DNA of 52,587 nt from Rhodoferax sp. OV413 (GTDB lineage Bacteria; Pseudomonadota; Gammaproteobacteria; Pseudomonadales; Pseudohongiellaceae), in the NCBI GenBank assembly GCA_943330915.2, contig CALQJO020000015.1, positions 1 to 52,587 on the forward strand, written 5' to 3'. Positions 1 to 52,587 of this stretch are shown piece after piece; position 1 is the stretch's first letter, and every line of letters begins with the position of its first letter. The translations under genes were made by a program, and so were the position numbers. The notes under the pieces are model-generated. The model had not been told where the DNA came from. It searched no databases and worked only from the letters and a program-made list of their open reading frames with translations.

Positions 1-10
1 AACATCCGGA

Positions 11-91
11 GGCCTGCGGCGGGGCGATCTGCGTCGAGGAACAATCAGAGGCGCAGCCTCGTTCCGAGACCCAGTCGCCCTGGTGCAGGCC
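11..91 (+). repeat. Structured intergenic element, copy A
   Basis: Most diverged copy of the hairpin element described at 8156-8238. The outer arms GGCCTGC (11-17) and GCAGGCC (85-91) pair; a second helix GGAAC/GTTCC encloses the unpaired AATCA block, and the tip is GAGGC-GCA-GCCTC. The 5' internal-loop block reads GTCGA instead of AGAGCGA, and the 3' block GAGACC instead of GAGGAA. It lies 50 bases beyond the stop codon of the acylase gene, so again at a gene 3' end. A further GC-rich inverted repeat, CCGGGG (90-95) with CCCCGG (111-116), follows. Any partner copy would lie left of the window. Confidence 0.75.
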
Positions 92-140
92 GGGGAACTC
101 CGGCACTGCACCCCGGGGCAGCCAATGTGCAAATAAAAAA

Positions 141-2474
141 CTACTCACCCGGGTGATAACGCCGCTGCTCCCGCGCGTTGACATCCTCAGGATAAAACGC
201 CACCGACTTGAACTCCCTGTCCACATAACGCTGCGCCTGATCATCAAAATGCGGCGACGCCGGGTCACTGTTTTGCCCACCCGCCAGAATCGAAATAGCC
301 TCAACTCGCTCCCCGAACTCAACCACCGCAACAAAACTGTTACCCGAGTTGCCATAAATGCGGTTTGTCCCCGGAAATGCCCGCGCCCCGAATGACGCCA
401 ATGCACCCCAGCGCGACGATGCCATACCCACCGGCAGACTGGGCGCATTGTCACTGTAAGGATGATTGATATCGCCGGTGATACGCTGGAAGCGATTTAC
501 CTCACCCCAGGGTGTATTCCAGGTGCCAAAACTGGCTGTGAGTTCCGCCAGTGTTTCACGGAACACACGCAGCTTGTCGACCGCGGAAGCATCCGTGCCC
601 AACCAGTTGATCTGCTCCAGTTGCGTCATGCCCGCGGGTGTTTCAATCTCCTGCGCTGCATTCATGCCGTAAAAATGTGCCAGTGTCATGGCAACAGAAT
701 CAACGCTGACATCAAAATTCCAGGAACGCAGCGTTTCTATTGGCTGCTCCAGATCCGGCCAGTCCGTTTCCAGTTCATCCCACGCGCTGACCAGACCGGG
801 AATCATCTGCTCAAAACCCTTCAGCGTCGGATCATAGGCCAGATCCAGCAGGCTGTTGATATCCAGCCCCGAGGTGGCTGACAACAGTTCAACGGAGTTG
901 AGTTGACGGAAATTTTCCGGATCCGGCGCCATATACGGAGGATAGTTGGCAGGATCGGGGCTGAACTCGCCAGAGACGGTATACGGTGTTGCATTGCTGT
1001 TCTGAATCCAGCCATTGGGCGGATTGACCACCATCACGGTTTCTGCAACCTCATGCACACCTTGCCAGTCGGTCGCGGGATTGCTGCCATCTACCGGCTG
1101 GGAATAATCAAACTGCGCGTCGCGTCGCGGCATAAAATTGCCGTGGAAATACGCGATGTTACCCTCTGCATCTGCAAACACCGTGTTGTTGGATGAGTTG
1201 GTGCGGGTGTCCATCATGGCCAGGAATTCATCGTAGTTGGCCGTTTTCATCCGTTGATAAGACTGGCTCAGTGCGTCAACCGGATTCCAGTTGATGCGCG
1301 TGACTACCCACTGGTCATCCAGCATGTGGGTGATCGGGCCCTGATGTGTGCGGTAAATCGGAAAGCTGCGCTCGGCGAACTGGTTGTCACCGGTGCTGTA
1401 ACGCAGTGTCACTTCTGAGGTTTCTACCGGCCTTAGCTCATCACCATAGCGGTATTTGAGTTCGCCGTTGTCGTTGACAACCTGATGAACAAATTCGTCC
1501 ATGAAGTCGGCGAAGGTGCTGGTATGCATCCAGCCGGTGGTTTCGTTAAATCCCTGGTAGATAAAGAACTGTCCCCAGGTGGCCGCGCCGTAAGCATTCA
1601 GGCCTTCTTCGCTGACCAGGTGATATTCACCACGGAAAAAGAAACTGGTATGCGGATTGATCAGCAGCAACGCGTTGCCACTGGCGCTCATGTCGCCGTT
1701 GATGGCAATGCCGTTAGAGCCGGCGGGTTCGTCAAAAATGCTGTCGGCCAACGGGGTTGGTGGCAGTTGCGCGATGGTCGCGTGCTGATCCGGTTGGTTG
1801 GCTGAGGCCAACGGTAATGCTGCAACGCGGGCGGCGGCGTCTGAGTACAGCGCCTCGATACCGCGTGTTGAGATGGCTTCAATGTCTCCACCAATCGAGC
1901 CTTCGAAGAAGTAAAAAGGCATCCAGTTCTCAAAACGTGTCAGCAGCTTGGGTTGTACTTGCGGGTTAGAAGCCAGATAAAAATTCAGCCCGTCAGCAAA
2001 CGCGTCGCACAGGGCCTGCAACCAGTCCGGCGCTGCGGCATACGCTGCTTTGGCTTCGTCTTCGCTCATGTACAGGCGCGCGCGCAGGTCGCTGTACAGT
2101 GCACCTTCACCCTCAACTTCGGCGAGTCGGCCAATGGCCCAAGTGTAGTTGCGTTCGATACGCGGGAAATCATCTTCGGCCTGTGCGTACAGGAATCCAA
2201 ACACGGCATCCGCATCGGTTTGCGCGTAAATATGCGCAACGCCGAAGTCATCTCGCACAATCTCCACGCGTTGCGCGATGGCGTTGAGCCGTTGAGTTTC
2301 GGCACTGAACTGTTGATCTGCGACGGTGTTGTCTGCCACTGGCGGTTCCAAAGGCGATTCCGCAGGCGAGCAGGCGATGAGCGTGAACATGGCGACTGGC
2401 AGAATAACCGCCTGTCGCATACCCAGACGGATGGATTTTTTGAGTGAGCAGTTCGTAGAGGCGAAAAAATTCAT
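141..2474 (-). CDS. Penicillin-acylase family Ntn hydrolase, lipoprotein
   Basis: Amidase of the penicillin G acylase / acyl-homoserine-lactone acylase family (PF01804), which cleaves the amide bond of N-acyl compounds outside the cytoplasm. The 777-residue precursor has a hydrophobic signal ending in a lipobox (LIAC, Cys35), an alpha-chain region (about 70-230) with the family stretch RDDFGVAHIYA, and the nucleophile Ser253 in AGSNGIAIN, where autocatalytic cleavage would start the beta chain. The downstream NPHTSFFF block also fits. The ATG overlaps the stop of the upstream permease gene (TGATG), which argues for this start and for translational coupling; Met19 is an alternative that gives a cleaner signal peptide. 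The substrate (beta-lactam, AHL, acyl-amino acid) cannot be read from sequence. Coupling to an amino-acid permease suggests acyl-amino-acid or amide scavenging (inference). Confidence 0.88.
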   Translation of the reverse strand: MNFFASTNCSLKKSIRLGMRQAVILPVAMFTLIACSPAESPLEPPVADNTVADQQFSAETQRLNAIAQRVEIVRDDFGVAHIYAQTDADAVFGFLYAQAEDDFPRIERNYTWAIGRLAEVEGEGALYSDLRARLYMSEDEAKAAYAAAPDWLQALCDAFADGLNFYLASNPQVQPKLLTRFENWMPFYFFEGSIGGDIEAISTRGIEALYSDAAARVAALPLASANQPDQHATIAQLPPTPLADSIFDEPAGSNGIAINGDMSASGNALLLINPHTSFFFRGEYHLVSEEGLNAYGAATWGQFFIYQGFNETTGWMHTSTFADFMDEFVHQVVNDNGELKYRYGDELRPVETSEVTLRYSTGDNQFAERSFPIYRTHQGPITHMLDDQWVVTRINWNPVDALSQSYQRMKTANYDEFLAMMDTRTNSSNNTVFADAEGNIAYFHGNFMPRRDAQFDYSQPVDGSNPATDWQGVHEVAETVMVVNPPNGWIQNSNATPYTVSGEFSPDPANYPPYMAPDPENFRQLNSVELLSATSGLDINSLLDLAYDPTLKGFEQMIPGLVSAWDELETDWPDLEQPIETLRSWNFDVSVDSVAMTLAHFYGMNAAQEIETPAGMTQLEQINWLGTDASAVDKLRVFRETLAELTASFGTWNTPWGEVNRFQRITGDINHPYSDNAPSLPVGMASSRWGALASFGARAFPGTNRIYGNSGNSFVAVVEFGERVEAISILAGGQNSDPASPHFDDQAQRYVDREFKSVAFYPEDVNAREQRRYHPGE

Positions 2475-3811
2475 CAGGATTCCCCGTGAGCCGATAATTT
2501 CTCAGTCGCGTACCACGCGATAAAACCGAGCACAATAATGGCCAGTGCAATGCCGGCTTCCTGAGGTCTGTTGATAACAATAAAACTGAGTGTCCAGATA
2601 ACAATGCTGCTGTAAACAAGTGGTGGCAGCGGATACAACCAGGTGCGGTAGCCGTTGTCGTCGGCCTTGTTCTTGATGTCCGCACCTTTTTTGTAACGCA
2701 GCACAAACACACCCAGCACGGTGGCCAATGAACTGAGTCCGAGAATAAAACCCGAGAAAACCAGAATGGATTCAAAGGTTGATGTCAGAATAAAAATCAA
2801 GGTGAGGATGCCCTGGGTATACACCGCAGTTTGTGGAACGCCACCTTTGTTATGAACTGACAAGCGGCGGAACAGACGGAAGTCTTCTCCCATCACCTGT
2901 AAGACCCGTGGGCCCGCCATCAGCATCGCTGACACCGTTGAAATCAAGAGCAGGGATAACACCCCACCCATCATCAGAGCGCCAGTTTCGCCAAAGGTTT
3001 CCTGGGCGACGATCACCCCGATCTCCAGTTGGCCCTCCAGTAACTCCATAGGCACGGCGTACAGAAAGGTGGCATTGAGGGCCAGGTACAACAGCATGAC
3101 CACCGATGTCCCTGCTATCAACACAATCGGCACTGAACGGCCCGGGTTGTCGATTTCACCGGTGATGTAAGTGGCTGCGTTCCAGCCGGTGTAGGCGTAA
3201 TTCACATAGATCAGTGATACCGCAAAGGCGCTGCTGGTCAGCAAAGCACCATCACCGGCGACCGGCAGCAGATTGACCGTTTGAGGTACATCAACGGACA
3301 GGCCAACCAGCAGAACAAATCCCAGAATCAATCCGATTTTAATCAGAGTGAACCAGTTCTGTAATCCGCCGCTGGCCTTGTGACTGCGGCCGTGCACCAC
3401 GGTCACGATGGTGACCAGCAACAGGGCAGTGAGTACACGGTTGATCTCGACCGTATTCACCAGCGCCGAGTCCAGATACGCTGCAAAGGTCATGGCGGCC
3501 AGCGCTGTGGGCGCCGCAAAACCGACTGTCAGCGACACCCAGCCCGAGACAAATCCTACCGATGGGTGATAAAGCTGGCTGAGGAAATTGTATTCGCCAC
3601 CGGAGCGCGGCAGGCGGCTGGCCAGTTCAGCATAGGTCAGCGCGCCACACAGCGCGGCGATGCCGCCCACCAGCCACAGCATCAACAGCACAAAACTGGA
3701 TTTGATATCGATGATCTGAAAACCGATGCTGGTGAAAACGCCGGTTCCTACCATGTTGGCGATCACCACAGCAATTGCTGTGATGGGCGTGTAAGAGCCG
3801 GCTTTGTGCAT
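2474..3811 (-). CDS. APC-superfamily amino-acid permease
   Basis: Inner-membrane amino acid/polyamine transporter of the APC superfamily, 445 residues with about 12 hydrophobic segments. TM1 carries the substrate-loop signature of the family (ANMVGTGVFTS, about residues 18-28), and LPRSGGEYNFL (about 67-77) is the usual TM2-TM3 stretch. It overlaps the acylase start by an ATGA-type junction and follows the GNAT gene by 30 bases, so the three minus-strand genes look like one operon. Substrate is unknown; import of amino acids freed by the acylase is a reasonable inference only. Confidence 0.9.
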   Translation of the reverse strand: MHKAGSYTPITAIAVVIANMVGTGVFTSIGFQIIDIKSSFVLLMLWLVGGIAALCGALTYAELASRLPRSGGEYNFLSQLYHPSVGFVSGWVSLTVGFAAPTALAAMTFAAYLDSALVNTVEINRVLTALLLVTIVTVVHGRSHKASGGLQNWFTLIKIGLILGFVLLVGLSVDVPQTVNLLPVAGDGALLTSSAFAVSLIYVNYAYTGWNAATYITGEIDNPGRSVPIVLIAGTSVVMLLYLALNATFLYAVPMELLEGQLEIGVIVAQETFGETGALMMGGVLSLLLISTVSAMLMAGPRVLQVMGEDFRLFRRLSVHNKGGVPQTAVYTQGILTLIFILTSTFESILVFSGFILGLSSLATVLGVFVLRYKKGADIKNKADDNGYRTWLYPLPPLVYSSIVIWTLSFIVINRPQEAGIALAIIVLGFIAWYATEKLSAHGES

Positions 3812-3841
3812 AAAAAATGTCCGATAAGAAGGTCGTTAAAA

Positions 3842-4396
3842 TCAATCGTCAGACGGCGCTTCGTCCTGGATCAGTAGTTCATAACACTCGATGGCCTCCA
3901 TGCTGGTGCCGTCGCGCCACACAATGCTGTCTTTTCCGATCTTGCGCAGTCCGGCATTTCGCAGCACTGCCCCTGATGCTGGGTTGCGCTTGAGGTGTCT
4001 GGCATAAAAGCGGGTAATGCCCAGCTCCGCAATACCAAACCCGATCAGCGCTTCAACCGCCTCGGTGCAATAACCTTCGCCCTGAAAGGGGATGCCTATC
4101 CAGTAGCCGATTTCAGCTGCGTGCTGCTCGCGATTAAACAAGCCAACAGCACCGATGATGTCGTCTTTTTTGCGCAAGGTCACGGCAAAGGTGACGGCGC
4201 TGCCTTGCTGCCAGGCCAATGCCTGGTCGCTGATCCAATGCTCTGCTGCACCATCGGGATAAGGATGCGGGATGGTGCGAGTCATTTCTGCCACGTCGCG
4301 CTCACCTGCCAGTGTCTGAACACGCTTGGCATCGTCCGCCCGGTAAGCACGCAGGCGCAGGCGCTCGGTTGCCAGCGTGGGTTGTTCGTTGATCAT
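3842..4396 (-). CDS. GNAT acetyltransferase, RimJ/RimL type
   Basis: Predicted cytoplasmic acetyl-CoA-dependent N-acetyltransferase, 184 residues. It opens with the RimJ/RimL-like TERLRLRAYRADDA block; the acetyl-CoA binding region is EIGYWIGIPFQGEGYCTEAV (Q/R-x-x-G-x-G type loop), followed by GITRFYARHLKRNPASGAVL, the usual C-terminal part that ends the fold. First gene of the probable operon GNAT - permease - acylase. Target (ribosomal protein N terminus, small amine or antibiotic) is not determined. Confidence 0.88.
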   Translation of the reverse strand: MINEQPTLATERLRLRAYRADDAKRVQTLAGERDVAEMTRTIPHPYPDGAAEHWISDQALAWQQGSAVTFAVTLRKKDDIIGAVGLFNREQHAAEIGYWIGIPFQGEGYCTEAVEALIGFGIAELGITRFYARHLKRNPASGAVLRNAGLRKIGKDSIVWRDGTSMEAIECYELLIQDEAPSDD

Positions 4397-4461
4397 GTGT
4401 CATGGACTCCTGCCGGACATTGTGTTGAGTCGTAGCTTACATTAATTGGCAATGGGTTTGA

Positions 4462-4478
4462 TGGGGACGGAGAGATCA
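4462..4478 (+). repeat. GGGGACGGAGAGATCA repeat, half site 1
   Basis: The 16-base string GGGGACGGAGAGATCA preceded by T, in the 179-base gap between the GNAT start and the end of the GAP-like gene. The same string occurs at 16905 (as a full palindrome) and 18196. Here it is a single arm followed by a T-rich stretch. The gap also holds a short inverted repeat GTTGCT/AGCAAC (4550-4572) just past the downstream gene's stop; no T tract follows it on the minus strand. Confidence 0.8.
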
Positions 4479-4575
4479 TTTTTTGTACAGATTTAAACCC
4501 GTATTTTTCCACGTAACGAGGCGGATGGCGGAGCCAATATCCGGACGCTGTTGCTCACTTCGTCGCAGCAACGGT

Positions 4576-5307
4576 TCACGCAAACCACACAACCCACAGT
4601 TTGGTGATGGCATCGCCTGCGATCAGAAACCCCGCGATGCCCAGCATCCAACCCAGTGCTGATTCAGCGTTGCGGGTGATCCACTGATCAACGCTGAGTA
4701 ACATCGGTCTGATGCGCTCTCCCACAATCATTCGCATGATAAATAGCACGATGGCGGGCAAAATCATCAGCAGGCAGTAGGACAGCAGCAGAGCAAAAAC
4801 CAGATGCCACGGGAGTTGAACTGAAGCAATCAAAGCGATGGCGCCCAGATACGGCAACATGAATGCAACTTCCGCCAAGGCAGCAAACAGCGCCAGACCC
4901 ATCAGGAAACGCGCGGATGATTGAGCATCTGCCGCTTTTTGTTTCCAGCGCTCCACGCGAGAGGATGCGCCGGGTTTGCTGCCGTCAAATCGAAAACTGA
5001 TCACAAACAATCCGATGCCGATAGCCAGTTGCGCGATCAACACCATTAACGAGGTTATTGACGTTGTCGGCTGCGCTTCACTGGTCTGCGCAGGACTTTC
5101 TGTGCCAGCAAGCATGTCCGCGCCCAGCATGATTGCGAGGCCCATCAACAGATAAAAACCTGCAATCGTCAGCAGGTAGATCATTATGCTGGATGCACGC
5201 AATTCGCGGTGGTCCATCAACAACCAGATCGGTATCAGCAGCGTGCCAATGCTGGTGCTGTCTATCAGCGCGAGTCCCATCAAGCTGATCAATAACTCAA
5301 TCGTCAT
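4576..5307 (-). CDS. GAP/LysE-like integral membrane protein
   Basis: 243-residue membrane protein with about six hydrophobic segments in two halves separated by a polar loop (about 95-125: GSKPGASSRVERWKQKAAD). The N terminus, ISLMGLALIDSTSIGTLLIP, resembles the opening helix of the GAP (Sap, PF11139) / LysE-related exporters, with a small polar motif in TM1. Function of such proteins outside actinobacteria is unknown; small-molecule export is the usual guess. It ends 22 bases upstream of nothing coding on its strand and starts 22 bases after the beta-lactamase stop, so it may be co-transcribed behind the class D enzyme. Confidence 0.6.
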   Translation of the reverse strand: MTIELLISLMGLALIDSTSIGTLLIPIWLLMDHRELRASSIMIYLLTIAGFYLLMGLAIMLGADMLAGTESPAQTSEAQPTTSITSLMVLIAQLAIGIGLFVISFRFDGSKPGASSRVERWKQKAADAQSSARFLMGLALFAALAEVAFMLPYLGAIALIASVQLPWHLVFALLLSYCLLMILPAIVLFIMRMIVGERIRPMLLSVDQWITRNAESALGWMLGIAGFLIAGDAITKLWVVWFA

Positions 5308-5329
5308 GCGTGTGTCCTCTCAGGTACTT

Positions 5330-6142
5330 TTAAGGCGCAGGCAGAATATTCAGCTGCGACAGAATTTCCCTTGTTATTTCAAGACGTTTGGGTACAAACG
5401 TCTCGTCAGGGTTCTGCGCTAGCAGCAGCGTTGCAAAAAAATACACCTGATCGCCTTTTTCAACCCAGCCAACTGCCCAGCCGGTGTTCTCAAGGTCTCC
5501 CACCACTGCCAGGCCAGTTTTTGCGCGCAGTTGGTAGCTGTCGGTTTCTTCCATCAAGGCGATATCTTTGACAGTACGGATCACTTCAGGACGAAACGGC
5601 AGCTCGCTGTTGTACAGACGGACCATAAACTCGATCTGCTGTCGCGGGGTGATACGCAGATCGCCGCTGAGCCAGAATGTTTCCAGCCCGCCATCCATGT
5701 TCATATTGCCGTAGGATGCTTCGCGCAGCAGCACACCCATGCGCCCGGAGCCGATTTCCCGCACCAGGTGCTGATAATGCGCCGCTGAGGAAACCCTGAA
5801 CGCATCTCTCAGGCTCAAGTCGGTGTTGGTTTCTGTGCGACTGCGTGTCACCCCATCCCAGGGGATGATTTCATCTGCGGAATGAATCACCCGCGTCTCC
5901 AGTGCCACCAAGGAACTGAACAGCTTGAAGGTAGATGCCGGCAGTGCTGGCGTGTCCACCCACTCAGCATGCCCGGCCATCCAGCGCTGATTGTTCAGAT
6001 CGTAAATCAGTGTGGTCCCCTTAAACCCGCTCGCATCCAGCACTGCCCGAGCGGCGGGGAGTTCCTCAACAACCGGCTGTGCGTGGGCCAGTGTCACCGC
6101 AGACAGATAAACAATAACGGCCAAACAAACACGACGTAGCAT
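5330..6142 (-). CDS. Class D (OXA-type) beta-lactamase
   Basis: Periplasmic serine beta-lactamase of class D, or a close penicillin-recognising relative. The start at 6142 is chosen because AGGAG sits 7 bases before that ATG and the product then begins with a signal peptide (MLRRVCLAVIVYLSAVTLAHA) and has the usual OXA length, 270 residues. With this start the catalytic motif falls at S70-T-F-K73, Y-G-N at 144-146, FWLSGDLRITP with Trp157, and K-T-G at 208-210. The S-x-V motif is changed to S118-S-A. Family knowledge: Ser70 is acylated and a carboxylated Lys73 deacylates. Flanked by chromosomal housekeeping-like genes with similar composition and no mobile-element signs, so it looks intrinsic rather than acquired. 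Spectrum cannot be predicted from motifs. Confidence 0.9.
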   Translation of the reverse strand: MLRRVCLAVIVYLSAVTLAHAQPVVEELPAARAVLDASGFKGTTLIYDLNNQRWMAGHAEWVDTPALPASTFKLFSSLVALETRVIHSADEIIPWDGVTRSRTETNTDLSLRDAFRVSSAAHYQHLVREIGSGRMGVLLREASYGNMNMDGGLETFWLSGDLRITPRQQIEFMVRLYNSELPFRPEVIRTVKDIALMEETDSYQLRAKTGLAVVGDLENTGWAVGWVEKGDQVYFFATLLLAQNPDETFVPKRLEITREILSQLNILPAP

Positions 6143-6198
6143 CAGAAATCTCCTGTTATTCATGCCTGAAAGTTCAGGCGACCCTGTAACCACGTTGA

Positions 6199-7986
6199 TC
6201 AAAGCGTTGAGGCAATATACGCATCCACCGCCCGCTCTAGTACCGGCAACGGCACAACACCCAATCCCAACACGACATTATGGAACTGTGCAATTTCAAA
6301 CTTGTCCCCCAGCGCCGCGCGCGCTTTCTCCCGCAATTCAGTAATGCGCAGTTGCCCCACCATGTACGAGGTGGCCTGACCCGGCATCACCACATAACGC
6401 TCGATCTCACTGGCCTCGATACCAAAATCAATGGCCTGCTCACGAGTCCAGCCTTTGGCGTGCAGACCCGTATCTACGACCAGACGACGCGCGCGGAACA
6501 GGGCCGAATCCAACTGACCGAGTAAACCTTCAATGTCACCGTCATACCAACCGTACTCATTGGCCAGTTGTTCAGCATACAAGGCCCAGCCCTCGCTGCT
6601 GGCGGCACTGCCACCAAAGGCGCGAGTCTGCATAAATTTAGGCAGATTGGGGTCTTCGCCCACCAGTGCAATCTGGAAGTGATGACCCGGAACGGTTTCG
6701 TGATAGACCAGCGAGCGCAAGGCAAAATTGGTCAGACGACTGGGGCGCAGTGGCATCTGAAATATACCGGGCCGCGAACCGTCCAGCGGTGGCGCGGTGT
6801 ACGAAGCGGCTGCGTTATCCCAGCGGAAACGGGGGTATGGCTGCGCGATCACCTCCGCTTTGGGCATGCGATCGAACAGACCGCCGACCGATCGCTCCAG
6901 GGCATCGGCGATCATGATGTCAATATCCCGCATGATCTGCGCGCGGCCTTCGTCATCGTTTGAATAGGCAAGCCGTTCACGTAAGGTCGCCACCCGCTCC
7001 TGAATGCTACCATCGTTCAGTCCCAGCTGACGCAGCAGGCCGTCCATGGTTTCTTCGATGCGCGCCACTTCGCGCAGTCCAATCTCATGAATCTGGTCGG
7101 CGGTGTAATCTGTGGTGGTGTAACGACGCAATTGGTAGGCGTAAATGTCCGCCCCATTCGGGAAACGCCATAAACCGGCATCAGACGTTGCGCGTGTCTG
7201 TTGACTCTGCAAAGCATCCACGGCGGCCTGCCAGGCGGGGTAAACTTCCTGCTCAACAACCATTGCCGCGCGCGCGGCAAACTCAGATCGCTGCGCATCT
7301 GTAACATCCGCCAGCTCAGCTGTTTTGCTGATCAAGGTGGTGGTCAATGGATTGTCCTCAGCGGGCCCGCTGATAAAACGACTCAGTTGCTCAAGTGTGG
7401 CCGACAGGATAAAGGACGGCGGAATGATGCCGCGCTCGGCCAACTGCCGCGACTGCAGCAGCGCCTCGTTCATGCGCTCGTCGACCAGCTGCAGTCGCAC
7501 GAGATAACTTTCCATGTCAGCCAGCGAACGCAGTGGATGCACAACCGTCAGTTGATTGATCAGATTGACGTTGGCGCCACTCATCTGTTGCAGAGGAAAG
7601 TCGTAATCTTCAAATGCTTCACCTTCAACAATCATCTGCAATTGCCACTGCATCACTTCAGCGGAAATGCGCAGAGCGTCCGGCAAACTGCTCAGGTCGT
7701 ACTGAGCCAGTTGCTCCAGCCCGCGGCGTGCCTGCTCCAGCTGCGCTTGTCTCTGCTCAGGACCCAGCGGCGTCAACTGTTGCTCCAGCAAGCGCTGCTC
7801 TTCACCGCTGAAGTACCCGGTACTGATGGCCAGATTGGGATTGGCGCGTACCCACTCGGCGGTGAATGTCTCAAAAAATTCTTCAATTGGTTGAGGCTGA
7901 GCGTGTGCCAGCGATACTGTCAGCGGCAGGGCGCACAGATAACGGGCAACCGATTGTAAAGAAAGGGATCGTAACGATTTGTTCAT
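6199..7986 (-). CDS. DUF885 family secreted metallopeptidase-like protein
   Basis: 595 residues when started at the ATG at 7986, which has GGAG six bases upstream and gives a signal peptide ending SLAHA. DUF885 proteins (PF05960) are zinc-peptidase-like; the signature H-E-T-V-P-G-H-H lies at residues 429-436 (YHETVPGHHFQIAL), with a C-terminal helical region containing SSEGWALYAEQLANEYG, where a further ligand Glu is expected. Role: probable periplasmic peptidase or carboxypeptidase-like enzyme, substrate unknown. It precedes the beta-lactamase by 56 bases on the same strand. A second, shorter DUF885-like protein lies at 46246-47535. Confidence 0.85.
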   Translation of the reverse strand: MNKSLRSLSLQSVARYLCALPLTVSLAHAQPQPIEEFFETFTAEWVRANPNLAISTGYFSGEEQRLLEQQLTPLGPEQRQAQLEQARRGLEQLAQYDLSSLPDALRISAEVMQWQLQMIVEGEAFEDYDFPLQQMSGANVNLINQLTVVHPLRSLADMESYLVRLQLVDERMNEALLQSRQLAERGIIPPSFILSATLEQLSRFISGPAEDNPLTTTLISKTAELADVTDAQRSEFAARAAMVVEQEVYPAWQAAVDALQSQQTRATSDAGLWRFPNGADIYAYQLRRYTTTDYTADQIHEIGLREVARIEETMDGLLRQLGLNDGSIQERVATLRERLAYSNDDEGRAQIMRDIDIMIADALERSVGGLFDRMPKAEVIAQPYPRFRWDNAAASYTAPPLDGSRPGIFQMPLRPSRLTNFALRSLVYHETVPGHHFQIALVGEDPNLPKFMQTRAFGGSAASSEGWALYAEQLANEYGWYDGDIEGLLGQLDSALFRARRLVVDTGLHAKGWTREQAIDFGIEASEIERYVVMPGQATSYMVGQLRITELREKARAALGDKFEIAQFHNVVLGLGVVPLPVLERAVDAYIASTL

Positions 7987-8155
7987 GCAAAACTCCGTGA
8001 TGTTGCGGTTATCAGAACCAGGCGACATCATAATCCTTTGCCAGAACTTTGTTGAGAAAAGCTTGGATCTTGCTGAAAAAATGATGGCAATTCAGAGGGG
8101 TACGCAATCAGTCAAACGCAGCGCAGTAAAGGAAGCACCTGGTTTAGAAGTCGGG

Positions 8156-8238
8156 CGCATCACGGAGAGCGGGAGGAGAGCGAAGGACAATCAGACGCGA
8201 AGCGTCGTCCTGAGGAACCTCCCGCTCTCCGTGATGCG
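8156..8238 (+). repeat. Structured intergenic element, copy B1
   Basis: Best-formed copy. Perfectly complementary 21-base arms (8156-8176 and 8218-8238; up to about 27 pairs if G-T/G-U pairs are allowed) enclose a core: unpaired AGAGCGA, helix AGGAC/GTCCT, unpaired AATCA on the 5' side only, terminal helix GACGC/GCGTC closed by a GAA triloop, then unpaired GAGGAA. It lies between the DUF1501 stop and the DUF885 start, both minus strand. The inverted partner B2 is 73 bases away. Confidence 0.9.
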
Positions 8239-8311
8239 TCTGACCTACAGTCAAAGCACTGTTTGATGCACTGCGTTTTGAAGTCAGGCACATCACTGGC
8301 TACGGTAACGT

Positions 8312-8390
8312 CAGAGCAGAAGGCGGGAGCTTCCTCGCAACGACGCTACGCGTCTGATTGTTGCTCGCTCTCCTCTCGCCTCCTGCTCTG
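8312..8390 (-). repeat. Structured intergenic element, copy B2
   Basis: Same element in opposite orientation to B1. Read on the minus strand: 18-base outer arms (8373-8390 with 8312-8329, two mismatches), AGAGCGA, helix GCAAC/GTTGC, AATCA, terminal helix GACGC-GTA-GCGTC, GAGGAA. The middle helix differs from B1 at two positions on each side and still pairs fully. It ends 18 bases from the DUF1501 stop codon. The 421-base gap 7988-8408 holds only this pair of elements. Confidence 0.9.
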
Positions 8391-8408
8391 CCTTTATGAC
8401 AATTGCCA

Positions 8409-9593
8409 TCAAGAAACGCGGAATCCACTCATCGGCATCCCCGGGAACACCAGATCACGCAACAGCTGACCATTAAAACCCATGTGAGATTGCAGGATTT
8501 CAGCAATCAGGCTGCGCAGATCATTGGTTGGCTGCAGATCACGGCCTTCACGCAGATTGCCCTCGCTCAGACCCGGCCACGGCCCCAGCACCGCTGGCCG
8601 CGATCCATATTTAGTCAGTCCGCCACCGGCCAGGAAAGCCACACCTGCCGTGCCATGATCGGTACCCAGAGTGCCGTTAACCCGCACTGTCCTGCCAAAC
8701 TCGGTCATCACCACCACAACGGTGTTCTGCCAGGTAGTACCCAGGGCAGTTTTAAGGCGAGTGATGCTGTTATCCAGCTCTGTGAATTTTCTGGGCAGGG
8801 TGCCTTGTGCACCGCCCTGATTGACATGGGTATCCCAGCCATTATTTTCCAGTACCACAATGTTGGGGCCACCCGGGGCTTTGAGGAAATTCCCTGCCGC
8901 ATCAATGAGGGCGGTAAATCCCGTGGCTCTGCTCTTGCTCATGCCAGCGCTGACAATCGCCTTGGCATCAATCGCTTCCTGCAGTCGAGGTCCAAGAAAA
9001 CTGTCGTCGCTATACAGACCCTGCAGGCGCGTAAGCGTGTCTTCATTCAATGCGGGCAACACCGACGGGGCCCAAGAACCAACGATGGCCTGACCCCTCA
9101 GGATCAGCGGTACTGATTGTCCCAGCGCCATCGCCTGTTGATGGCTTTGCGCCTGCAGCGCACGATTCAGCCAACCGGAGGCATTAGGCCTGGCCATTTC
9201 CAGTCCGCTTTCCAGCACATTCTGGCCATCAAAGTGAGATCGTTCCCGGTAAGCGCTGGCGATGGCATGCACAATACTCAGTTCGCCGGCCTTCTGTAAT
9301 TGAAATAGACCGGGAAATGCAGGATGCAACGCAAAAAAATTATCAAGCTTGAGCAGGGTTTCATCCGCGGGAACCAGCGCTGCCCGGTGAGTGCGCAGGG
9401 CTGCATCGCCATATGGAATCACGGCAGCGAGGCCGTCCATCGCACCGCGCAAGATAATCACCGCTAGCTTGTTGTTGCCGGAGATAACACTGTTGGCCCA
9501 ACTGAGACCCGGCAGGCTGCCGGCCGCTGCCAGGAGAGCTGCGGACTGGATAAACTGCCGACGGTTGATACGACTATTGTGTTGGTGTGTCAT
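8409..9593 (-). CDS. DUF1501 family Tat-exported protein
   Basis: 394-residue DUF1501 protein (PF07394), sulfatase/alkaline-phosphatase-like fold by family knowledge, function not established. The N terminus has a twin-arginine signal (NRRQFIQSAALLAAAGSLPG), so export is folded through Tat. Later blocks VVVMTEFGRTVRVNGTLGTD and DHGTAGVAFLAGGG are the family's typical metal-site-like region. GGAGGG precedes the ATG by seven bases within the end of the DUF1800 gene; the two genes are one base apart, the conserved DUF1800-DUF1501 order, so they surely form an operon and probably act together in the periplasm or at the surface. Confidence 0.92.
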   Translation of the reverse strand: MTHQHNSRINRRQFIQSAALLAAAGSLPGLSWANSVISGNNKLAVIILRGAMDGLAAVIPYGDAALRTHRAALVPADETLLKLDNFFALHPAFPGLFQLQKAGELSIVHAIASAYRERSHFDGQNVLESGLEMARPNASGWLNRALQAQSHQQAMALGQSVPLILRGQAIVGSWAPSVLPALNEDTLTRLQGLYSDDSFLGPRLQEAIDAKAIVSAGMSKSRATGFTALIDAAGNFLKAPGGPNIVVLENNGWDTHVNQGGAQGTLPRKFTELDNSITRLKTALGTTWQNTVVVVMTEFGRTVRVNGTLGTDHGTAGVAFLAGGGLTKYGSRPAVLGPWPGLSEGNLREGRDLQPTNDLRSLIAEILQSHMGFNGQLLRDLVFPGMPMSGFRVS

Positions 9594-9594
9594 G

Positions 9595-10998
9595 TTATGC
9601 CCTCCACTGGAACTGCGGACTGGCCAGCAACAAGGTTAGCGCCTGGGTTTTGCTTTCAGAGCGGCGAATGGCTGTTTGCAGCGTTGGATTGGCCGACAAT
9701 ATCTGCGTGACTATATCTCGTGCGTCAAAATCAACCCCAACGGCACTGCTGACCATGTTGATAAATTCCAAACGCTTGATCAGCGCATCCGGTCCTCCCC
9801 AATGTTCGGCCTGTTCTGGCCATCCAGCCGGCGAAGGCGCAGTAAAGGGCGTCTGGTTTAAGCTACCCAGAGTGTCATTCAGTATGCCCAGGACACTATC
9901 ACTGAGAGGAATGCCGGGCAGGGCGCGCGCCGTTGAGATCACAAAATCCTCTGCCGTCTTCAGTTTCTGCAGGCGCGGATCCCAGGCCTCGTCCAAATCA
10001 ATCAATGCCTTGTGCAGGGTGGGTAAATCGCCACGGCTGTCGCGGAACACCTGAGCCAGCTTGACTACCGCTGATTCCGGTGCTTGGTCGGCAATAAAGT
10101 GTCTGACGAGTTTCCGGGCGATAAAATTTGCGGTAGCAGGATGATATGCGAGATCCCGAATGGCAGTCACAGCCTGTTGCAGTCCGCTGTCCACGTAGGA
10201 TTTACCGAGGAATTGCTGGGTGCCCGGTTCATGCGCGCGGGTGTCGTAATAAAAACTACCAGCCGGTGTTTGCAGATCCGGTCGGGCGGCTGTGTTTGTT
10301 GGAAGATTAACGCTCCAGCCGGTCAGCATACGTGCCAGTGCAATAACGTCCGCCTGTTTATAACCACCATCGGCGCCTACGGTATGCAGCTCCAGCATTT
10401 CGCGCGCATAGTTTTCGTTCAGGCCGCGTTTGCGTTGGCGGCCGACAGGTGAGGTCGGGCCAAGTGACAGGGTATTGTCCAGATACGTCAGCATCACGGG
10501 ATGCCCCGCGACACTGAGCAGCATGTCTTCAAAGCGGCGGTTCATGTTGTTGCGGATAGCTTCGTTTTCGTAAGCCAGACCCGCGTAGAGGGTGGTGGGC
10601 CTACTGTTGTCCAGCGTGACACTAAAATGATTTGACCAGAATCGCACCAGTCGCTCGGCAAACGGGGTGTCGGATTCAATTGCTACCGCCGTGCGCTGGT
10701 TGGCATGATGACGCAGCATGGTGGTGGCAATGCGCTGTGCGTCGCGAAGCTGCAGTTGTTCAGCTTCAGTGACTTCGCCATCCTGCTGAAAACGAATGCG
10801 TTGCCGGTAGTCGGCGTCAGCCATTTCAATCAGTTGTACCGAGTTGAGAAGCTGTGCGTAGCGTGGCGGCAGGCGGTTGGCGAGTGGAAGTTGTGCGCTG
10901 AGCCAGCCCTTGGGGTCTTTTGCAATCGATGTATGTTCCCCGGGCTGAATGCCGAGGCCAAATCGGTTGGCTGCAATAAATGGCGAGTACGTTGTCAT
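9595..10998 (-). CDS. DUF1800 family protein
   Basis: 467-residue DUF1800 protein (PF08811), partner of the DUF1501 gene directly downstream. Recognisable blocks: ANRFGLGIQPGEH at the N terminus, RLVRFWSNHFSV (about 115-126), NENYAREMLELHTVGADGGY (about 195-214) and VALARMLTGWSV. The family's biochemical role is unknown; in many bacteria the pair is secreted. No clear signal peptide is seen, so the partner may carry it through Tat. An in-frame GTG two codons upstream (11004) is less likely than the ATG at 10998. Confidence 0.92.
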   Translation of the reverse strand: MTTYSPFIAANRFGLGIQPGEHTSIAKDPKGWLSAQLPLANRLPPRYAQLLNSVQLIEMADADYRQRIRFQQDGEVTEAEQLQLRDAQRIATTMLRHHANQRTAVAIESDTPFAERLVRFWSNHFSVTLDNSRPTTLYAGLAYENEAIRNNMNRRFEDMLLSVAGHPVMLTYLDNTLSLGPTSPVGRQRKRGLNENYAREMLELHTVGADGGYKQADVIALARMLTGWSVNLPTNTAARPDLQTPAGSFYYDTRAHEPGTQQFLGKSYVDSGLQQAVTAIRDLAYHPATANFIARKLVRHFIADQAPESAVVKLAQVFRDSRGDLPTLHKALIDLDEAWDPRLQKLKTAEDFVISTARALPGIPLSDSVLGILNDTLGSLNQTPFTAPSPAGWPEQAEHWGGPDALIKRLEFINMVSSAVGVDFDARDIVTQILSANPTLQTAIRRSESKTQALTLLLASPQFQWRA

Positions 10999-11403
10999 GA
11001 TCACGCTCTTTTTTGTTTGTGCAACATCGGAAACCGCGGCAAAAGCCTGGCCAATATTTGATACGTAGGGTGCCGTATTTTCCGTCGGAAAGAAACTGGG
11101 GAATTGTAAATGAGTGTTTGGTCAGGCGGGTAAACGGAGGTTCCCCGCCTGAATTGTCGTCACAGGTTGGTGCAATGTGCCCTTTCAGGTACTTCTCCTG
11201 AGCCCAGAGCGGTTGGCCAGGGAGCTGCAAACGGGTTGATGGGTTCGGCATTACGGCTGTCTATCCACAGTAACAATACCAGCATGATGGCAGCTGTTGT
11301 GCTGACCCGGGTTCTGGTCGGTAAAACAACACCGTTTGTTAAAGCGTTTTTTGCTGCCGAATCGATGCTTGTATTGAACAGTTTGTTTCTGTACCGGATG
11401 CCA
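10999..11403. other. 405-base gap without a supported gene
   Basis: Upstream region of the DUF1800 operon and downstream region of ychJ. It holds one clear inverted repeat, TCAGGCGGG (11122-11130) with CCCGCCTGA (11144-11152), loop 13 bases and no T tract: a possible terminator, attenuator or operator. Open frames across 11160-11504 on either strand have no start with a ribosome-binding site and no family resemblance; the best part is a 41-codon minus-strand frame with a short hydrophobic start (about 11160-11284). I do not call it a gene. Confidence 0.5.
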
Positions 11404-11802
11404 CTACGTGCCGCCATAGTCAAGCGACAGGGCATCAAGGTAGTACCAGCGGCCTTTGATCCGAACAAACCTGGAGTTTTCGCGGTGGGTTTTTGGCTTG
11501 CCATTTTCGTCCAGAAAGTGAGCGCAGAACTCCACTGTACCGCTATCGCCCTGTTGCGAGGAATCCAGTATGTCGAGGCCCAGCCAGTTGGAATCTACCG
11601 AGCCCAGGTCGTCTGCAGTGACCGCCGGCGCGGAATCCGGATGCCAGGTGTCTAACAAGTACTGGCCATAGCCGGTCAGCGCAAACGCTGCATAGCGCGA
11701 GCGCATCAACTGTTTCACTGTTTTTGGCAAGGCTTTTCCCGACAGGAATGGACTGCAGCAGTTGGAGAACAGTTTGCCGCTGCCACAGGCGCAAGGTTTC
11801 AT
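11404..11802 (-). CDS. ychJ: YchJ-like SEC-C motif protein (UPF0225)
   Basis: 132-residue YchJ family protein. The SEC-C zinc-binding motif is at the N terminus (CACGSGKLFSNCCSPF, residues 4-19), followed by the family block TVKQLMRSRYAAFALTGYGQYLLDTWHP and an NTF2-like C-terminal half ending with FVRIKGRWYYLDA. Function unknown in the family; SEC-C domains bind zinc and occur in SecA. AGGAG lies seven bases before the ATG. Monocistronic by position. Confidence 0.9.
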   Translation of the reverse strand: MKPCACGSGKLFSNCCSPFLSGKALPKTVKQLMRSRYAAFALTGYGQYLLDTWHPDSAPAVTADDLGSVDSNWLGLDILDSSQQGDSGTVEFCAHFLDENGKPKTHRENSRFVRIKGRWYYLDALSLDYGGT

Positions 11803-11936
11803 ACCGTGACTCCTGTACTGTCAGGGTGCCGTTCTATTTTGGTAATCTGTACCGGCCAATCCGGACGCCAGCGTTGCAGACCGGCTTGTCTGATGGTGGC
11901 CCAAAAACTGACAACGTACATAGACGAGATTCCTTG

Positions 11937-12191
11937 ATGAGTGATTCCATGGTTGTTCATCACCCTGAACGATTCTGTTTTACGATTGACACAGATGGCA
12001 TTGAATCCATTCTGCAATATCAATTGCAAGGTCAGCAGGTGGACTTTACACGTACCTACGTTCCGTCGGAACTCCGAGGCAAAGGACTTGCCGAAAAGCT
12101 GGTTCGTTATGGATTGGCGTGGGCCAGGGCTGAGCATCTGAGCATCAGCGCCAGTTGCTGGTATGTTGCCAAGTTTTTGACGTCAGTTTAA
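11937..12191 (+). CDS. CG-type GNAT acetyltransferase, C terminus shortened
   Basis: 84-residue protein of the small YjdJ-like acetyltransferase group (Acetyltransf_CG, PF14542). The acetyl-CoA loop is YVPSELRGKGLAEKLVRYGL, and the family Cys-containing strand appears as SASCWYVAKFL. Family members usually continue after this strand with a helix ending in a His-Pro-Glu-Tyr-like segment; here the frame stops three codons later (TSV). The stop codon is one base from structured element C1, so the element may have replaced the gene's last codons. Start at 11937 chosen because upstream codons lack family similarity and the frame there is antisense to ychJ. Likely reduced or altered activity (inference). 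Confidence 0.75.
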   Translation: MSDSMVVHHPERFCFTIDTDGIESILQYQLQGQQVDFTRTYVPSELRGKGLAEKLVRYGLAWARAEHLSISASCWYVAKFLTSV

Positions 12192-12192
12192 C

Positions 12193-12293
12193 GCTGGAGA
12201 ACGCCCACCGGCAGCCGGGATGTTCCTCGGCACGGCGCTACGCGCCTGATTGTGCCTCGCTCTCATCCCGGCCACCGGTGGGCTGGTGCCAGC
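12193..12293 (-). repeat. Structured intergenic element, copy C1
   Basis: Minus-strand orientation. Outer stem is interrupted: GCTGG, then GCCCACCGG, then CCGGGATG pair with their complements up to 12293. Core on the minus strand: AGAGCGA, helix GGCAC/GTGCC, AATCA, terminal helix GGCGC-GTA-GCGCC, GAGGAA. Begins one base after the acetyltransferase stop codon. Forms a divergent pair with C2, 35 bases away. Confidence 0.88.
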
Positions 12294-12328
12294 GATTGAG
12301 CAGTACTGCAGCTCAAAAGTGGCGCTGA

Positions 12329-12411
12329 GGCCAGTCAAGTGCCGGGGCATGAGCGAAGAACAATCAGGCGCGTAGCGCCGTTCTGAGGAATGCCCCGGCA
12401 CTTGACTGGCC
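12329..12411 (+). repeat. Structured intergenic element, copy C2
   Basis: Perfect 21-base arms (12329-12349 and 12391-12411) with a sequence unlike those of B1 or D2 except near the core. Core: TGAGCGA, helix AGAAC/GTTCT, AATCA, terminal helix GGCGC-GTA-GCGCC, GAGGAA. It lies 41 bases from the rhodanese stop codon, in a convergent gene gap. Confidence 0.9.
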
Positions 12412-12452
12412 GTAACACCTTTTAAAAATGCGTAAGCTTCAAGCCCGGCTGA

Positions 12453-13337
12453 TCAAGGCTCATTGTCCATCGGCCGATCCGGCGACTGCGCCCACTCCAC
12501 AACACTTTCGGCATACAGTTTCACATTCTCCATGCCGGCCACTTCACTCATGACAAACCAGTTAATAGAACCCATATGACCGGTGTTGCAGAAGGCAACG
12601 GTGAGCTCGTCGTCAGACGCGGACGCTGCTGACAACACGTCAGACAGATCACTGGCAGATTTCATACTGGTCTGATCAAAGAAACTGGCAAAACTCAGGT
12701 TCTCCGCGCCTTTGATGGTGCCGGCGCGTGCGGCCGTTGCTTGTGAGCCTTCAAAAAAAGCTGCCGGGCGGCCATCAATCAAGCGCGCTGCATCATTGGC
12801 TACCAGTTGCTCCATCTCTGCGGTATGCACGGTGTATGCCTCAGACCAGACTGGCACAAAGTCAGAAGCGGCCACGCTAGTTGTGTCAGTGCTGACAGCC
12901 AGTCCCGCAGCCTGCCAGGCTGCAAACCCGCCGTTCAGCACGGCCAGGTCTTTGATACCCAGTGACTTTAATGTCCAGTAAACACGGGTTGACGCACCCA
13001 TATCCGCATCAGAGTTGCCTTGGTGCACTATCGCCACTGGTGTGTCCGGGGTAATGCCTAGTTGCTGCACGACGGCGGTCAGCGCCTCGATAGAGGGCAC
13101 CTGGCCGGCATTGGTTTGCGGACCCCGGAAGCCGGCATAAGGCGCATTGAGGGCGCCCGGAATATGGCCCGTGGCGTAATCGCCGGTCACTGTGATGACA
13201 CGTACTTCATCGGGCCCGGACAATATTTGATTGAGTTCCGCGGGCTCCAGCAAAGGCGCCCAGCCATCCGGTGCCGCTACCAGCAAACCTGTGTAACTGA
13301 ACAGCAGCAAAAAGCTGAACATCTTGAACATTTTCAT
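12453..13337 (-). CDS. Periplasmic thiosulfate sulfurtransferase, two rhodanese domains
   Basis: 294 residues. The start at 13337 has GAGG nine bases upstream and gives a signal peptide (MKMFKMFSFLLLFSYTGLLVAA); the longer upstream frame has no family similarity. Two rhodanese domains: an inactive N-terminal one (about 30-150, VITVTGDYATGHIPGALNAP) and an active C-terminal one with catalytic Cys250 in FCNTGHMGSINWF. Transfers sulfane sulfur from thiosulfate or a similar donor to cyanide or a thiol acceptor. Starts 19 bases after the PhoN-like gene, so probably co-transcribed with it. Confidence 0.88.
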   Translation of the reverse strand: MKMFKMFSFLLLFSYTGLLVAAPDGWAPLLEPAELNQILSGPDEVRVITVTGDYATGHIPGALNAPYAGFRGPQTNAGQVPSIEALTAVVQQLGITPDTPVAIVHQGNSDADMGASTRVYWTLKSLGIKDLAVLNGGFAAWQAAGLAVSTDTTSVAASDFVPVWSEAYTVHTAEMEQLVANDAARLIDGRPAAFFEGSQATAARAGTIKGAENLSFASFFDQTSMKSASDLSDVLSAASASDDELTVAFCNTGHMGSINWFVMSEVAGMENVKLYAESVVEWAQSPDRPMDNEP

Positions 13338-13356
13338 CGTGGATAACCTCTTTTGA

Positions 13357-14202
13357 TTAACGCGGGACAACAATTGACATGGCCTGGGCTTCGACTGAGC
13401 AATCACGGGTGGGCGGCAACCCGCGCGCGCGAATGGCAGCAACCTCGGCCTTGGCGCCGGCCAGGTCGGAGCGGAACAGGGCGTCGGACTGCAATACTGC
13501 AACAGTGGCAGCGCCAATGGTCTGACCCTGAATAACATCCATAGGCCAATGTACATTGCACACCATCCGGCTGTCACCAAACGCCAATCCTCGTGCCTGG
13601 ATCTGGTTGGAGCGATCGGGTGCAATTTCACTGAGAATCAGCGCCCATGCCCAGCCAATGGCTGTATGCCCGGAAGGGTAAGAGCCGTCGGTGCGTAAGG
13701 TCTCTTCAGCCCCTGCAGCGCAGATAGACTGTTGATTGACAACAAACGGGCGTGTGCGTTGATAGTGATTTTTTGCGCTGTAGGTGGCGAGGCCGGCATC
13801 CAGCAAGGTGCGCCGAAGGAGTTGGTAAAGGTAGGGGGTTTGTTCCTGTGTGATGGGCGCGCCCAATGCGCAGGAAAAAGTGCCAGCAGCGTTCGGAAAT
13901 GTCAGATCGTTGTCCAGTGTGGCCAGATCCCAGCGCGGACCACCACGCAGCGCCTGGATTTTCTGGTTGACCTCTTGTTCCCATGCATACGCCGTGGAGT
14001 CCGGGGCGGGTGCTGACGGAATCAATGCCAAGGCGTCGGGTAGATCTTCCTCATGCAGGTATCCTGGCAATCGGCCAGGACGTATTTCCTCAACCGGCGC
14101 AGGCTGAGCAAATGCCTCCGGGGTCATCACTGCAGAGGCCAGGCCACACAGCAGCGGGCCTGAGAAGATCGCAGCAGATAAAAGCGTTGTTGGGTTTTTC
14201 AT
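13357..14202 (-). CDS. Class A non-specific acid phosphatase (PhoN-like, PAP2)
   Basis: 281-residue periplasmic phosphomonoesterase. Signal peptide ends near ALA/FAQ (about residue 31). All three parts of the PAP2 active site are present: K144-x6-R151-P152, P-S-G-H 176-179 with the acid-phosphatase block SYPSGHTAIGW, and S211-R212-x5-H218-x3-D222 (catalytic His pair H179 and H218). The class A signature GSYPSGHT is intact, so an active enzyme is expected. GAGGG precedes the ATG. Likely supplies phosphate by hydrolysing organic phosphomonoesters in the periplasm. Confidence 0.92.
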   Translation of the reverse strand: MKNPTTLLSAAIFSGPLLCGLASAVMTPEAFAQPAPVEEIRPGRLPGYLHEEDLPDALALIPSAPAPDSTAYAWEQEVNQKIQALRGGPRWDLATLDNDLTFPNAAGTFSCALGAPITQEQTPYLYQLLRRTLLDAGLATYSAKNHYQRTRPFVVNQQSICAAGAEETLRTDGSYPSGHTAIGWAWALILSEIAPDRSNQIQARGLAFGDSRMVCNVHWPMDVIQGQTIGAATVAVLQSDALFRSDLAGAKAEVAAIRARGLPPTRDCSVEAQAMSIVVPR

Positions 14203-14320
14203 GCATTTTCCCTCAGGAACTTTTTGTTTCCGGCAGTATAATCACTTTGATTAATTTCGAGCGATTAAAAATTCAACGGGTGCTCAGGCATCGGCACAGC
14301 CACAAAGCAGGGGTAAAGGT

Positions 14321-14728
14321 TTGTCTGATCAAAACGTCAGGAGATTGCCGAGCAGCGAGAAACCCTCCAAACGAGAGTGTCTGAGTTGCGGTATGCACCA
14401 TCAGCAGCTTGCTCCGGACATCGCTGATCGTATGAGTGAGCCACTGTGTATCAAGTGTGATGCACCCCTGTTCAGTCTGAGCGACGGTAGCACGATCACC
14501 GTGGACATTGCCCATCATCACGAGACGGTTGTGCAGGCGGTCGAAAAACTGGAACTAACCCTGAACAGGGCCTGGAAACAGACTCACGCGCAGACGCTGC
14601 GACTAATTGTTGGAGGCGGATTGATTCGCGATGCTGTCCTTGCGGAGTTGTATTTCAAAAAGACTCGCGGCACGGTGCTCGACTTCTCGGAAGAAAACCG
14701 TGGCTCGCTGATCATACGCATTCGTTAA
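14321..14728 (+). CDS. Zinc-ribbon protein with Smr-like domain
   Basis: 135-residue protein starting at TTG. N-terminal half has a four-cysteine zinc ribbon (C20-x2-C23, C43-x2-C46). The C-terminal half (about 60-135) resembles a Smr domain: VDIAHHHETVVQAVEKLELTL aligns with the LDLHG-start helix and LRLIVGGGLIRDAVLAELYF with the TGxG-type turn, followed by the final strand GSLIIRIR. The usual LDLHG motif is changed to VDIAHHH and the H-G-x-G turn to VGGG, so nuclease activity of the classical kind is doubtful. Nucleic-acid binding is a plausible role. Convergent with the next gene, two bases apart. Confidence 0.55.
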   Translation: MSDQNVRRLPSSEKPSKRECLSCGMHHQQLAPDIADRMSEPLCIKCDAPLFSLSDGSTITVDIAHHHETVVQAVEKLELTLNRAWKQTHAQTLRLIVGGGLIRDAVLAELYFKKTRGTVLDFSEENRGSLIIRIR

Positions 14729-14730
14729 GT

Positions 14731-15075
14731 TCAACGGCCTTGTCTGATGGTCTTGAAAAAACGTTTGATGGCGTTGACAGTGCCCCGGGCAGCGATCAGG
14801 AAACTGTACTTGAGCCGGTCACCTGCCGATAAATGACGGGTCGCATTTAAGTGCCCCATATGTCGGTGATACCAGGCTTGGCTATGCGCATACGTTGCTG
14901 CGCGACGTGAAACCCGTGTCATCAGAAACACAGCCAGCAACAGAAATAACAGTCCCGGTATGATCGGAAGAATGAGGCCTAGCAGGCCTATGACGAGAAA
15001 CACAGCAATGAGCACGGAAATGCCGATTTTATAGATCAGCGGTATCGGTCGGAATATGGGTTTGGGCAACTGCAT
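14731..15075 (-). CDS. Small PGPGW/DUF454-like membrane protein
   Basis: 114 residues from the ATG at 15075, which has GAGG eight bases upstream; an earlier in-frame Met would add a segment of no family similarity. Two hydrophobic helices around GLLGLILPIIPGLLFLLLAV: the G-x-x-x-P-x-x-P-G pattern is typical of the PGPGW/YbaN-type inner-membrane proteins of unknown function. The C-terminal tail is basic (RFFKTIRQGR) and probably cytoplasmic. Confidence 0.65.
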   Translation of the reverse strand: MQLPKPIFRPIPLIYKIGISVLIAVFLVIGLLGLILPIIPGLLFLLLAVFLMTRVSRRAATYAHSQAWYHRHMGHLNATRHLSAGDRLKYSFLIAARGTVNAIKRFFKTIRQGR

Positions 15076-15197
15076 GTTGTTATCCTCGTATACAAGACCG
15101 ATTGTGGAGATCAGCGACTGAATTAGCGAAGCATAAGTCATGCCCATGTTTTAACTTATTGAATTGGTTTGTGTATTGTTATGCAGGTTTGGCGGTC

Positions 15198-15224
15198 GCG
15201 GCGGAATCTGGCGTAAACCGCCGC
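15198..15224 (-). terminator. Possible terminator hairpin behind TPR gene
   Basis: GCGGCGG (15198-15204) pairs with CCGCCGC (15218-15224) across a 13-base loop, 27 bases past the TPR gene's stop on the minus strand. There is no T run, so intrinsic termination is uncertain. The rest of the gap 15076-15250 shows nothing else. Confidence 0.35.
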
Positions 15225-15250
15225 TATTTGGTTAAAACCGTCACGACGTG

Positions 15251-16882
15251 TTACCGCATAAACTCCCTGGCCTGGTCAAGTGCCGTGCGGTCACTGTCTG
15301 CGGTGGCGGCAACAGTCAGTAATTGCTGATGGTACTGGCGGGCTTTGTCAGCATCACCGGAGTCTTCAGCAGCCTGCGCAGCTGCAGACAGTGTCAGGAA
15401 ACGGTTGGGCTCTTTCGCTAGCGTGGCTTCCAGTGCTGTGAGCGCGTCAGCTGGCTGGCCAGCTTCCAGCAACATAATGCCCAGCAACTCCCGGGCGGGT
15501 GCCATGGGGCCGGGAGAGACGGAGGCTTTGTCGGTAGCATCTTCAATATCAGCAGCCTGGCTCATCAGCCGGATGCCTTCTTGCTGATTACCGGCAGCAA
15601 AAACCACCCAGGCGCTGGCCGCCTTGAACTGTATGTCAATCTGCTCTGTCCAGTAGGTATCTTGCCGGGCACGGGCGCGCTCCCGCAGTTCTGCCAGCAT
15701 GTTGATGTCTTGCGCTGCAGCGTCCGGCTGTCCGTTACGGGCGGCACCCACCGCTCGGGCAAAGTGAGTGATGGCCTGGGTGTGAGGCGTTGTCTCGGCG
15801 GGCACGACTTCCAGTGCAGCCGCCGCTGCAAAGTCGCCGCGCTCAAGAGCATAGCGTGCAGGTATCGTTGCAATGGCAAATGCGCCGGCCTGTGTTGCAC
15901 CAATGGCGGTAATGTCAACTTCGGACACCAGTGCTCGTGCACGTTCCACAACTTCCAGTGCCTTTTTATCCTGCGCCATTTGCAGGTATGCATACACCTG
16001 ATAATCCAGTGCATGAAGCTCTTCGCCAGCGGTGCTGCTTTCGCGTGCAATCTGCGCAGAGCGCAGATTGCTGTCTACCGATTCTTGCCACATGCCCACG
16101 CGGGTGAAGGTGTGTGATGGCATGTGCAGTGCATGTGGGGCATCTGGCGCTAATGATGCATACCTGCGCGCAGCATTGAGTGCGCGCGCGGCCAGCGGTG
16201 GGTGATCATAGGCGTGAATGATGTAATGCGCGAGCCCGGGATGATCCGGGTATTGCATAAACAATGGTTCCAGAATCTCGGCGGCTTTCAATTGTTGTGA
16301 ATAGGTTTTGTCGTTGGGGCTGGCAGTCTGGTTGGCAGCTAGCGCATAAAAAATCTGCGCTTCCATATCGTCAGGATGTTGCTCGACCAGGGCAGCCATG
16401 GCACCTTCGTATGCCAGGGTGCGGGCACCTTGGGTGCCTGGCTCGGTATTGGAAAACAATTCAGCAACCGCGTTGATGTAGGCACTTTCTCGCTCATCAG
16501 GTGAGCCGGTGCCCAGTGCCGCCTGCACGCTGGCCTGACCACGGGCGAGTTGCGCAGCGTTCCGTTGACCCGCAAACGGATTACCCCAGTGGCTGAGCGC
16601 TATGCCCCAATGCGCCACGGCGCACTCGGGGTCTTCTGCCAGTACTGCATTAAACGTATTGATAGCTTCAGCGAACCAGAATGAATGCACCAGTGCTACA
16701 CCACGATTGAAGTTATCAGCCGTTGATGGACTGCAACTCGTAGCAAAGGACACGTTCTCGCTACCGATTTGATCTGCAGACGGCGTGCCATGCGCGGCAT
16801 GATCGCCGTGCTGAGCCATGGCGGCAGGTATCGACGCGCTTAAGGCAACAGCGCAGAACAATGTCTTGGGTTGGAATCTCAT
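15251..16882 (-). CDS. Secreted tetratricopeptide-repeat protein
   Basis: 543 residues from the ATG at 16882 (AGGAGC five bases upstream), signal peptide ending AAMAQ, then a short His-rich stretch (QHGDHAAHGT). Helical repeats throughout, with TPR-like units, for example FNAVLAEDPECAVAHWGIAL and a C-terminal pair ending LAKEPNRFLTLSAAAQAAED. Similar proteins are widespread as 'tetratricopeptide repeat protein' with no known function; conserved HALHMPSHTFTRVG and GLAHYIIHAYDHP blocks suggest a metal-binding or enzymatic face rather than pure scaffolding (inference). Transcribed in the same direction as rlmA, 35 bases behind it. Confidence 0.75.
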   Translation of the reverse strand: MRFQPKTLFCAVALSASIPAAMAQHGDHAAHGTPSADQIGSENVSFATSCSPSTADNFNRGVALVHSFWFAEAINTFNAVLAEDPECAVAHWGIALSHWGNPFAGQRNAAQLARGQASVQAALGTGSPDERESAYINAVAELFSNTEPGTQGARTLAYEGAMAALVEQHPDDMEAQIFYALAANQTASPNDKTYSQQLKAAEILEPLFMQYPDHPGLAHYIIHAYDHPPLAARALNAARRYASLAPDAPHALHMPSHTFTRVGMWQESVDSNLRSAQIARESSTAGEELHALDYQVYAYLQMAQDKKALEVVERARALVSEVDITAIGATQAGAFAIATIPARYALERGDFAAAAALEVVPAETTPHTQAITHFARAVGAARNGQPDAAAQDINMLAELRERARARQDTYWTEQIDIQFKAASAWVVFAAGNQQEGIRLMSQAADIEDATDKASVSPGPMAPARELLGIMLLEAGQPADALTALEATLAKEPNRFLTLSAAAQAAEDSGDADKARQYHQQLLTVAATADSDRTALDQAREFMR

Positions 16883-16904
16883 GATGTGCTCCTGTTTTTT
16901 TATT

Positions 16905-16941
16905 GGGGACGGAGAGATCAAAATTTGATCTCTCCGTCCCC
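16905..16941. repeat. GGGGACGGAGAGATCA palindrome, full copy
   Basis: Perfect inverted repeat: arm GGGGACGGAGAGATCAAA (16905-16922), one central base, then its exact complement (16924-16941). It overlaps the last seven codons and the TGA stop of the rlmA homologue and fills most of the gap to the TPR gene. The arm recurs alone at 4463 and 18196. Confidence 0.9.
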
Positions 16942-17784
16942 GGCTACTAGTTTGTTAATCTGCACATTGATTGTCAGGGAAAGTTCGGTCAGTGCCTCGG
17001 CGCGTGCCCTGCCTTCGGCTGTAATCCGGTACAAATGCGGTGTCATGGTCAACAGCTGCGAAATCTGCGTTTGATTGTTCAGCCTGATTCTATACCGTAA
17101 CGAACGCTGTTCAAGTAGCGTGAAACCCGGGGGAGTATTCTCTGGCTGGTTGGCTGGTTTAATGCAGGGGTAAATTATTTCCCGCAGCTCAATCAGGTGG
17201 TCCGGCCCCGCGTCCACCTTGACCAATACGCCGTTTGCTGTGAGTACGCGGTTAAATTCCTGGTAAACCGGAAAACCGAACAGACATAAAACAACGTCCT
17301 GGCAAGCAGGTAGCAGAGGGAGATTGGCGTTACTGCCAACAATCCAGTCTGCATTTTTTTCCTGACGGGCCGCTGCCATCACGGCCCATTTGGAAATGTC
17401 TACGCCGGTTAGATGCAAACGCGATCCATTGTTGATTAACCTGCTTTTTGTCAGCTCGCGCAGGTAATAACCTTCACCGCATCCGGCATCCAGTATGCTG
17501 CTGGGTCTGTCTGCCGGGACACTGGCATTGACAAGATCGCTCACGGCATCTGCGATAGGTTTGTAATAACCTGTGCTGAGAAATTCCTGACGGGCAAGGA
17601 CCATTTCCTTGCTATCGCCCGGGTCTTTGGAGCGTTTGTTTTGCACCGGCAATAAATTGATATACCCCTGTCGGGCGATATCAAAGCTATGTCCTGCCGG
17701 GCAGCGCCAACTGCCTTGCACACGCGTCAGTGGGGAGCCATCCATCGGACAGGCCAGCAGGTTTGGGAAGCTCAAGTCAGACAT
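16918..17784 (-). CDS. rlmA: 23S rRNA (guanine-N1)-methyltransferase RlmA-like
   Basis: 288-residue SAM-dependent methyltransferase that modifies the guanine near position 745 of 23S rRNA. N-terminal zinc-binding module with C12, D15 in place of the usual second Cys, C28 and H32, followed by the hallmark GYINLLPVQNKRSKDPGDS. SAM motif I is ILDAGCGEGYYLREL (about residues 96-110). The final residues GDGEIKF and the stop codon are encoded by the 37-base palindrome, so the native C terminus has been overwritten or extended by the repeat; the methyltransferase core is intact. Gene follows the GFA gene by four bases. Confidence 0.9.
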   Translation of the reverse strand: MSDLSFPNLLACPMDGSPLTRVQGSWRCPAGHSFDIARQGYINLLPVQNKRSKDPGDSKEMVLARQEFLSTGYYKPIADAVSDLVNASVPADRPSSILDAGCGEGYYLRELTKSRLINNGSRLHLTGVDISKWAVMAAARQEKNADWIVGSNANLPLLPACQDVVLCLFGFPVYQEFNRVLTANGVLVKVDAGPDHLIELREIIYPCIKPANQPENTPPGFTLLEQRSLRYRIRLNNQTQISQLLTMTPHLYRITAEGRARAEALTELSLTINVQINKLVAGDGEIKF

Positions 17785-17788
17785 CGGG

Positions 17789-18148
17789 TCACCATGTCAC
17801 ACGCGTGTCCTTAAAAATATGTTTGGTGACTTTTTGCTCGTAAGGTGTGTCGAGTGTGCCGAGTGCAATGGCGATGCGATCGGGTGTTTCAGCCTGATTG
17901 GCCCAGGTCAGGCTGGAACCACATGTTGAGCAGAATCCACGGAAAACGCCTGGCGTCGACTCGTAAAGACGAAGCATTTCCTGACCGCAAAGCCACTCAA
18001 GTTGCTTGATGGATACATTCCCATAACTGCCGCAGGCTGCACCGTGCTGTTTCTGACACATGGTGCAATGACAATGACTGGTGGATTTGAACTCACCGTT
18101 CACGTGATAACAAATGGCGCCACAAAGACAGCTGCCTGCATAAGACAT
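17789..18148 (-). CDS. GFA (CENP-V) family carbon-sulfur lyase-like protein
   Basis: 119-residue GFA-fold protein (PF04828), named after the glutathione-dependent formaldehyde-activating enzyme. Zinc sites are visible: GSCLCGAICYHV (C7, C9), CHCTMC (C28, C30, C33) and FCSTCGSSL (C81, C84). Most members have unknown substrates; formaldehyde/glutathione adduct formation is documented only for a few. It is the first gene of a short operon with rlmA. Confidence 0.9.
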   Translation of the reverse strand: MSYAGSCLCGAICYHVNGEFKSTSHCHCTMCQKQHGAACGSYGNVSIKQLEWLCGQEMLRLYESTPGVFRGFCSTCGSSLTWANQAETPDRIAIALGTLDTPYEQKVTKHIFKDTRVTW

Positions 18149-18195
18149 GTCCGATATCCCCTCTTTGATGTATTGTCCATGGTACTTGAAAACTT

Positions 18196-18211
18196 GGGGA
18201 CGGAGAGATCA
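18196..18211 (+). repeat. GGGGACGGAGAGATCA repeat acting as SDR ribosome-binding site
   Basis: Third locus of the 16-base repeat. Its GGAGAG (18202-18207) lies eight bases before the ATG of the SDR gene and is the only Shine-Dalgarno-like sequence there, so the repeat appears to supply the translation signal. Confidence 0.8.
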
Positions 18212-18215
18212 AAAA

Positions 18216-19019
18216 ATGAACAACAGTAACGCTGCAATTAACCCGTTTGATTTGACCGGAAAAGTCGCCTTGATCACCGGCGGTAACGGTGGCATCGGCC
18301 TGGGGTTTGCCAAGGCACTGGCTGCGGCCGGCGCTGACGTGTGCATCTGGGGCCGAAACGAGCAGAAAAATGCTGAAGCAATCACGCAGTTGCGCGCATA
18401 TGCGCCTAGGGTGAGAACTGAGGCGTTGGTCTGTGATGTTGCTGACGAACAACAGGTTAACGAATGTTTTCAGCAAACCCTGCAGATGTTTGGCCGCGTT
18501 GATACCTGCATCGCCAATGCCGGCGTGGCTAACGGCTTCAATCGCTTTCATGAAATGACCAGGGACAACTGGCGCGGTGTGCTGGATGTCAATCTGGATG
18601 GTTTGTTTTACACCTTGCGGGCGGCCGCAGGACATATGGTCGTGCGGGCAGAGCAGGGCGATGCCGGTGGACGTCTGATTGGCGTCTCCTCACTCGGTGC
18701 CTTGTGCGGCATGCCCCGGGCAGAGCATTACGCCGGCAGCAAGGGTGCGGTGATATCCATCATGCAGGGGCTGGCAGTGGAGTATGCCCGTTACGGCATT
18801 ACCGCCAACAGTATTCTGCCGGGGCACATTCATACGGATATGACCGATAAAAACTACCAGAATGAGAAGTTTGCCAACGCAACACTCCCCAGAATCCCTC
18901 TGCGCCGCTGGGGTTCACCTGAGGATTTTGGCGGAATTGCGGTTTATTTGGCCAGTGATGCCAGCAGTTACCACACCGGAGACAAGCTGTTAATCGATGG
19001 TGGGTTTTTTATTGCCTGA
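18216..19019 (+). CDS. Short-chain dehydrogenase/reductase
   Basis: 267-residue classical SDR oxidoreductase, NAD(P)-dependent. Rossmann motif TGGNGGIGLG (about residues 21-30), NAG motif (IANAGVANGF), catalytic Ser in GVSSLGALCG, Tyr and Lys in YAGSK, and the C-terminal block GSPEDFGGIAVYLASDASSY with a G-D-x-L-x-I-D-G-G end. R44 in WGRNEQ after strand 2 fits NADP preference (inference). Start 18216 is preferred over the frame's upstream ATG at 18147 because the earlier codons run through the repeat and the family begins just before the LTGKVALITGG strand. Divergent from GFA/rlmA. Confidence 0.92.
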   Translation: MNNSNAAINPFDLTGKVALITGGNGGIGLGFAKALAAAGADVCIWGRNEQKNAEAITQLRAYAPRVRTEALVCDVADEQQVNECFQQTLQMFGRVDTCIANAGVANGFNRFHEMTRDNWRGVLDVNLDGLFYTLRAAAGHMVVRAEQGDAGGRLIGVSSLGALCGMPRAEHYAGSKGAVISIMQGLAVEYARYGITANSILPGHIHTDMTDKNYQNEKFANATLPRIPLRRWGSPEDFGGIAVYLASDASSYHTGDKLLIDGGFFIA

Positions 19020-19250
19020 CTGTTTTGATAAAAAACATATAAAAAACAAATGGTTATGATTTGTCAGTATTGGCGCTGTACTGGGTATTGCCAGTTACGT
19101 CAGCAAAGTGAAAACCCAGCATCAGTGATTTGATGATATTTATGAACAAAATCATACTTATGCTGGACAAAATGAATATTTCACGTGAGAATGCGGCTAC
19201 TAACGCACATTCTTTTAAAAATAAAGACTGCAATTACTGGAGCAGGCGGC

Positions 19251-20207
19251 ATGAAAAACCTGACAGCAGCTCTTGTGGCGGCGACCTTATCTGTTTTGAT
19301 AAACCCGGCTCAGGCTCAACAATCGAGCCTGTCCGGTTCGAGCATGTCTATGGAAAGACAGCACCAGCATGCGGTGCAAGCGGGCTATACGTTTGTTCGC
19401 ACATCGCGTGGCGTCAATGAGCTCGTTGAGGCTGGCGATCTGGTGCGAGTTTCTGCAAACAGGCATGTTGAAATCCACAACGTGTCTTATCCCTACGCTC
19501 GCCCCCCTGTAAAAACATTGATTGAACGCCTGGGTTCTCAATACTTTAACGCCTGTGGTGAAAAACTCACCGTGACCAGTCTGACCCGGCCCATCGAACG
19601 TCAGCCAGCCAATGCTCACAATGATTCGGTACACCCGACAGGTATGGCGGTTGATCTGCGCATACCGTCCAAACAAAGCTGCCGCAACTGGCTCGAGAAG
19701 ACACTGATTTCGCTGGAAGACAACAATATTCTGGATGTCACCCGCGAGCGCAATCCACCGCACTACCACGTGGCCGTGTTTCCAGAGCATTACGAAAATT
19801 ATCTGGCCGGTGAGTCAGGTCAGAGCCAGGAGTACACCGTGCGTCGCGGCGACACCCTGTCTGCTGTAGCCGCGCGTATGGATACCACGGTCGCACAGCT
19901 TCGCGCTGCTAACGGATTGCGTGGTGATCTGATTAACGTCGGCCAGAAGCTGTTGGTGCCAGGATCTGACAATGTTGCCTCTGCCAGTTCGGCCCGAGTC
20001 ATTGCCACCAATGCCAGCAGCGCACCGGTGGCTCCACAGCGTATTGCATCTGTCACTCAGGAACATAAAGTGCGGTCCGGTGAAACCCTTTGGCGTATCG
20101 CCAGAAGTTATCGCACCAGTGTTGAAGCATTGCGTGCGCAGAATAATCTTGCCAATGATTTGTTACGGGTAGGTCAGGTACTGCGTGTGGTGACAGATGA
20201 GTCGTAA
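19251..20207 (+). CDS. M15-like peptidase domain with two LysM repeats
   Basis: 318-residue secreted cell-wall protein. Signal peptide MKNLTAALVAATLSVLINPAQA; GGAG lies eight bases before this ATG. The catalytic part (about 30-185, DUF5715-like) has the M15/DD-peptidase zinc pattern S-x-H128-P-T-G-x-A-x-D135 and H171-Y-H173, matching H-x6-D and H-x-H ligands. Two LysM peptidoglycan-binding repeats follow, about 192-236 (YTVRRGDTLSAVAARM) and 271-314 (HKVRSGETLWRIARSY). Role: peptidoglycan remodelling or peptide trimming, DD- or LD-specificity not determined. Upstream 19020-19250 has only AT-rich sequence with poly-A stretches. Confidence 0.85.
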   Translation: MKNLTAALVAATLSVLINPAQAQQSSLSGSSMSMERQHQHAVQAGYTFVRTSRGVNELVEAGDLVRVSANRHVEIHNVSYPYARPPVKTLIERLGSQYFNACGEKLTVTSLTRPIERQPANAHNDSVHPTGMAVDLRIPSKQSCRNWLEKTLISLEDNNILDVTRERNPPHYHVAVFPEHYENYLAGESGQSQEYTVRRGDTLSAVAARMDTTVAQLRAANGLRGDLINVGQKLLVPGSDNVASASSARVIATNASSAPVAPQRIASVTQEHKVRSGETLWRIARSYRTSVEALRAQNNLANDLLRVGQVLRVVTDES

Positions 20208-20219
20208 GCTCTGACATCC

Positions 20220-20262
20220 AGCAGACTGCTGATCATGCTGTCTGCTATGTCAAACATTTTTT
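20220..20262 (+). terminator. Possible terminator behind the LysM gene
   Basis: AGCAGAC (20220-20226) pairs with GTCTGCT (20240-20246) over a 13-base loop; a run of six T follows at 20257-20262, ten bases after the stem. The gap before the T run makes it a weak intrinsic-terminator candidate. Confidence 0.4.
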
Positions 20263-20335
20263 GCCGATGCGTGAATCAGTTCAGCATCGACCTTCAAACT
20301 CACCATAGGTTCAGTCCTCTAAAAAGACCCCGAGA

Positions 20336-20494
20336 CTGCGGCGTTTTTATAACGGTGCGGTGCGCCTGCTGAATACCCGCATTCAATCGTTTCCACATCT
20401 GTTGCTGGCGCGGCCGCTTGGATTTAAGGAGGCGGAGTTTTTTGAAGTCTCCGGTGTGCATCAACGCGCCGCACCACGCTTGGACATTACCTGA
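20336..20494 (+). pseudogene. lemA: 3' remnant of a lemA gene
   Basis: About 52 in-frame codons reading RRFYNGAVRLLNTRIQSFP, then GFKEAEFFEVSG, then a tail ending APRLDIT and TGA (20492-20494). This matches the C-terminal helix and tail of LemA family proteins (the family pattern is YN-x-AV-x-x-N-x-x-I-x-SFP ... LFGFKEAEFFE). In-frame stop TAG at 20306 and only about 130 bases to the LysM gene leave no room for the remaining ~130 residues, so the front of the gene is gone. The stop is one base before the DUF2207 ATG, the order expected for a lemA-DUF2207 operon. Confidence 0.75.
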
Positions 20495-20495
20495 C

Positions 20496-22229
20496 ATGAC
20501 CATTAGACAAACACTGCGCTACAAGACACTCATGCTGACCTTTTTGGCGGTGATGCTGCTTTCGGCCAGTACCTTTGGCGTTGCTCAGGATGTAACAGAT
20601 GAACGCATTCTGTCGTTTCACAGCGATATCGACATCGCCGCTGATGGCAGCATGTTGGTCACTGAAACCATCCGGGTGCGTGCCGAGGGGGACAGGATTC
20701 GCCGCGGACTGTTTCGCGAGTTTCCGACACGTTACAGCGATGATGCGGGCAACACCTATCGTGTGGAGTTTGAAGTATTACAACTGCTGCGCGATGGCCA
20801 GCCTGAGCCCTGGAGCGCAGACATCTCCCGCAATGGCGTGCGGGTTGATTTTGGAGACGAGCGTTTACTGCTAGTGCCCGGTGACTACGAGTATCAGCTT
20901 CAGTACCGCACCAACCGACAGATTGGATTTTTTGAGTCCCACGATGAACTGTACTGGAACGTCACCGGCAATGGCTGGGACTTTGTGATCGATGCAGCCA
21001 GCGCCAGCATGGCATTGCCCGGGCTGGTCAGTGCTGAGCAGTTGGAAATCGAAGGCTATACCGGCGCCATGGGTGACACGGAAACCAATATTGAGGTGAC
21101 CAGCGCGCAATCGCAGGCCCGGATTGTCAGCACTGTGCCGTTAATGCCGGCTGAGGGCCTGACCGTGGTGCTGAGCTGGCCCAAGGGGGTTGTGATTGAG
21201 CCCGGCGCGGCTGAACGGGCCGAATGGTTTTTATCAGACAATCTGGGGGTTCTGTTGGCACTGGCAGCTCTGCTGATCAGTACGGTTTACCTGATTCTCT
21301 GCTGGTTGAGGGTGGGACGCGATCCCCCACGCGGTGTTGTTTTTGCACACTATGAACCGCCGCATGACTTTTCCCCGGCGGCTGCTCGCTATCTGATGCA
21401 GATGCACTATGACAATAAAACCCTGACCTCGGCGATTGTCAGTCTGGCCGTCAAAGAGTGTCTGCACATTGATCAGCAGGGCAGCCAATACACACTGCAC
21501 AAACGCCAATCTGCGCGGGCTCTGTCGATCGGAGAAAGTGTTCTTTACATGCATCTGTTCCGCGCCTCAGACACTCTGGTGCTGCACAATGATAATCATG
21601 CCTTGCTTAGCAAAGCCAAAGCCGCGCACGCAAAAGCGCTGGGCAAAGAGTTCAGAGAGTCCTATTTTGTCCGCAATGGCTGGTATCTGATGCCATCGAT
21701 ACTGCTAACGTTGCTGATGTTGTTGGTCACGCTCGGACAATCACTGGCCAGTCCTGTGTCTCTGCTGGTGTATGGCTCACAGATCCCACTGCATCTGCTG
21801 TTTTTCTGGCTGTTGCATCAACCGACGGCGCTGGGCCGCGAGATGATGGACAAGCTGGAAGGTTTTAAACTGTATCTGGAAGTCGCCGAAAAAGATGACC
21901 TGAACATTAAACATCCGCCGCAGTTAACCCCCGAGCTATTTGAGGATTATCTGCCATACGCCATTGCGTTAGGGGTGGAAGTGGCGTGGGGTAAAAAGTT
22001 CGCGTTGCTGTTCGCCGATATAAATGCGGAACAAAGGCAGCAGTACCAGCCCCACTGGTACATTGGCAGTTTTGATGCGGCACGCTTGTCAGCCTTTACT
22101 AAAACCATCGGCAGCGGTTTTGACAGCGCAATTTTGTCTGTCACTACTGCGCCCGGCAGTTCATCGGGTGCTGGGGGCGGAGGTTTTTCCGGTGGCGGTG
22201 GTGGCGGAGGTGGTGGTGGCGGGCGGTAA
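20496..22229 (+). CDS. DUF2207 membrane protein with poly-glycine tail
   Basis: 577 residues. Signal peptide (about 1-33, ends FGVAQ), extracytoplasmic DUF2207 domain (PF09972) opening with ILSFHSDIDIAADGSMLVTE and RRGLFREFPTRY, a first membrane helix about 255-272 (LGVLLALAALLISTVYLIL), a cytoplasmic part, two more helices about 402-450, and a Gly-rich C terminus in which GGGGFSGGGG runs into an unbroken glycine string. DUF2207 proteins commonly sit with LemA; their role is unknown, with envelope-stress or protease-related proposals. The start at 20496 gives the signal peptide; the longer frame is the antisense of LemA-tail sequence. Confidence 0.85.
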   Translation: MTIRQTLRYKTLMLTFLAVMLLSASTFGVAQDVTDERILSFHSDIDIAADGSMLVTETIRVRAEGDRIRRGLFREFPTRYSDDAGNTYRVEFEVLQLLRDGQPEPWSADISRNGVRVDFGDERLLLVPGDYEYQLQYRTNRQIGFFESHDELYWNVTGNGWDFVIDAASASMALPGLVSAEQLEIEGYTGAMGDTETNIEVTSAQSQARIVSTVPLMPAEGLTVVLSWPKGVVIEPGAAERAEWFLSDNLGVLLALAALLISTVYLILCWLRVGRDPPRGVVFAHYEPPHDFSPAAARYLMQMHYDNKTLTSAIVSLAVKECLHIDQQGSQYTLHKRQSARALSIGESVLYMHLFRASDTLVLHNDNHALLSKAKAAHAKALGKEFRESYFVRNGWYLMPSILLTLLMLLVTLGQSLASPVSLLVYGSQIPLHLLFFWLLHQPTALGREMMDKLEGFKLYLEVAEKDDLNIKHPPQLTPELFEDYLPYAIALGVEVAWGKKFALLFADINAEQRQQYQPHWYIGSFDAARLSAFTKTIGSGFDSAILSVTTAPGSSSGAGGGGFSGGGGGGGGGGGR

Positions 22230-22354
22230 CTCAGGCTCTCGTATTTCACGGTAAATTTTGATCACAATCAGTCAGTGATTTAAAACAAAGCGTCAGGTGA
22301 AACTTTACCGATGTGATTTAATAAAGGTCTGTGAGTTGTTCCGGGATTATCTTC

Positions 22355-24064
22355 ATGGTTGAAATCACCTGCACATGGCGGCGGCTGTTGTCGGTTCTGA
22401 TCTTGGTATGTGTGTTTGCCACGCCGGTTGCGGTGATGGCTGACGGCGACTTTGGATTGCCTGATCACCGCGGTAACTTTCATCAGCTCAGCCGCTACGC
22501 TGATCAGGCAGCCGTGATTGTGTTGCCATTCTCTTACAACGATCCGGCATCGCTGCTGGCCGCAGAGCAGCTAGCCGCTAAGCAGGCACAATTGGCTGCG
22601 CAGTCTGTGCGGGTTTGGTTGCTCAATGCCAGTGATGACGCTGATCTGGTCAGATCTCACACGGCATCGCCCGGCGATTTTCCGGTGTTGATCGACGGCT
22701 CACAAACGGTCGCCCGCACGCTTAAGGTTGAGCAACTTGGTGAGTTCATTATTCTGGATCCAAGGTCCATGGGTGTGCTCTACCGGGGTTTTGACGACAT
22801 CAGCCTGTTGGATGGCGTGCTCACCGAAGCATTGGCCGCTAAAGCCAACAGCCGCCCCAGCCGTCTGGAAATTTCCACTGATCCTTTAGACGGTGCTGTG
22901 CTCACGTATCGCTTTATCGAGCAGTTTGCCGGGCGAGAGATTTCTTACCAGCAGGACATCGCGCCCCTGCTCAAGGAACGCTGCGCTTACTGTCACGTTG
23001 AAAACGGACTGGCGCCATGGGCAATGAATCGCTACATCATGGTGTTGGGCTGGAGTCCGATGATGCGCGAAGTGATGATCACACGGCGCATGCCGCCCGG
23101 ACAGATTGATAACGCGGTCGGCAGCTGGGTCAACACACACGAACTCAGCGACGAAGAATTGGCACTGTTGGTGGAATGGATAGACCAGCGCGGTCCGCGC
23201 AGCGGTGATGGTGATCCGCTGGCCGAGCCCTTGCCAGTTATCGACGAGTGGTCATACGGACAACCTGATCTGATTGTTAATGTTCCGGAGCAATTCCTGC
23301 CGGCCACGGGCAATATCGATTTTCTGGTCAAGCGTGTTGAGCTCGATCTGCAGGATGACACTTGGTTAAGTGCGATTGCCTACGAAGTCGGCGACAGAAG
23401 TGTCCTGCACAGTTTGTTGATCTATGCGGTCGATAAAAACCTGCAAAGCAGCAATCCGGATGACCTGATCGCCAGCCCCGGTGCCGAGTTCATCAGCGTT
23501 TATGTGCCCGGCGAACACGTTGATGAGTTTGCGGCGGATTCGGGTTATCTGCTGGGCAAAGACAAAGATCTGGTGTTTAAACTGCGTTATCTGACGTCCG
23601 GCCGTGAAACGGTTGATCGTACCCGCATCGGGTTACATTTTAGTCACAGCCCGCCGCCACGGCGCATCAGAACGTTGGCGCTGGAAAAGCCCGACTTCAG
23701 TATTCCTGCTAATGCCTCTGAGCATCGGGAGGTCATGCTTTCTGAACCCTTGGCCAATGATGTGTTGCTGGAGAGTTACTCGCCCCATGCCCACAGCCGT
23801 GGGCGCAGTATGGCCATGAGTGTGCAGTATCCGGACGGTCGGGAAGAAGCGTTGATCAATATTCCCAACTTCAATTACAACTGGCAGCTGGCCTACCGGC
23901 CTTCAGAATTGAAGCGGATACCGGCAGGATCTGTATTCAGGGTGGAGACCGTGTATGACAACTCGGCCTCTAACCCGTTTAACCCCTCGCCCGACCAAGC
24001 AACCGGGCAAGGTTACCGGGTGGATTCAGAGATGTTCAGTCACTTTATTCGCATGGCTGAGTGA
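22355..24064 (+). CDS. Redoxin / c-type cytochrome / PHM-like monooxygenase fusion
   Basis: 569 residues, periplasmic after a signal peptide ending PVAVMAD. Three parts: a thioredoxin-fold redoxin domain (about 33-165) that lacks the CxxC pair (YNDP in its place); one haem c site C210-A-Y-C213-H214 in an SYQQDIAPLLKERC context; and a C-terminal half like copper type II ascorbate-dependent monooxygenases, with H352 (VLHSLLIYAVD) and H478-A-H480 (SPHAHSRGRSM) as likely copper ligands. Such three-part proteins occur in marine bacteria and planctomycetes without an assigned reaction. A GTG at 22331 with AAAGG upstream is an alternative start. Ends one base before the convergent M3 peptidase gene. 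Confidence 0.7.
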   Translation: MVEITCTWRRLLSVLILVCVFATPVAVMADGDFGLPDHRGNFHQLSRYADQAAVIVLPFSYNDPASLLAAEQLAAKQAQLAAQSVRVWLLNASDDADLVRSHTASPGDFPVLIDGSQTVARTLKVEQLGEFIILDPRSMGVLYRGFDDISLLDGVLTEALAAKANSRPSRLEISTDPLDGAVLTYRFIEQFAGREISYQQDIAPLLKERCAYCHVENGLAPWAMNRYIMVLGWSPMMREVMITRRMPPGQIDNAVGSWVNTHELSDEELALLVEWIDQRGPRSGDGDPLAEPLPVIDEWSYGQPDLIVNVPEQFLPATGNIDFLVKRVELDLQDDTWLSAIAYEVGDRSVLHSLLIYAVDKNLQSSNPDDLIASPGAEFISVYVPGEHVDEFAADSGYLLGKDKDLVFKLRYLTSGRETVDRTRIGLHFSHSPPPRRIRTLALEKPDFSIPANASEHREVMLSEPLANDVLLESYSPHAHSRGRSMAMSVQYPDGREEALINIPNFNYNWQLAYRPSELKRIPAGSVFRVETVYDNSASNPFNPSPDQATGQGYRVDSEMFSHFIRMAE

Positions 24065-24065
24065 A

Positions 24066-26264
24066 TTACTCAGCCAGCCCTCGACGGCGCAGCATGTGGA
24101 TCATGTCCGGTGAGCGCCCCGCAAACTCCTGATAGATCTGCATGGCATCCACGCTGCCACCACGAGCCAACACGGTGTCGCGGAAATGCTGGCCCGCTGC
24201 CCGACTCATACCGCCATTTTCCTTGAACCATTCCACCCCGTCAGCATCCAGCACTTCGCTCCAGATATAGGAGTAATACCCGGCTGAATAACCGCCCATG
24301 ATGTGCGAAAAGTAGGGCAGGCGATAGCGTGGTGGCACCGGTCCATAGTTGAGACCCGCCTCGGTGAGTACCTGCTGTTCAAAGTCGGTCAGTGCTTCCG
24401 CGCTGGGCACCTGATCAGGCGGCAGCTGGTGAAGGGCCTGATCCACGATGGACGATGCTATGTACTCGGTTGTGCCAAATCCCTGGTTAAACTGGCCGGC
24501 TGCCAGGACCTTATCCAGCAGCTGCTGAGGAATGCGTTCACCGGTTTCATAATGCGTGGCATAGTTTTCCAACACCTCGGGCCACGATGTCCACATTTCA
24601 TACACCTGCGAGGGGAATTCAACAAAGTCGCGTGACACGGCAGTGCCTGCAAACAGCGGATAACGCACATCCGTCAGCAGGCCGTGCAGCACATGTCCAA
24701 ATTCATGGAACATGGTGGTGGCTTCGGTGAAACTGATCAGCGTTGGTTCACCCTCAGACGGTTTACTGACGTTCTGATGCATGGCGATCACGGGTGCGCC
24801 GCCGAGCAAACCACTCGGTAATGCATAGTTGCTGGCCCAGGCGCCGCCACGTTTGCTCGGGCGTGCATAAAAGTCAGTGATGACCAGACCCAGCGCTGTG
24901 CCATCGGCGTCAGTGGCTTCCCAGATCTGCACGTCCGGGTGATACAACGGCAGATCGGGCCGTGCTGTAAAGTTGATACCAAAAATCTGGTTTGCCGCAA
25001 AAAACACACCTTTGGTCAGCACATTGTTGAGTTCAAAATACGGGCGCACCTCCGCCTCGTCAAAGGCGTAACGCTCCCGCCGGACTTTCTCGGCATAAAA
25101 CGACCAGTCCCAGGCCGCCATTTCAAAAGGTTGAGCTTCTGTGTTGTTGATCAGCTGCTGAATATCGGCGGCTTCACGCTGCGCGTTGGCAACGGCGACC
25201 GGGGCAATGTCTGCCAGCATGGTATTGACGGCTTCTTTACTGCCAGCGGTTGTCAGTTCAAGACTGAAATCCGCATGTGTGTCGTAACCCAGTAACTGTG
25301 CGCGTTCAGCGCGCAGGCGTGCTGTGTCGGCCACCAGTGCGCGGGTGTCATAGTCATTGTCACGAGTGCCTCGTGCCAGAGAGATGTTGTGAATACGTTC
25401 TCTCAAGGCGCGGTTTTCCAGAGCGCTGAGGATGGGTTGCCCGCTGGTGTTCAACAGCGCCAGCAGATATTTGCCTTCCTGACCGTTTGCGCTGGCGCTG
25501 TTTGCAGCCGCCTCTATCTGTGCTGGTGTCAAGCCGGCCAGTTCCTCGGCGGTGTCAACCAGCACGGCGGAGTCATTCACTTCAGCCAACACATGTTGGT
25601 TAAACAGGGTGCTCATGCGCGCCAGTTCGCCGTTGATCTCTCGCAGACGGTCTTTTTCCGGGGCCGACAGCAACGCGCCAGCGCGCACAAAGTTGGTGTG
25701 ATAACGCTCGAGCAGACGCAATGATTCAGGGTCAAGTCCGAGTTCGGTGCGCTGCTGGTAAACATGGTTAATGCGTGCAAACAGGTCGGCATTCAGGCTG
25801 ATTGCATCGGAATGGGCGGAGAGTAGTGGCGAAAACTCACGCTGAACGGCCTGCAAAGTTGGGTTGGTGTGGGTGCCGGTGATATTGCCAAAAACCCGTT
25901 GTACACGCTGCAGATCTGCGCCGGTGCGCTCTAGCGCAATGATGGTGTTCTCAAAGTTGGCGGTTTCAGTCGTGCTGATGATGGCGTTGACTTCAGCCAT
26001 TTCCAGCTCCATCCCGCGCTGCAATGCCGGCCCAAAGTGCTCATCCCGGATCAGATCAAACGCGGGCAAACCAAAGGGCAATGTGCTTGGCGCAAACAGA
26101 GGGTTCATCATGGTGTCTTGTTCTGCCGAGAGTGTTTCCTGAGGGATTGCTGGTGCAGCCTGCCCGTCAACATCCAGGGTTCCGGCAGTGTTGGGTGACT
26201 CTTGTGAACAGGCACCGAGCACTGCGGACAATCCCAGGGCGGGGATAAGAATTTTATATTTCAC
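24066..26264 (-). CDS. M3 family oligopeptidase, lipoprotein (Dcp-like)
   Basis: 732-residue zinc metallopeptidase of family M3 (peptidyl-dipeptidase Dcp / oligopeptidase A type). Active site H-E-F-G-H in TTMFHEFGHVLHGLL (about residue 517), with downstream family blocks FVEFPSQVYEMW and GGYSAGYYSYIWSEVLDAD. A lipobox (LGAC, Cys19) anchors it to a membrane on the periplasmic side, unlike cytoplasmic enterobacterial Dcp. It follows the POT transporter by 37 bases, so peptide trimming and uptake are probably co-expressed. Confidence 0.93.
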   Translation of the reverse strand: MKYKILIPALGLSAVLGACSQESPNTAGTLDVDGQAAPAIPQETLSAEQDTMMNPLFAPSTLPFGLPAFDLIRDEHFGPALQRGMELEMAEVNAIISTTETANFENTIIALERTGADLQRVQRVFGNITGTHTNPTLQAVQREFSPLLSAHSDAISLNADLFARINHVYQQRTELGLDPESLRLLERYHTNFVRAGALLSAPEKDRLREINGELARMSTLFNQHVLAEVNDSAVLVDTAEELAGLTPAQIEAAANSASANGQEGKYLLALLNTSGQPILSALENRALRERIHNISLARGTRDNDYDTRALVADTARLRAERAQLLGYDTHADFSLELTTAGSKEAVNTMLADIAPVAVANAQREAADIQQLINNTEAQPFEMAAWDWSFYAEKVRRERYAFDEAEVRPYFELNNVLTKGVFFAANQIFGINFTARPDLPLYHPDVQIWEATDADGTALGLVITDFYARPSKRGGAWASNYALPSGLLGGAPVIAMHQNVSKPSEGEPTLISFTEATTMFHEFGHVLHGLLTDVRYPLFAGTAVSRDFVEFPSQVYEMWTSWPEVLENYATHYETGERIPQQLLDKVLAAGQFNQGFGTTEYIASSIVDQALHQLPPDQVPSAEALTDFEQQVLTEAGLNYGPVPPRYRLPYFSHIMGGYSAGYYSYIWSEVLDADGVEWFKENGGMSRAAGQHFRDTVLARGGSVDAMQIYQEFAGRSPDMIHMLRRRGLAE

Positions 26265-26301
26265 GTCTGACTCCTGGATAGTTAACTCAAATTGGATCTG
26301 A

Positions 26302-28029
26302 TCAGTCGGCGTCTTGCATCAGACGCTTGATGACGGGGGAGACGAGCAACATCACCAGCGCAATTGACATGGCGACATATCCGACATTGGTGTAAACCTC
26401 GATATACGTTGCTTTGGCGGCGGCTGTATCGGTCAGTTGACCACCAATGGTATCCGCACCCGTGCCAGCGGCGATGATGCCTGCAAGATAGTTGGACAGG
26501 CCGCTGTACAGAAACCATGCGCCCATGGTCATACCGACTGCGCGCGCCGGGGCCAGTTTGGTGACAGCAGACAGACCTACCGGAGACAGCATCAGCTCGC
26601 CAATGGTATGTATCCAGTAAATCAGGAAAATGAAATACACCGCGGTCATGCCTGCGGCCCCGGACACTTTCATACCGCCAACCAGCGCCAGAAAACCCAG
26701 GCCCGCCATAAATACACCCAGCGCAAATTTTACCGGTGTTGATGGATTTAAACCGCGGCGTGCAAGACTGACCCAACACCAAGCCAGCAGCGGCGCAAAA
26801 ATCACAATAAAGGCGGCGTTTAACGATTGAAACACGGGAGCCGGCACCGAAAAGCCGAACAGACTGCGATCTACCAGTCGATCCGTAAACAGATTCAGCG
26901 ACGAACCGCCTTGTTCAAACAAGGCCCAAAACGGAATCTGCGCCAGAATAAAGTACAGCGCGGCGAGCATACGATTGCGCTCAATGCCTTGCAGGGCAAA
27001 AAACGTATAGCCCAGCAATACCACCAGAATGATGACGCCCAGCATGCCCACATAACCCTGATGCACCAGATGTGCGTTCATCACTAGCAACATGGACACT
27101 GCGATAATGCCCAGTCCGGTGAGATAACACAGGTTTTCCACCGTCAGCGGGCCTAGCACTTTTTCCCGCAGCTTGAGCGCATCCGGCGGTTCCCCGCGAC
27201 CTTCCAGCCAGCTCTGATAGCGCAGAAAAATCACCAGACCCGCAAGCATGCCGATGCCGGCGAGACCAAACCCGTATTTCCAGCCATAGACAATGCCCAG
27301 GTAGCCGCAAAAAATTGATGCCAGGAACGACCCCAGATTGATGCCCATATAAAAAATGGTAAATCCCGAGTCGCGGCGGGTATCCCCGAAGCCATAAAGA
27401 TCGCCCACCATCGTGGAGATATTGGCTTTCAGAAAACCAACTCCAGTGATGATCAGCGCTAACGACAGATAAAGGATATTCAGATACAGCGACTGGGTTT
27501 CAGTGCGCAGGGTGTACTCGGAGACATTGATGGCGGCAGGAAGTCCCAGCGCTGCAGGTTCCGCCACCAACATGGCAGACCCGCCGTCGTTAAAACTGAT
27601 ACGTGACGAAGGTTGTCCTGGCTGGTCTAGTGCAATCACGATCTGGTTGGCATCCCCGCCGCGCCCGTCCAGTGTCAACTGATACTCCGCACCATTAAAA
27701 CTCATGATCTGCCGTGAGCCACTGCCTTCAAACGCCATGCCCAGATGGCCCAGCACCAGCAGGATGGCGCCAAAGGTCACCGCTTTGCGCGATCCCAGAT
27801 AACGGTCGGCAAGCACGCCGCCGATAATCGTCATCACATACACCAGCGCCGTATAAGCCCCATACAACACCGTCGAGCGCTCATCGGAAAACAGGAAGTG
27901 TTGGGTAAGATACAGAATCAACAGACCACGCATACCGTAGTAGGAGAAGCGCTCCCACATTTCTGTCAGGAACAGGATTACCAGGCCGCGGGGATGGCCA
28001 AACAGGGTGTTGTTATTAGCGTGTGTCAT
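26302..28029 (-). CDS. POT/PTR2 proton-dependent oligopeptide transporter
   Basis: 575-residue inner-membrane di/tripeptide-proton symporter of the POT family. TM1 carries the signature E-x-x-E-R-F-x-Y-Y-G (LTEMWERFSYYGMRGLLIL), and the second PTR signature is FTIFYMGINLGSFLA. About 14 hydrophobic segments. An unusual soluble insertion of about 80 residues (roughly 90-175, from EGSGSRQIMSF to TLRTETQSLY) interrupts the first bundle between TM3 and TM4. Start 28029 chosen for AGG six bases upstream; the extra frame upstream lacks similarity. Probable operon with the M3 peptidase. Confidence 0.93.
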   Translation of the reverse strand: MTHANNNTLFGHPRGLVILFLTEMWERFSYYGMRGLLILYLTQHFLFSDERSTVLYGAYTALVYVMTIIGGVLADRYLGSRKAVTFGAILLVLGHLGMAFEGSGSRQIMSFNGAEYQLTLDGRGGDANQIVIALDQPGQPSSRISFNDGGSAMLVAEPAALGLPAAINVSEYTLRTETQSLYLNILYLSLALIITGVGFLKANISTMVGDLYGFGDTRRDSGFTIFYMGINLGSFLASIFCGYLGIVYGWKYGFGLAGIGMLAGLVIFLRYQSWLEGRGEPPDALKLREKVLGPLTVENLCYLTGLGIIAVSMLLVMNAHLVHQGYVGMLGVIILVVLLGYTFFALQGIERNRMLAALYFILAQIPFWALFEQGGSSLNLFTDRLVDRSLFGFSVPAPVFQSLNAAFIVIFAPLLAWCWVSLARRGLNPSTPVKFALGVFMAGLGFLALVGGMKVSGAAGMTAVYFIFLIYWIHTIGELMLSPVGLSAVTKLAPARAVGMTMGAWFLYSGLSNYLAGIIAAGTGADTIGGQLTDTAAAKATYIEVYTNVGYVAMSIALVMLLVSPVIKRLMQDAD

Positions 28030-28112
28030 GGTGAGCCTGCGAAGGTGAGTGCGGTATGACAGAGGCCTCCACCCGCAGGTCACGGAAGGAGGCCCTGATT
28101 AAGCAGAAACAA

Positions 28113-29147
28113 CTATTGGGTGGCAGCCTCGGCTTCGGCCCGCCGCGCGCCGGCCAGAATGCCGGGCATTGCATAATTACCTTCATGGCAGGCGTATTCG
28201 TACATAGGGCCTTCAGTGGCGTGGTAACTCAGTTCTGCAGTCCAAGGCTGGCTGTACAGATTGGCATCTTCGACGGTGAACTGGTAAACCACTTCGGTAT
28301 CGGAATAACGCATAAAGCGCTCGGTAATTTTGCCGTCCGGCGTGATCGGCACTGAACTTTCAGCCATTTGCTGGGGATTGATGTTTACTGTTTCAACCAC
28401 CAGCCACTCGCCTTCGAACCAGCCACGGGAGTCGCCGAACCATTGGTCGAGCTCTGCAGGGCGCTCATTGGCGCGCGCTTCATCGGCACTGGCATACAGT
28501 GGAATGATGCGGGCATCATGATTCATTTCAACCAGAATCATCAGGTGGTCGTCTGTCTGCACAAACTGGTAGGTGCTGTTGTACAGCGTCCCCATCATGC
28601 CGGGGCCGGCAGTATTGCCAAAACCCAGGAAACAACGCTCGGCTAGTGGCAGTGCCTCCGGACCATCGGCGTTGCCCTGACCGGTGACATATCGCGCGCC
28701 GAAACCGCGCTGTATCTGTACCAGGGGTGTTTCAAGGCGGGGTACTCTGCCGGTGGGCGGATCAATCAGGTAGGAGCTGCGGTATTCACCCTTGACCAGG
28801 GCCAGATTTGAGCCCGGATCAATCCAGAAGTCGTTATAACCGCGCAGTCCAAAGTCAAAACTGCCCGCCGGTGGTGCGGTGCCCGGCACCGTAGTTTCAG
28901 GGGCGTTCACTTCTGCAAGCGGCAGACCGGCAACGGAGGTGTTGGCTACTATTTGCGCAGCCTCTTCGGCGGTCACGACCAACTTGTCGACGCCTTGCGG
29001 GCGTTGCAGGCTGGTCAGTGATGCATTGGTCCACAGACCGTTAAGATCTGGCCGCTCTGTACTCTGTGCCACACTGGACGTTGAGGCAATCGCCAGCGAC
29101 AAACCGGCAAGCACAAAACCTGCCGCCAGCTGTTGAGTCATTTTCAT
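28113..29147 (-). CDS. Secreted protein of unknown function, family with 44739-45749
   Basis: 344 residues, signal peptide ending SSVAQ, AGGAG seven bases before the ATG. I know no characterised domain. It is a paralogue of the protein at 44739-45749: shared blocks are GYNDFW, ERCFLGF, MNHDARIIPLY, WFGDSRGWFEGEWLVVET, TERFMRY and MYEYACHEGNY near the C terminus. Predicted beta-rich, periplasmic. One invariant Cys in ERC(F/L) and one in YACHEG could form a disulfide. Members are usually labelled hypothetical; the conserved His, Asp, Arg and Cys residues make an enzyme plausible (inference). Confidence 0.7.
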   Translation of the reverse strand: MKMTQQLAAGFVLAGLSLAIASTSSVAQSTERPDLNGLWTNASLTSLQRPQGVDKLVVTAEEAAQIVANTSVAGLPLAEVNAPETTVPGTAPPAGSFDFGLRGYNDFWIDPGSNLALVKGEYRSSYLIDPPTGRVPRLETPLVQIQRGFGARYVTGQGNADGPEALPLAERCFLGFGNTAGPGMMGTLYNSTYQFVQTDDHLMILVEMNHDARIIPLYASADEARANERPAELDQWFGDSRGWFEGEWLVVETVNINPQQMAESSVPITPDGKITERFMRYSDTEVVYQFTVEDANLYSQPWTAELSYHATEGPMYEYACHEGNYAMPGILAGARRAEAEAATQ

Positions 29148-29230
29148 GTCAGATCTCCTGTTAATAGGTTGTTAATAGCTGCAACGGTATCTTTGTCACA
29201 CGCCCTTGTAAAGTGTCATCAAGCCCGATT

Positions 29231-30454
29231 TCAGAGCCCGTCGCGGTCTCTGAAACCCAGCAAATACAAGATTCCATCCAGGCCCAGGGTTGAAATCGCC
29301 TGTTTGGCCGATTGCTTAACCAATGGTTTGGCACGGAACGCAACACCCAGGCCCGCAATCGATAACATCGGCAGGTCATTGGCGCCATCGCCCACTGCGA
29401 TGGTCTGCTCCAGACTGATGCCTTCGCGCTGAGCCAGTTCACGCAATAAATCCGCTTTACGTTGCCCGTCCACGATCGGTTCTTGCACCTCGCCGGTCAC
29501 CAGACCGTCGCGGACAACCAGGGTGTTGGCATACACATAATCAATGTCCAATTTTTTCTGCAGACGCTCTGCAAAAAAGGTAAATCCGCCAGACAGAATG
29601 GCAGTTTTATAGCCCAGGCGACGCAACTGACTGATCAGCGTTTCAGCGCCTTCTGTCAATCGCAGCGTCGCCGCAATCTGTTCGAGCGTGGACTCAGGCA
29701 GCCCTTTCAGCAGCGACACCCGTTCGCGGAAGCTGGCTTTAAAATCCAGTTCACCCCGCATGGCGCGCTCGGTGATGGCGGACACCTGTTCGCCGACACC
29801 GGCAGCTTTGGCCAGTTCATCAATCACTTCCGCGTCGATCAGTGTAGAGTCCATGTCAAACACCACCAAGCGGCGATTGCGTCTGAAAATGCTGTCCTGC
29901 TGAAAGGCGATATCAACGTTGAGTTGCTGTGCAATGGTGAGAAATTCTGCACGCAGTTGCTCCGGATCCGCGGCTTCTCCGCGTACCGAGAACTCCACGC
30001 AGCCTTTGCCCTGATCGGCGGGAAAACCATCGGGTATGCGGCCAGAGAGCCGATCGATGTGGTCAATATTCAAGCCGTGACGGGCAGTAATGGTGCTGAC
30101 TTTGGCAATGTGATCGGCAGTTACCCGACGTGCTAACAAGGTCACGATGTGTCGGGGTTTGCCTTGCCCGCCCACCCACTGCGCATATTGTTCAGCACTG
30201 ATGGGGGTGAATTTGACTTGCTGATCCAGCTCTGATCCACGCAGCATCACATCATTGAGTACGTCAAGTTTCGTCGCACCGGGCGCAGTTGAGCCGCCCA
30301 TCTCCACCAGAATGCCAAACGACAAGGTGTCATGGATGACCGCCTGGCCGATGTCCAGAATATTGACATCGGAGCGCGCAAGGATACCGGTGATCGCGGC
30401 CGTCAGTCCCGGCCGGTCGGGGCCGGTGATGTTGATCAGGATGATTTCCTTCAC
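29231..30454 (-). CDS. serB: Phosphoserine phosphatase SerB
   Basis: 407 residues, last step of L-serine synthesis (O-phosphoserine to serine), cytoplasmic. Two N-terminal ACT-type domains (ITGPDRPGLTAAITGIL, about 8-90 and 95-180) precede a HAD phosphatase domain with D-x-D-x-T (VFDMDSTLIDAEVIDELA), LSGGFT (motif II region), and VGDGANDLPML (motif III/IV). Start is a GTG at 30454 with GGAGAG nine bases upstream; the longer frame contains a non-family stretch. The double ACT layout is the one seen in Pseudomonas-type SerB. Confidence 0.95.
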   Translation of the reverse strand: MKEIILINITGPDRPGLTAAITGILARSDVNILDIGQAVIHDTLSFGILVEMGGSTAPGATKLDVLNDVMLRGSELDQQVKFTPISAEQYAQWVGGQGKPRHIVTLLARRVTADHIAKVSTITARHGLNIDHIDRLSGRIPDGFPADQGKGCVEFSVRGEAADPEQLRAEFLTIAQQLNVDIAFQQDSIFRRNRRLVVFDMDSTLIDAEVIDELAKAAGVGEQVSAITERAMRGELDFKASFRERVSLLKGLPESTLEQIAATLRLTEGAETLISQLRRLGYKTAILSGGFTFFAERLQKKLDIDYVYANTLVVRDGLVTGEVQEPIVDGQRKADLLRELAQREGISLEQTIAVGDGANDLPMLSIAGLGVAFRAKPLVKQSAKQAISTLGLDGILYLLGFRDRDGL

Positions 30455-30586
30455 GTTTAAATGCTCTCCGTGGTGCCTCGCGGGTGTTTTGCCAGGCCAG
30501 TATTTTGCAAGGTCGGCATTGTACCCGCAAATCATCGCCTTACGTCAGCTCCCAGTGTCGGCAGCGATATCCTTTGCTGGCGCTGA

Positions 30587-31819
30587 TCAAACGCTGAGTG
30601 ACTGTCGGCGCAGTTGCCACAGGCGTGCGGTAATCAGCACATTGCTGATGCCCAGCGCCGACAGCAATAACAGCGAGGGGAAGGGGCCGGCGTCGGCCAA
30701 CAGCCAGGCCACCAGTGCCGGTACCAGGGCCTGCGCCAGCATCGAAGGACGTGCCAGCCGCCCCATGATGCGTGCATAGCGCTCGGTGCCAAACAGGTAA
30801 AGCGGTAATGCACCTTTGGCGATGCTGAAGATGCCATTGCCAGCGCCGTACAGAATAATCGCCAGCGCAGTGATGTCAGCGCCGCTGGCGAGCAGGATCA
30901 GGCCGCAAGCGGTTAATGCCACCGAGATCGTCAGTGTCCATAACGGATGGTGACGCTCGCGGTTGGCAGCTTCCAGCAAACGTCCGGCAACCTGCGCCGG
31001 TCCGATCAGAGCGCCAAGTGCAACCATCTGCTGCAGGCTTAGTTCACGTTCTGATAGCAGTAACAGCAGGTGAACTGACACCAAAGCACCAATGGCCCCG
31101 GCAATCATCAATGTCATCATCACCAGTTGCATCTGCTGTTGCTCAGCATGACTTAACTGAAGAGCTGACGACTTGGCATCCGCATGCACCCGCATCGCCG
31201 GGCGCACACGGGCGGGCAACACCTTGAGAATCAATGGCAGGCATATCAGCATCATTATCGCGGCATAAATCAGGCTGGTGGCTCGCCAGCCTACCTGCTC
31301 CAGCAGCCAGGCAGACAATGGCCAGCAGACCGTGCTGGAAAATCCACCCCACAACGTCAGTGTAGTGATGGCTGAGCGCGCTTTGAGCCCATAGATCTGG
31401 CCCAGCGAGGCAAACGCGGCGTCATACAGCCCGGTACCCATGCCTGCCCCCAGGATCAGCCAGCCGGCCAGATACATCCACAGGTTGACTGACAGCCCCG
31501 TCACCACCAGGCCAAGTGTCAGCAGCACACAGGACACCGATAACACCCAGCGGCCGCCTTTTTTATCAATGCGCTCGCCAACTTTGGGCGACACCAGCCC
31601 GGCCACCACAAGGCCGATGGACAGTGAACCCACGATCCACACCAGCGGCCAGCCGGTGTCGGCTGCAATAGAGGAGCCGAGTATCGCCGGCAGGTAAAAA
31701 GTACTGCCCCAGGCAAAGATCTGCATCACCCCCAGCGCTGATACGATCCAGCGCTTTTTGGGAACGCCTTGAGCGGGCCCCGGCGGTTGCGAGGGCGTTT
31801 CAAGGGCAGTTTGATTCAA
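30587..31819 (-). CDS. MFS transporter
   Basis: 410 residues, 12 predicted membrane segments. Family features: LVSPKVGERIDKKGGRWVL between TM2 and TM3 (the G-x-x-x-D-R/K-x-G-R-R type motif A) and LGAGMGTGLYDAAFASLGQIYG in TM4-TM5, typical of a group of MFS carriers often found in proteobacteria. Substrate unknown. Divergent from the amidohydrolase gene across a 257-base gap that holds a dyad CTGTA-GCGGT-TACAG (31877-31891), 58 bases before the MFS start, a possible operator. Confidence 0.88.
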   Translation of the reverse strand: MNQTALETPSQPPGPAQGVPKKRWIVSALGVMQIFAWGSTFYLPAILGSSIAADTGWPLVWIVGSLSIGLVVAGLVSPKVGERIDKKGGRWVLSVSCVLLTLGLVVTGLSVNLWMYLAGWLILGAGMGTGLYDAAFASLGQIYGLKARSAITTLTLWGGFSSTVCWPLSAWLLEQVGWRATSLIYAAIMMLICLPLILKVLPARVRPAMRVHADAKSSALQLSHAEQQQMQLVMMTLMIAGAIGALVSVHLLLLLSERELSLQQMVALGALIGPAQVAGRLLEAANRERHHPLWTLTISVALTACGLILLASGADITALAIILYGAGNGIFSIAKGALPLYLFGTERYARIMGRLARPSMLAQALVPALVAWLLADAGPFPSLLLLSALGISNVLITARLWQLRRQSLSV

Positions 31820-32003
31820 GTTGCAGCAGCCATGGACAGAGATCGGTGGAGATTTTGGGCATATTCCTTGCGTTTACTGTAGCGGTTACAGCGCTTGGGG
31901 GGCAAGCTCATCGGGTAATAAACACCGGTGGCGCCGGTCATGCAACCCATCTGCCAGCTGCCATCTGCCGGGTCAGGCAAGCTTTAAGTGGTTGATTCGG
32001 ATG

Positions 32004-32032
32004 CTTACAGCATAGAAATGAGTCGGTATACT
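32004..32032 (+). promoter_or_regulatory. Sigma70-like promoter of the amidohydrolase gene
   Basis: CTTACA (32004-32009), 17-base spacer, TATACT (32027-32032), i.e. four of six and five of six matches to consensus. Transcription would start near 32039, about 38 bases before the chosen ATG. Confidence 0.5.
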
Positions 32033-32076
32033 CGCTTGCCCGACTCCAGCAAAAGCTCATGCACAGGAAAACCATA

Positions 32077-33831
32077 ATGAAAATCCATGACAACAAAATG
32101 ATTTACGTGTTTGCGCTTGGTTTGCTGGCAGCCGCCTGCAGCGATCCGGCGACAACCCCGGCCGACCCGGCAGCAGTATCCACGGCAACTTCAGCAGCTC
32201 CATCCGCAACAGATGCCGCCTGTCAGGACGCTGATCTGGTTCTGCACAACACCACCATTTACACCGCCAATGACGCCCAGTGGACAGCCGAAGCTGTCGC
32301 GGCGCTTGACGGTCGTATTGTGTTTGTCGGCAGCAATGCCGATGCCGCCGCTTATATGTGTGGTGATGCACAAATTATGGATATGGCCGGAAATACGGTG
32401 TACGCCGGTTTTGCAGACAGCCATCAGCACCTGGAAGGTGTAGGTCGCCGTACCAAAACGCTCAGTCTGTTTGGCATCCCCACGCTGCAAGGCACGGTGG
32501 ACAGAATTGAAGAATGGGCTGCAACTATTCCGGAAGGTGAGTGGATTCAGGGTCGTGGCTGGATCGAGCGCGAGTGGACCGATGAACAGCGCTTTCTGAA
32601 CAAAGCCGACGTGGATGCGTTCTCCCAAAACAAACCTTTGTATATGCCCCGTGCGGATGGCGTCTCAGCGCTGGTGAATTCCAAAGCGCTGGAACTGGCA
32701 GGTGTGACACGTGAAACGCCCGACCCCGAAGGCGGCCGATTTGAGCGGGACATTGATGGTAACCCCACCGGTTATGTGCTCGCCAACGCCATGAATGTAT
32801 TCCGCGACATTCTGCCGCCGGAAACCGATGAGTATCTCAAAGACAATCTGCTGCGTGGCATGCAGGCCAATGCCTCCATGGGATGGACGCAAACACACGA
32901 CGCTGGTATGTCCTTGCGGCTGGTTGATCTACTCAAAGAGCTGCACGCCGAAGGCGAGATGGCGCATCGGGTGTATGCCGCCGTGCCAATTGCAGAAGCC
33001 AACGAGTTTATCCGCCGTGGCCGCGAAAAGACCGACGACGATATGTTTGATGTGCGGGGTATCAAGGTTTTTATTGACGGCACCCTTGGCTCTCGCGGCG
33101 CAGCCTTGATCGAAAACTATTCTGATGCCGACCATAACGGATTTATGAACCGCACCACCAAAGAAGAGCTGGTGCCGGTGTTGCACGCCTCCCTGCAACA
33201 GGGTTTCCAGATCATGACCCACGTGATTGGTGACCGCGCCGTGCGCACACTGCTGGACTGGTATCAGGAGGCGTGGGATGCCGTGCCACAGGATCAGTGG
33301 ATCAGCACCGATCTGCGCTGGCGCATGGAACACGCACAGATTATTCCGCCCAGTGACCAGCAACGGTTTGTGACCATGAATGTGTTGCCGTCCATGCAGC
33401 CCAGCCACGGCATTGGCGACCTCAACTTCGCGCCGGATCGTCTGGGCGCTGACCGATTGGGTTACGCCTACCCCTGGCAGCAGCTGGTGGATCGCGGGCT
33501 GATGATACTGGGTGGCTCGGATGCGCCGGTGGAAGTGGGTGATCCGCGCATCGAGTTTTATGCTGCTATTGAGCGCAAACGTCTGGACGGCACCGATGGC
33601 GCGGGCTGGCATCCGGAGCTGGCGGTGTCACGTGAATCAGCGCTGAAGATGTTCACCATCTGGGCGGCGCACGGGTCTTTCCAGGAAAACCTGCGCGGCT
33701 CTGTTGAAGTAGGCAAATATGCCGATTTCAGTATCTTCAACCGCGACTTTATGACGGTGGCACCGCAGGACATCCTGACGTCTGAAAACGTGATGACGAT
33801 TGTGGGTGGTGAGATTACTTACCGCAGATGA
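32077..33831 (+). CDS. Amidohydrolase family 3 (YtcJ-like) lipoprotein
   Basis: 584 residues, metal-dependent amidohydrolase superfamily. AGGAAA lies eight bases before the ATG at 32077, which opens a lipoprotein signal with lipobox LAAAC (Cys19), followed by an Ala/Pro/Thr-rich linker. Family blocks: GNTVYAGFADSHQHLEGVG with the H-x-H metal site, IKVFIDGTLGSRGAALIENY, MTHVIGDRA, RMEHAQII, and LGGSDAPVEVGDPRIEFYAA with the metal-ligand Asp. YtcJ-like enzymes have no proven natural substrate; amide or carbamate bond hydrolysis is expected. Two structured repeats follow the stop. Confidence 0.9.
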   Translation: MKIHDNKMIYVFALGLLAAACSDPATTPADPAAVSTATSAAPSATDAACQDADLVLHNTTIYTANDAQWTAEAVAALDGRIVFVGSNADAAAYMCGDAQIMDMAGNTVYAGFADSHQHLEGVGRRTKTLSLFGIPTLQGTVDRIEEWAATIPEGEWIQGRGWIEREWTDEQRFLNKADVDAFSQNKPLYMPRADGVSALVNSKALELAGVTRETPDPEGGRFERDIDGNPTGYVLANAMNVFRDILPPETDEYLKDNLLRGMQANASMGWTQTHDAGMSLRLVDLLKELHAEGEMAHRVYAAVPIAEANEFIRRGREKTDDDMFDVRGIKVFIDGTLGSRGAALIENYSDADHNGFMNRTTKEELVPVLHASLQQGFQIMTHVIGDRAVRTLLDWYQEAWDAVPQDQWISTDLRWRMEHAQIIPPSDQQRFVTMNVLPSMQPSHGIGDLNFAPDRLGADRLGYAYPWQQLVDRGLMILGGSDAPVEVGDPRIEFYAAIERKRLDGTDGAGWHPELAVSRESALKMFTIWAAHGSFQENLRGSVEVGKYADFSIFNRDFMTVAPQDILTSENVMTIVGGEITYRR

Positions 33832-33892
33832 TGTGCTTGCGCTCAGCGGACAGCGGGAGCGGCAGTCGTTCAACAGCCGCTGGCAGTGCCCG

Positions 33893-33977
33893 GAGCGCAA
33901 CGAACAGCGGGAGGTTCCTCAGGACGACGCTGCGCGTCTTATTGTCCTTCGCTCTCCTCCCGCTATCCGTTGCGCTC
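33893..33977 (-). repeat. Structured intergenic element, copy D1
   Basis: 22-base arms (33893-33914 and 33956-33977) with two mismatches. Core on the minus strand: AGAGCGA, helix AGGAC/GTCCT, AATAA (A for C at the fourth position), terminal helix GACGC-GCA-GCGTC, GAGGAA. Just upstream (33843-33860) lies a partial duplicate of the outer arm, GCTCAGCGGACAGCGGGA, without a core. Confidence 0.9.
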
Positions 33978-34034
33978 TGCAGCGGACTGTAAGCTGGATT
34001 GAAACGCATTGGCAGCGTCCACCAGCAGCGCCGG

Positions 34035-34119
34035 GAGCGCAGTGGACGCTGGGAGGAGAGCGAGCAACAATAAGGCGCAGAGCGCCGTTGCGAGGAACCT
34101 CCCAGCGGCCACTGAGCTC
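34035..34119 (+). repeat. Structured intergenic element, copy D2
   Basis: 22-base arms (34035-34056 and 34098-34119) with two mismatches. Core: AGAGCGA, helix GCAAC/GTTGC, AATAA, terminal helix GGCGC-AGA-GCGCC (the only copy without a GNA triloop), GAGGAA. The end of the right arm, CACTGAGCTC, is repeated directly at 34124-34133. Divergent pair with D1, 57 bases apart. The 354-base gap 33832-34185 is otherwise empty apart from the matrixin ribosome-binding site (AGGA nine bases before its ATG). Confidence 0.9.
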
Positions 34120-34185
34120 TTAACACTGAGCTCAAAAAACTGAACACTGAAACGGTTATTCGCCCCACTCCTAGGAACCCACAAA

Positions 34186-36150
34186 ATGAAGCGATTAGTG
34201 CTCACGGCAGTCTGGCTGATTGTTCTGCTACCACTGTCGCTCAGCTCAACCGCTTATGCAGTGGTCGACATAGAAACGCAGCCGGGTCGTCAAGGTCAGG
34301 TGCTGCCAGCGCTGGGTATCAGCAATACCTTTGGTCGATGGACTGACGTCATTCGCCTGGGCTACAACCCGCAGGGGGCCACAGCTGCGTTTGCAGATCC
34401 GCAGAAATTTTTAGCACAGCTAACTGAGGCGGCAGCCATCTGGTCAAGGGTCAGCGGTGTGCGCTTTGAAATCCTGGCAGCGAGCAACTATCCGGTTGAT
34501 CACAATAACCCGCAATCCTTACGAGATGGCATTGTTAACGTGTACTGGACTAACAGCTCAGACTCGTTTGCCGCGAAAGCCGGGCCGCGCTCGGGTGCTT
34601 ACAATGACGTGTTGGGGTATTTTCCCTACACAGATGGTTTTGTGCAGTTAAATTCATCCTGCACGTCTGCGACCTGTGAATCCGGCATGACCAGTGTGCT
34701 GGTGCATGAACTCGGTCATCTGCTGGGGTTGGGGCATTCCGATACACCGGACTCCATCATGTATGCCAACCCTTACACATTTCTGCGTTACCCACGTCTG
34801 GATGATATTCGCGCCGTGCAGGTCCTGTATGGCGCGCCAGCCAATCCTGTTGATCTGCTAAGGCCCCTGCGTGAGTGGCAGTTCTCCCCGCCGCCTGCGG
34901 CCGGTGCCGGAAAGACGCAGTTTTTGTTTAAAGATAATCAGAATTCGCAAGTTACAACCGATGCCATATTGGTATTAAGTACGCAGCAACAGTTTGATCG
35001 GGCATTGACTGAGGTGACAGCCAGCACAGCGGATGATGGCTGGGTGAGGCTGTTTGCGCCGCTGGGTAATTTTAACAATCAGACTGATATTGAGATTCCC
35101 GTTCAGGTGGTGGTGGTTGATCCTAGCGGTTATGAATACCGGCGTGATAACTGGCAGCTCAGCTGCAGGGCCCGCAGTGCCTGTTTGTCAACGTTTAGCT
35201 TTATTCAGACCAGTGTCATCAAATACATTCCGGGTGAATGGAAAATTTACGTGGTGGAAAATCCGCAGTTGGTGGCTGCGCCTGAGTTGTTGTTGACGCT
35301 GTCCCTGACGGTGCAGACCACACCATTGTTTAACAATCCGCCGATGGCAAATGTGGAAGTCGCCGCCGGGGAAAGCCCGGGCACTGTGAGAGTGCGGGTG
35401 CTGGGCAGTGATCTGGAACGACATGCTCTTGAGGCCGTCTGGCATATGCCAGGTCAGCGTATTGATCGCGACGGCGACCGCTTTCTGGATAATGAGTTGG
35501 TGGAAGAGATCGGCGTAACCAATGTTGGCAAGTGGCAGACGGTCAATTTTGGCGGCAATGGCCAGCACAGCCTGTTTGTGCAAGTTAACGACAATGGCCC
35601 CCGGTATTCCGGACGCTCAGGTGCGGAGGGTGGTGACGGTTTTCAAACCCTGCTGAAGATCAACCTGCAACTGAATAACACCGTGCCGGAATCGGTCACA
35701 GTGTCGTCTTCTGCAATCCATCAATACCGTCCGACCCGTGACTGGATGGTCGCCTTCCCTGGCGTGGCTCCCGATCCTGCGCTGAAGACCGGATTTAACA
35801 ACATCGGCCTGCTGACGGAGGCAGACATGACTATCCAGTCATGTGTGAGAATTCTCAATGCTGGTCTGCCCGCCAGCGTGGATGGCCTGTCTCACATCGA
35901 TCTGGTGTTTAACATTATCGATATGACGCAGGGCGTTATTCAGATTGTTAAATCGCGGGCCTTTAACAGTTCAGCAACGCCAACTGTTCTTCGGCAACAG
36001 CCGGTGTGCAGCGGTGAATTTGAAGTGACAAACGGGTTGTACAAGGATGTTATCAAGGTTGGCGCACAAACCTATGCAACGGTTTTTCAGTTAACTGATG
36101 AAGCCGGATTACGCCTTGCGCTCCGAGAAGCGCGGGTGCTGACGCCGTGA
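34186..36150 (+). CDS. Secreted matrixin-type (M10) metalloprotease
   Basis: 654 residues, signal peptide [20 protein letters not shown] to about residue 26. Zinc-protease domain about 30-225 with H174[10 protein letters not shown]184 (metzincin HExxHxxGxxH) and a Met-turn in DSIMYANPY. The remainder (about 230-654) is beta-rich with paired cysteines (CRARSAC, CVRIL, CSGEF) and a block [24 protein letters not shown] that looks Ca-binding (DRDGDRFLD). No sorting or autotransporter motif was seen. Likely an extracellular or periplasmic protease; the C-terminal part may be inhibitory or substrate-binding (inference). Confidence 0.82.
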
Positions 36151-36180
36151 TCGCGGCGTTTGTTTAGCCTCAAACGCAGT

Positions 36181-37416
36181 TCAAAGTGCATTGACCACCA
36201 GCACAATGGCGCGTAAGCCAAGGGCAATGGTCACCAGAAAAATCACGCCGCCTGCAATATTCTGCAACAGTGTATTGCGGTGTTCTCCCAGCACCGAATG
36301 TTGGTTAACCAGCCACAAAATGATGCCCACCACCAGAGGCAGGGTGATGCCGTTGGCCACCTGTGCGGCGCGGATGATATCGATCGGGTTGATGCCGAGC
36401 GATGAAAACACCACACCCAGCAACAGTACAAACATCCACACCGCGCGGAACCGCCAGTTTTTTAACCCACCATCAGCCTCACTCCAGCCCAGACAGCCGC
36501 GTGCCACAAAGGCTGCGGCTAGCGGCGCGGTCATCGCCGAGGTGATACCGGCTGCAAACAATCCCAGACTCAAGAAATAGCGGGCAAAACTGCCAAACAA
36601 CGGTTCCAGACCACGTGCCAGATCAACCGCATTACTGACAGAATCACTGTTTATCGCAGCCGCCGAAACGATGATGGCTGCCGACACCAGGCCGCCCAGA
36701 CTGACGGCGATCACACTGTTTACGCGGGCATCGGACAGGTGTTGTGTGCCTTGCCACTTTTCCCGGACCAATGCGGCATGCAGAAACAGATTGTAGGGGA
36801 CAACCGTGGTGCCGATCAGTCCCACAATGGTGAGGATGCTGGCATCACTCACGGATGGCACCAACAGGCCCCGCAGCAGAGCCCCGATGTCAGGCCGCGT
36901 GAGCACCGCAGTCAACAGGAATGCCAGACTCATCAGCACCACAAGACTGACCATCACCCGTTCCAGAACACGGTAACTGCCCTGATACAACAATCCGAAA
37001 GCCATAGCGCCAACCAGCACACTTAACAGCGGCGCAAATTCCGGCCGGTTAATCGCAAACAGTGTCTCCAGCCCCAGGCGGGCGCCGCTGATATTGCCAG
37101 CTTCGTAGGCTGCATTGCCGGCAACAATGGCAAACATGATCAGGCCCAACACCAGAAATCTGGGCAGCGGGCGGGTCAATTGTGAGCGAATGACTTCTCC
37201 AAGCCCTCGACCGGTGACAATGCCGATACGCGCTGACATATCCTGCAGAATCACCGTGGCCACTGTTGAAAGCAGCATGGCCCACAGCAACGCAAAACCA
37301 AACTGCACGCCCGCCAGTGTGCAAACGGTAACCGTGCCTGGCCCGATAAACGCCGCCGCGACCACAGCACCTGGACCACCGCTCCACCGACGTGTTGACA
37401 CTGTAATGCCCGCCAT
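36181..37416 (-). CDS. Nramp-family transporter with altered metal-site motifs
   Basis: 411 residues, about 11 membrane segments, Nramp fold (PF01566). In TM1 the metal-binding D-P-G-N motif is replaced by GPGT (residues 25-28, AAFIGPGTVTVC), and in TM6 the M-P-H motif by V206-P-Y208 (TTVVPYNLFLH). Canonical Nramp uses the TM1 Asp and Asn and the TM6 Met for Mn/Fe. So a different substrate is likely: Mg, another ion or an organic solute. Convergent with the matrixin gene, divergent from the M1 gene. Confidence 0.82.
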   Translation of the reverse strand: MAGITVSTRRWSGGPGAVVAAAFIGPGTVTVCTLAGVQFGFALLWAMLLSTVATVILQDMSARIGIVTGRGLGEVIRSQLTRPLPRFLVLGLIMFAIVAGNAAYEAGNISGARLGLETLFAINRPEFAPLLSVLVGAMAFGLLYQGSYRVLERVMVSLVVLMSLAFLLTAVLTRPDIGALLRGLLVPSVSDASILTIVGLIGTTVVPYNLFLHAALVREKWQGTQHLSDARVNSVIAVSLGGLVSAAIIVSAAAINSDSVSNAVDLARGLEPLFGSFARYFLSLGLFAAGITSAMTAPLAAAFVARGCLGWSEADGGLKNWRFRAVWMFVLLLGVVFSSLGINPIDIIRAAQVANGITLPLVVGIILWLVNQHSVLGEHRNTLLQNIAGGVIFLVTIALGLRAIVLVVNAL

Positions 37417-37484
37417 AAAGTGTTTTTCCTGAAAAAACTGCCAAGCGCATTGAACTGTGTGTTCGTGAATTCAGCGCAGGCACG

Positions 37485-37490
37485 TATACT
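37485..37490 (+). promoter_or_regulatory. Probable -10 box of the M1 aminopeptidase gene
   Basis: TATACT, five of six matches, 36 bases before the GTG start. No convincing -35 hexamer at 16-18 bases upstream, so an activator or extended contact may be needed. Lies in the 109-base gap shared with the divergent Nramp-like gene. Confidence 0.35.
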
Positions 37491-37525
37491 GACAGCGGTG
37501 CTTACTTTAGTGAACAGGACAAATT

Positions 37526-40180
37526 GTGGTGACTCAAAAATTCTGGCAAGGGATATGCCTGTTATTAGTGCTGATAACGCTGACGGGCTGCGGTGAACAG
37601 CGGACTGAGTCAATAAGTGGGCAAGAAACGACTCCACACAGTTCCTTGCCTGACACCCCCCCGATCGATAATTCCATTAACCAGTTTACCGCCGCCGATG
37701 TGCTGGCGCCGGGTGTTGCTCAGTCCCTGGCACGGTTAAGGGCAGCCGCCATCAGCGAGGTTTTGTACACACTGCATTTTGATATACCGCTAAACCCCAG
37801 TGATCCAGTGCGCGGCGAGGTGGATATCCGCTTTACGCAGACCGACATAAGTCTGCCAATTGTGCTGGATTTTCGCGCACCGGCAAAGAATGTGACCCAT
37901 GTGCGACTGAACGGCCGCGCGGTGCCTCACGAAGTGATCACCGATCATATTGTGATCGCGGCCTCCGAGTTGCAGCCCGGTGAACAATATGTGTCGGTCA
38001 GCTTTCAGAGCACCGACACCGCGCTTAACCGTCAGCAGGATTTTATGTATGCGTTGTTTGTGCCGGACCGGGCGTCAACGGCGTTTCCGGTGTTTGAGCA
38101 ACCTGACATCAAGGCACGTTATGAGTTGATGCTCACCATTCCTGCACAGTGGCAGGCGCTGGCCAATGGCGCCATGCTCACCCGCGCACCGGTTGCCAGT
38201 GATCCTTCGCGGCATCGGCTGATGTTCGAACAAACCTTGCCTATCAGCAGTTATCTGTTTGCCTTTGCGGCCGGAGATCTGCAGACCGCCAGCGCTGAAC
38301 GCAATGGTCGCACGTTTACCCTTTATCACCGCGAAACCGATCCGGACAAACTTGCCCGCAACCTGGACACCATTTTTGATCTGCATGCCACCGCGCTGAC
38401 CTGGCTGGAAGACTACACCGGCATTGCCTACCCGTTTGGTAAATTCGATTTTTTTGCGGTGCCCGCCTTTCAGTTTGGTGGCATGGAGCACCCCGGCGCT
38501 ATCTGGTACCGCGCCGAAACGCTGTTTCTTGACCCCTCGGCGTCGCGTACTCAGGAATTGGGGCGCGCCAGTTTGATTGCCCACGAAACCGCGCATATGT
38601 GGTTTGGTGATCTGGTCACCATGCGCTGGTTTAATGATGTGTGGATGAAGGAAGTCTTTGCCAATTTTCTGGCCGCCAAAATCGCCGGGCCGGCGTTTCC
38701 TGACCTGAACATGCCGCTGCGGTTTTTTCAGGCGCACCATCCCACAGCCTATGGCGTTGACCGCACCGCCGGCGCCAATCCGATTCGTCAGCCACTGGAT
38801 AACTTACGCGATGCCGGCTCTTTGTATGGCGCGATCATTTATCAGAAGGCCCCGGTGGTGATGCAGCAACTGGAGCAGTTGATCGGTGAAGCTGCACTGC
38901 AGGAAGGATTGAGACAGTACCTGCAGGATTATCAGTTTGCCAATGCCAGCTGGACGGATCTGATCAGTATTCTGGATGAGCTCAGTGATCAGGACCTGCT
39001 GCGCTGGAGTCAGGCCTGGGTGGATGAACCGGGGCGGCCGCGTATCACGGCGCGCTGGACCGGAGAAGGCGTTGAGGTTGCTCAGAGCGATGACAACAGT
39101 GCCCGCGGGCTGCATTGGCAGCAGCGCGTCAGTGTACTGTTGATCTACCGCAATGCGGTCGTTGAACAATTTGTTGAACTGCAGGGGGGTGCTGCGGTGT
39201 TGCCGCTGCCGGAACTGCGTGAGCCGGATTTTATAATGGCCGGCAGTGACGGCGTCAGCTACGGTCGCTTCGAGCTGGATGATAACAGTCGTCTGCAATT
39301 GCTGACGGTAGCCGCGACGCTTGAGGATCCCTTGCATCGTTCGGTCAGTTGGCAGAATCTGTGGGAAGAGGTGCTGGACAGGCGACTGGCTCCGACAGCT
39401 TTTTTTGATGCGCTCAGTACGGCGTTGGCCACCGAATCCGATGAGCTGTTGACGCAACAGATGCTGGGTTTGCTGCGTAACGCGTTCTGGCGAATGCTGA
39501 CGGCAGATGAGCGTCTGGTGCGTGCGGAAAGTCTTGAAACCATGTTGTGGCAGGGCCTGGAAGCCGCACCCGCTGCCGGGCAAAAAGGGGCATGGTTTAA
39601 CGCGATTGTGGATGTCACCCTGTCACCACAAGGCGTGATCAGACTAGAAAATATCTGGCGGATGACAGAAACACCGCAAGGTTTGCCGTTACAGGAGCAG
39701 CAGTACATTGCCCTTGCAGAAGCGTTGGCGCTGCGTGAAGTACCGCAGGCGCAGGCAATTCTGGACGAGCAACAGACCCGCATCAGCAACCCCGACCGTT
39801 TGGCGCGCTTTCAGTTTGTGCGGGCGGCCTTCAGTGCCGATGCGGTGCAGCGTCGCGCGCTGTTTGACTCCTTTGCACAACTCAGTAACCGGCGAGTGGA
39901 ATCGTGGGTTCTTGATGCACAGCGGGCACTGAATCACCCGTTGCGGGCGCAGTCCTCACTTGATGCTCTGGATGAAGCCTTGCTGCTGACCGAAGACATT
40001 CAACGCACCGGGGATATATTTTTCCCGCTGCGCTGGCTCAATGCCACGCTGGATGGCCACAGTTCCGTTGAAGCCGCACAGACCGTCAGGCAGTTTCTGC
40101 AACAACGCACTGACCTGCCTGCGCCTGTGAGGGCCAAAGTGCTGCAGGCTGCTGACGATTTGTTCAGGATGACGGATTAG
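37526..40180 (+). CDS. M1 family aminopeptidase, lipoprotein
   Basis: 884-residue zinc aminopeptidase (gluzincin). Lipobox LTGC (Cys19 region) follows a hydrophobic signal, so it is membrane-anchored and periplasmic or surface-facing, not cytoplasmic like enterobacterial PepN. Exopeptidase motif is G318-G-M-E-H322, a variant of GAMEN with His for Asn; zinc site H353-E-T-A-H357 followed 19 residues later by the ligand Glu (WMKEVFANF). C-terminal half is helical ERAP-like. Start is one of two tandem GTG codons (37526 or 37529) with AGGA upstream. Removes N-terminal residues from oligopeptides. Confidence 0.92.
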   Translation: MVTQKFWQGICLLLVLITLTGCGEQRTESISGQETTPHSSLPDTPPIDNSINQFTAADVLAPGVAQSLARLRAAAISEVLYTLHFDIPLNPSDPVRGEVDIRFTQTDISLPIVLDFRAPAKNVTHVRLNGRAVPHEVITDHIVIAASELQPGEQYVSVSFQSTDTALNRQQDFMYALFVPDRASTAFPVFEQPDIKARYELMLTIPAQWQALANGAMLTRAPVASDPSRHRLMFEQTLPISSYLFAFAAGDLQTASAERNGRTFTLYHRETDPDKLARNLDTIFDLHATALTWLEDYTGIAYPFGKFDFFAVPAFQFGGMEHPGAIWYRAETLFLDPSASRTQELGRASLIAHETAHMWFGDLVTMRWFNDVWMKEVFANFLAAKIAGPAFPDLNMPLRFFQAHHPTAYGVDRTAGANPIRQPLDNLRDAGSLYGAIIYQKAPVVMQQLEQLIGEAALQEGLRQYLQDYQFANASWTDLISILDELSDQDLLRWSQAWVDEPGRPRITARWTGEGVEVAQSDDNSARGLHWQQRVSVLLIYRNAVVEQFVELQGGAAVLPLPELREPDFIMAGSDGVSYGRFELDDNSRLQLLTVAATLEDPLHRSVSWQNLWEEVLDRRLAPTAFFDALSTALATESDELLTQQMLGLLRNAFWRMLTADERLVRAESLETMLWQGLEAAPAAGQKGAWFNAIVDVTLSPQGVIRLENIWRMTETPQGLPLQEQQYIALAEALALREVPQAQAILDEQQTRISNPDRLARFQFVRAAFSADAVQRRALFDSFAQLSNRRVESWVLDAQRALNHPLRAQSSLDALDEALLLTEDIQRTGDIFFPLRWLNATLDGHSSVEAAQTVRQFLQQRTDLPAPVRAKVLQAADDLFRMTD

Positions 40181-40231
40181 GTGCACGCCCATGCCGGCAG
40201 TCGCGGCCGGCGAGGCTCCAAGTTGTGCACC
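40180..40231. terminator. Nested hairpin in a convergent gap
   Basis: GGTGCAC (40180-40186) pairs with GTGCACC (40225-40231), and inside it GCCGGC (40193-40198) pairs with GCCGGC (40206-40211). The outer arm begins at the last base of the M1 stop codon; the opposite gene ends at 40243. Candidate bidirectional terminator, without T runs. It does not share the core of the A-D elements. Confidence 0.45.
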
Positions 40232-40242
40232 ACTAACGCCTG

Positions 40243-41325
40243 CTAATGATGACCTGTCCTGAAAAAGTCACCGGTGCGTGTTGCCAGATAGGCGTCCAAG
40301 GGGATGGACTCTTGTTTCAGGAAACCTCTATCCGGAAGCGCGCCGTCTCTGACCATCTCGATCACTGAGACGACCGACGCTGACGTTGTCCAGGCGATGG
40401 CGGTGCGTGATTTGCCGTTGATGGTGAGCGGGTAATAAGCGCGCACAAATTCCTTTCTGCGCAGGCCGCTGTCGGTCTGACCTTCGGCGGCCACATGCAC
40501 GTACACCACGTCTTCATCCACCGGTGGTTTGGCGTTGGTGAGGATGCGTCCGGCTTCCGCGCGGTTTTCACGCATCAACAGCTCGTGGAAAAAAAAGTTC
40601 ATCAGTTTCACGTGGCCCGGATAACGCATGGTCTTGTAATCCAGGTTGTCGATGATGCCCAGGTAAGTTTCACACATGGTGCCAAGGCCGCCAGAGGTGG
40701 TGAAGGCTTCCAGTTGCATGCCGTCGATGTATATCTGCTCAATCCATTCCATGGCTGAGACTGATTTCAAGACGCCTTCCTCAATCACTTCACAGTCGTT
40801 AAGGTATTCATTCACCACGCCCTCCGGCGACCAGTTAAAGGCGTAACCCAGCAGACCGGTGGGGTTCTGTGGCAGGGCACCCACGCGCAAGCGTATAGAG
40901 CGTACCTTGTGAAACTGGTTAGCCAGATCCGCCGCGACAATGCCCACAAATCCCGGTGCCAGACCACATTGCGGCGCCATGATGCCTTTTGACGTCTCAG
41001 CCAGTTGGCGGATATGTTTTGTTGTGGGGACATCTTCAGTCAGATCAAAATAATGCAGGCCAAGTTCATGCGCGGCACTACTGACTGCTTTGTTCAGATG
41101 GTAGGGCAGGCACGATAACACTGCGTGCTGATTTTTTAACAGAGCGCTGAGTCCGCCAATATCGGTCAGATCTGCCACCTGGGTGGCAAACGGCGCATCA
41201 ATGGCCCGATTGTCGATGCCAGTTACCTCAAATCCACTGTCTTGCAGCAACTCGGCTGCCAGATGTCCCACTTTGCCAAGTCCCAATACAGCGATCTTGT
41301 TAAAACCCTTTTGTTGCACTGACAT
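40243..41325 (-). CDS. Saccharopine dehydrogenase (lysine catabolism)
   Basis: 360 residues, NAD(P)-binding saccharopine dehydrogenase family: converts saccharopine to 2-aminoadipate 6-semialdehyde and glutamate. Rossmann start KIAVLGLGKVGHLAAELL, family blocks VLSCLPYHLNKAVSSAAHELGLHYFDLTEDV and APQCGLAPGFVGIVAADLA. The start at 41325 has AGGAGAG upstream; the long frame before it lacks similarity. 28 bases after the ALDH7 gene, giving a two-gene lysine-degradation operon. The preceding enzyme, lysine-ketoglutarate reductase, is not in the window. Confidence 0.88.
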   Translation of the reverse strand: MSVQQKGFNKIAVLGLGKVGHLAAELLQDSGFEVTGIDNRAIDAPFATQVADLTDIGGLSALLKNQHAVLSCLPYHLNKAVSSAAHELGLHYFDLTEDVPTTKHIRQLAETSKGIMAPQCGLAPGFVGIVAADLANQFHKVRSIRLRVGALPQNPTGLLGYAFNWSPEGVVNEYLNDCEVIEEGVLKSVSAMEWIEQIYIDGMQLEAFTTSGGLGTMCETYLGIIDNLDYKTMRYPGHVKLMNFFFHELLMRENRAEAGRILTNAKPPVDEDVVYVHVAAEGQTDSGLRRKEFVRAYYPLTINGKSRTAIAWTTSASVVSVIEMVRDGALPDRGFLKQESIPLDAYLATRTGDFFRTGHH

Positions 41326-41353
41326 GTCTTGCTCTCCTGCAATAAAACCTGCG

Positions 41354-42865
41354 TCAGAAATCAAACTTGACGCCTTGTGCCAGCGGCAACTGACTTGAAT
41401 AGTTGATGGTGTTGGTCTGCCTGCGCATGTATCCGCGCCAGGCATCAGATCCGCTTTCGCGGCCGCCGCCGGTTTCTTTTTCACCGCCAAACGCGCCGCC
41501 AATCTCTGCGCCCGAAGGCCCGATGTTGACATTGGCGATACCGCAATCAGAACCAGCCGCCGACAGGAACTGCTCTGCTTCGCGAAGGTTAAGCGTAAAG
41601 ATGCAGGACGACAGGCCCTGCGGCACGTCATTCTGCAGGTGAATGGCATCGTCCAATGATTGGTATTTCATGACATACAGAATCGGCGCAAAGGTTTCGT
41701 GTTTCACCACGTCAGACTGATCTGGCATCAATACCAGAGCCGGTGTGACATAGGCGCCGCCGGGTACGCCGGCAGTAACAGCTTCACCGCCATAAATGGT
41801 GCCGCCTTGATTGCTTGCCTGCGCCAGTGCCTGTTGCATGTGTTGCAGCGCTGCGGCGTCGATCAGCGGCCCGATCAACGTGCCGGCGTCCAGTGGATTG
41901 CCAATTGGCAGACTGCTGTAGGCTTTTTTGACTTTATCAAGCAGTTGATCATGGATGGATTCATGCACAAACAAGCGCCGCAGCGTTGTACAGCGTTGGC
42001 CTGCGGTGCCGACGGCAGAGAACACAATGGCGCGCACTGCCATATCAAGATCAGCCGAGGGTGCAACAATCATGGCGTTATTGCCACCGAGTTCGAGAAT
42101 CGAGCGACCAAAACGCGCAGCAACCTTAGGGCCAACAATGCTGCCCATGCGCGTTGAGCCAGTGGCAGAGACGATGGCGACCTGCTTGCTGCAGACCAGC
42201 GCATCGCCGATTTCCGCGCCACCCATCACCAGTTGTAACAAGCCAGCAGGCGCGTCACCAAAACGTGCCAGGGCGCGTTCTACAATTTTCATGGTGGCCA
42301 TGGCGGTCAATGGGGTTTTTTCAGAAGGTTTCCAGATCACCGGGTCGCCACACACCAAGGCCAGCGCCGCATTCCACGCCCAGACTGCAACCGGAAAGTT
42401 GAATGCCGAGATCACCGCGCAGGTGCCCATCGGATGCCAGCTTTCCATCATGCGGTGACCGGGTCGCTCTGAGGCAATAGTCAAACCGTATAGCTGCCGC
42501 GACAGTCCGGTTGCAAAATCGCAGATATCGATCATTTCCTGCACTTCACCAAGCCCTTCCGAGCGGATCTTTCCGGCTTCCAAGGTGACTAGCGCGCCAA
42601 GTTCATGTTTGGCAGCGCGCAGCTCTTCACCCAGCAGCCGCACCAGTTCCCCACGTCGCGGTGCCGGTACGGTCCGCCATGTCAGGAAGGCTTGTTGTGC
42701 GGTACAGATGATGCTGGGCATGTCTGCCAGCGCGGTGGGTTTGAGGCAGGCTAGTTTGCTGCCGTCAACGGGTGAGCTGACAATCATGGCATCGACAGCA
42801 TCAAGCCCGGTTTCAAGTTCAGTTGCAGACAGTCCAGCAGCTGTGAGAATAGCGTGGTGCGACAT
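41354..42865 (-). CDS. Aminoadipate-semialdehyde dehydrogenase, ALDH7 type
   Basis: 503-residue aldehyde dehydrogenase. Oxidises 2-aminoadipate 6-semialdehyde (in equilibrium with piperideine-6-carboxylate) to 2-aminoadipate. Antiquitin/ALDH7-type markers: NVNIGPSGAEIGGAFGGEKE and GGGRESGSDAWRGYMRR near the C terminus, ISAFNFPVAVWAWNAAL, general-base Glu in SILELGGNNAMIV, catalytic Cys in AGQRCTTLRR. Downstream saccharopine dehydrogenase supports the lysine assignment. Confidence 0.92.
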   Translation of the reverse strand: MSHHAILTAAGLSATELETGLDAVDAMIVSSPVDGSKLACLKPTALADMPSIICTAQQAFLTWRTVPAPRRGELVRLLGEELRAAKHELGALVTLEAGKIRSEGLGEVQEMIDICDFATGLSRQLYGLTIASERPGHRMMESWHPMGTCAVISAFNFPVAVWAWNAALALVCGDPVIWKPSEKTPLTAMATMKIVERALARFGDAPAGLLQLVMGGAEIGDALVCSKQVAIVSATGSTRMGSIVGPKVAARFGRSILELGGNNAMIVAPSADLDMAVRAIVFSAVGTAGQRCTTLRRLFVHESIHDQLLDKVKKAYSSLPIGNPLDAGTLIGPLIDAAALQHMQQALAQASNQGGTIYGGEAVTAGVPGGAYVTPALVLMPDQSDVVKHETFAPILYVMKYQSLDDAIHLQNDVPQGLSSCIFTLNLREAEQFLSAAGSDCGIANVNIGPSGAEIGGAFGGEKETGGGRESGSDAWRGYMRRQTNTINYSSQLPLAQGVKFDF

Positions 42866-42926
42866 AGTTACTTCCCTATAAATCGCACCATTATAGGGCG
42901 ACAACGGCGTCATACAACAGCTGCAT

Positions 42927-44675
42927 TTACTCCAGCGCGTAAACGATGAGTGCCGGGCCCTGACTCTGCAATTTGCCCAATGGGCCTTCAGCCCCTCCGG
43001 TCATCGCGGTGACCGCGCCCATAAACGTGCCGGCGTGAATGGTGGGTTGACCAACCACCACCGCCACATGTTGTTTGCCATTGGCCATGTAGGTAATCGG
43101 ATACGACGCTGGAATATCACCGGTACTGGTTTGCCAGAGTATCGCACCGTTATTGGCATTGATGGCTTTGAATGAGTGATCCAGCATACCGCCAAAAATC
43201 ACATCACCTGCGGTGGCAACAATCGCTGTGGTGGGCGGTGCCATTTCACGGAAGTCCCACAGCAGTTCGCGGGTTTCCATGTTTACAGCCTGCAGTCGAC
43301 CAAATTCGCCTTCACGATCAGGGAAAGGCGCCGGTGTCAGCGATGCGCCAGTCGACAAAATGCTGTTGCCACCCAACGGGCCGCCGATCATGCACATCTG
43401 TGCAATCGGCATAAACAACACCTTGCTGTCCGGGTTGTAGGAGCTGGCCTGCCAGTTACGGCCGCCGGCCGCAAACGGGCACACAAACTGTGATGACTCA
43501 GCCACGGGCGCTGCATTGGGGTTCATGGTTTTCGCGCCAGTGACCGGATCAATCGATGCAATCAGGTTCTGCAGCCCAAGATCAAGGGAATACAGGTATT
43601 CACCCGTGGCAGCGTCCAGTGCATCAAACAGCGCCATTTTTCCGGCGGTAACCACGGCTTTACGCATCACGCCGTTAACCGGTACCTGCATGATCTGTCG
43701 CTCATAGGTCCAGTCCAGATCCCACTGGTCATTGGACACGTGCTGATAATGCCAAGCCAGTTCGCCGGTGCGCGAACGCAGTGCGACCGTGGAGTTGGTA
43801 TACAGACCATCGTTAGTGATACCGGGCAGGTCTACCTTGTTGAGTAAGGATGCCGTGTCATACGTGGGTGCTGTGCCAAAGTACACCAGGTCCAGCTCGG
43901 GGTCATAGCTAGGCGGCATCCAGATCGAGCCACCGCTGCGCGCGCTCAGTTCCAGCGCGTTCCAGGTTTCATCACCAGGCTCACCCGGACGAGGAATGGC
44001 ATAAAAGCGCCAGACTTCAGCGCCGGTCTGCAAATCCAGTCCCACCATAAAACCACCTTCCGGCACCATGGTGGCGGTCACGCCCTGTATCACCATGCCA
44101 TTGGCGATCAACGGTGTGGCATGCAGCTGGTGACCGCGCCGGCCCATGCGCGCCCCTTCAATAGCGGTATTCCAGACCAGTTCGCCGGTTTTGGCGTTAA
44201 TGGCCAGCATGCGAAGATCGTTGGTTGGCATGATGATCACATCGCCGTGCAGGGCGATACCGATCTTGGCGCTGGGCTGCGCGTTGGTGTCGGTTTGATG
44301 TTTGTAGGTCCATAACAGCTCGCCACTGCTGGCATCCATGGCCAATAAAGTGTCTTCCGTGGTCAGCAAAAACATCACCCCGTCATGTACCAACGGCGTT
44401 GGGGTATTGGAGCCGGGTTGCAGCGCCACGCGCCAGGCTTCACCCAGATTGGCAGCATTGTCAGTATTGATCTGATCCAGCGGGCTGAAGCCATAGGTGT
44501 CGTAAGTGCGGCGCCAGTTCAGCCAGTCGGCCGCGGGCGGATTACGCAGCATCTCGTCGCTGACCGGTGTTAATGCCTGCAGCAGCGGGTTGTCGGCTGT
44601 TTGGGCAAACGTGTTGTAGCAGATGGAACTGGCGGCAATGGCGCAGGCCAGCGACAGGCGTTTCAGATGGATCAT
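42927..44675 (-). CDS. PQQ-binding beta-propeller dehydrogenase
   Basis: 582 residues, signal peptide ending NTFAQ, then an eight-bladed beta-propeller of the quinoprotein alcohol dehydrogenase type (PF01011/PF13360): W-motif repeats such as GELLWTYKHQTDT, GAEVWRFYAIPR, GELAWHYQHVSNDQWDLDW and GAILWQTSTGD. The tail GKQHVAVVVGQP fits the PQQ-dependent methanol/ethanol family. There is no cytochrome c domain and no vicinal Cys pair, so electrons need an outside acceptor. Substrate unknown. Sits behind the GYNDFW-family gene (63 bases). Confidence 0.85.
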   Translation of the reverse strand: MIHLKRLSLACAIAASSICYNTFAQTADNPLLQALTPVSDEMLRNPPAADWLNWRRTYDTYGFSPLDQINTDNAANLGEAWRVALQPGSNTPTPLVHDGVMFLLTTEDTLLAMDASSGELLWTYKHQTDTNAQPSAKIGIALHGDVIIMPTNDLRMLAINAKTGELVWNTAIEGARMGRRGHQLHATPLIANGMVIQGVTATMVPEGGFMVGLDLQTGAEVWRFYAIPRPGEPGDETWNALELSARSGGSIWMPPSYDPELDLVYFGTAPTYDTASLLNKVDLPGITNDGLYTNSTVALRSRTGELAWHYQHVSNDQWDLDWTYERQIMQVPVNGVMRKAVVTAGKMALFDALDAATGEYLYSLDLGLQNLIASIDPVTGAKTMNPNAAPVAESSQFVCPFAAGGRNWQASSYNPDSKVLFMPIAQMCMIGGPLGGNSILSTGASLTPAPFPDREGEFGRLQAVNMETRELLWDFREMAPPTTAIVATAGDVIFGGMLDHSFKAINANNGAILWQTSTGDIPASYPITYMANGKQHVAVVVGQPTIHAGTFMGAVTAMTGGAEGPLGKLQSQGPALIVYALE

Positions 44676-44738
44676 GGTTTGAACCTGACTATTGATATGG
44701 TTGTAATAACTTATTGTTCGATTGAGATGCCAGCAACA

Positions 44739-45749
44739 TTAGTTTCTGATTGCCCGGTTGTTTTCGTAATCCCAGGTGCCTTCCTCTACACGTGCGCCTT
44801 GCAGCACGTTGACCAAACCGTAGTTGCCTTCGTGACAGGCGTACTCATACAGTTCGCCTTCCATGCGGAACATGGGAAGCTCGGCAGTGACCGGCTCGGT
44901 GAAGGCTTTTTCGTCTTCCACCGTGTAGCGATAGGTCACTGTGTCATCCCCGGCGCGGGTAAAACGCTCGGTCAACAGTTTGTCTGCGCTGACACCAATG
45001 CCGGAAAAACTTTGCGTTTTCTGATTGAAGTTGCGTGTTTCAACCACCAGGGTGTCGCCCTCCCAGTAACCGCGCGAATCGCCGCTCCATTGGGTAATAC
45101 TGGCAGGAATGTGCTCGCTGACATCCAGAGCGATAATGCGCGCGTCGTGGACCATTTCGTTATAGATGACCACGTGATCTTCAGTCTGGAATATCTGCAG
45201 GTTGTTGTTATACAGGCTGGGTTCAAACGGCGGTACGGAGTTAAAGCCCATCAGGCAGCGTTCAGAAATACCTCGGTCTTCAGGGCCCGCTTTGCCAACG
45301 CCGCCGACTGCAAAACGCACGGGTCGCTCGCCCGGGGTATCCGGACCCAGTCCGCCGTATGCCATAGGGGCTCCCGGGACAATCGCTGGCAAGCGGCCGT
45401 TAGCCGGCTCAACAATCAACGAGGTGCGCAGGTTAAATGCCAGCGGATTCGTCTCCAGCCAGAAGTCGTTGTAGCCGCCGATGGTGCCCCCAATGATATT
45501 GGTCAGCTCAATACCCGCCTGCTCACGCTGGATGCGTGCCTGCTCCTGCGCCTGCACTTCCTCCACCGTGTAAAACGCACGGTCGCCCAAGGCGGCGGGA
45601 CGTTGAAGGGGGATGGACGAACTGAAGTTCCAGACGCCACGCAATTCAGGATGGCCCCATTCGGTGCGCGGCGCGGTGTAGTCGTTTGCATAAGTCTGGG
45701 ACATCAGCGTCAGCAGCAGTGCCGCTGACAGGGGAGTGCGGATATTCAT
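44739..45749 (-). CDS. Secreted protein of unknown function, family with 28113-29147
   Basis: 336 residues, start at 45749 with GGAG seven bases upstream, signal peptide ending QTYAN. Shares with the 28113-29147 product the blocks GGYNDFW, ISERCLMGF, MVHDARIIALD, WSGDSRGYWEGDTLVVET, TERFTR and LYEYACHEGNYGL; the N-terminal part HPELRGVWNF corresponds to RPDLNGLWTN. Domain function unknown. Being upstream of a PQQ dehydrogenase and beside a DUF6152 remnant suggests a role in periplasmic oxidation or substrate binding (inference). Confidence 0.72.
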   Translation of the reverse strand: MNIRTPLSAALLLTLMSQTYANDYTAPRTEWGHPELRGVWNFSSSIPLQRPAALGDRAFYTVEEVQAQEQARIQREQAGIELTNIIGGTIGGYNDFWLETNPLAFNLRTSLIVEPANGRLPAIVPGAPMAYGGLGPDTPGERPVRFAVGGVGKAGPEDRGISERCLMGFNSVPPFEPSLYNNNLQIFQTEDHVVIYNEMVHDARIIALDVSEHIPASITQWSGDSRGYWEGDTLVVETRNFNQKTQSFSGIGVSADKLLTERFTRAGDDTVTYRYTVEDEKAFTEPVTAELPMFRMEGELYEYACHEGNYGLVNVLQGARVEEGTWDYENNRAIRN

Positions 45750-45948
45750 AACAAAACTCCAGGGCAAAAATGGTGTCTCTCAGCGTGGCCGGGCAGACAG
45801 ATTGTTATCATTTAACTGCGATTTTTGTGCCTTCTGGACGGGATTGCAGCATAGCTGCAGGCCTATCACAAGTGCTTTATGGCTGAAATGTAACCGTTCT
45901 TTTTTTGTATTCTCAGACAAAGGCAATCCAGTAACCGCGGATGGGTTA

Positions 45949-46161
45949 TCAGTTCAAGCAGCGCTGACATCTGGCGTGTGTCAGTCTTCGCGCTTCTGTC
46001 GTGATTTCAAGTCTTGGGTGAGGAGGTCCAATATCAATGCTGGTTATTGTTCCCGTCATGTCGGCCTGTTCGTCTTGTGCCCACTCCCATCCACGATGGG
46101 CAAACGCGCCCGGATTTAAGACCGGCAAGGCAAAACCGTGGGTTGTGGCGGCAGCTCCGAA
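45949..46161 (-). pseudogene. Remnant of a DUF6152-like secreted protein
   Basis: Minus-strand frame with FALPVLNPGAFAHRGWEWAQ followed by MTGTITSIDIGPPHPRLEIT. The A-H-(H/R)-G-W start right after a signal-peptide end, the G-T-I-x-x-(V/I) strand and P-H-x-x-L match DUF6152 proteins (about 120 residues). There is no start codon for the signal region, and the frame leaves family similarity after TTEA and stops, so about half is missing. The rest of the 496-base gap 45750-46245 shows no gene; it should hold the divergent promoters of the two flanking genes. Confidence 0.45.
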
Positions 46162-46245
46162 GCTTGTATTCTGCGGCTTGTTAGTGAATCGCCAGCAACA
46201 CACAGGCCTGGCTGCAAACCCTGAACAACAACCAAGGATCTCATC

Positions 46246-47535
46246 GTGACTAAACGAAATTTTTCTCGTGTTCTTGCTGTTATCGCAGCGACTACGCTGC
46301 CCTTGAATCACTTTATTCAGGCAGACGACGTGCTCGACGCTCTGGCAGAGCGCTATGTCAAACTCGCGCTGGCGTTTGGGGAAATCGACAGTAACTTTGT
46401 TGATGCCTACACGGGTCCTGCCGAGTGGCGAGAGCAGGCGCGCGCCGCCGCGTTGCCATTGCCTTTGCAGATGACTGAAGCCGCTGCGATCTCAGCAGAG
46501 TTGGGTGCAGCTGTTGCCGAAGCCGGCGAAGAAGCGCGGCTGCTGCAGTTGCAGCGCAACGTGCTGGCGCTCAGCACACGGATGCGCATGGCCAATGGCG
46601 AACGGTTGTCGTTTAATGAAGAGGCTGCATTACTGTACGACGCTGTGCCACCCGAGTATGACTACGCAGAATTTGACGCGGCACTGGCCGAATTGGAAAC
46701 ACTGTTACCCGGCGATGCGCCCTTGGGTGACAGAGTGCAGGCGCTGCGTGACAAGCTGATTGTAAGCAGGGATAAAGTGCCGGCCGTGATGGAAGCAGCG
46801 ATTGCCGAGTGCCGCGCGCGCACCGTGGCGCGTTATGAATTGCCAGCCGATGAACGCTTCGATCTTGAATTTGTCACCGATAAACCGTGGAGTGGTTATA
46901 ACTGGTACCAGGGCAATAATCGTTCACTGATTCAGGTGAATCTGGACCAGCCATTCCTGATTACCCGCGCACTCGACCTCGGCTGCCATGAGGGTTATCC
47001 CGGTCACCATGTGTGGAATCTGTACGTCGACAACCGTTTTGTAAAAGAAAACGGCTGGCTGGAGTACCAGGTGTTCCCGTTATTTGCGCCCGCCAGTTTG
47101 TTTGCTGAAGGTTCCGCCAATTTTGGCGTAGAACTCGCCTTCCCCGGCGAAACCCGCCTTGCGTATGAACAGCAGATGCTCTATCCGATTGCCGGTCTTG
47201 ATCCGGCTGACGGGGCACGTTTCGAGACCATCAGTGCCTTGATGAGCAAGCTTGGTAATGCCCGCACACAGATCAGCCGCGAGTATCTGGACGGTGACAT
47301 CACCCGTGAACAGGCCATCGAACTGGCGATGAAGTATCGACTGATGTCGCGCTCGCGCGCCGAACAGAGTTTTGACTTTGACGACACCTATCGTGCCTAT
47401 GTCATCAATTACTCGCTCGGGTTGGATATTGTGCGTGACTACATCGGTCGCCATGCCGACACCGATGAGGCGCGTTGGGCGGTGTTTGAGGAGCTGTTGA
47501 AAAAACCTACCGCTGCGAGTGATCTGGTGGAGTGA
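46246..47535 (+). CDS. Second DUF885-like secreted metallopeptidase
   Basis: 429 residues starting at GTG with AGGA eight bases upstream; signal peptide about 1-25. Carries the same H-E-x-x-P-G-H-H motif as DUF885 proteins, here H248-E-G-Y-P-G-H254-H255 (CHEGYPGHHVWN), and a downstream SLFAEGSANFGVELAFP block with a candidate third ligand. It is about 165 residues shorter than the protein at 6199-7986 and only remotely similar outside the motif. Likely a periplasmic peptidase or amidase; substrate unknown. Confidence 0.75.
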   Translation: MTKRNFSRVLAVIAATTLPLNHFIQADDVLDALAERYVKLALAFGEIDSNFVDAYTGPAEWREQARAAALPLPLQMTEAAAISAELGAAVAEAGEEARLLQLQRNVLALSTRMRMANGERLSFNEEAALLYDAVPPEYDYAEFDAALAELETLLPGDAPLGDRVQALRDKLIVSRDKVPAVMEAAIAECRARTVARYELPADERFDLEFVTDKPWSGYNWYQGNNRSLIQVNLDQPFLITRALDLGCHEGYPGHHVWNLYVDNRFVKENGWLEYQVFPLFAPASLFAEGSANFGVELAFPGETRLAYEQQMLYPIAGLDPADGARFETISALMSKLGNARTQISREYLDGDITREQAIELAMKYRLMSRSRAEQSFDFDDTYRAYVINYSLGLDIVRDYIGRHADTDEARWAVFEELLKKPTAASDLVE

Positions 47536-47554
47536 TGTACTCCGCCAGATCACT
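47518..47554. terminator. Inverted repeat overlapping a stop codon
   Basis: Fifteen-base arms 47518-47532 and 47540-47554 pair with one G-T mismatch over a seven-base loop; the left arm is the end of the DUF885-like gene with its TGA in the loop. Candidate terminator for this gene facing the convergent GMC gene; no T run. Confidence 0.5.
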
Positions 47555-47619
47555 CTATCCGGTCATGTCTACCTGTCCGCCAATCAGTTCCCCTGAATTC
47601 TGCCAAGGTCAGATTGGCA

Positions 47620-49281
47620 TCAGATTTCCCCGCGCCGCGCAAATCCAATGATGTTGTCAGCGGCGCGGAATGCCAGCGCCATGATAGTCATGGTTGGCTG
47701 CCCACGTGATGAGGTCACCATGCTGCTGCCATCTACCATAAACAAATTAGGCACATCGTGCGAGCGGTTGTATCTGTCCACCACGGACGTAGCCGGATCA
47801 TTACCCATGCGACAGGTGCCCAGCAGATGCACAGACCCGCTCTGACCGTTTTCCGGGTAAAAACCATACTTCTGAACAGCGCCGGCCGCATCCATCAATT
47901 CCAGACAACGCTCCATAAAGAACTTCGCGGTAGCAATATCATCCGGATGGTCAAGATAGGTGGTGCGCAATGCGGGTCTGCCAAATTTGTCTTTCAGCTG
48001 CGGATCCAGCGACACGCTGTTGGTTTCCAGTGGCAATGACGTGCAGTGTCCGCTGAACGCCGCTGTATAACTGAAGTTGCGCGACAGGTTGCGTTTGTAC
48101 TCCGGTCCCCAGCTGGGTCCGCCAAACATGGCATTCATGGCGGATCCCATCGGTGTGCCGCGTGTCGGATGACGGCCATCGATACCGCCGCCGCCGTAAA
48201 ACCCCAGATTCGGGTCCAGCGCATAAAAGTCATGAATGACGCGGGTAGCCGGGATACTTTTCCAGGCATTTACCGGTTGCTCAAACAGTCCTACCGCCGA
48301 TGCGTGGCAGTTAAACATCAGGTTTTTGCCCACATAGCCACTGGAATTGGCGAGTCCATTGGGGTGCTGCGCGGATTCTGACAGTAACAGCAGGCGCGGT
48401 GTCTCTGCGCCATTAGCACATAACACCACGGCCTTGGCACGTTGCGACTGTTCGTTGCCGTCGGCATCCCAGTACACAACCTCGTCAGCGCGACCCGCCG
48501 CGTTGGTGTTCACGCGTGCGACGGTGCAACCGGTGCGCAGTTCACAATGACCGGATGCCAGGGCCAACGGGATCATCGACACCATGGTAGAAGATTTGGC
48601 ATTGGCTTCGCAGCCATAACCATTACAGAACCCGCAATGAATACAACCAGGCCTGCCATTATGCGCCTGCGACAAAATGGCGACCGGCGCCGGATAGGCG
48701 GTCAGCCCCAAGGCTTTTGCGCCACGTTCCAACAACACATCGGAGGACTTGACCGGCATTGGCGGGCACGGGTAATCGCGCGAGCGGGGCGGATCCCAGG
48801 GACCTTGCAGTCCGGAGACGCCAATCTCCCAATCGACTTTTGAGTAGTAGGGCTCCAGTTCTTCATAGCTGATAGGCCAGTCCACAAAGTTGGTGCCGGG
48901 AACGCCGCCACGCACACTGGCTTCGTTAAAATCCAATGGCCGCATGCGCCAGAAATTGCCGGAATAGTGAATGCTGCTGCCGCCCACATTGTGCGCGTAA
49001 CCCAAACGTCCAGTGCCGGCTTCAGCGACGTCATTTTCGGTGCGCCGGAATGATTGCGGGTGGCCCTGACGCGTGCTCCAGGTCAGTTCATTGTTCTGCT
49101 CGATACCCCACTCATCGTGACGGAAATCGGCGGCGGTCAGGTGCGGTCCCTGCTCCAGCACCACCACGGTAAACCCGGCCGTGGAGAGCTCTTTGGCCAT
49201 GATGCCGCCAGCAGAACCCGAACCCACTATCACAAAATCAACTTCATCACTGTTCGCATAACGTGTTGCTGCTTCAGCCAT
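47620..49281 (-). CDS. GMC-type dehydrogenase large subunit (gluconate 2-dehydrogenase-like)
   Basis: 553-residue FAD flavoprotein of the GMC family. FAD site DFVIVGSGSAGGIMAKEL near the N terminus (about 16-33), catalytic C-terminal region VTSSRGQPTMTIMALAFRAADN, and HLLGTCRMGNDPATSVVD. The cysteine cluster CIHCGFCNGYGC (about residues 215-226) is that of FAD-glucose/gluconate dehydrogenases that carry a 3Fe-4S cluster. Two bases downstream of the subunit-3 gene. It has no signal of its own and is probably co-exported by the Tat signal of its partner. No haem subunit gene is nearby. Substrate: sugar, sugar acid or alcohol. Confidence 0.9.
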   Translation of the reverse strand: MAEAATRYANSDEVDFVIVGSGSAGGIMAKELSTAGFTVVVLEQGPHLTAADFRHDEWGIEQNNELTWSTRQGHPQSFRRTENDVAEAGTGRLGYAHNVGGSSIHYSGNFWRMRPLDFNEASVRGGVPGTNFVDWPISYEELEPYYSKVDWEIGVSGLQGPWDPPRSRDYPCPPMPVKSSDVLLERGAKALGLTAYPAPVAILSQAHNGRPGCIHCGFCNGYGCEANAKSSTMVSMIPLALASGHCELRTGCTVARVNTNAAGRADEVVYWDADGNEQSQRAKAVVLCANGAETPRLLLLSESAQHPNGLANSSGYVGKNLMFNCHASAVGLFEQPVNAWKSIPATRVIHDFYALDPNLGFYGGGGIDGRHPTRGTPMGSAMNAMFGGPSWGPEYKRNLSRNFSYTAAFSGHCTSLPLETNSVSLDPQLKDKFGRPALRTTYLDHPDDIATAKFFMERCLELMDAAGAVQKYGFYPENGQSGSVHLLGTCRMGNDPATSVVDRYNRSHDVPNLFMVDGSSMVTSSRGQPTMTIMALAFRAADNIIGFARRGEI

Positions 49282-49283
49282 GT

Positions 49284-49874
49284 TTACTCTCCTCGCGCTG
49301 CGTAGTCAGCGTCGTAGTAACCAAATGGCGGCATATACGCGTGTGCGTGGGTCATGCCAATCAGGTTGTATCCCACATCAGGGCCGGTGCCGCCGTATTG
49401 GGGCAGGGCAAACAGTGATGCCACCGTCAGAAAGCGCACGGTGCTGAAAAACGGTGTGGTTTCAATGGCGCTTAACAAAGCATCCTGCTGGGTTTCGCTC
49501 AGCGCAGCAAACGATGACACCGCAAACTCACGGTTGGCGCTGGCATTTAACTCAACAATGCCAGTCTGCAGGATGCTTAATTGATCCTGACGATCATCGG
49601 CGAGCACCACGTCCATAAACCGCACACTGCCGGCTTCGCGCGCACCGGGCGTGTCGTCGGTAGGAACAATGCGTGCGCTGATGGCGTCCAGTTCAATGGC
49701 CTGGTCATTGCTCAGTATTGTGTATTGCGCGTCGGCGCTTGCCGTTGGGTTTTGCTCACTGGCCTGCCGGCAGGCTGTCAGGATGGCGGGCAGGCTGAGG
49801 ACAATCAACGAGCCTTTTGCCGCGGTGCTGAGCCCGGCCAGAAACTGGCGGCGGGACAATTCACGGTCATTCAT
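49284..49874 (-). CDS. Gluconate 2-dehydrogenase subunit 3-like, Tat lipoprotein
   Basis: 196 residues from the ATG at 49874 (GGAG six bases upstream). Tat signal SRRQFLAGL plus lipobox LTAC (Cys34), so the protein is a folded, membrane-anchored lipoprotein. The rest matches the small-subunit family PF13618: DQAIELDAISARIVPTDDTPGARE and a C-terminal YNLIGMTHAHAYMPPFGY block. Chaperone and Tat hitch-hike carrier for the GMC large subunit encoded directly downstream. Confidence 0.9.
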   Translation of the reverse strand: MNDRELSRRQFLAGLSTAAKGSLIVLSLPAILTACRQASEQNPTASADAQYTILSNDQAIELDAISARIVPTDDTPGAREAGSVRFMDVVLADDRQDQLSILQTGIVELNASANREFAVSSFAALSETQQDALLSAIETTPFFSTVRFLTVASLFALPQYGGTGPDVGYNLIGMTHAHAYMPPFGYYDADYAARGE

Positions 49875-50202
49875 AGGTAACTCCGCAGTGGGTTGACGTG
49901 TGAGCACGTATCGATTCAGCGCTCAGCCTATTCCTCCTGCCAACGAATAACAATGCGCAAAATACCCCGGATTTATGCTTAAAACATACCCGTAATATGC
50001 TGGTGCCCTGATGGGTTCATGTTTTCTGCGAAGGTCTGCAATAAATGTGCGAGCAAGCACAAGGTCCTGCATAGGTGACTGTGCGCCTATCGCATCGGCG
50101 GATTTGAATGGAAGGTTAGACAACATGAACCAGTACTTTGCGCATGCCTTTTTCCTGTGATGGATTTATGCTACCAACACACCAAAAAAAGGAGACAGTC
50201 CA
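49875..50202. other. 328-base divergent gap
   Basis: Lies between the divergent GMC-operon and DUF1428 starts and should contain both promoters. It is relatively A/T-rich around 49940-50010. I see no convincing -35/-10 pair, repeat element or gene; the DUF1428 ribosome-binding site (AGGAG) lies eight bases before 50203. Confidence 0.5.
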
Positions 50203-50595
50203 ATGTCGTATGTTGATGGTTTTGTTATTGCCGTACCACTCGCTAACAAACAAGCCTTTATTGACCATGCAAAAATGGCCGATGAAATGTTTCTGGAAAT
50301 GGGCGCCTTGCGCATTGTTGAATGTTGGGGCGACGAAGTGCCTGACGGCAAAGTCACTGACTTCAAAGGCGCCGTCAAGGCCACGCCCGACGAAGTTGTT
50401 GTGTTCTCCTGGATCGAATGGCCTGATAAGGCGACCCGCGATGTTGCCTTTGAAAAAATGCATAGCGGCCAGCTTGATGATCCGCGCATGGATCCCTCAA
50501 AAAATCCCATTCCCTTTGATGGCAAACGCATGATCTGGGGCGGTTTTGTGCCGGTAGTGACATTGGAGAAACACAATGCGCAACAAACAGGGTGA
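50203..50595 (+). CDS. DUF1428 (YbaA-like) protein
   Basis: 130-residue dimeric alpha-beta barrel type protein (DUF1428, PF07237). Opening SYVDGFVIAVPLANKQAF, ALRIVECWGDEVPDGKVTDF and VFSWIEWPDKATRD are near-invariant family blocks, and the end DGKRMIWGGF too. Function unknown in the family. Good AGGAG eight bases upstream. Its last 20 bases overlap the start of the decayed VOC gene, which suggests the two were once a translationally coupled operon. Confidence 0.92.
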   Translation: MSYVDGFVIAVPLANKQAFIDHAKMADEMFLEMGALRIVECWGDEVPDGKVTDFKGAVKATPDEVVVFSWIEWPDKATRDVAFEKMHSGQLDDPRMDPSKNPIPFDGKRMIWGGFVPVVTLEKHNAQQTG

Positions 50596-50833
50596 GTGTA
50601 TCTGGTACGAATTGTTGACGGCAGATATCAATGGTGCTTAGGCCTTCTGCAGCAAGGTAGTAGGTTGGCATATTGTTGATAGCGGCATGATGCAACTGGA
50701 TGACGATATAAATGCCGGGGTGCTGTACCCGTCTGCTGGGGATACATCAGTGTGGATGATGTTGATGCCAGTTTGGAAAAACAGACGGCAGCTGGCGGCT
50801 CGGTGATGATGCCTGCATCTCCATAAAGTTCGA
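50576..50833 (+). pseudogene. Decayed VOC (glyoxalase-like) gene
   Basis: Starts with ATG at 50576 (GGAG seven bases upstream) and reads GECIWYELLTADINGA, then a TAG at 50639-50641, then AFCSKVVGWHIVDSGMM, matching the first half of VOC/glyoxalase-bleomycin-resistance proteins of the COG3324 type. A frameshift follows: another frame gives WGYISVDDVDASLEKQTA and GGSVMMPASP, the typical second half, ending in TAA. The metal-site C terminus after MPASP is lost and sequence of the next gene follows. At least a nonsense codon, a frameshift and a 3' deletion. Confidence 0.8.
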
Positions 50834-50843
50834 AGGCACAACA

Positions 50844-51260
50844 ATTTGCGCGAGCCAAATTGGCGATGATATTCGTCGGCAACGAAAAGCACTGAAGGTC
50901 AGTGCAAGTGCGGCGGCCGAGCCAGCAGTAATGTCGCGTTTAACCTGTTACAAAATCGAGAAAGGTGAAATCACGGTTTTGTTAGGCGCCTATCTGTCTG
51001 CTGCGCATATTTTCCAGCAAACTGGTGGGGCCAGTGAACATTGGATAGCGGTGAGAATTCATCTTTCAGATTTTTCACAACTCAGAAAGTTTGCCTGGCA
51101 AGTGACCGATGTTGACACGTTAAGCCCGGCAGAGGCCCTCGATGTTTATGAGCGCAATTGGCGTCATCTCGATGAATCAGTTTTAGTTGATGAAGAGCGA
51201 AAACTTATCAATGGATTGAAAATGGTTTTAAATTTCGGGGTAAGGTCAGTTATAACCTAA
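50844..51260 (+). CDS. Xre-type HTH regulator, 5' end damaged
   Basis: In-frame reading QIGDDIRRQRKALKVSASAA, AEPAVMSRLTCYKIEKGE, then GAYLSAAHIF, is a helix-turn-helix of the Xre type. The C-terminal half (LSPAEALDVYERNWRHLD, EERKLINGL) matches a group of regulators usually placed before AbiEii-type nucleotidyltransferase toxin genes. No ATG, GTG or TTG with a ribosome-binding site precedes the HTH; the first available ATG (50931) would cut off the first helices, and ATT at 50844 is the only nearby alternative. The gene runs directly out of the VOC pseudogene, so a deletion probably removed its start. Intact function is doubtful. The downstream toxin is absent, only a few suggestive codons (51268-51300). 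Confidence 0.55.
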   Translation: MCASQIGDDIRRQRKALKVSASAAAEPAVMSRLTCYKIEKGEITVLLGAYLSAAHIFQQTGGASEHWIAVRIHLSDFSQLRKFAWQVTDVDTLSPAEALDVYERNWRHLDESVLVDEERKLINGLKMVLNFGVRSVIT

Positions 51261-51319
51261 AAAAATATGTTGGTTTTATTCGACCACACCAGTTTAAAGC
51301 CGATCATCGAAGCACCAAC

Positions 51320-52432
51320 CTAACCCACCACCCCAGCCACCAGATATAACTTCCTCAGGCTGGCGCTGGTTAACACAAACGGGTAGCTGTCTGGCTGGCC
51401 CATGCTGCGCGAGAGCACGTTTAACACGCTGCTCAGGCGTACCCAGCGATTAACCATCTGCAGAAATTTTTCCGCGCCTTGTTCATCGTAAAAGGCGCAA
51501 TCCTGCAGTTGATCGGCGGTAAACGGGTCGGTGTGTAATTTAAATGCGTCGGCATCCACACCAAAGTGGTCGGCGGCGCTCAGTGCATCCGTCATGTGCA
51601 GGTAATGCGCCCAGGTTTCAGCCCAGTCTTCCCAAGGGTGAGAGGCGGCGTAACTGCTGATGTAGTGATTCTGCCAGTCGGGCGGAGGTCCTGCCAGGTA
51701 GTGCTGGTCGAGCGATGCCGTGTAGTGCTGGCGTTCATCACCAAACAACTGGCGGAACAGCGGCAGCCACGGGCTGTGGTTGATCAGCCGTTCCCAGTAA
51801 TAGTGACCGGACTCGTGGCGGCAGTGGCCGAGCAATGTGCGGTAAGGTTCCTGCATCTGTTGGCGTATCTGTTCGCGAAACGCCGGATCGGCTTCGGCGA
51901 TGTCGAGGGTGATGATGCCGGCTTTGTGGCCGGTGATCAGCATGTCCTGGCCGGGTTTCCAGCGTAGCAGTTCAAATCCGAGGCCGGTATTGGGCTCGTG
52001 CACGCGGGTGTGAACCGGCAGGCCGAGCATCAGCAACTGGGCAATCAGGCGACGTTTGGCAATTTCACACAGTCGCCAGTAGTCCGCATTGCCACTTTGT
52101 TCAAGATCGGGGGTTGCTACATTCAGCGCGCAGGCCAGGCAGACGTCGCCGTGGCCGTGCAGATCCTGCGCCGGGCTGACCAGCCAGTTGCACTGAATGG
52201 CGGCGTCCAGATTGGCGCAGCGTTGCCATGTGTCGATAGTGGGTTTATCACTGGCAAAGTCTTTGTGCAGCACCCAGCGGCTATCTACGTCGGCGGGCAG
52301 CAGGCTGACGATGCGTCCCTGTTCGGGATGAAAGGCGAGGTCGCTGCCACAGCGCAGGCAGATGCTGTTTTCAAAAAAAACCACCTGCCCGCAGTGACAA
52401 TGCGAGCGGTGGTTATAGGACCTGAACTTCAT
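51320..52432 (-). CDS. Putative zinc-binding metallopeptidase (COG4307 family)
   Basis: 370 residues. N-terminal zinc ribbon (C12, C14, C25, C28) and a gluzincin-like H206-E-S-G-H210 in GHCRHESGHYYWERLI; later blocks HPWEDWAETWAHYLHM and VNRWVRLSSVLNVLSRSM are characteristic of PF15887 proteins. Function unknown; genes of this family are usually found with circularly permuted ATP-grasp, alpha-E (DUF403) and transglutaminase-like genes thought to make or modify a peptide. Its ATG overlaps the stop of the upstream partial gene (ATGA), which fits such an operon. Confidence 0.88.
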   Translation of the reverse strand: MKFRSYNHRSHCHCGQVVFFENSICLRCGSDLAFHPEQGRIVSLLPADVDSRWVLHKDFASDKPTIDTWQRCANLDAAIQCNWLVSPAQDLHGHGDVCLACALNVATPDLEQSGNADYWRLCEIAKRRLIAQLLMLGLPVHTRVHEPNTGLGFELLRWKPGQDMLITGHKAGIITLDIAEADPAFREQIRQQMQEPYRTLLGHCRHESGHYYWERLINHSPWLPLFRQLFGDERQHYTASLDQHYLAGPPPDWQNHYISSYAASHPWEDWAETWAHYLHMTDALSAADHFGVDADAFKLHTDPFTADQLQDCAFYDEQGAEKFLQMVNRWVRLSSVLNVLSRSMGQPDSYPFVLTSASLRKLYLVAGVVG

Positions 52433-52587
52433 TGAGATTGTGACTGAGTTGACTCAACGGGTCTGGCGAACCAGGTGGAGACAATGGCAGCGTGCAGGTC
52501 GTCAAAGTCGAGTTGAATTTCATCCACAAAACCGTGCAGGCGTGCCGGTTCGGTTGCCAGCAAACCAATGTCAGCGGCCGCCAGATG
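52429..52587 (-). CDS. Partial gene, probable alpha-E (DUF403) protein, C-terminal end
   Basis: Cut by the window edge: 52 codons and a TGA, reading LLATEPARLHGFVDEIQLDF and DDLHAAIVSTWFARP before a polar Ser/Gln tail. An amphipathic helix ending in a T-W-F or T-Y-F motif is typical of the end of alpha-E domain proteins, the usual neighbours of COG4307. The stop overlaps the next gene's ATG. The identity is inferred from the short tail and the context. Confidence 0.5.
   Translation of the reverse strand, partial: HLAAADIGLLATEPARLHGFVDEIQLDFDDLHAAIVSTWFARPVESTQSQSQ

Follow-up and report, generated by a model that had tools for sequence, protein, structure and literature searches.

The recurrence of one hairpin between the genes of a single bacterial contig raises the question of whether its fold is maintained by selection and, if so, in which molecule and for what kind of element. 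The original prediction, made from the letters of the window (i.e., the whole 52,587-nt stretch of DNA analyzed here), described seven copies of a structured intergenic element whose variable helices covary around conserved parts, and read this as the signature of a fold under selection, either in RNA or in single-stranded DNA, belonging to an unfamiliar family. Sequence and covariance-model matches retrieved all seven copies where they had been placed (table 1), the model, which was built on 11 ungapped copies of the own genome, scoring six of them at 87–102 bits and the copy at 12–92 at 51.6. The unit is a hairpin of ~80 letters, composed of a stem of ~20 bp (19–25 bp in 63 of 84 copies), an internal loop, a five-pair middle helix, a one-sided AATMA bulge, a terminal helix of five pairs (six in some copies), and a triloop. 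The five middle helices that had been listed (GGAAC, AGGAC, GCAAC, GGCAC, and AGAAC) each face their exact complement, as do the terminal helices GAGGC, GACGC, and GGCGC. The claim of one architecture common to the seven copies stands for six of them and falls for the copy at 12–92, whose different internal loop, CTGCGTCGA/GAGACCCAG, is seen again in other contigs and species. Copy 5 carries TGAGCGA in place of AGAGCGA, and its T lengthens the stem. As hairpins, copies 2, 3, 4, 5, and 7 span 8157–8237, 8311–8391, 12203–12283, 12330–12410, and 34037–34117, respectively.

Table 1. Positions of the window copies and loci of the related features.
Feature	Position or locus	Strand	Description	Covariance-model score (bits)
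Copy 1	12–92	+	Variant type B, internal loop CTGCGTCGA/GAGACCCAG	51.6
Copy 2	8157–8239	+	Type A hairpin	101.9
Copy 2 core	8184–8211		AGGAC-AATCA-GACGC-GAA-GCGTC-GTCCT	
Copy 3	8309–8391	−	Type A hairpin	87.4
Copy 4	12201–12283	−	Type A hairpin; (−,+) pair with copy 5	100.6
Copy 5	12330–12412	+	Type A hairpin, TGAGCGA form	97.6
Copy 6	33893–33975	−	Type A hairpin, 3′ of the stop codon of 32077–33831	98.5
Copy 7	34037–34119	+	Type A hairpin; (−,+) pair with copy 6	93.2
65-nt forms (G009, G007)	L055 (=L093 7482), L056, L064, L093 10326			
RAYT-associated palindromes	L137–L142, L144; regions L161, L162, L164, L166, L168			
~330–345-aa Y1_Tnp-domain protein	L146–L148, L152–L154, L157			

That the fold is selected is supported by several controls. 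A pattern search of the own genome tolerating up to 3 mismatches returned 15 matches, the 15th of which (3 mismatches) is doubtful, against 0 with the reversed pattern. Pairing in the 11 own-genome copies extends to 97.0% of 330 cells (71.5% after shuffling), double changes are found in 22 of 30 pairs, and covariation reaches 0.732, against 0.205 when shuffled and at most 0.159 when the partner is slid; none of 500 shuffles attained the pairing, double-change, or covariation value. An alignment of 34 non-redundant copies from six genomes, restricted to copies with GAGCGA and the 28-nt core, behaves likewise, with 95.5% of 1,054 cells paired (66.2% shuffled), 318 double-change cells (96.1 shuffled), and a covariation of 0.760 (0.193 shuffled, at most 0.142 with a slid partner), while further pair types, one measure of five, amounted to 69 against 62.2 and were matched by 7 of 500 shuffles. 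Helix changes are accordingly paired more often than expected under both the shuffle and the slide controls, and covariation is strong. As for the unfamiliarity of the family, Rfam gave 0 matches at gathering threshold over the whole window, and a search of 8100–8450 at E up to 10 returned 16 sub-threshold matches, the best at 32.8 bits when 71 are required.

The constant core is where the prediction needs amending, since the conserved parts are unpaired in general, with the exception of the GA/GA beside the middle helix, which is probably a tandem G.A pair rather than an open loop. The sheared G–A pairing that had been proposed as possible is in keeping with the GA that flanks each side of the middle helix in 91 of 95 core matches (exceptions L079, L080, L086, and L100), obtained with a pattern without loop requirement after removal of three further matches as off-target, and with a first middle-helix pair that is purine–pyrimidine in 112 of 113 copies although no pattern required this. 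Among 105 copies with a stem, the internal loop reads GAGCGA/GAGGA in 88, CGTCGA/GAGAC in 11, and as near variants in 6, in a list whose underlying pattern already assumes most of CGA/GAG. A consistent reading of the most constant part of this loop would be a C25–G58 pair followed by a G26.A57/A27.G56 tandem (CGAR...YGAG), and PyGAPu, a term absent from the literature matches listed, is the rule for tandem G.A in DNA. The bulge is AATCA in 75 of 113 copies and AATAAA in 22, the remainder taking other forms. The triloop is C-GNA-G in 88 of 112 copies (GCA 52, GAA 21, GTA 13, and GGA 2, the middle base thus taking all four letters) and GNA in 57 of 76 once related arms are merged, it being understood that several pattern-based copy sets assume the core, that the triloop set also assumes most of CGA/GAG, and that orthologous copies inflate the triloop, loop/bulge, gene-context, and close-pair counts. 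Extraordinary stability is described for DNA hairpins that combine a GNA loop with two or more G–C pairs (PMC4686876). Nearest-neighbor thermodynamics in ViennaRNA did not separate GNA from other triloops, and the DNA argument from triloops therefore rests on the literature. Some forms depart from this architecture: a 65-nt version in G009 keeps GAGCGA/GAGGAA and has a short GGGTGTACCC tip in place of the bulged terminal hairpin, a match in G007 has the same length, and at L079 (5693 and 8901) and L086 (9048) the bulged terminal hairpin is kept with a paired sequence instead of the GAGCGA/GAGGAA loop.

Whether the fold matters on the duplex or on one strand can be read from the mismatches in the stem, because upkeep at the level of the duplex predicts G.T and A.C in equal numbers, each becoming the other on the opposite strand. 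In 84 copies, the element strand shows 54 G.T against 15 A.C cells, mismatches of other kinds being similarly frequent (58 cells), and the asymmetry persists after merging of related copies (47 vs. 15 events, P = 6e-5). The excess of G.T is found in both orientations relative to the nearest facing gene end (antisense 27 vs. 11, sense 18 vs. 4), and is weaker in the set retrieved with the core-only pattern (24 vs. 11, P = 0.04; 49 of 53 copies used, the stem filter having removed the 4 poorly paired ones). Orthologous sites point in the same direction: in 565 pair comparisons with related arms, 461 are unchanged, 40 are double Watson–Crick changes, 23 are single changes to G.T, 1 is a change to A.C, 32 are other single changes, and 8 are other double changes, with the proviso that these come from 29 of 99 orthologue comparisons (same orientation, related arms) and that genome pairs share sites and are not independent. 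In 64 of the 99 the arms differ, many of these comparisons setting a hairpin against its orthologue's partner. From the preponderance of G.T over A.C together with the orthologue changes, one strand appears to be folded and the fold appears to matter. When the nearest gene end facing the element lies within 200 nt, this strand is antisense to it in 54 of 74 cases (55 of 83 when distances up to 1,000 nt are admitted), so that selection is unlikely to act on the mRNA of that gene. Local GC skew revealed no replication-strand bias, being positive for 33 of 72 element strands.

The element lies preferentially 3′ of genes. With a simple hexamer gene caller, 37 of 84 copies with a stem have convergent neighbors, 41 co-directional ones, and 1 divergent ones, 5 being at contig ends; in the larger loci, which were chosen for containing elements and are hence not a random sample, among gaps of at least 100 nt an element is present in 19 of the 36 between convergent genes, 28 of the 129 between co-directional ones, and 1 of the 64 between divergent ones. 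The core is found at most 60 nt from a facing stop codon in 40 of 83 copies, which means that the stem starts ~10–33 nt past the stop. When two full copies are close, they are oriented (−,+) in 12 of 13 pairs (8 of 9 when distinct sites are counted), the sole (+,−) pair being formed by window copies 2 and 3 (8157/8311). All 7 of the small second cores located 37–67 nt from a full copy lie 3′ of it and share its orientation. At the stem foot, the 5′ side is A in 70% and the 3′ side G in 56% of 84 copies, and the 5′ flank contains TGGCAC in 13 of 77 non-redundant copies (the commonest 6-mer reaching at most 8 in 100 shuffles), a feature of a subset. Tandem arrays, in which the core and right arm are repeated with a period of ~66–75 nt, were also observed at L119:7801–7966 (same site as L066) and L115:3532–3640.

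The covariance-model search of related genomes, called for in the original prediction, yielded 24 matches in the own genome at E up to 0.1, and matches in 11 of 56 genomes (own included), every one of them among the 15 of genus Pseudohongiella, with at most 33 matches in any one genome. Of the 137 genomes of the family, 13 match, the 11 of the genus (out of 15) being joined by 2 of the 122 others, which belong to a single sister genus; in a sample of the order, searched with strict filters and few candidates scored per genome, such that weak matches would be lost, 4 of 390 genomes match, all in the genus. The exact core pattern was found in 43 stretches, all assigned to Pseudohongiella or more broadly to Gammaproteobacteria, across 84,980 species genomes, a collection that may omit records very close to the window's genome. 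Viral contigs gave 0 exact pattern matches, and plasmids gave no match to one 131-base query. Among the genomes searched, the element is a lineage-specific family limited almost wholly to marine Pseudohongiella (Gammaproteobacteria). No description of such an element was found among the matches listed for the open-access literature on Pseudohongiella repeats and related repeat families, and this family of ~80-letter hairpins is apparently new to the literature.

From a mobility perspective, dispersal is visible in the sister genus, where four of the eight matches in G103 were compared and are nearly identical, two of them lying 419 nt apart. The near-identical stretch starts at the base of one arm and runs some six letters past the other, the farther flanks being mostly unrelated, and this ending of similarity near the hairpin points to the hairpin itself as the repeat unit; upstream of three of the four copies, a short AATTCAAC.TCGAT stretch is nonetheless common. 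Within Pseudohongiella genomes, the median nearest-arm identity is 0.64, with one pair at 0.90, and arms being mostly dissimilar within a genome, recent copying is not seen there. Sites turn over between genomes. At the copy 2 site, the core has opposite orientations inside the same arms in G000 and G004. The 12203/12330 locus shows the same pair in G001, an inverted pair in G006, no second hairpin (copy 5) in G004, truncated remains in G005 and G002, and a RAYT-type palindrome instead in G014. Where both flanks are at least 88% identical, the arms are related (0.88–1.0) in 7 of 10 comparisons and different (0.45–0.60) in 3. Two of the latter stem from a single locus of G002 and G005, one from each of its hairpins, and flanks 92–97% identical there surround largely different nested palindromes. 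Outer nested palindromes occur around some elements. At L092 9649 (=L047 107–187), L128 7681, and L077 10022, the arms appear by eye to be doubled around one core, as if the element had inserted into its own copy.

Several known systems offer points of comparison. REP and REPIN sequences with their RAYT transposases are, like the element, intergenic, palindromic, arranged in inverted pairs, and lineage-specific. In REPs, only one folded strand is reported to be recognized, conserved bulges mattering in some groups (PMC8266576), and REPs inserted within longer palindromes are on record (PMC3733652). The element shares with GTAG-REPs its intergenic, gene-3′ location and its inverted dimers. It differs from REPs in its size (~80 nt, against 20–40), in having conserved internal letters and free stem letters, in having no GTAG/CGTC tag at the foot and no flanking transposase gene among those examined, and in not exceeding 33 matches per genome. 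Indeed, in none of 77 non-redundant copies do the 10 nt preceding the stem contain GTAG, and the 10 nt following it contain CTAC, the same tag on the other strand, in 9 of 77. CGTC-tagged REPs are described with CGTC/TGTC at the foot, a stem of 8–9 bp, and a loop of 4–5 nt (PMC3733652), whereas the element has a triloop and a longer stem, and CGTC lies 10 nt or less from its foot in 1 of 77 copies on the 5′ side and 2 of 77 on the 3′ side.

The attC sites of integrons combine a sequence-variable stem with conserved unpaired features, and their R box is GTTRRRY. The element resembles them in these two respects and in having one folded strand, attC being reported as a folded single DNA strand read by its structure (PMC6393395), and departs from them in lacking a nearby integrase (six cases) and a cassette array, in its inverted pairs, and in its core, alignment columns 51–57 of which read mostly GT, three variable letters, and GA, with no GTTRRRY. 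The GGGGACGGAG... palindromes that flank RAYT genes of this genus are likewise long, with variable outer arms, located at gene ends, and sometimes nested with or adjacent to the element; unlike it, they have no loop/bulge core and flank a Y1 transposase gene. The mitochondrial double-hairpin elements of fungi and algae are small, have been proposed to be mobile, and show compensated stem changes, but they are organellar and of another architecture. Membership of the element in the GTAG-REPs, the CGTC-REPs, attC, an Rfam family, or the intrinsic terminators was rejected on the tag, the transposase, the integrase, the score, and the U tract.

If a protein reads the element, the Y1 transposases of the genus come to mind. 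Y1_Tnp proteins are present in all 15 genus genomes, and a RAYT of ~240 aa is present in 9 of 11 carriers of the element and 0 of 4 non-carriers (Fisher P = 0.011, kinship not being corrected for); the carriers without it are G005 and G013, and the RAYT of G009 is short and divergent. The 24 loci of ~3 kb around Y1_Tnp genes gave 0 covariance-model matches, the nearest case observed being an element ~6–7 kb away, in G001 and G002. Long palindromes, nearly perfect and variable in their outer arms (GGGGACGGAG...CTCCGTCCCC or GGGGTCGGAG...), lie near the gene of the ~240-aa Y1 RAYT, and because its flanks bear this different palindrome, the genus RAYT was not accepted as cognate of the element; a Y1 RAYT transposase is thus a candidate partner only. 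A second Y1_Tnp-domain protein, of ~330–345 aa, occurs in all 15 genus genomes (in one of them cut by a contig end), and the HUH motif of the copies printed, QYHLL or QYHLV, suggests that it may be a domesticated, inactive relative.

The asymmetry between G.T and A.C, the GNA triloops, the flip of the core, and the dispersal in the sister genus, all read from sequence, lead us to prefer single-stranded DNA to RNA as the acting form, and to regard a mobile REP-like element as likelier than an RNA gene. On this basis, we consider it probable, at roughly 0.6, that the element is a REP-like mobile element recognized as one folded DNA strand through its conserved core. One strand would become single-stranded, at a replication fork or in a cruciform, and then fold; a protein would read its non-Watson–Crick features (the G.A pairs, the bulge, and the GNA loop), the stem being needed merely as a stem; and the element would be mobile or recombinogenic, now or until recently, perhaps by a transposition-like mechanism, and tolerated mainly 3′ of genes. 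Such recognition would free the letters of the stem while requiring their pairing on one strand, and would therefore give rise to covariation without sequence conservation. TnpA-REP, the IS200/IS605 transposases, and the integron integrases read their hairpins in this way. Against a mobile REP-like element speak the fact that the element flanks none of the transposase genes examined, the scarcity of close copies within Pseudohongiella genomes, the two carriers (G005 and G013) devoid of the RAYT, and the lack of a defined target duplication, and the maintenance of stems in orthologues also fits a resident host function. Tentatively, one may even conceive of a DNA element defined by its shape and not its sequence, a mobile or recombinogenic hairpin whose 20-bp arms would be rewritten as matched pairs at fixed chromosomal sites and whose small non-Watson–Crick core would be read on one strand by a protein; if true, this would be a third structure-read single-stranded DNA system alongside attC/IntI and REP/TnpA.

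These readings have to be weighed against others. A structured RNA, in which the element strand would be transcribed (as a small RNA or a longer transcript), fold, and bind a protein, the duplication of copies being secondary, would agree with the strong covariation, with the maintenance of the element in orthologues, and with a conserved internal loop bearing a tandem G.A, a motif common in RNA; moreover, the tolerance of G.T (G.U) on one strand is compatible with RNA as well as DNA. It is nonetheless unlikely, as there is no Rfam match, read-through from genes would mostly carry the other strand, some (−,+) pairs are ~46 nt apart (12284–12329), leaving scant space for a promoter each, GNA triloops are a motif of DNA stability, and the core takes both orientations within the same arms in close relatives. 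It also seems quite improbable that the fold is not selected at all, long chance-inserted palindromes staying complementary by mutation as one arm templates the repair of the other (quasipalindrome correction, template switching). Arm-to-arm copying on a duplex is strand-symmetric, yet G.T and A.C stand at 47 versus 15 (or 24 vs. 11), and neither the constancy of the loop, bulge, and triloop nor the position 3′ of genes nor the inverted pairing is explained by it. In favor of such mutational upkeep, 92.4% of arm cells (1,553/1,680) are Watson–Crick though the arms of different copies are mostly dissimilar, outer nested palindromes exist, and arms appear doubled around one core in L047, L128, and L077; quasipalindrome-type correction may thus contribute to arm turnover.

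We regard it as very improbable that the copies are attC-like sites of an integron-type tyrosine recombinase read on one folded strand, even if the logic is the same (variable stem, extrahelical bases, and one folded strand) and an integron integrase above the 265-bit cut-off is found in 4 of the 15 genus genomes (G002:C9, G003:C11, G009:C1, and G013:C12). Elsewhere (G001:C1, G007:C1, G014:C5, and G005:C510), the best integrase-like stretches contain stop codons or are in pieces, and the rich carriers G000, G004, and G006 have best scores of 44, 44, and 86 bits, below the cut-off. In addition, the 91 kb around six intI-like genes or remnants contain 0 matches to the element, the copies of which are single or in inverted pairs among ordinary-looking chromosomal genes, with no cassette arrays. 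Just as improbable are ordinary hairpins at gene 3′ ends, with a role in terminating transcription or in stabilizing the 3′ end of the mRNA. They would suit the proximity of the core to a facing stop codon in 40 of 83 copies, but hardly the rest of the evidence: there is no U tract on either side (over the 30 nt that follow the stem, the T fraction never exceeds 0.27 at any position, and on the opposite strand the first flank position alone stands out in composition), most stem mismatches in the sense of the neighboring mRNA would be A.C, the kind that is not tolerated, and the conserved internal loop and bulge would not be accounted for.

Examples of natural DNA motifs known to be recognized by fold rather than by sequence are few. 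Here, a shape kept while most of its paired letters change suggests recognition of the fold of one strand, not of its sequence, and tens of copies in several genomes, mostly with their own stem sequences, amount to an experiment in covariation, performed by nature, on the structure of single-stranded DNA. This suggests that sequence-based repeat searches can miss a REP-like population, because mainly the fold is conserved.

An autonomous parent with a hairpin at each end was also considered and rejected, the longer (−)...(+) intervals in L079, L080, L084, and L091 containing ordinary-looking genes as judged by eye from ORF translations. At L080:6150–6395, between two type B hairpins, a small ORF with a double-glycine-like leader (LTCEEIEQVSGG) adjoins an ABC-transporter-like gene.
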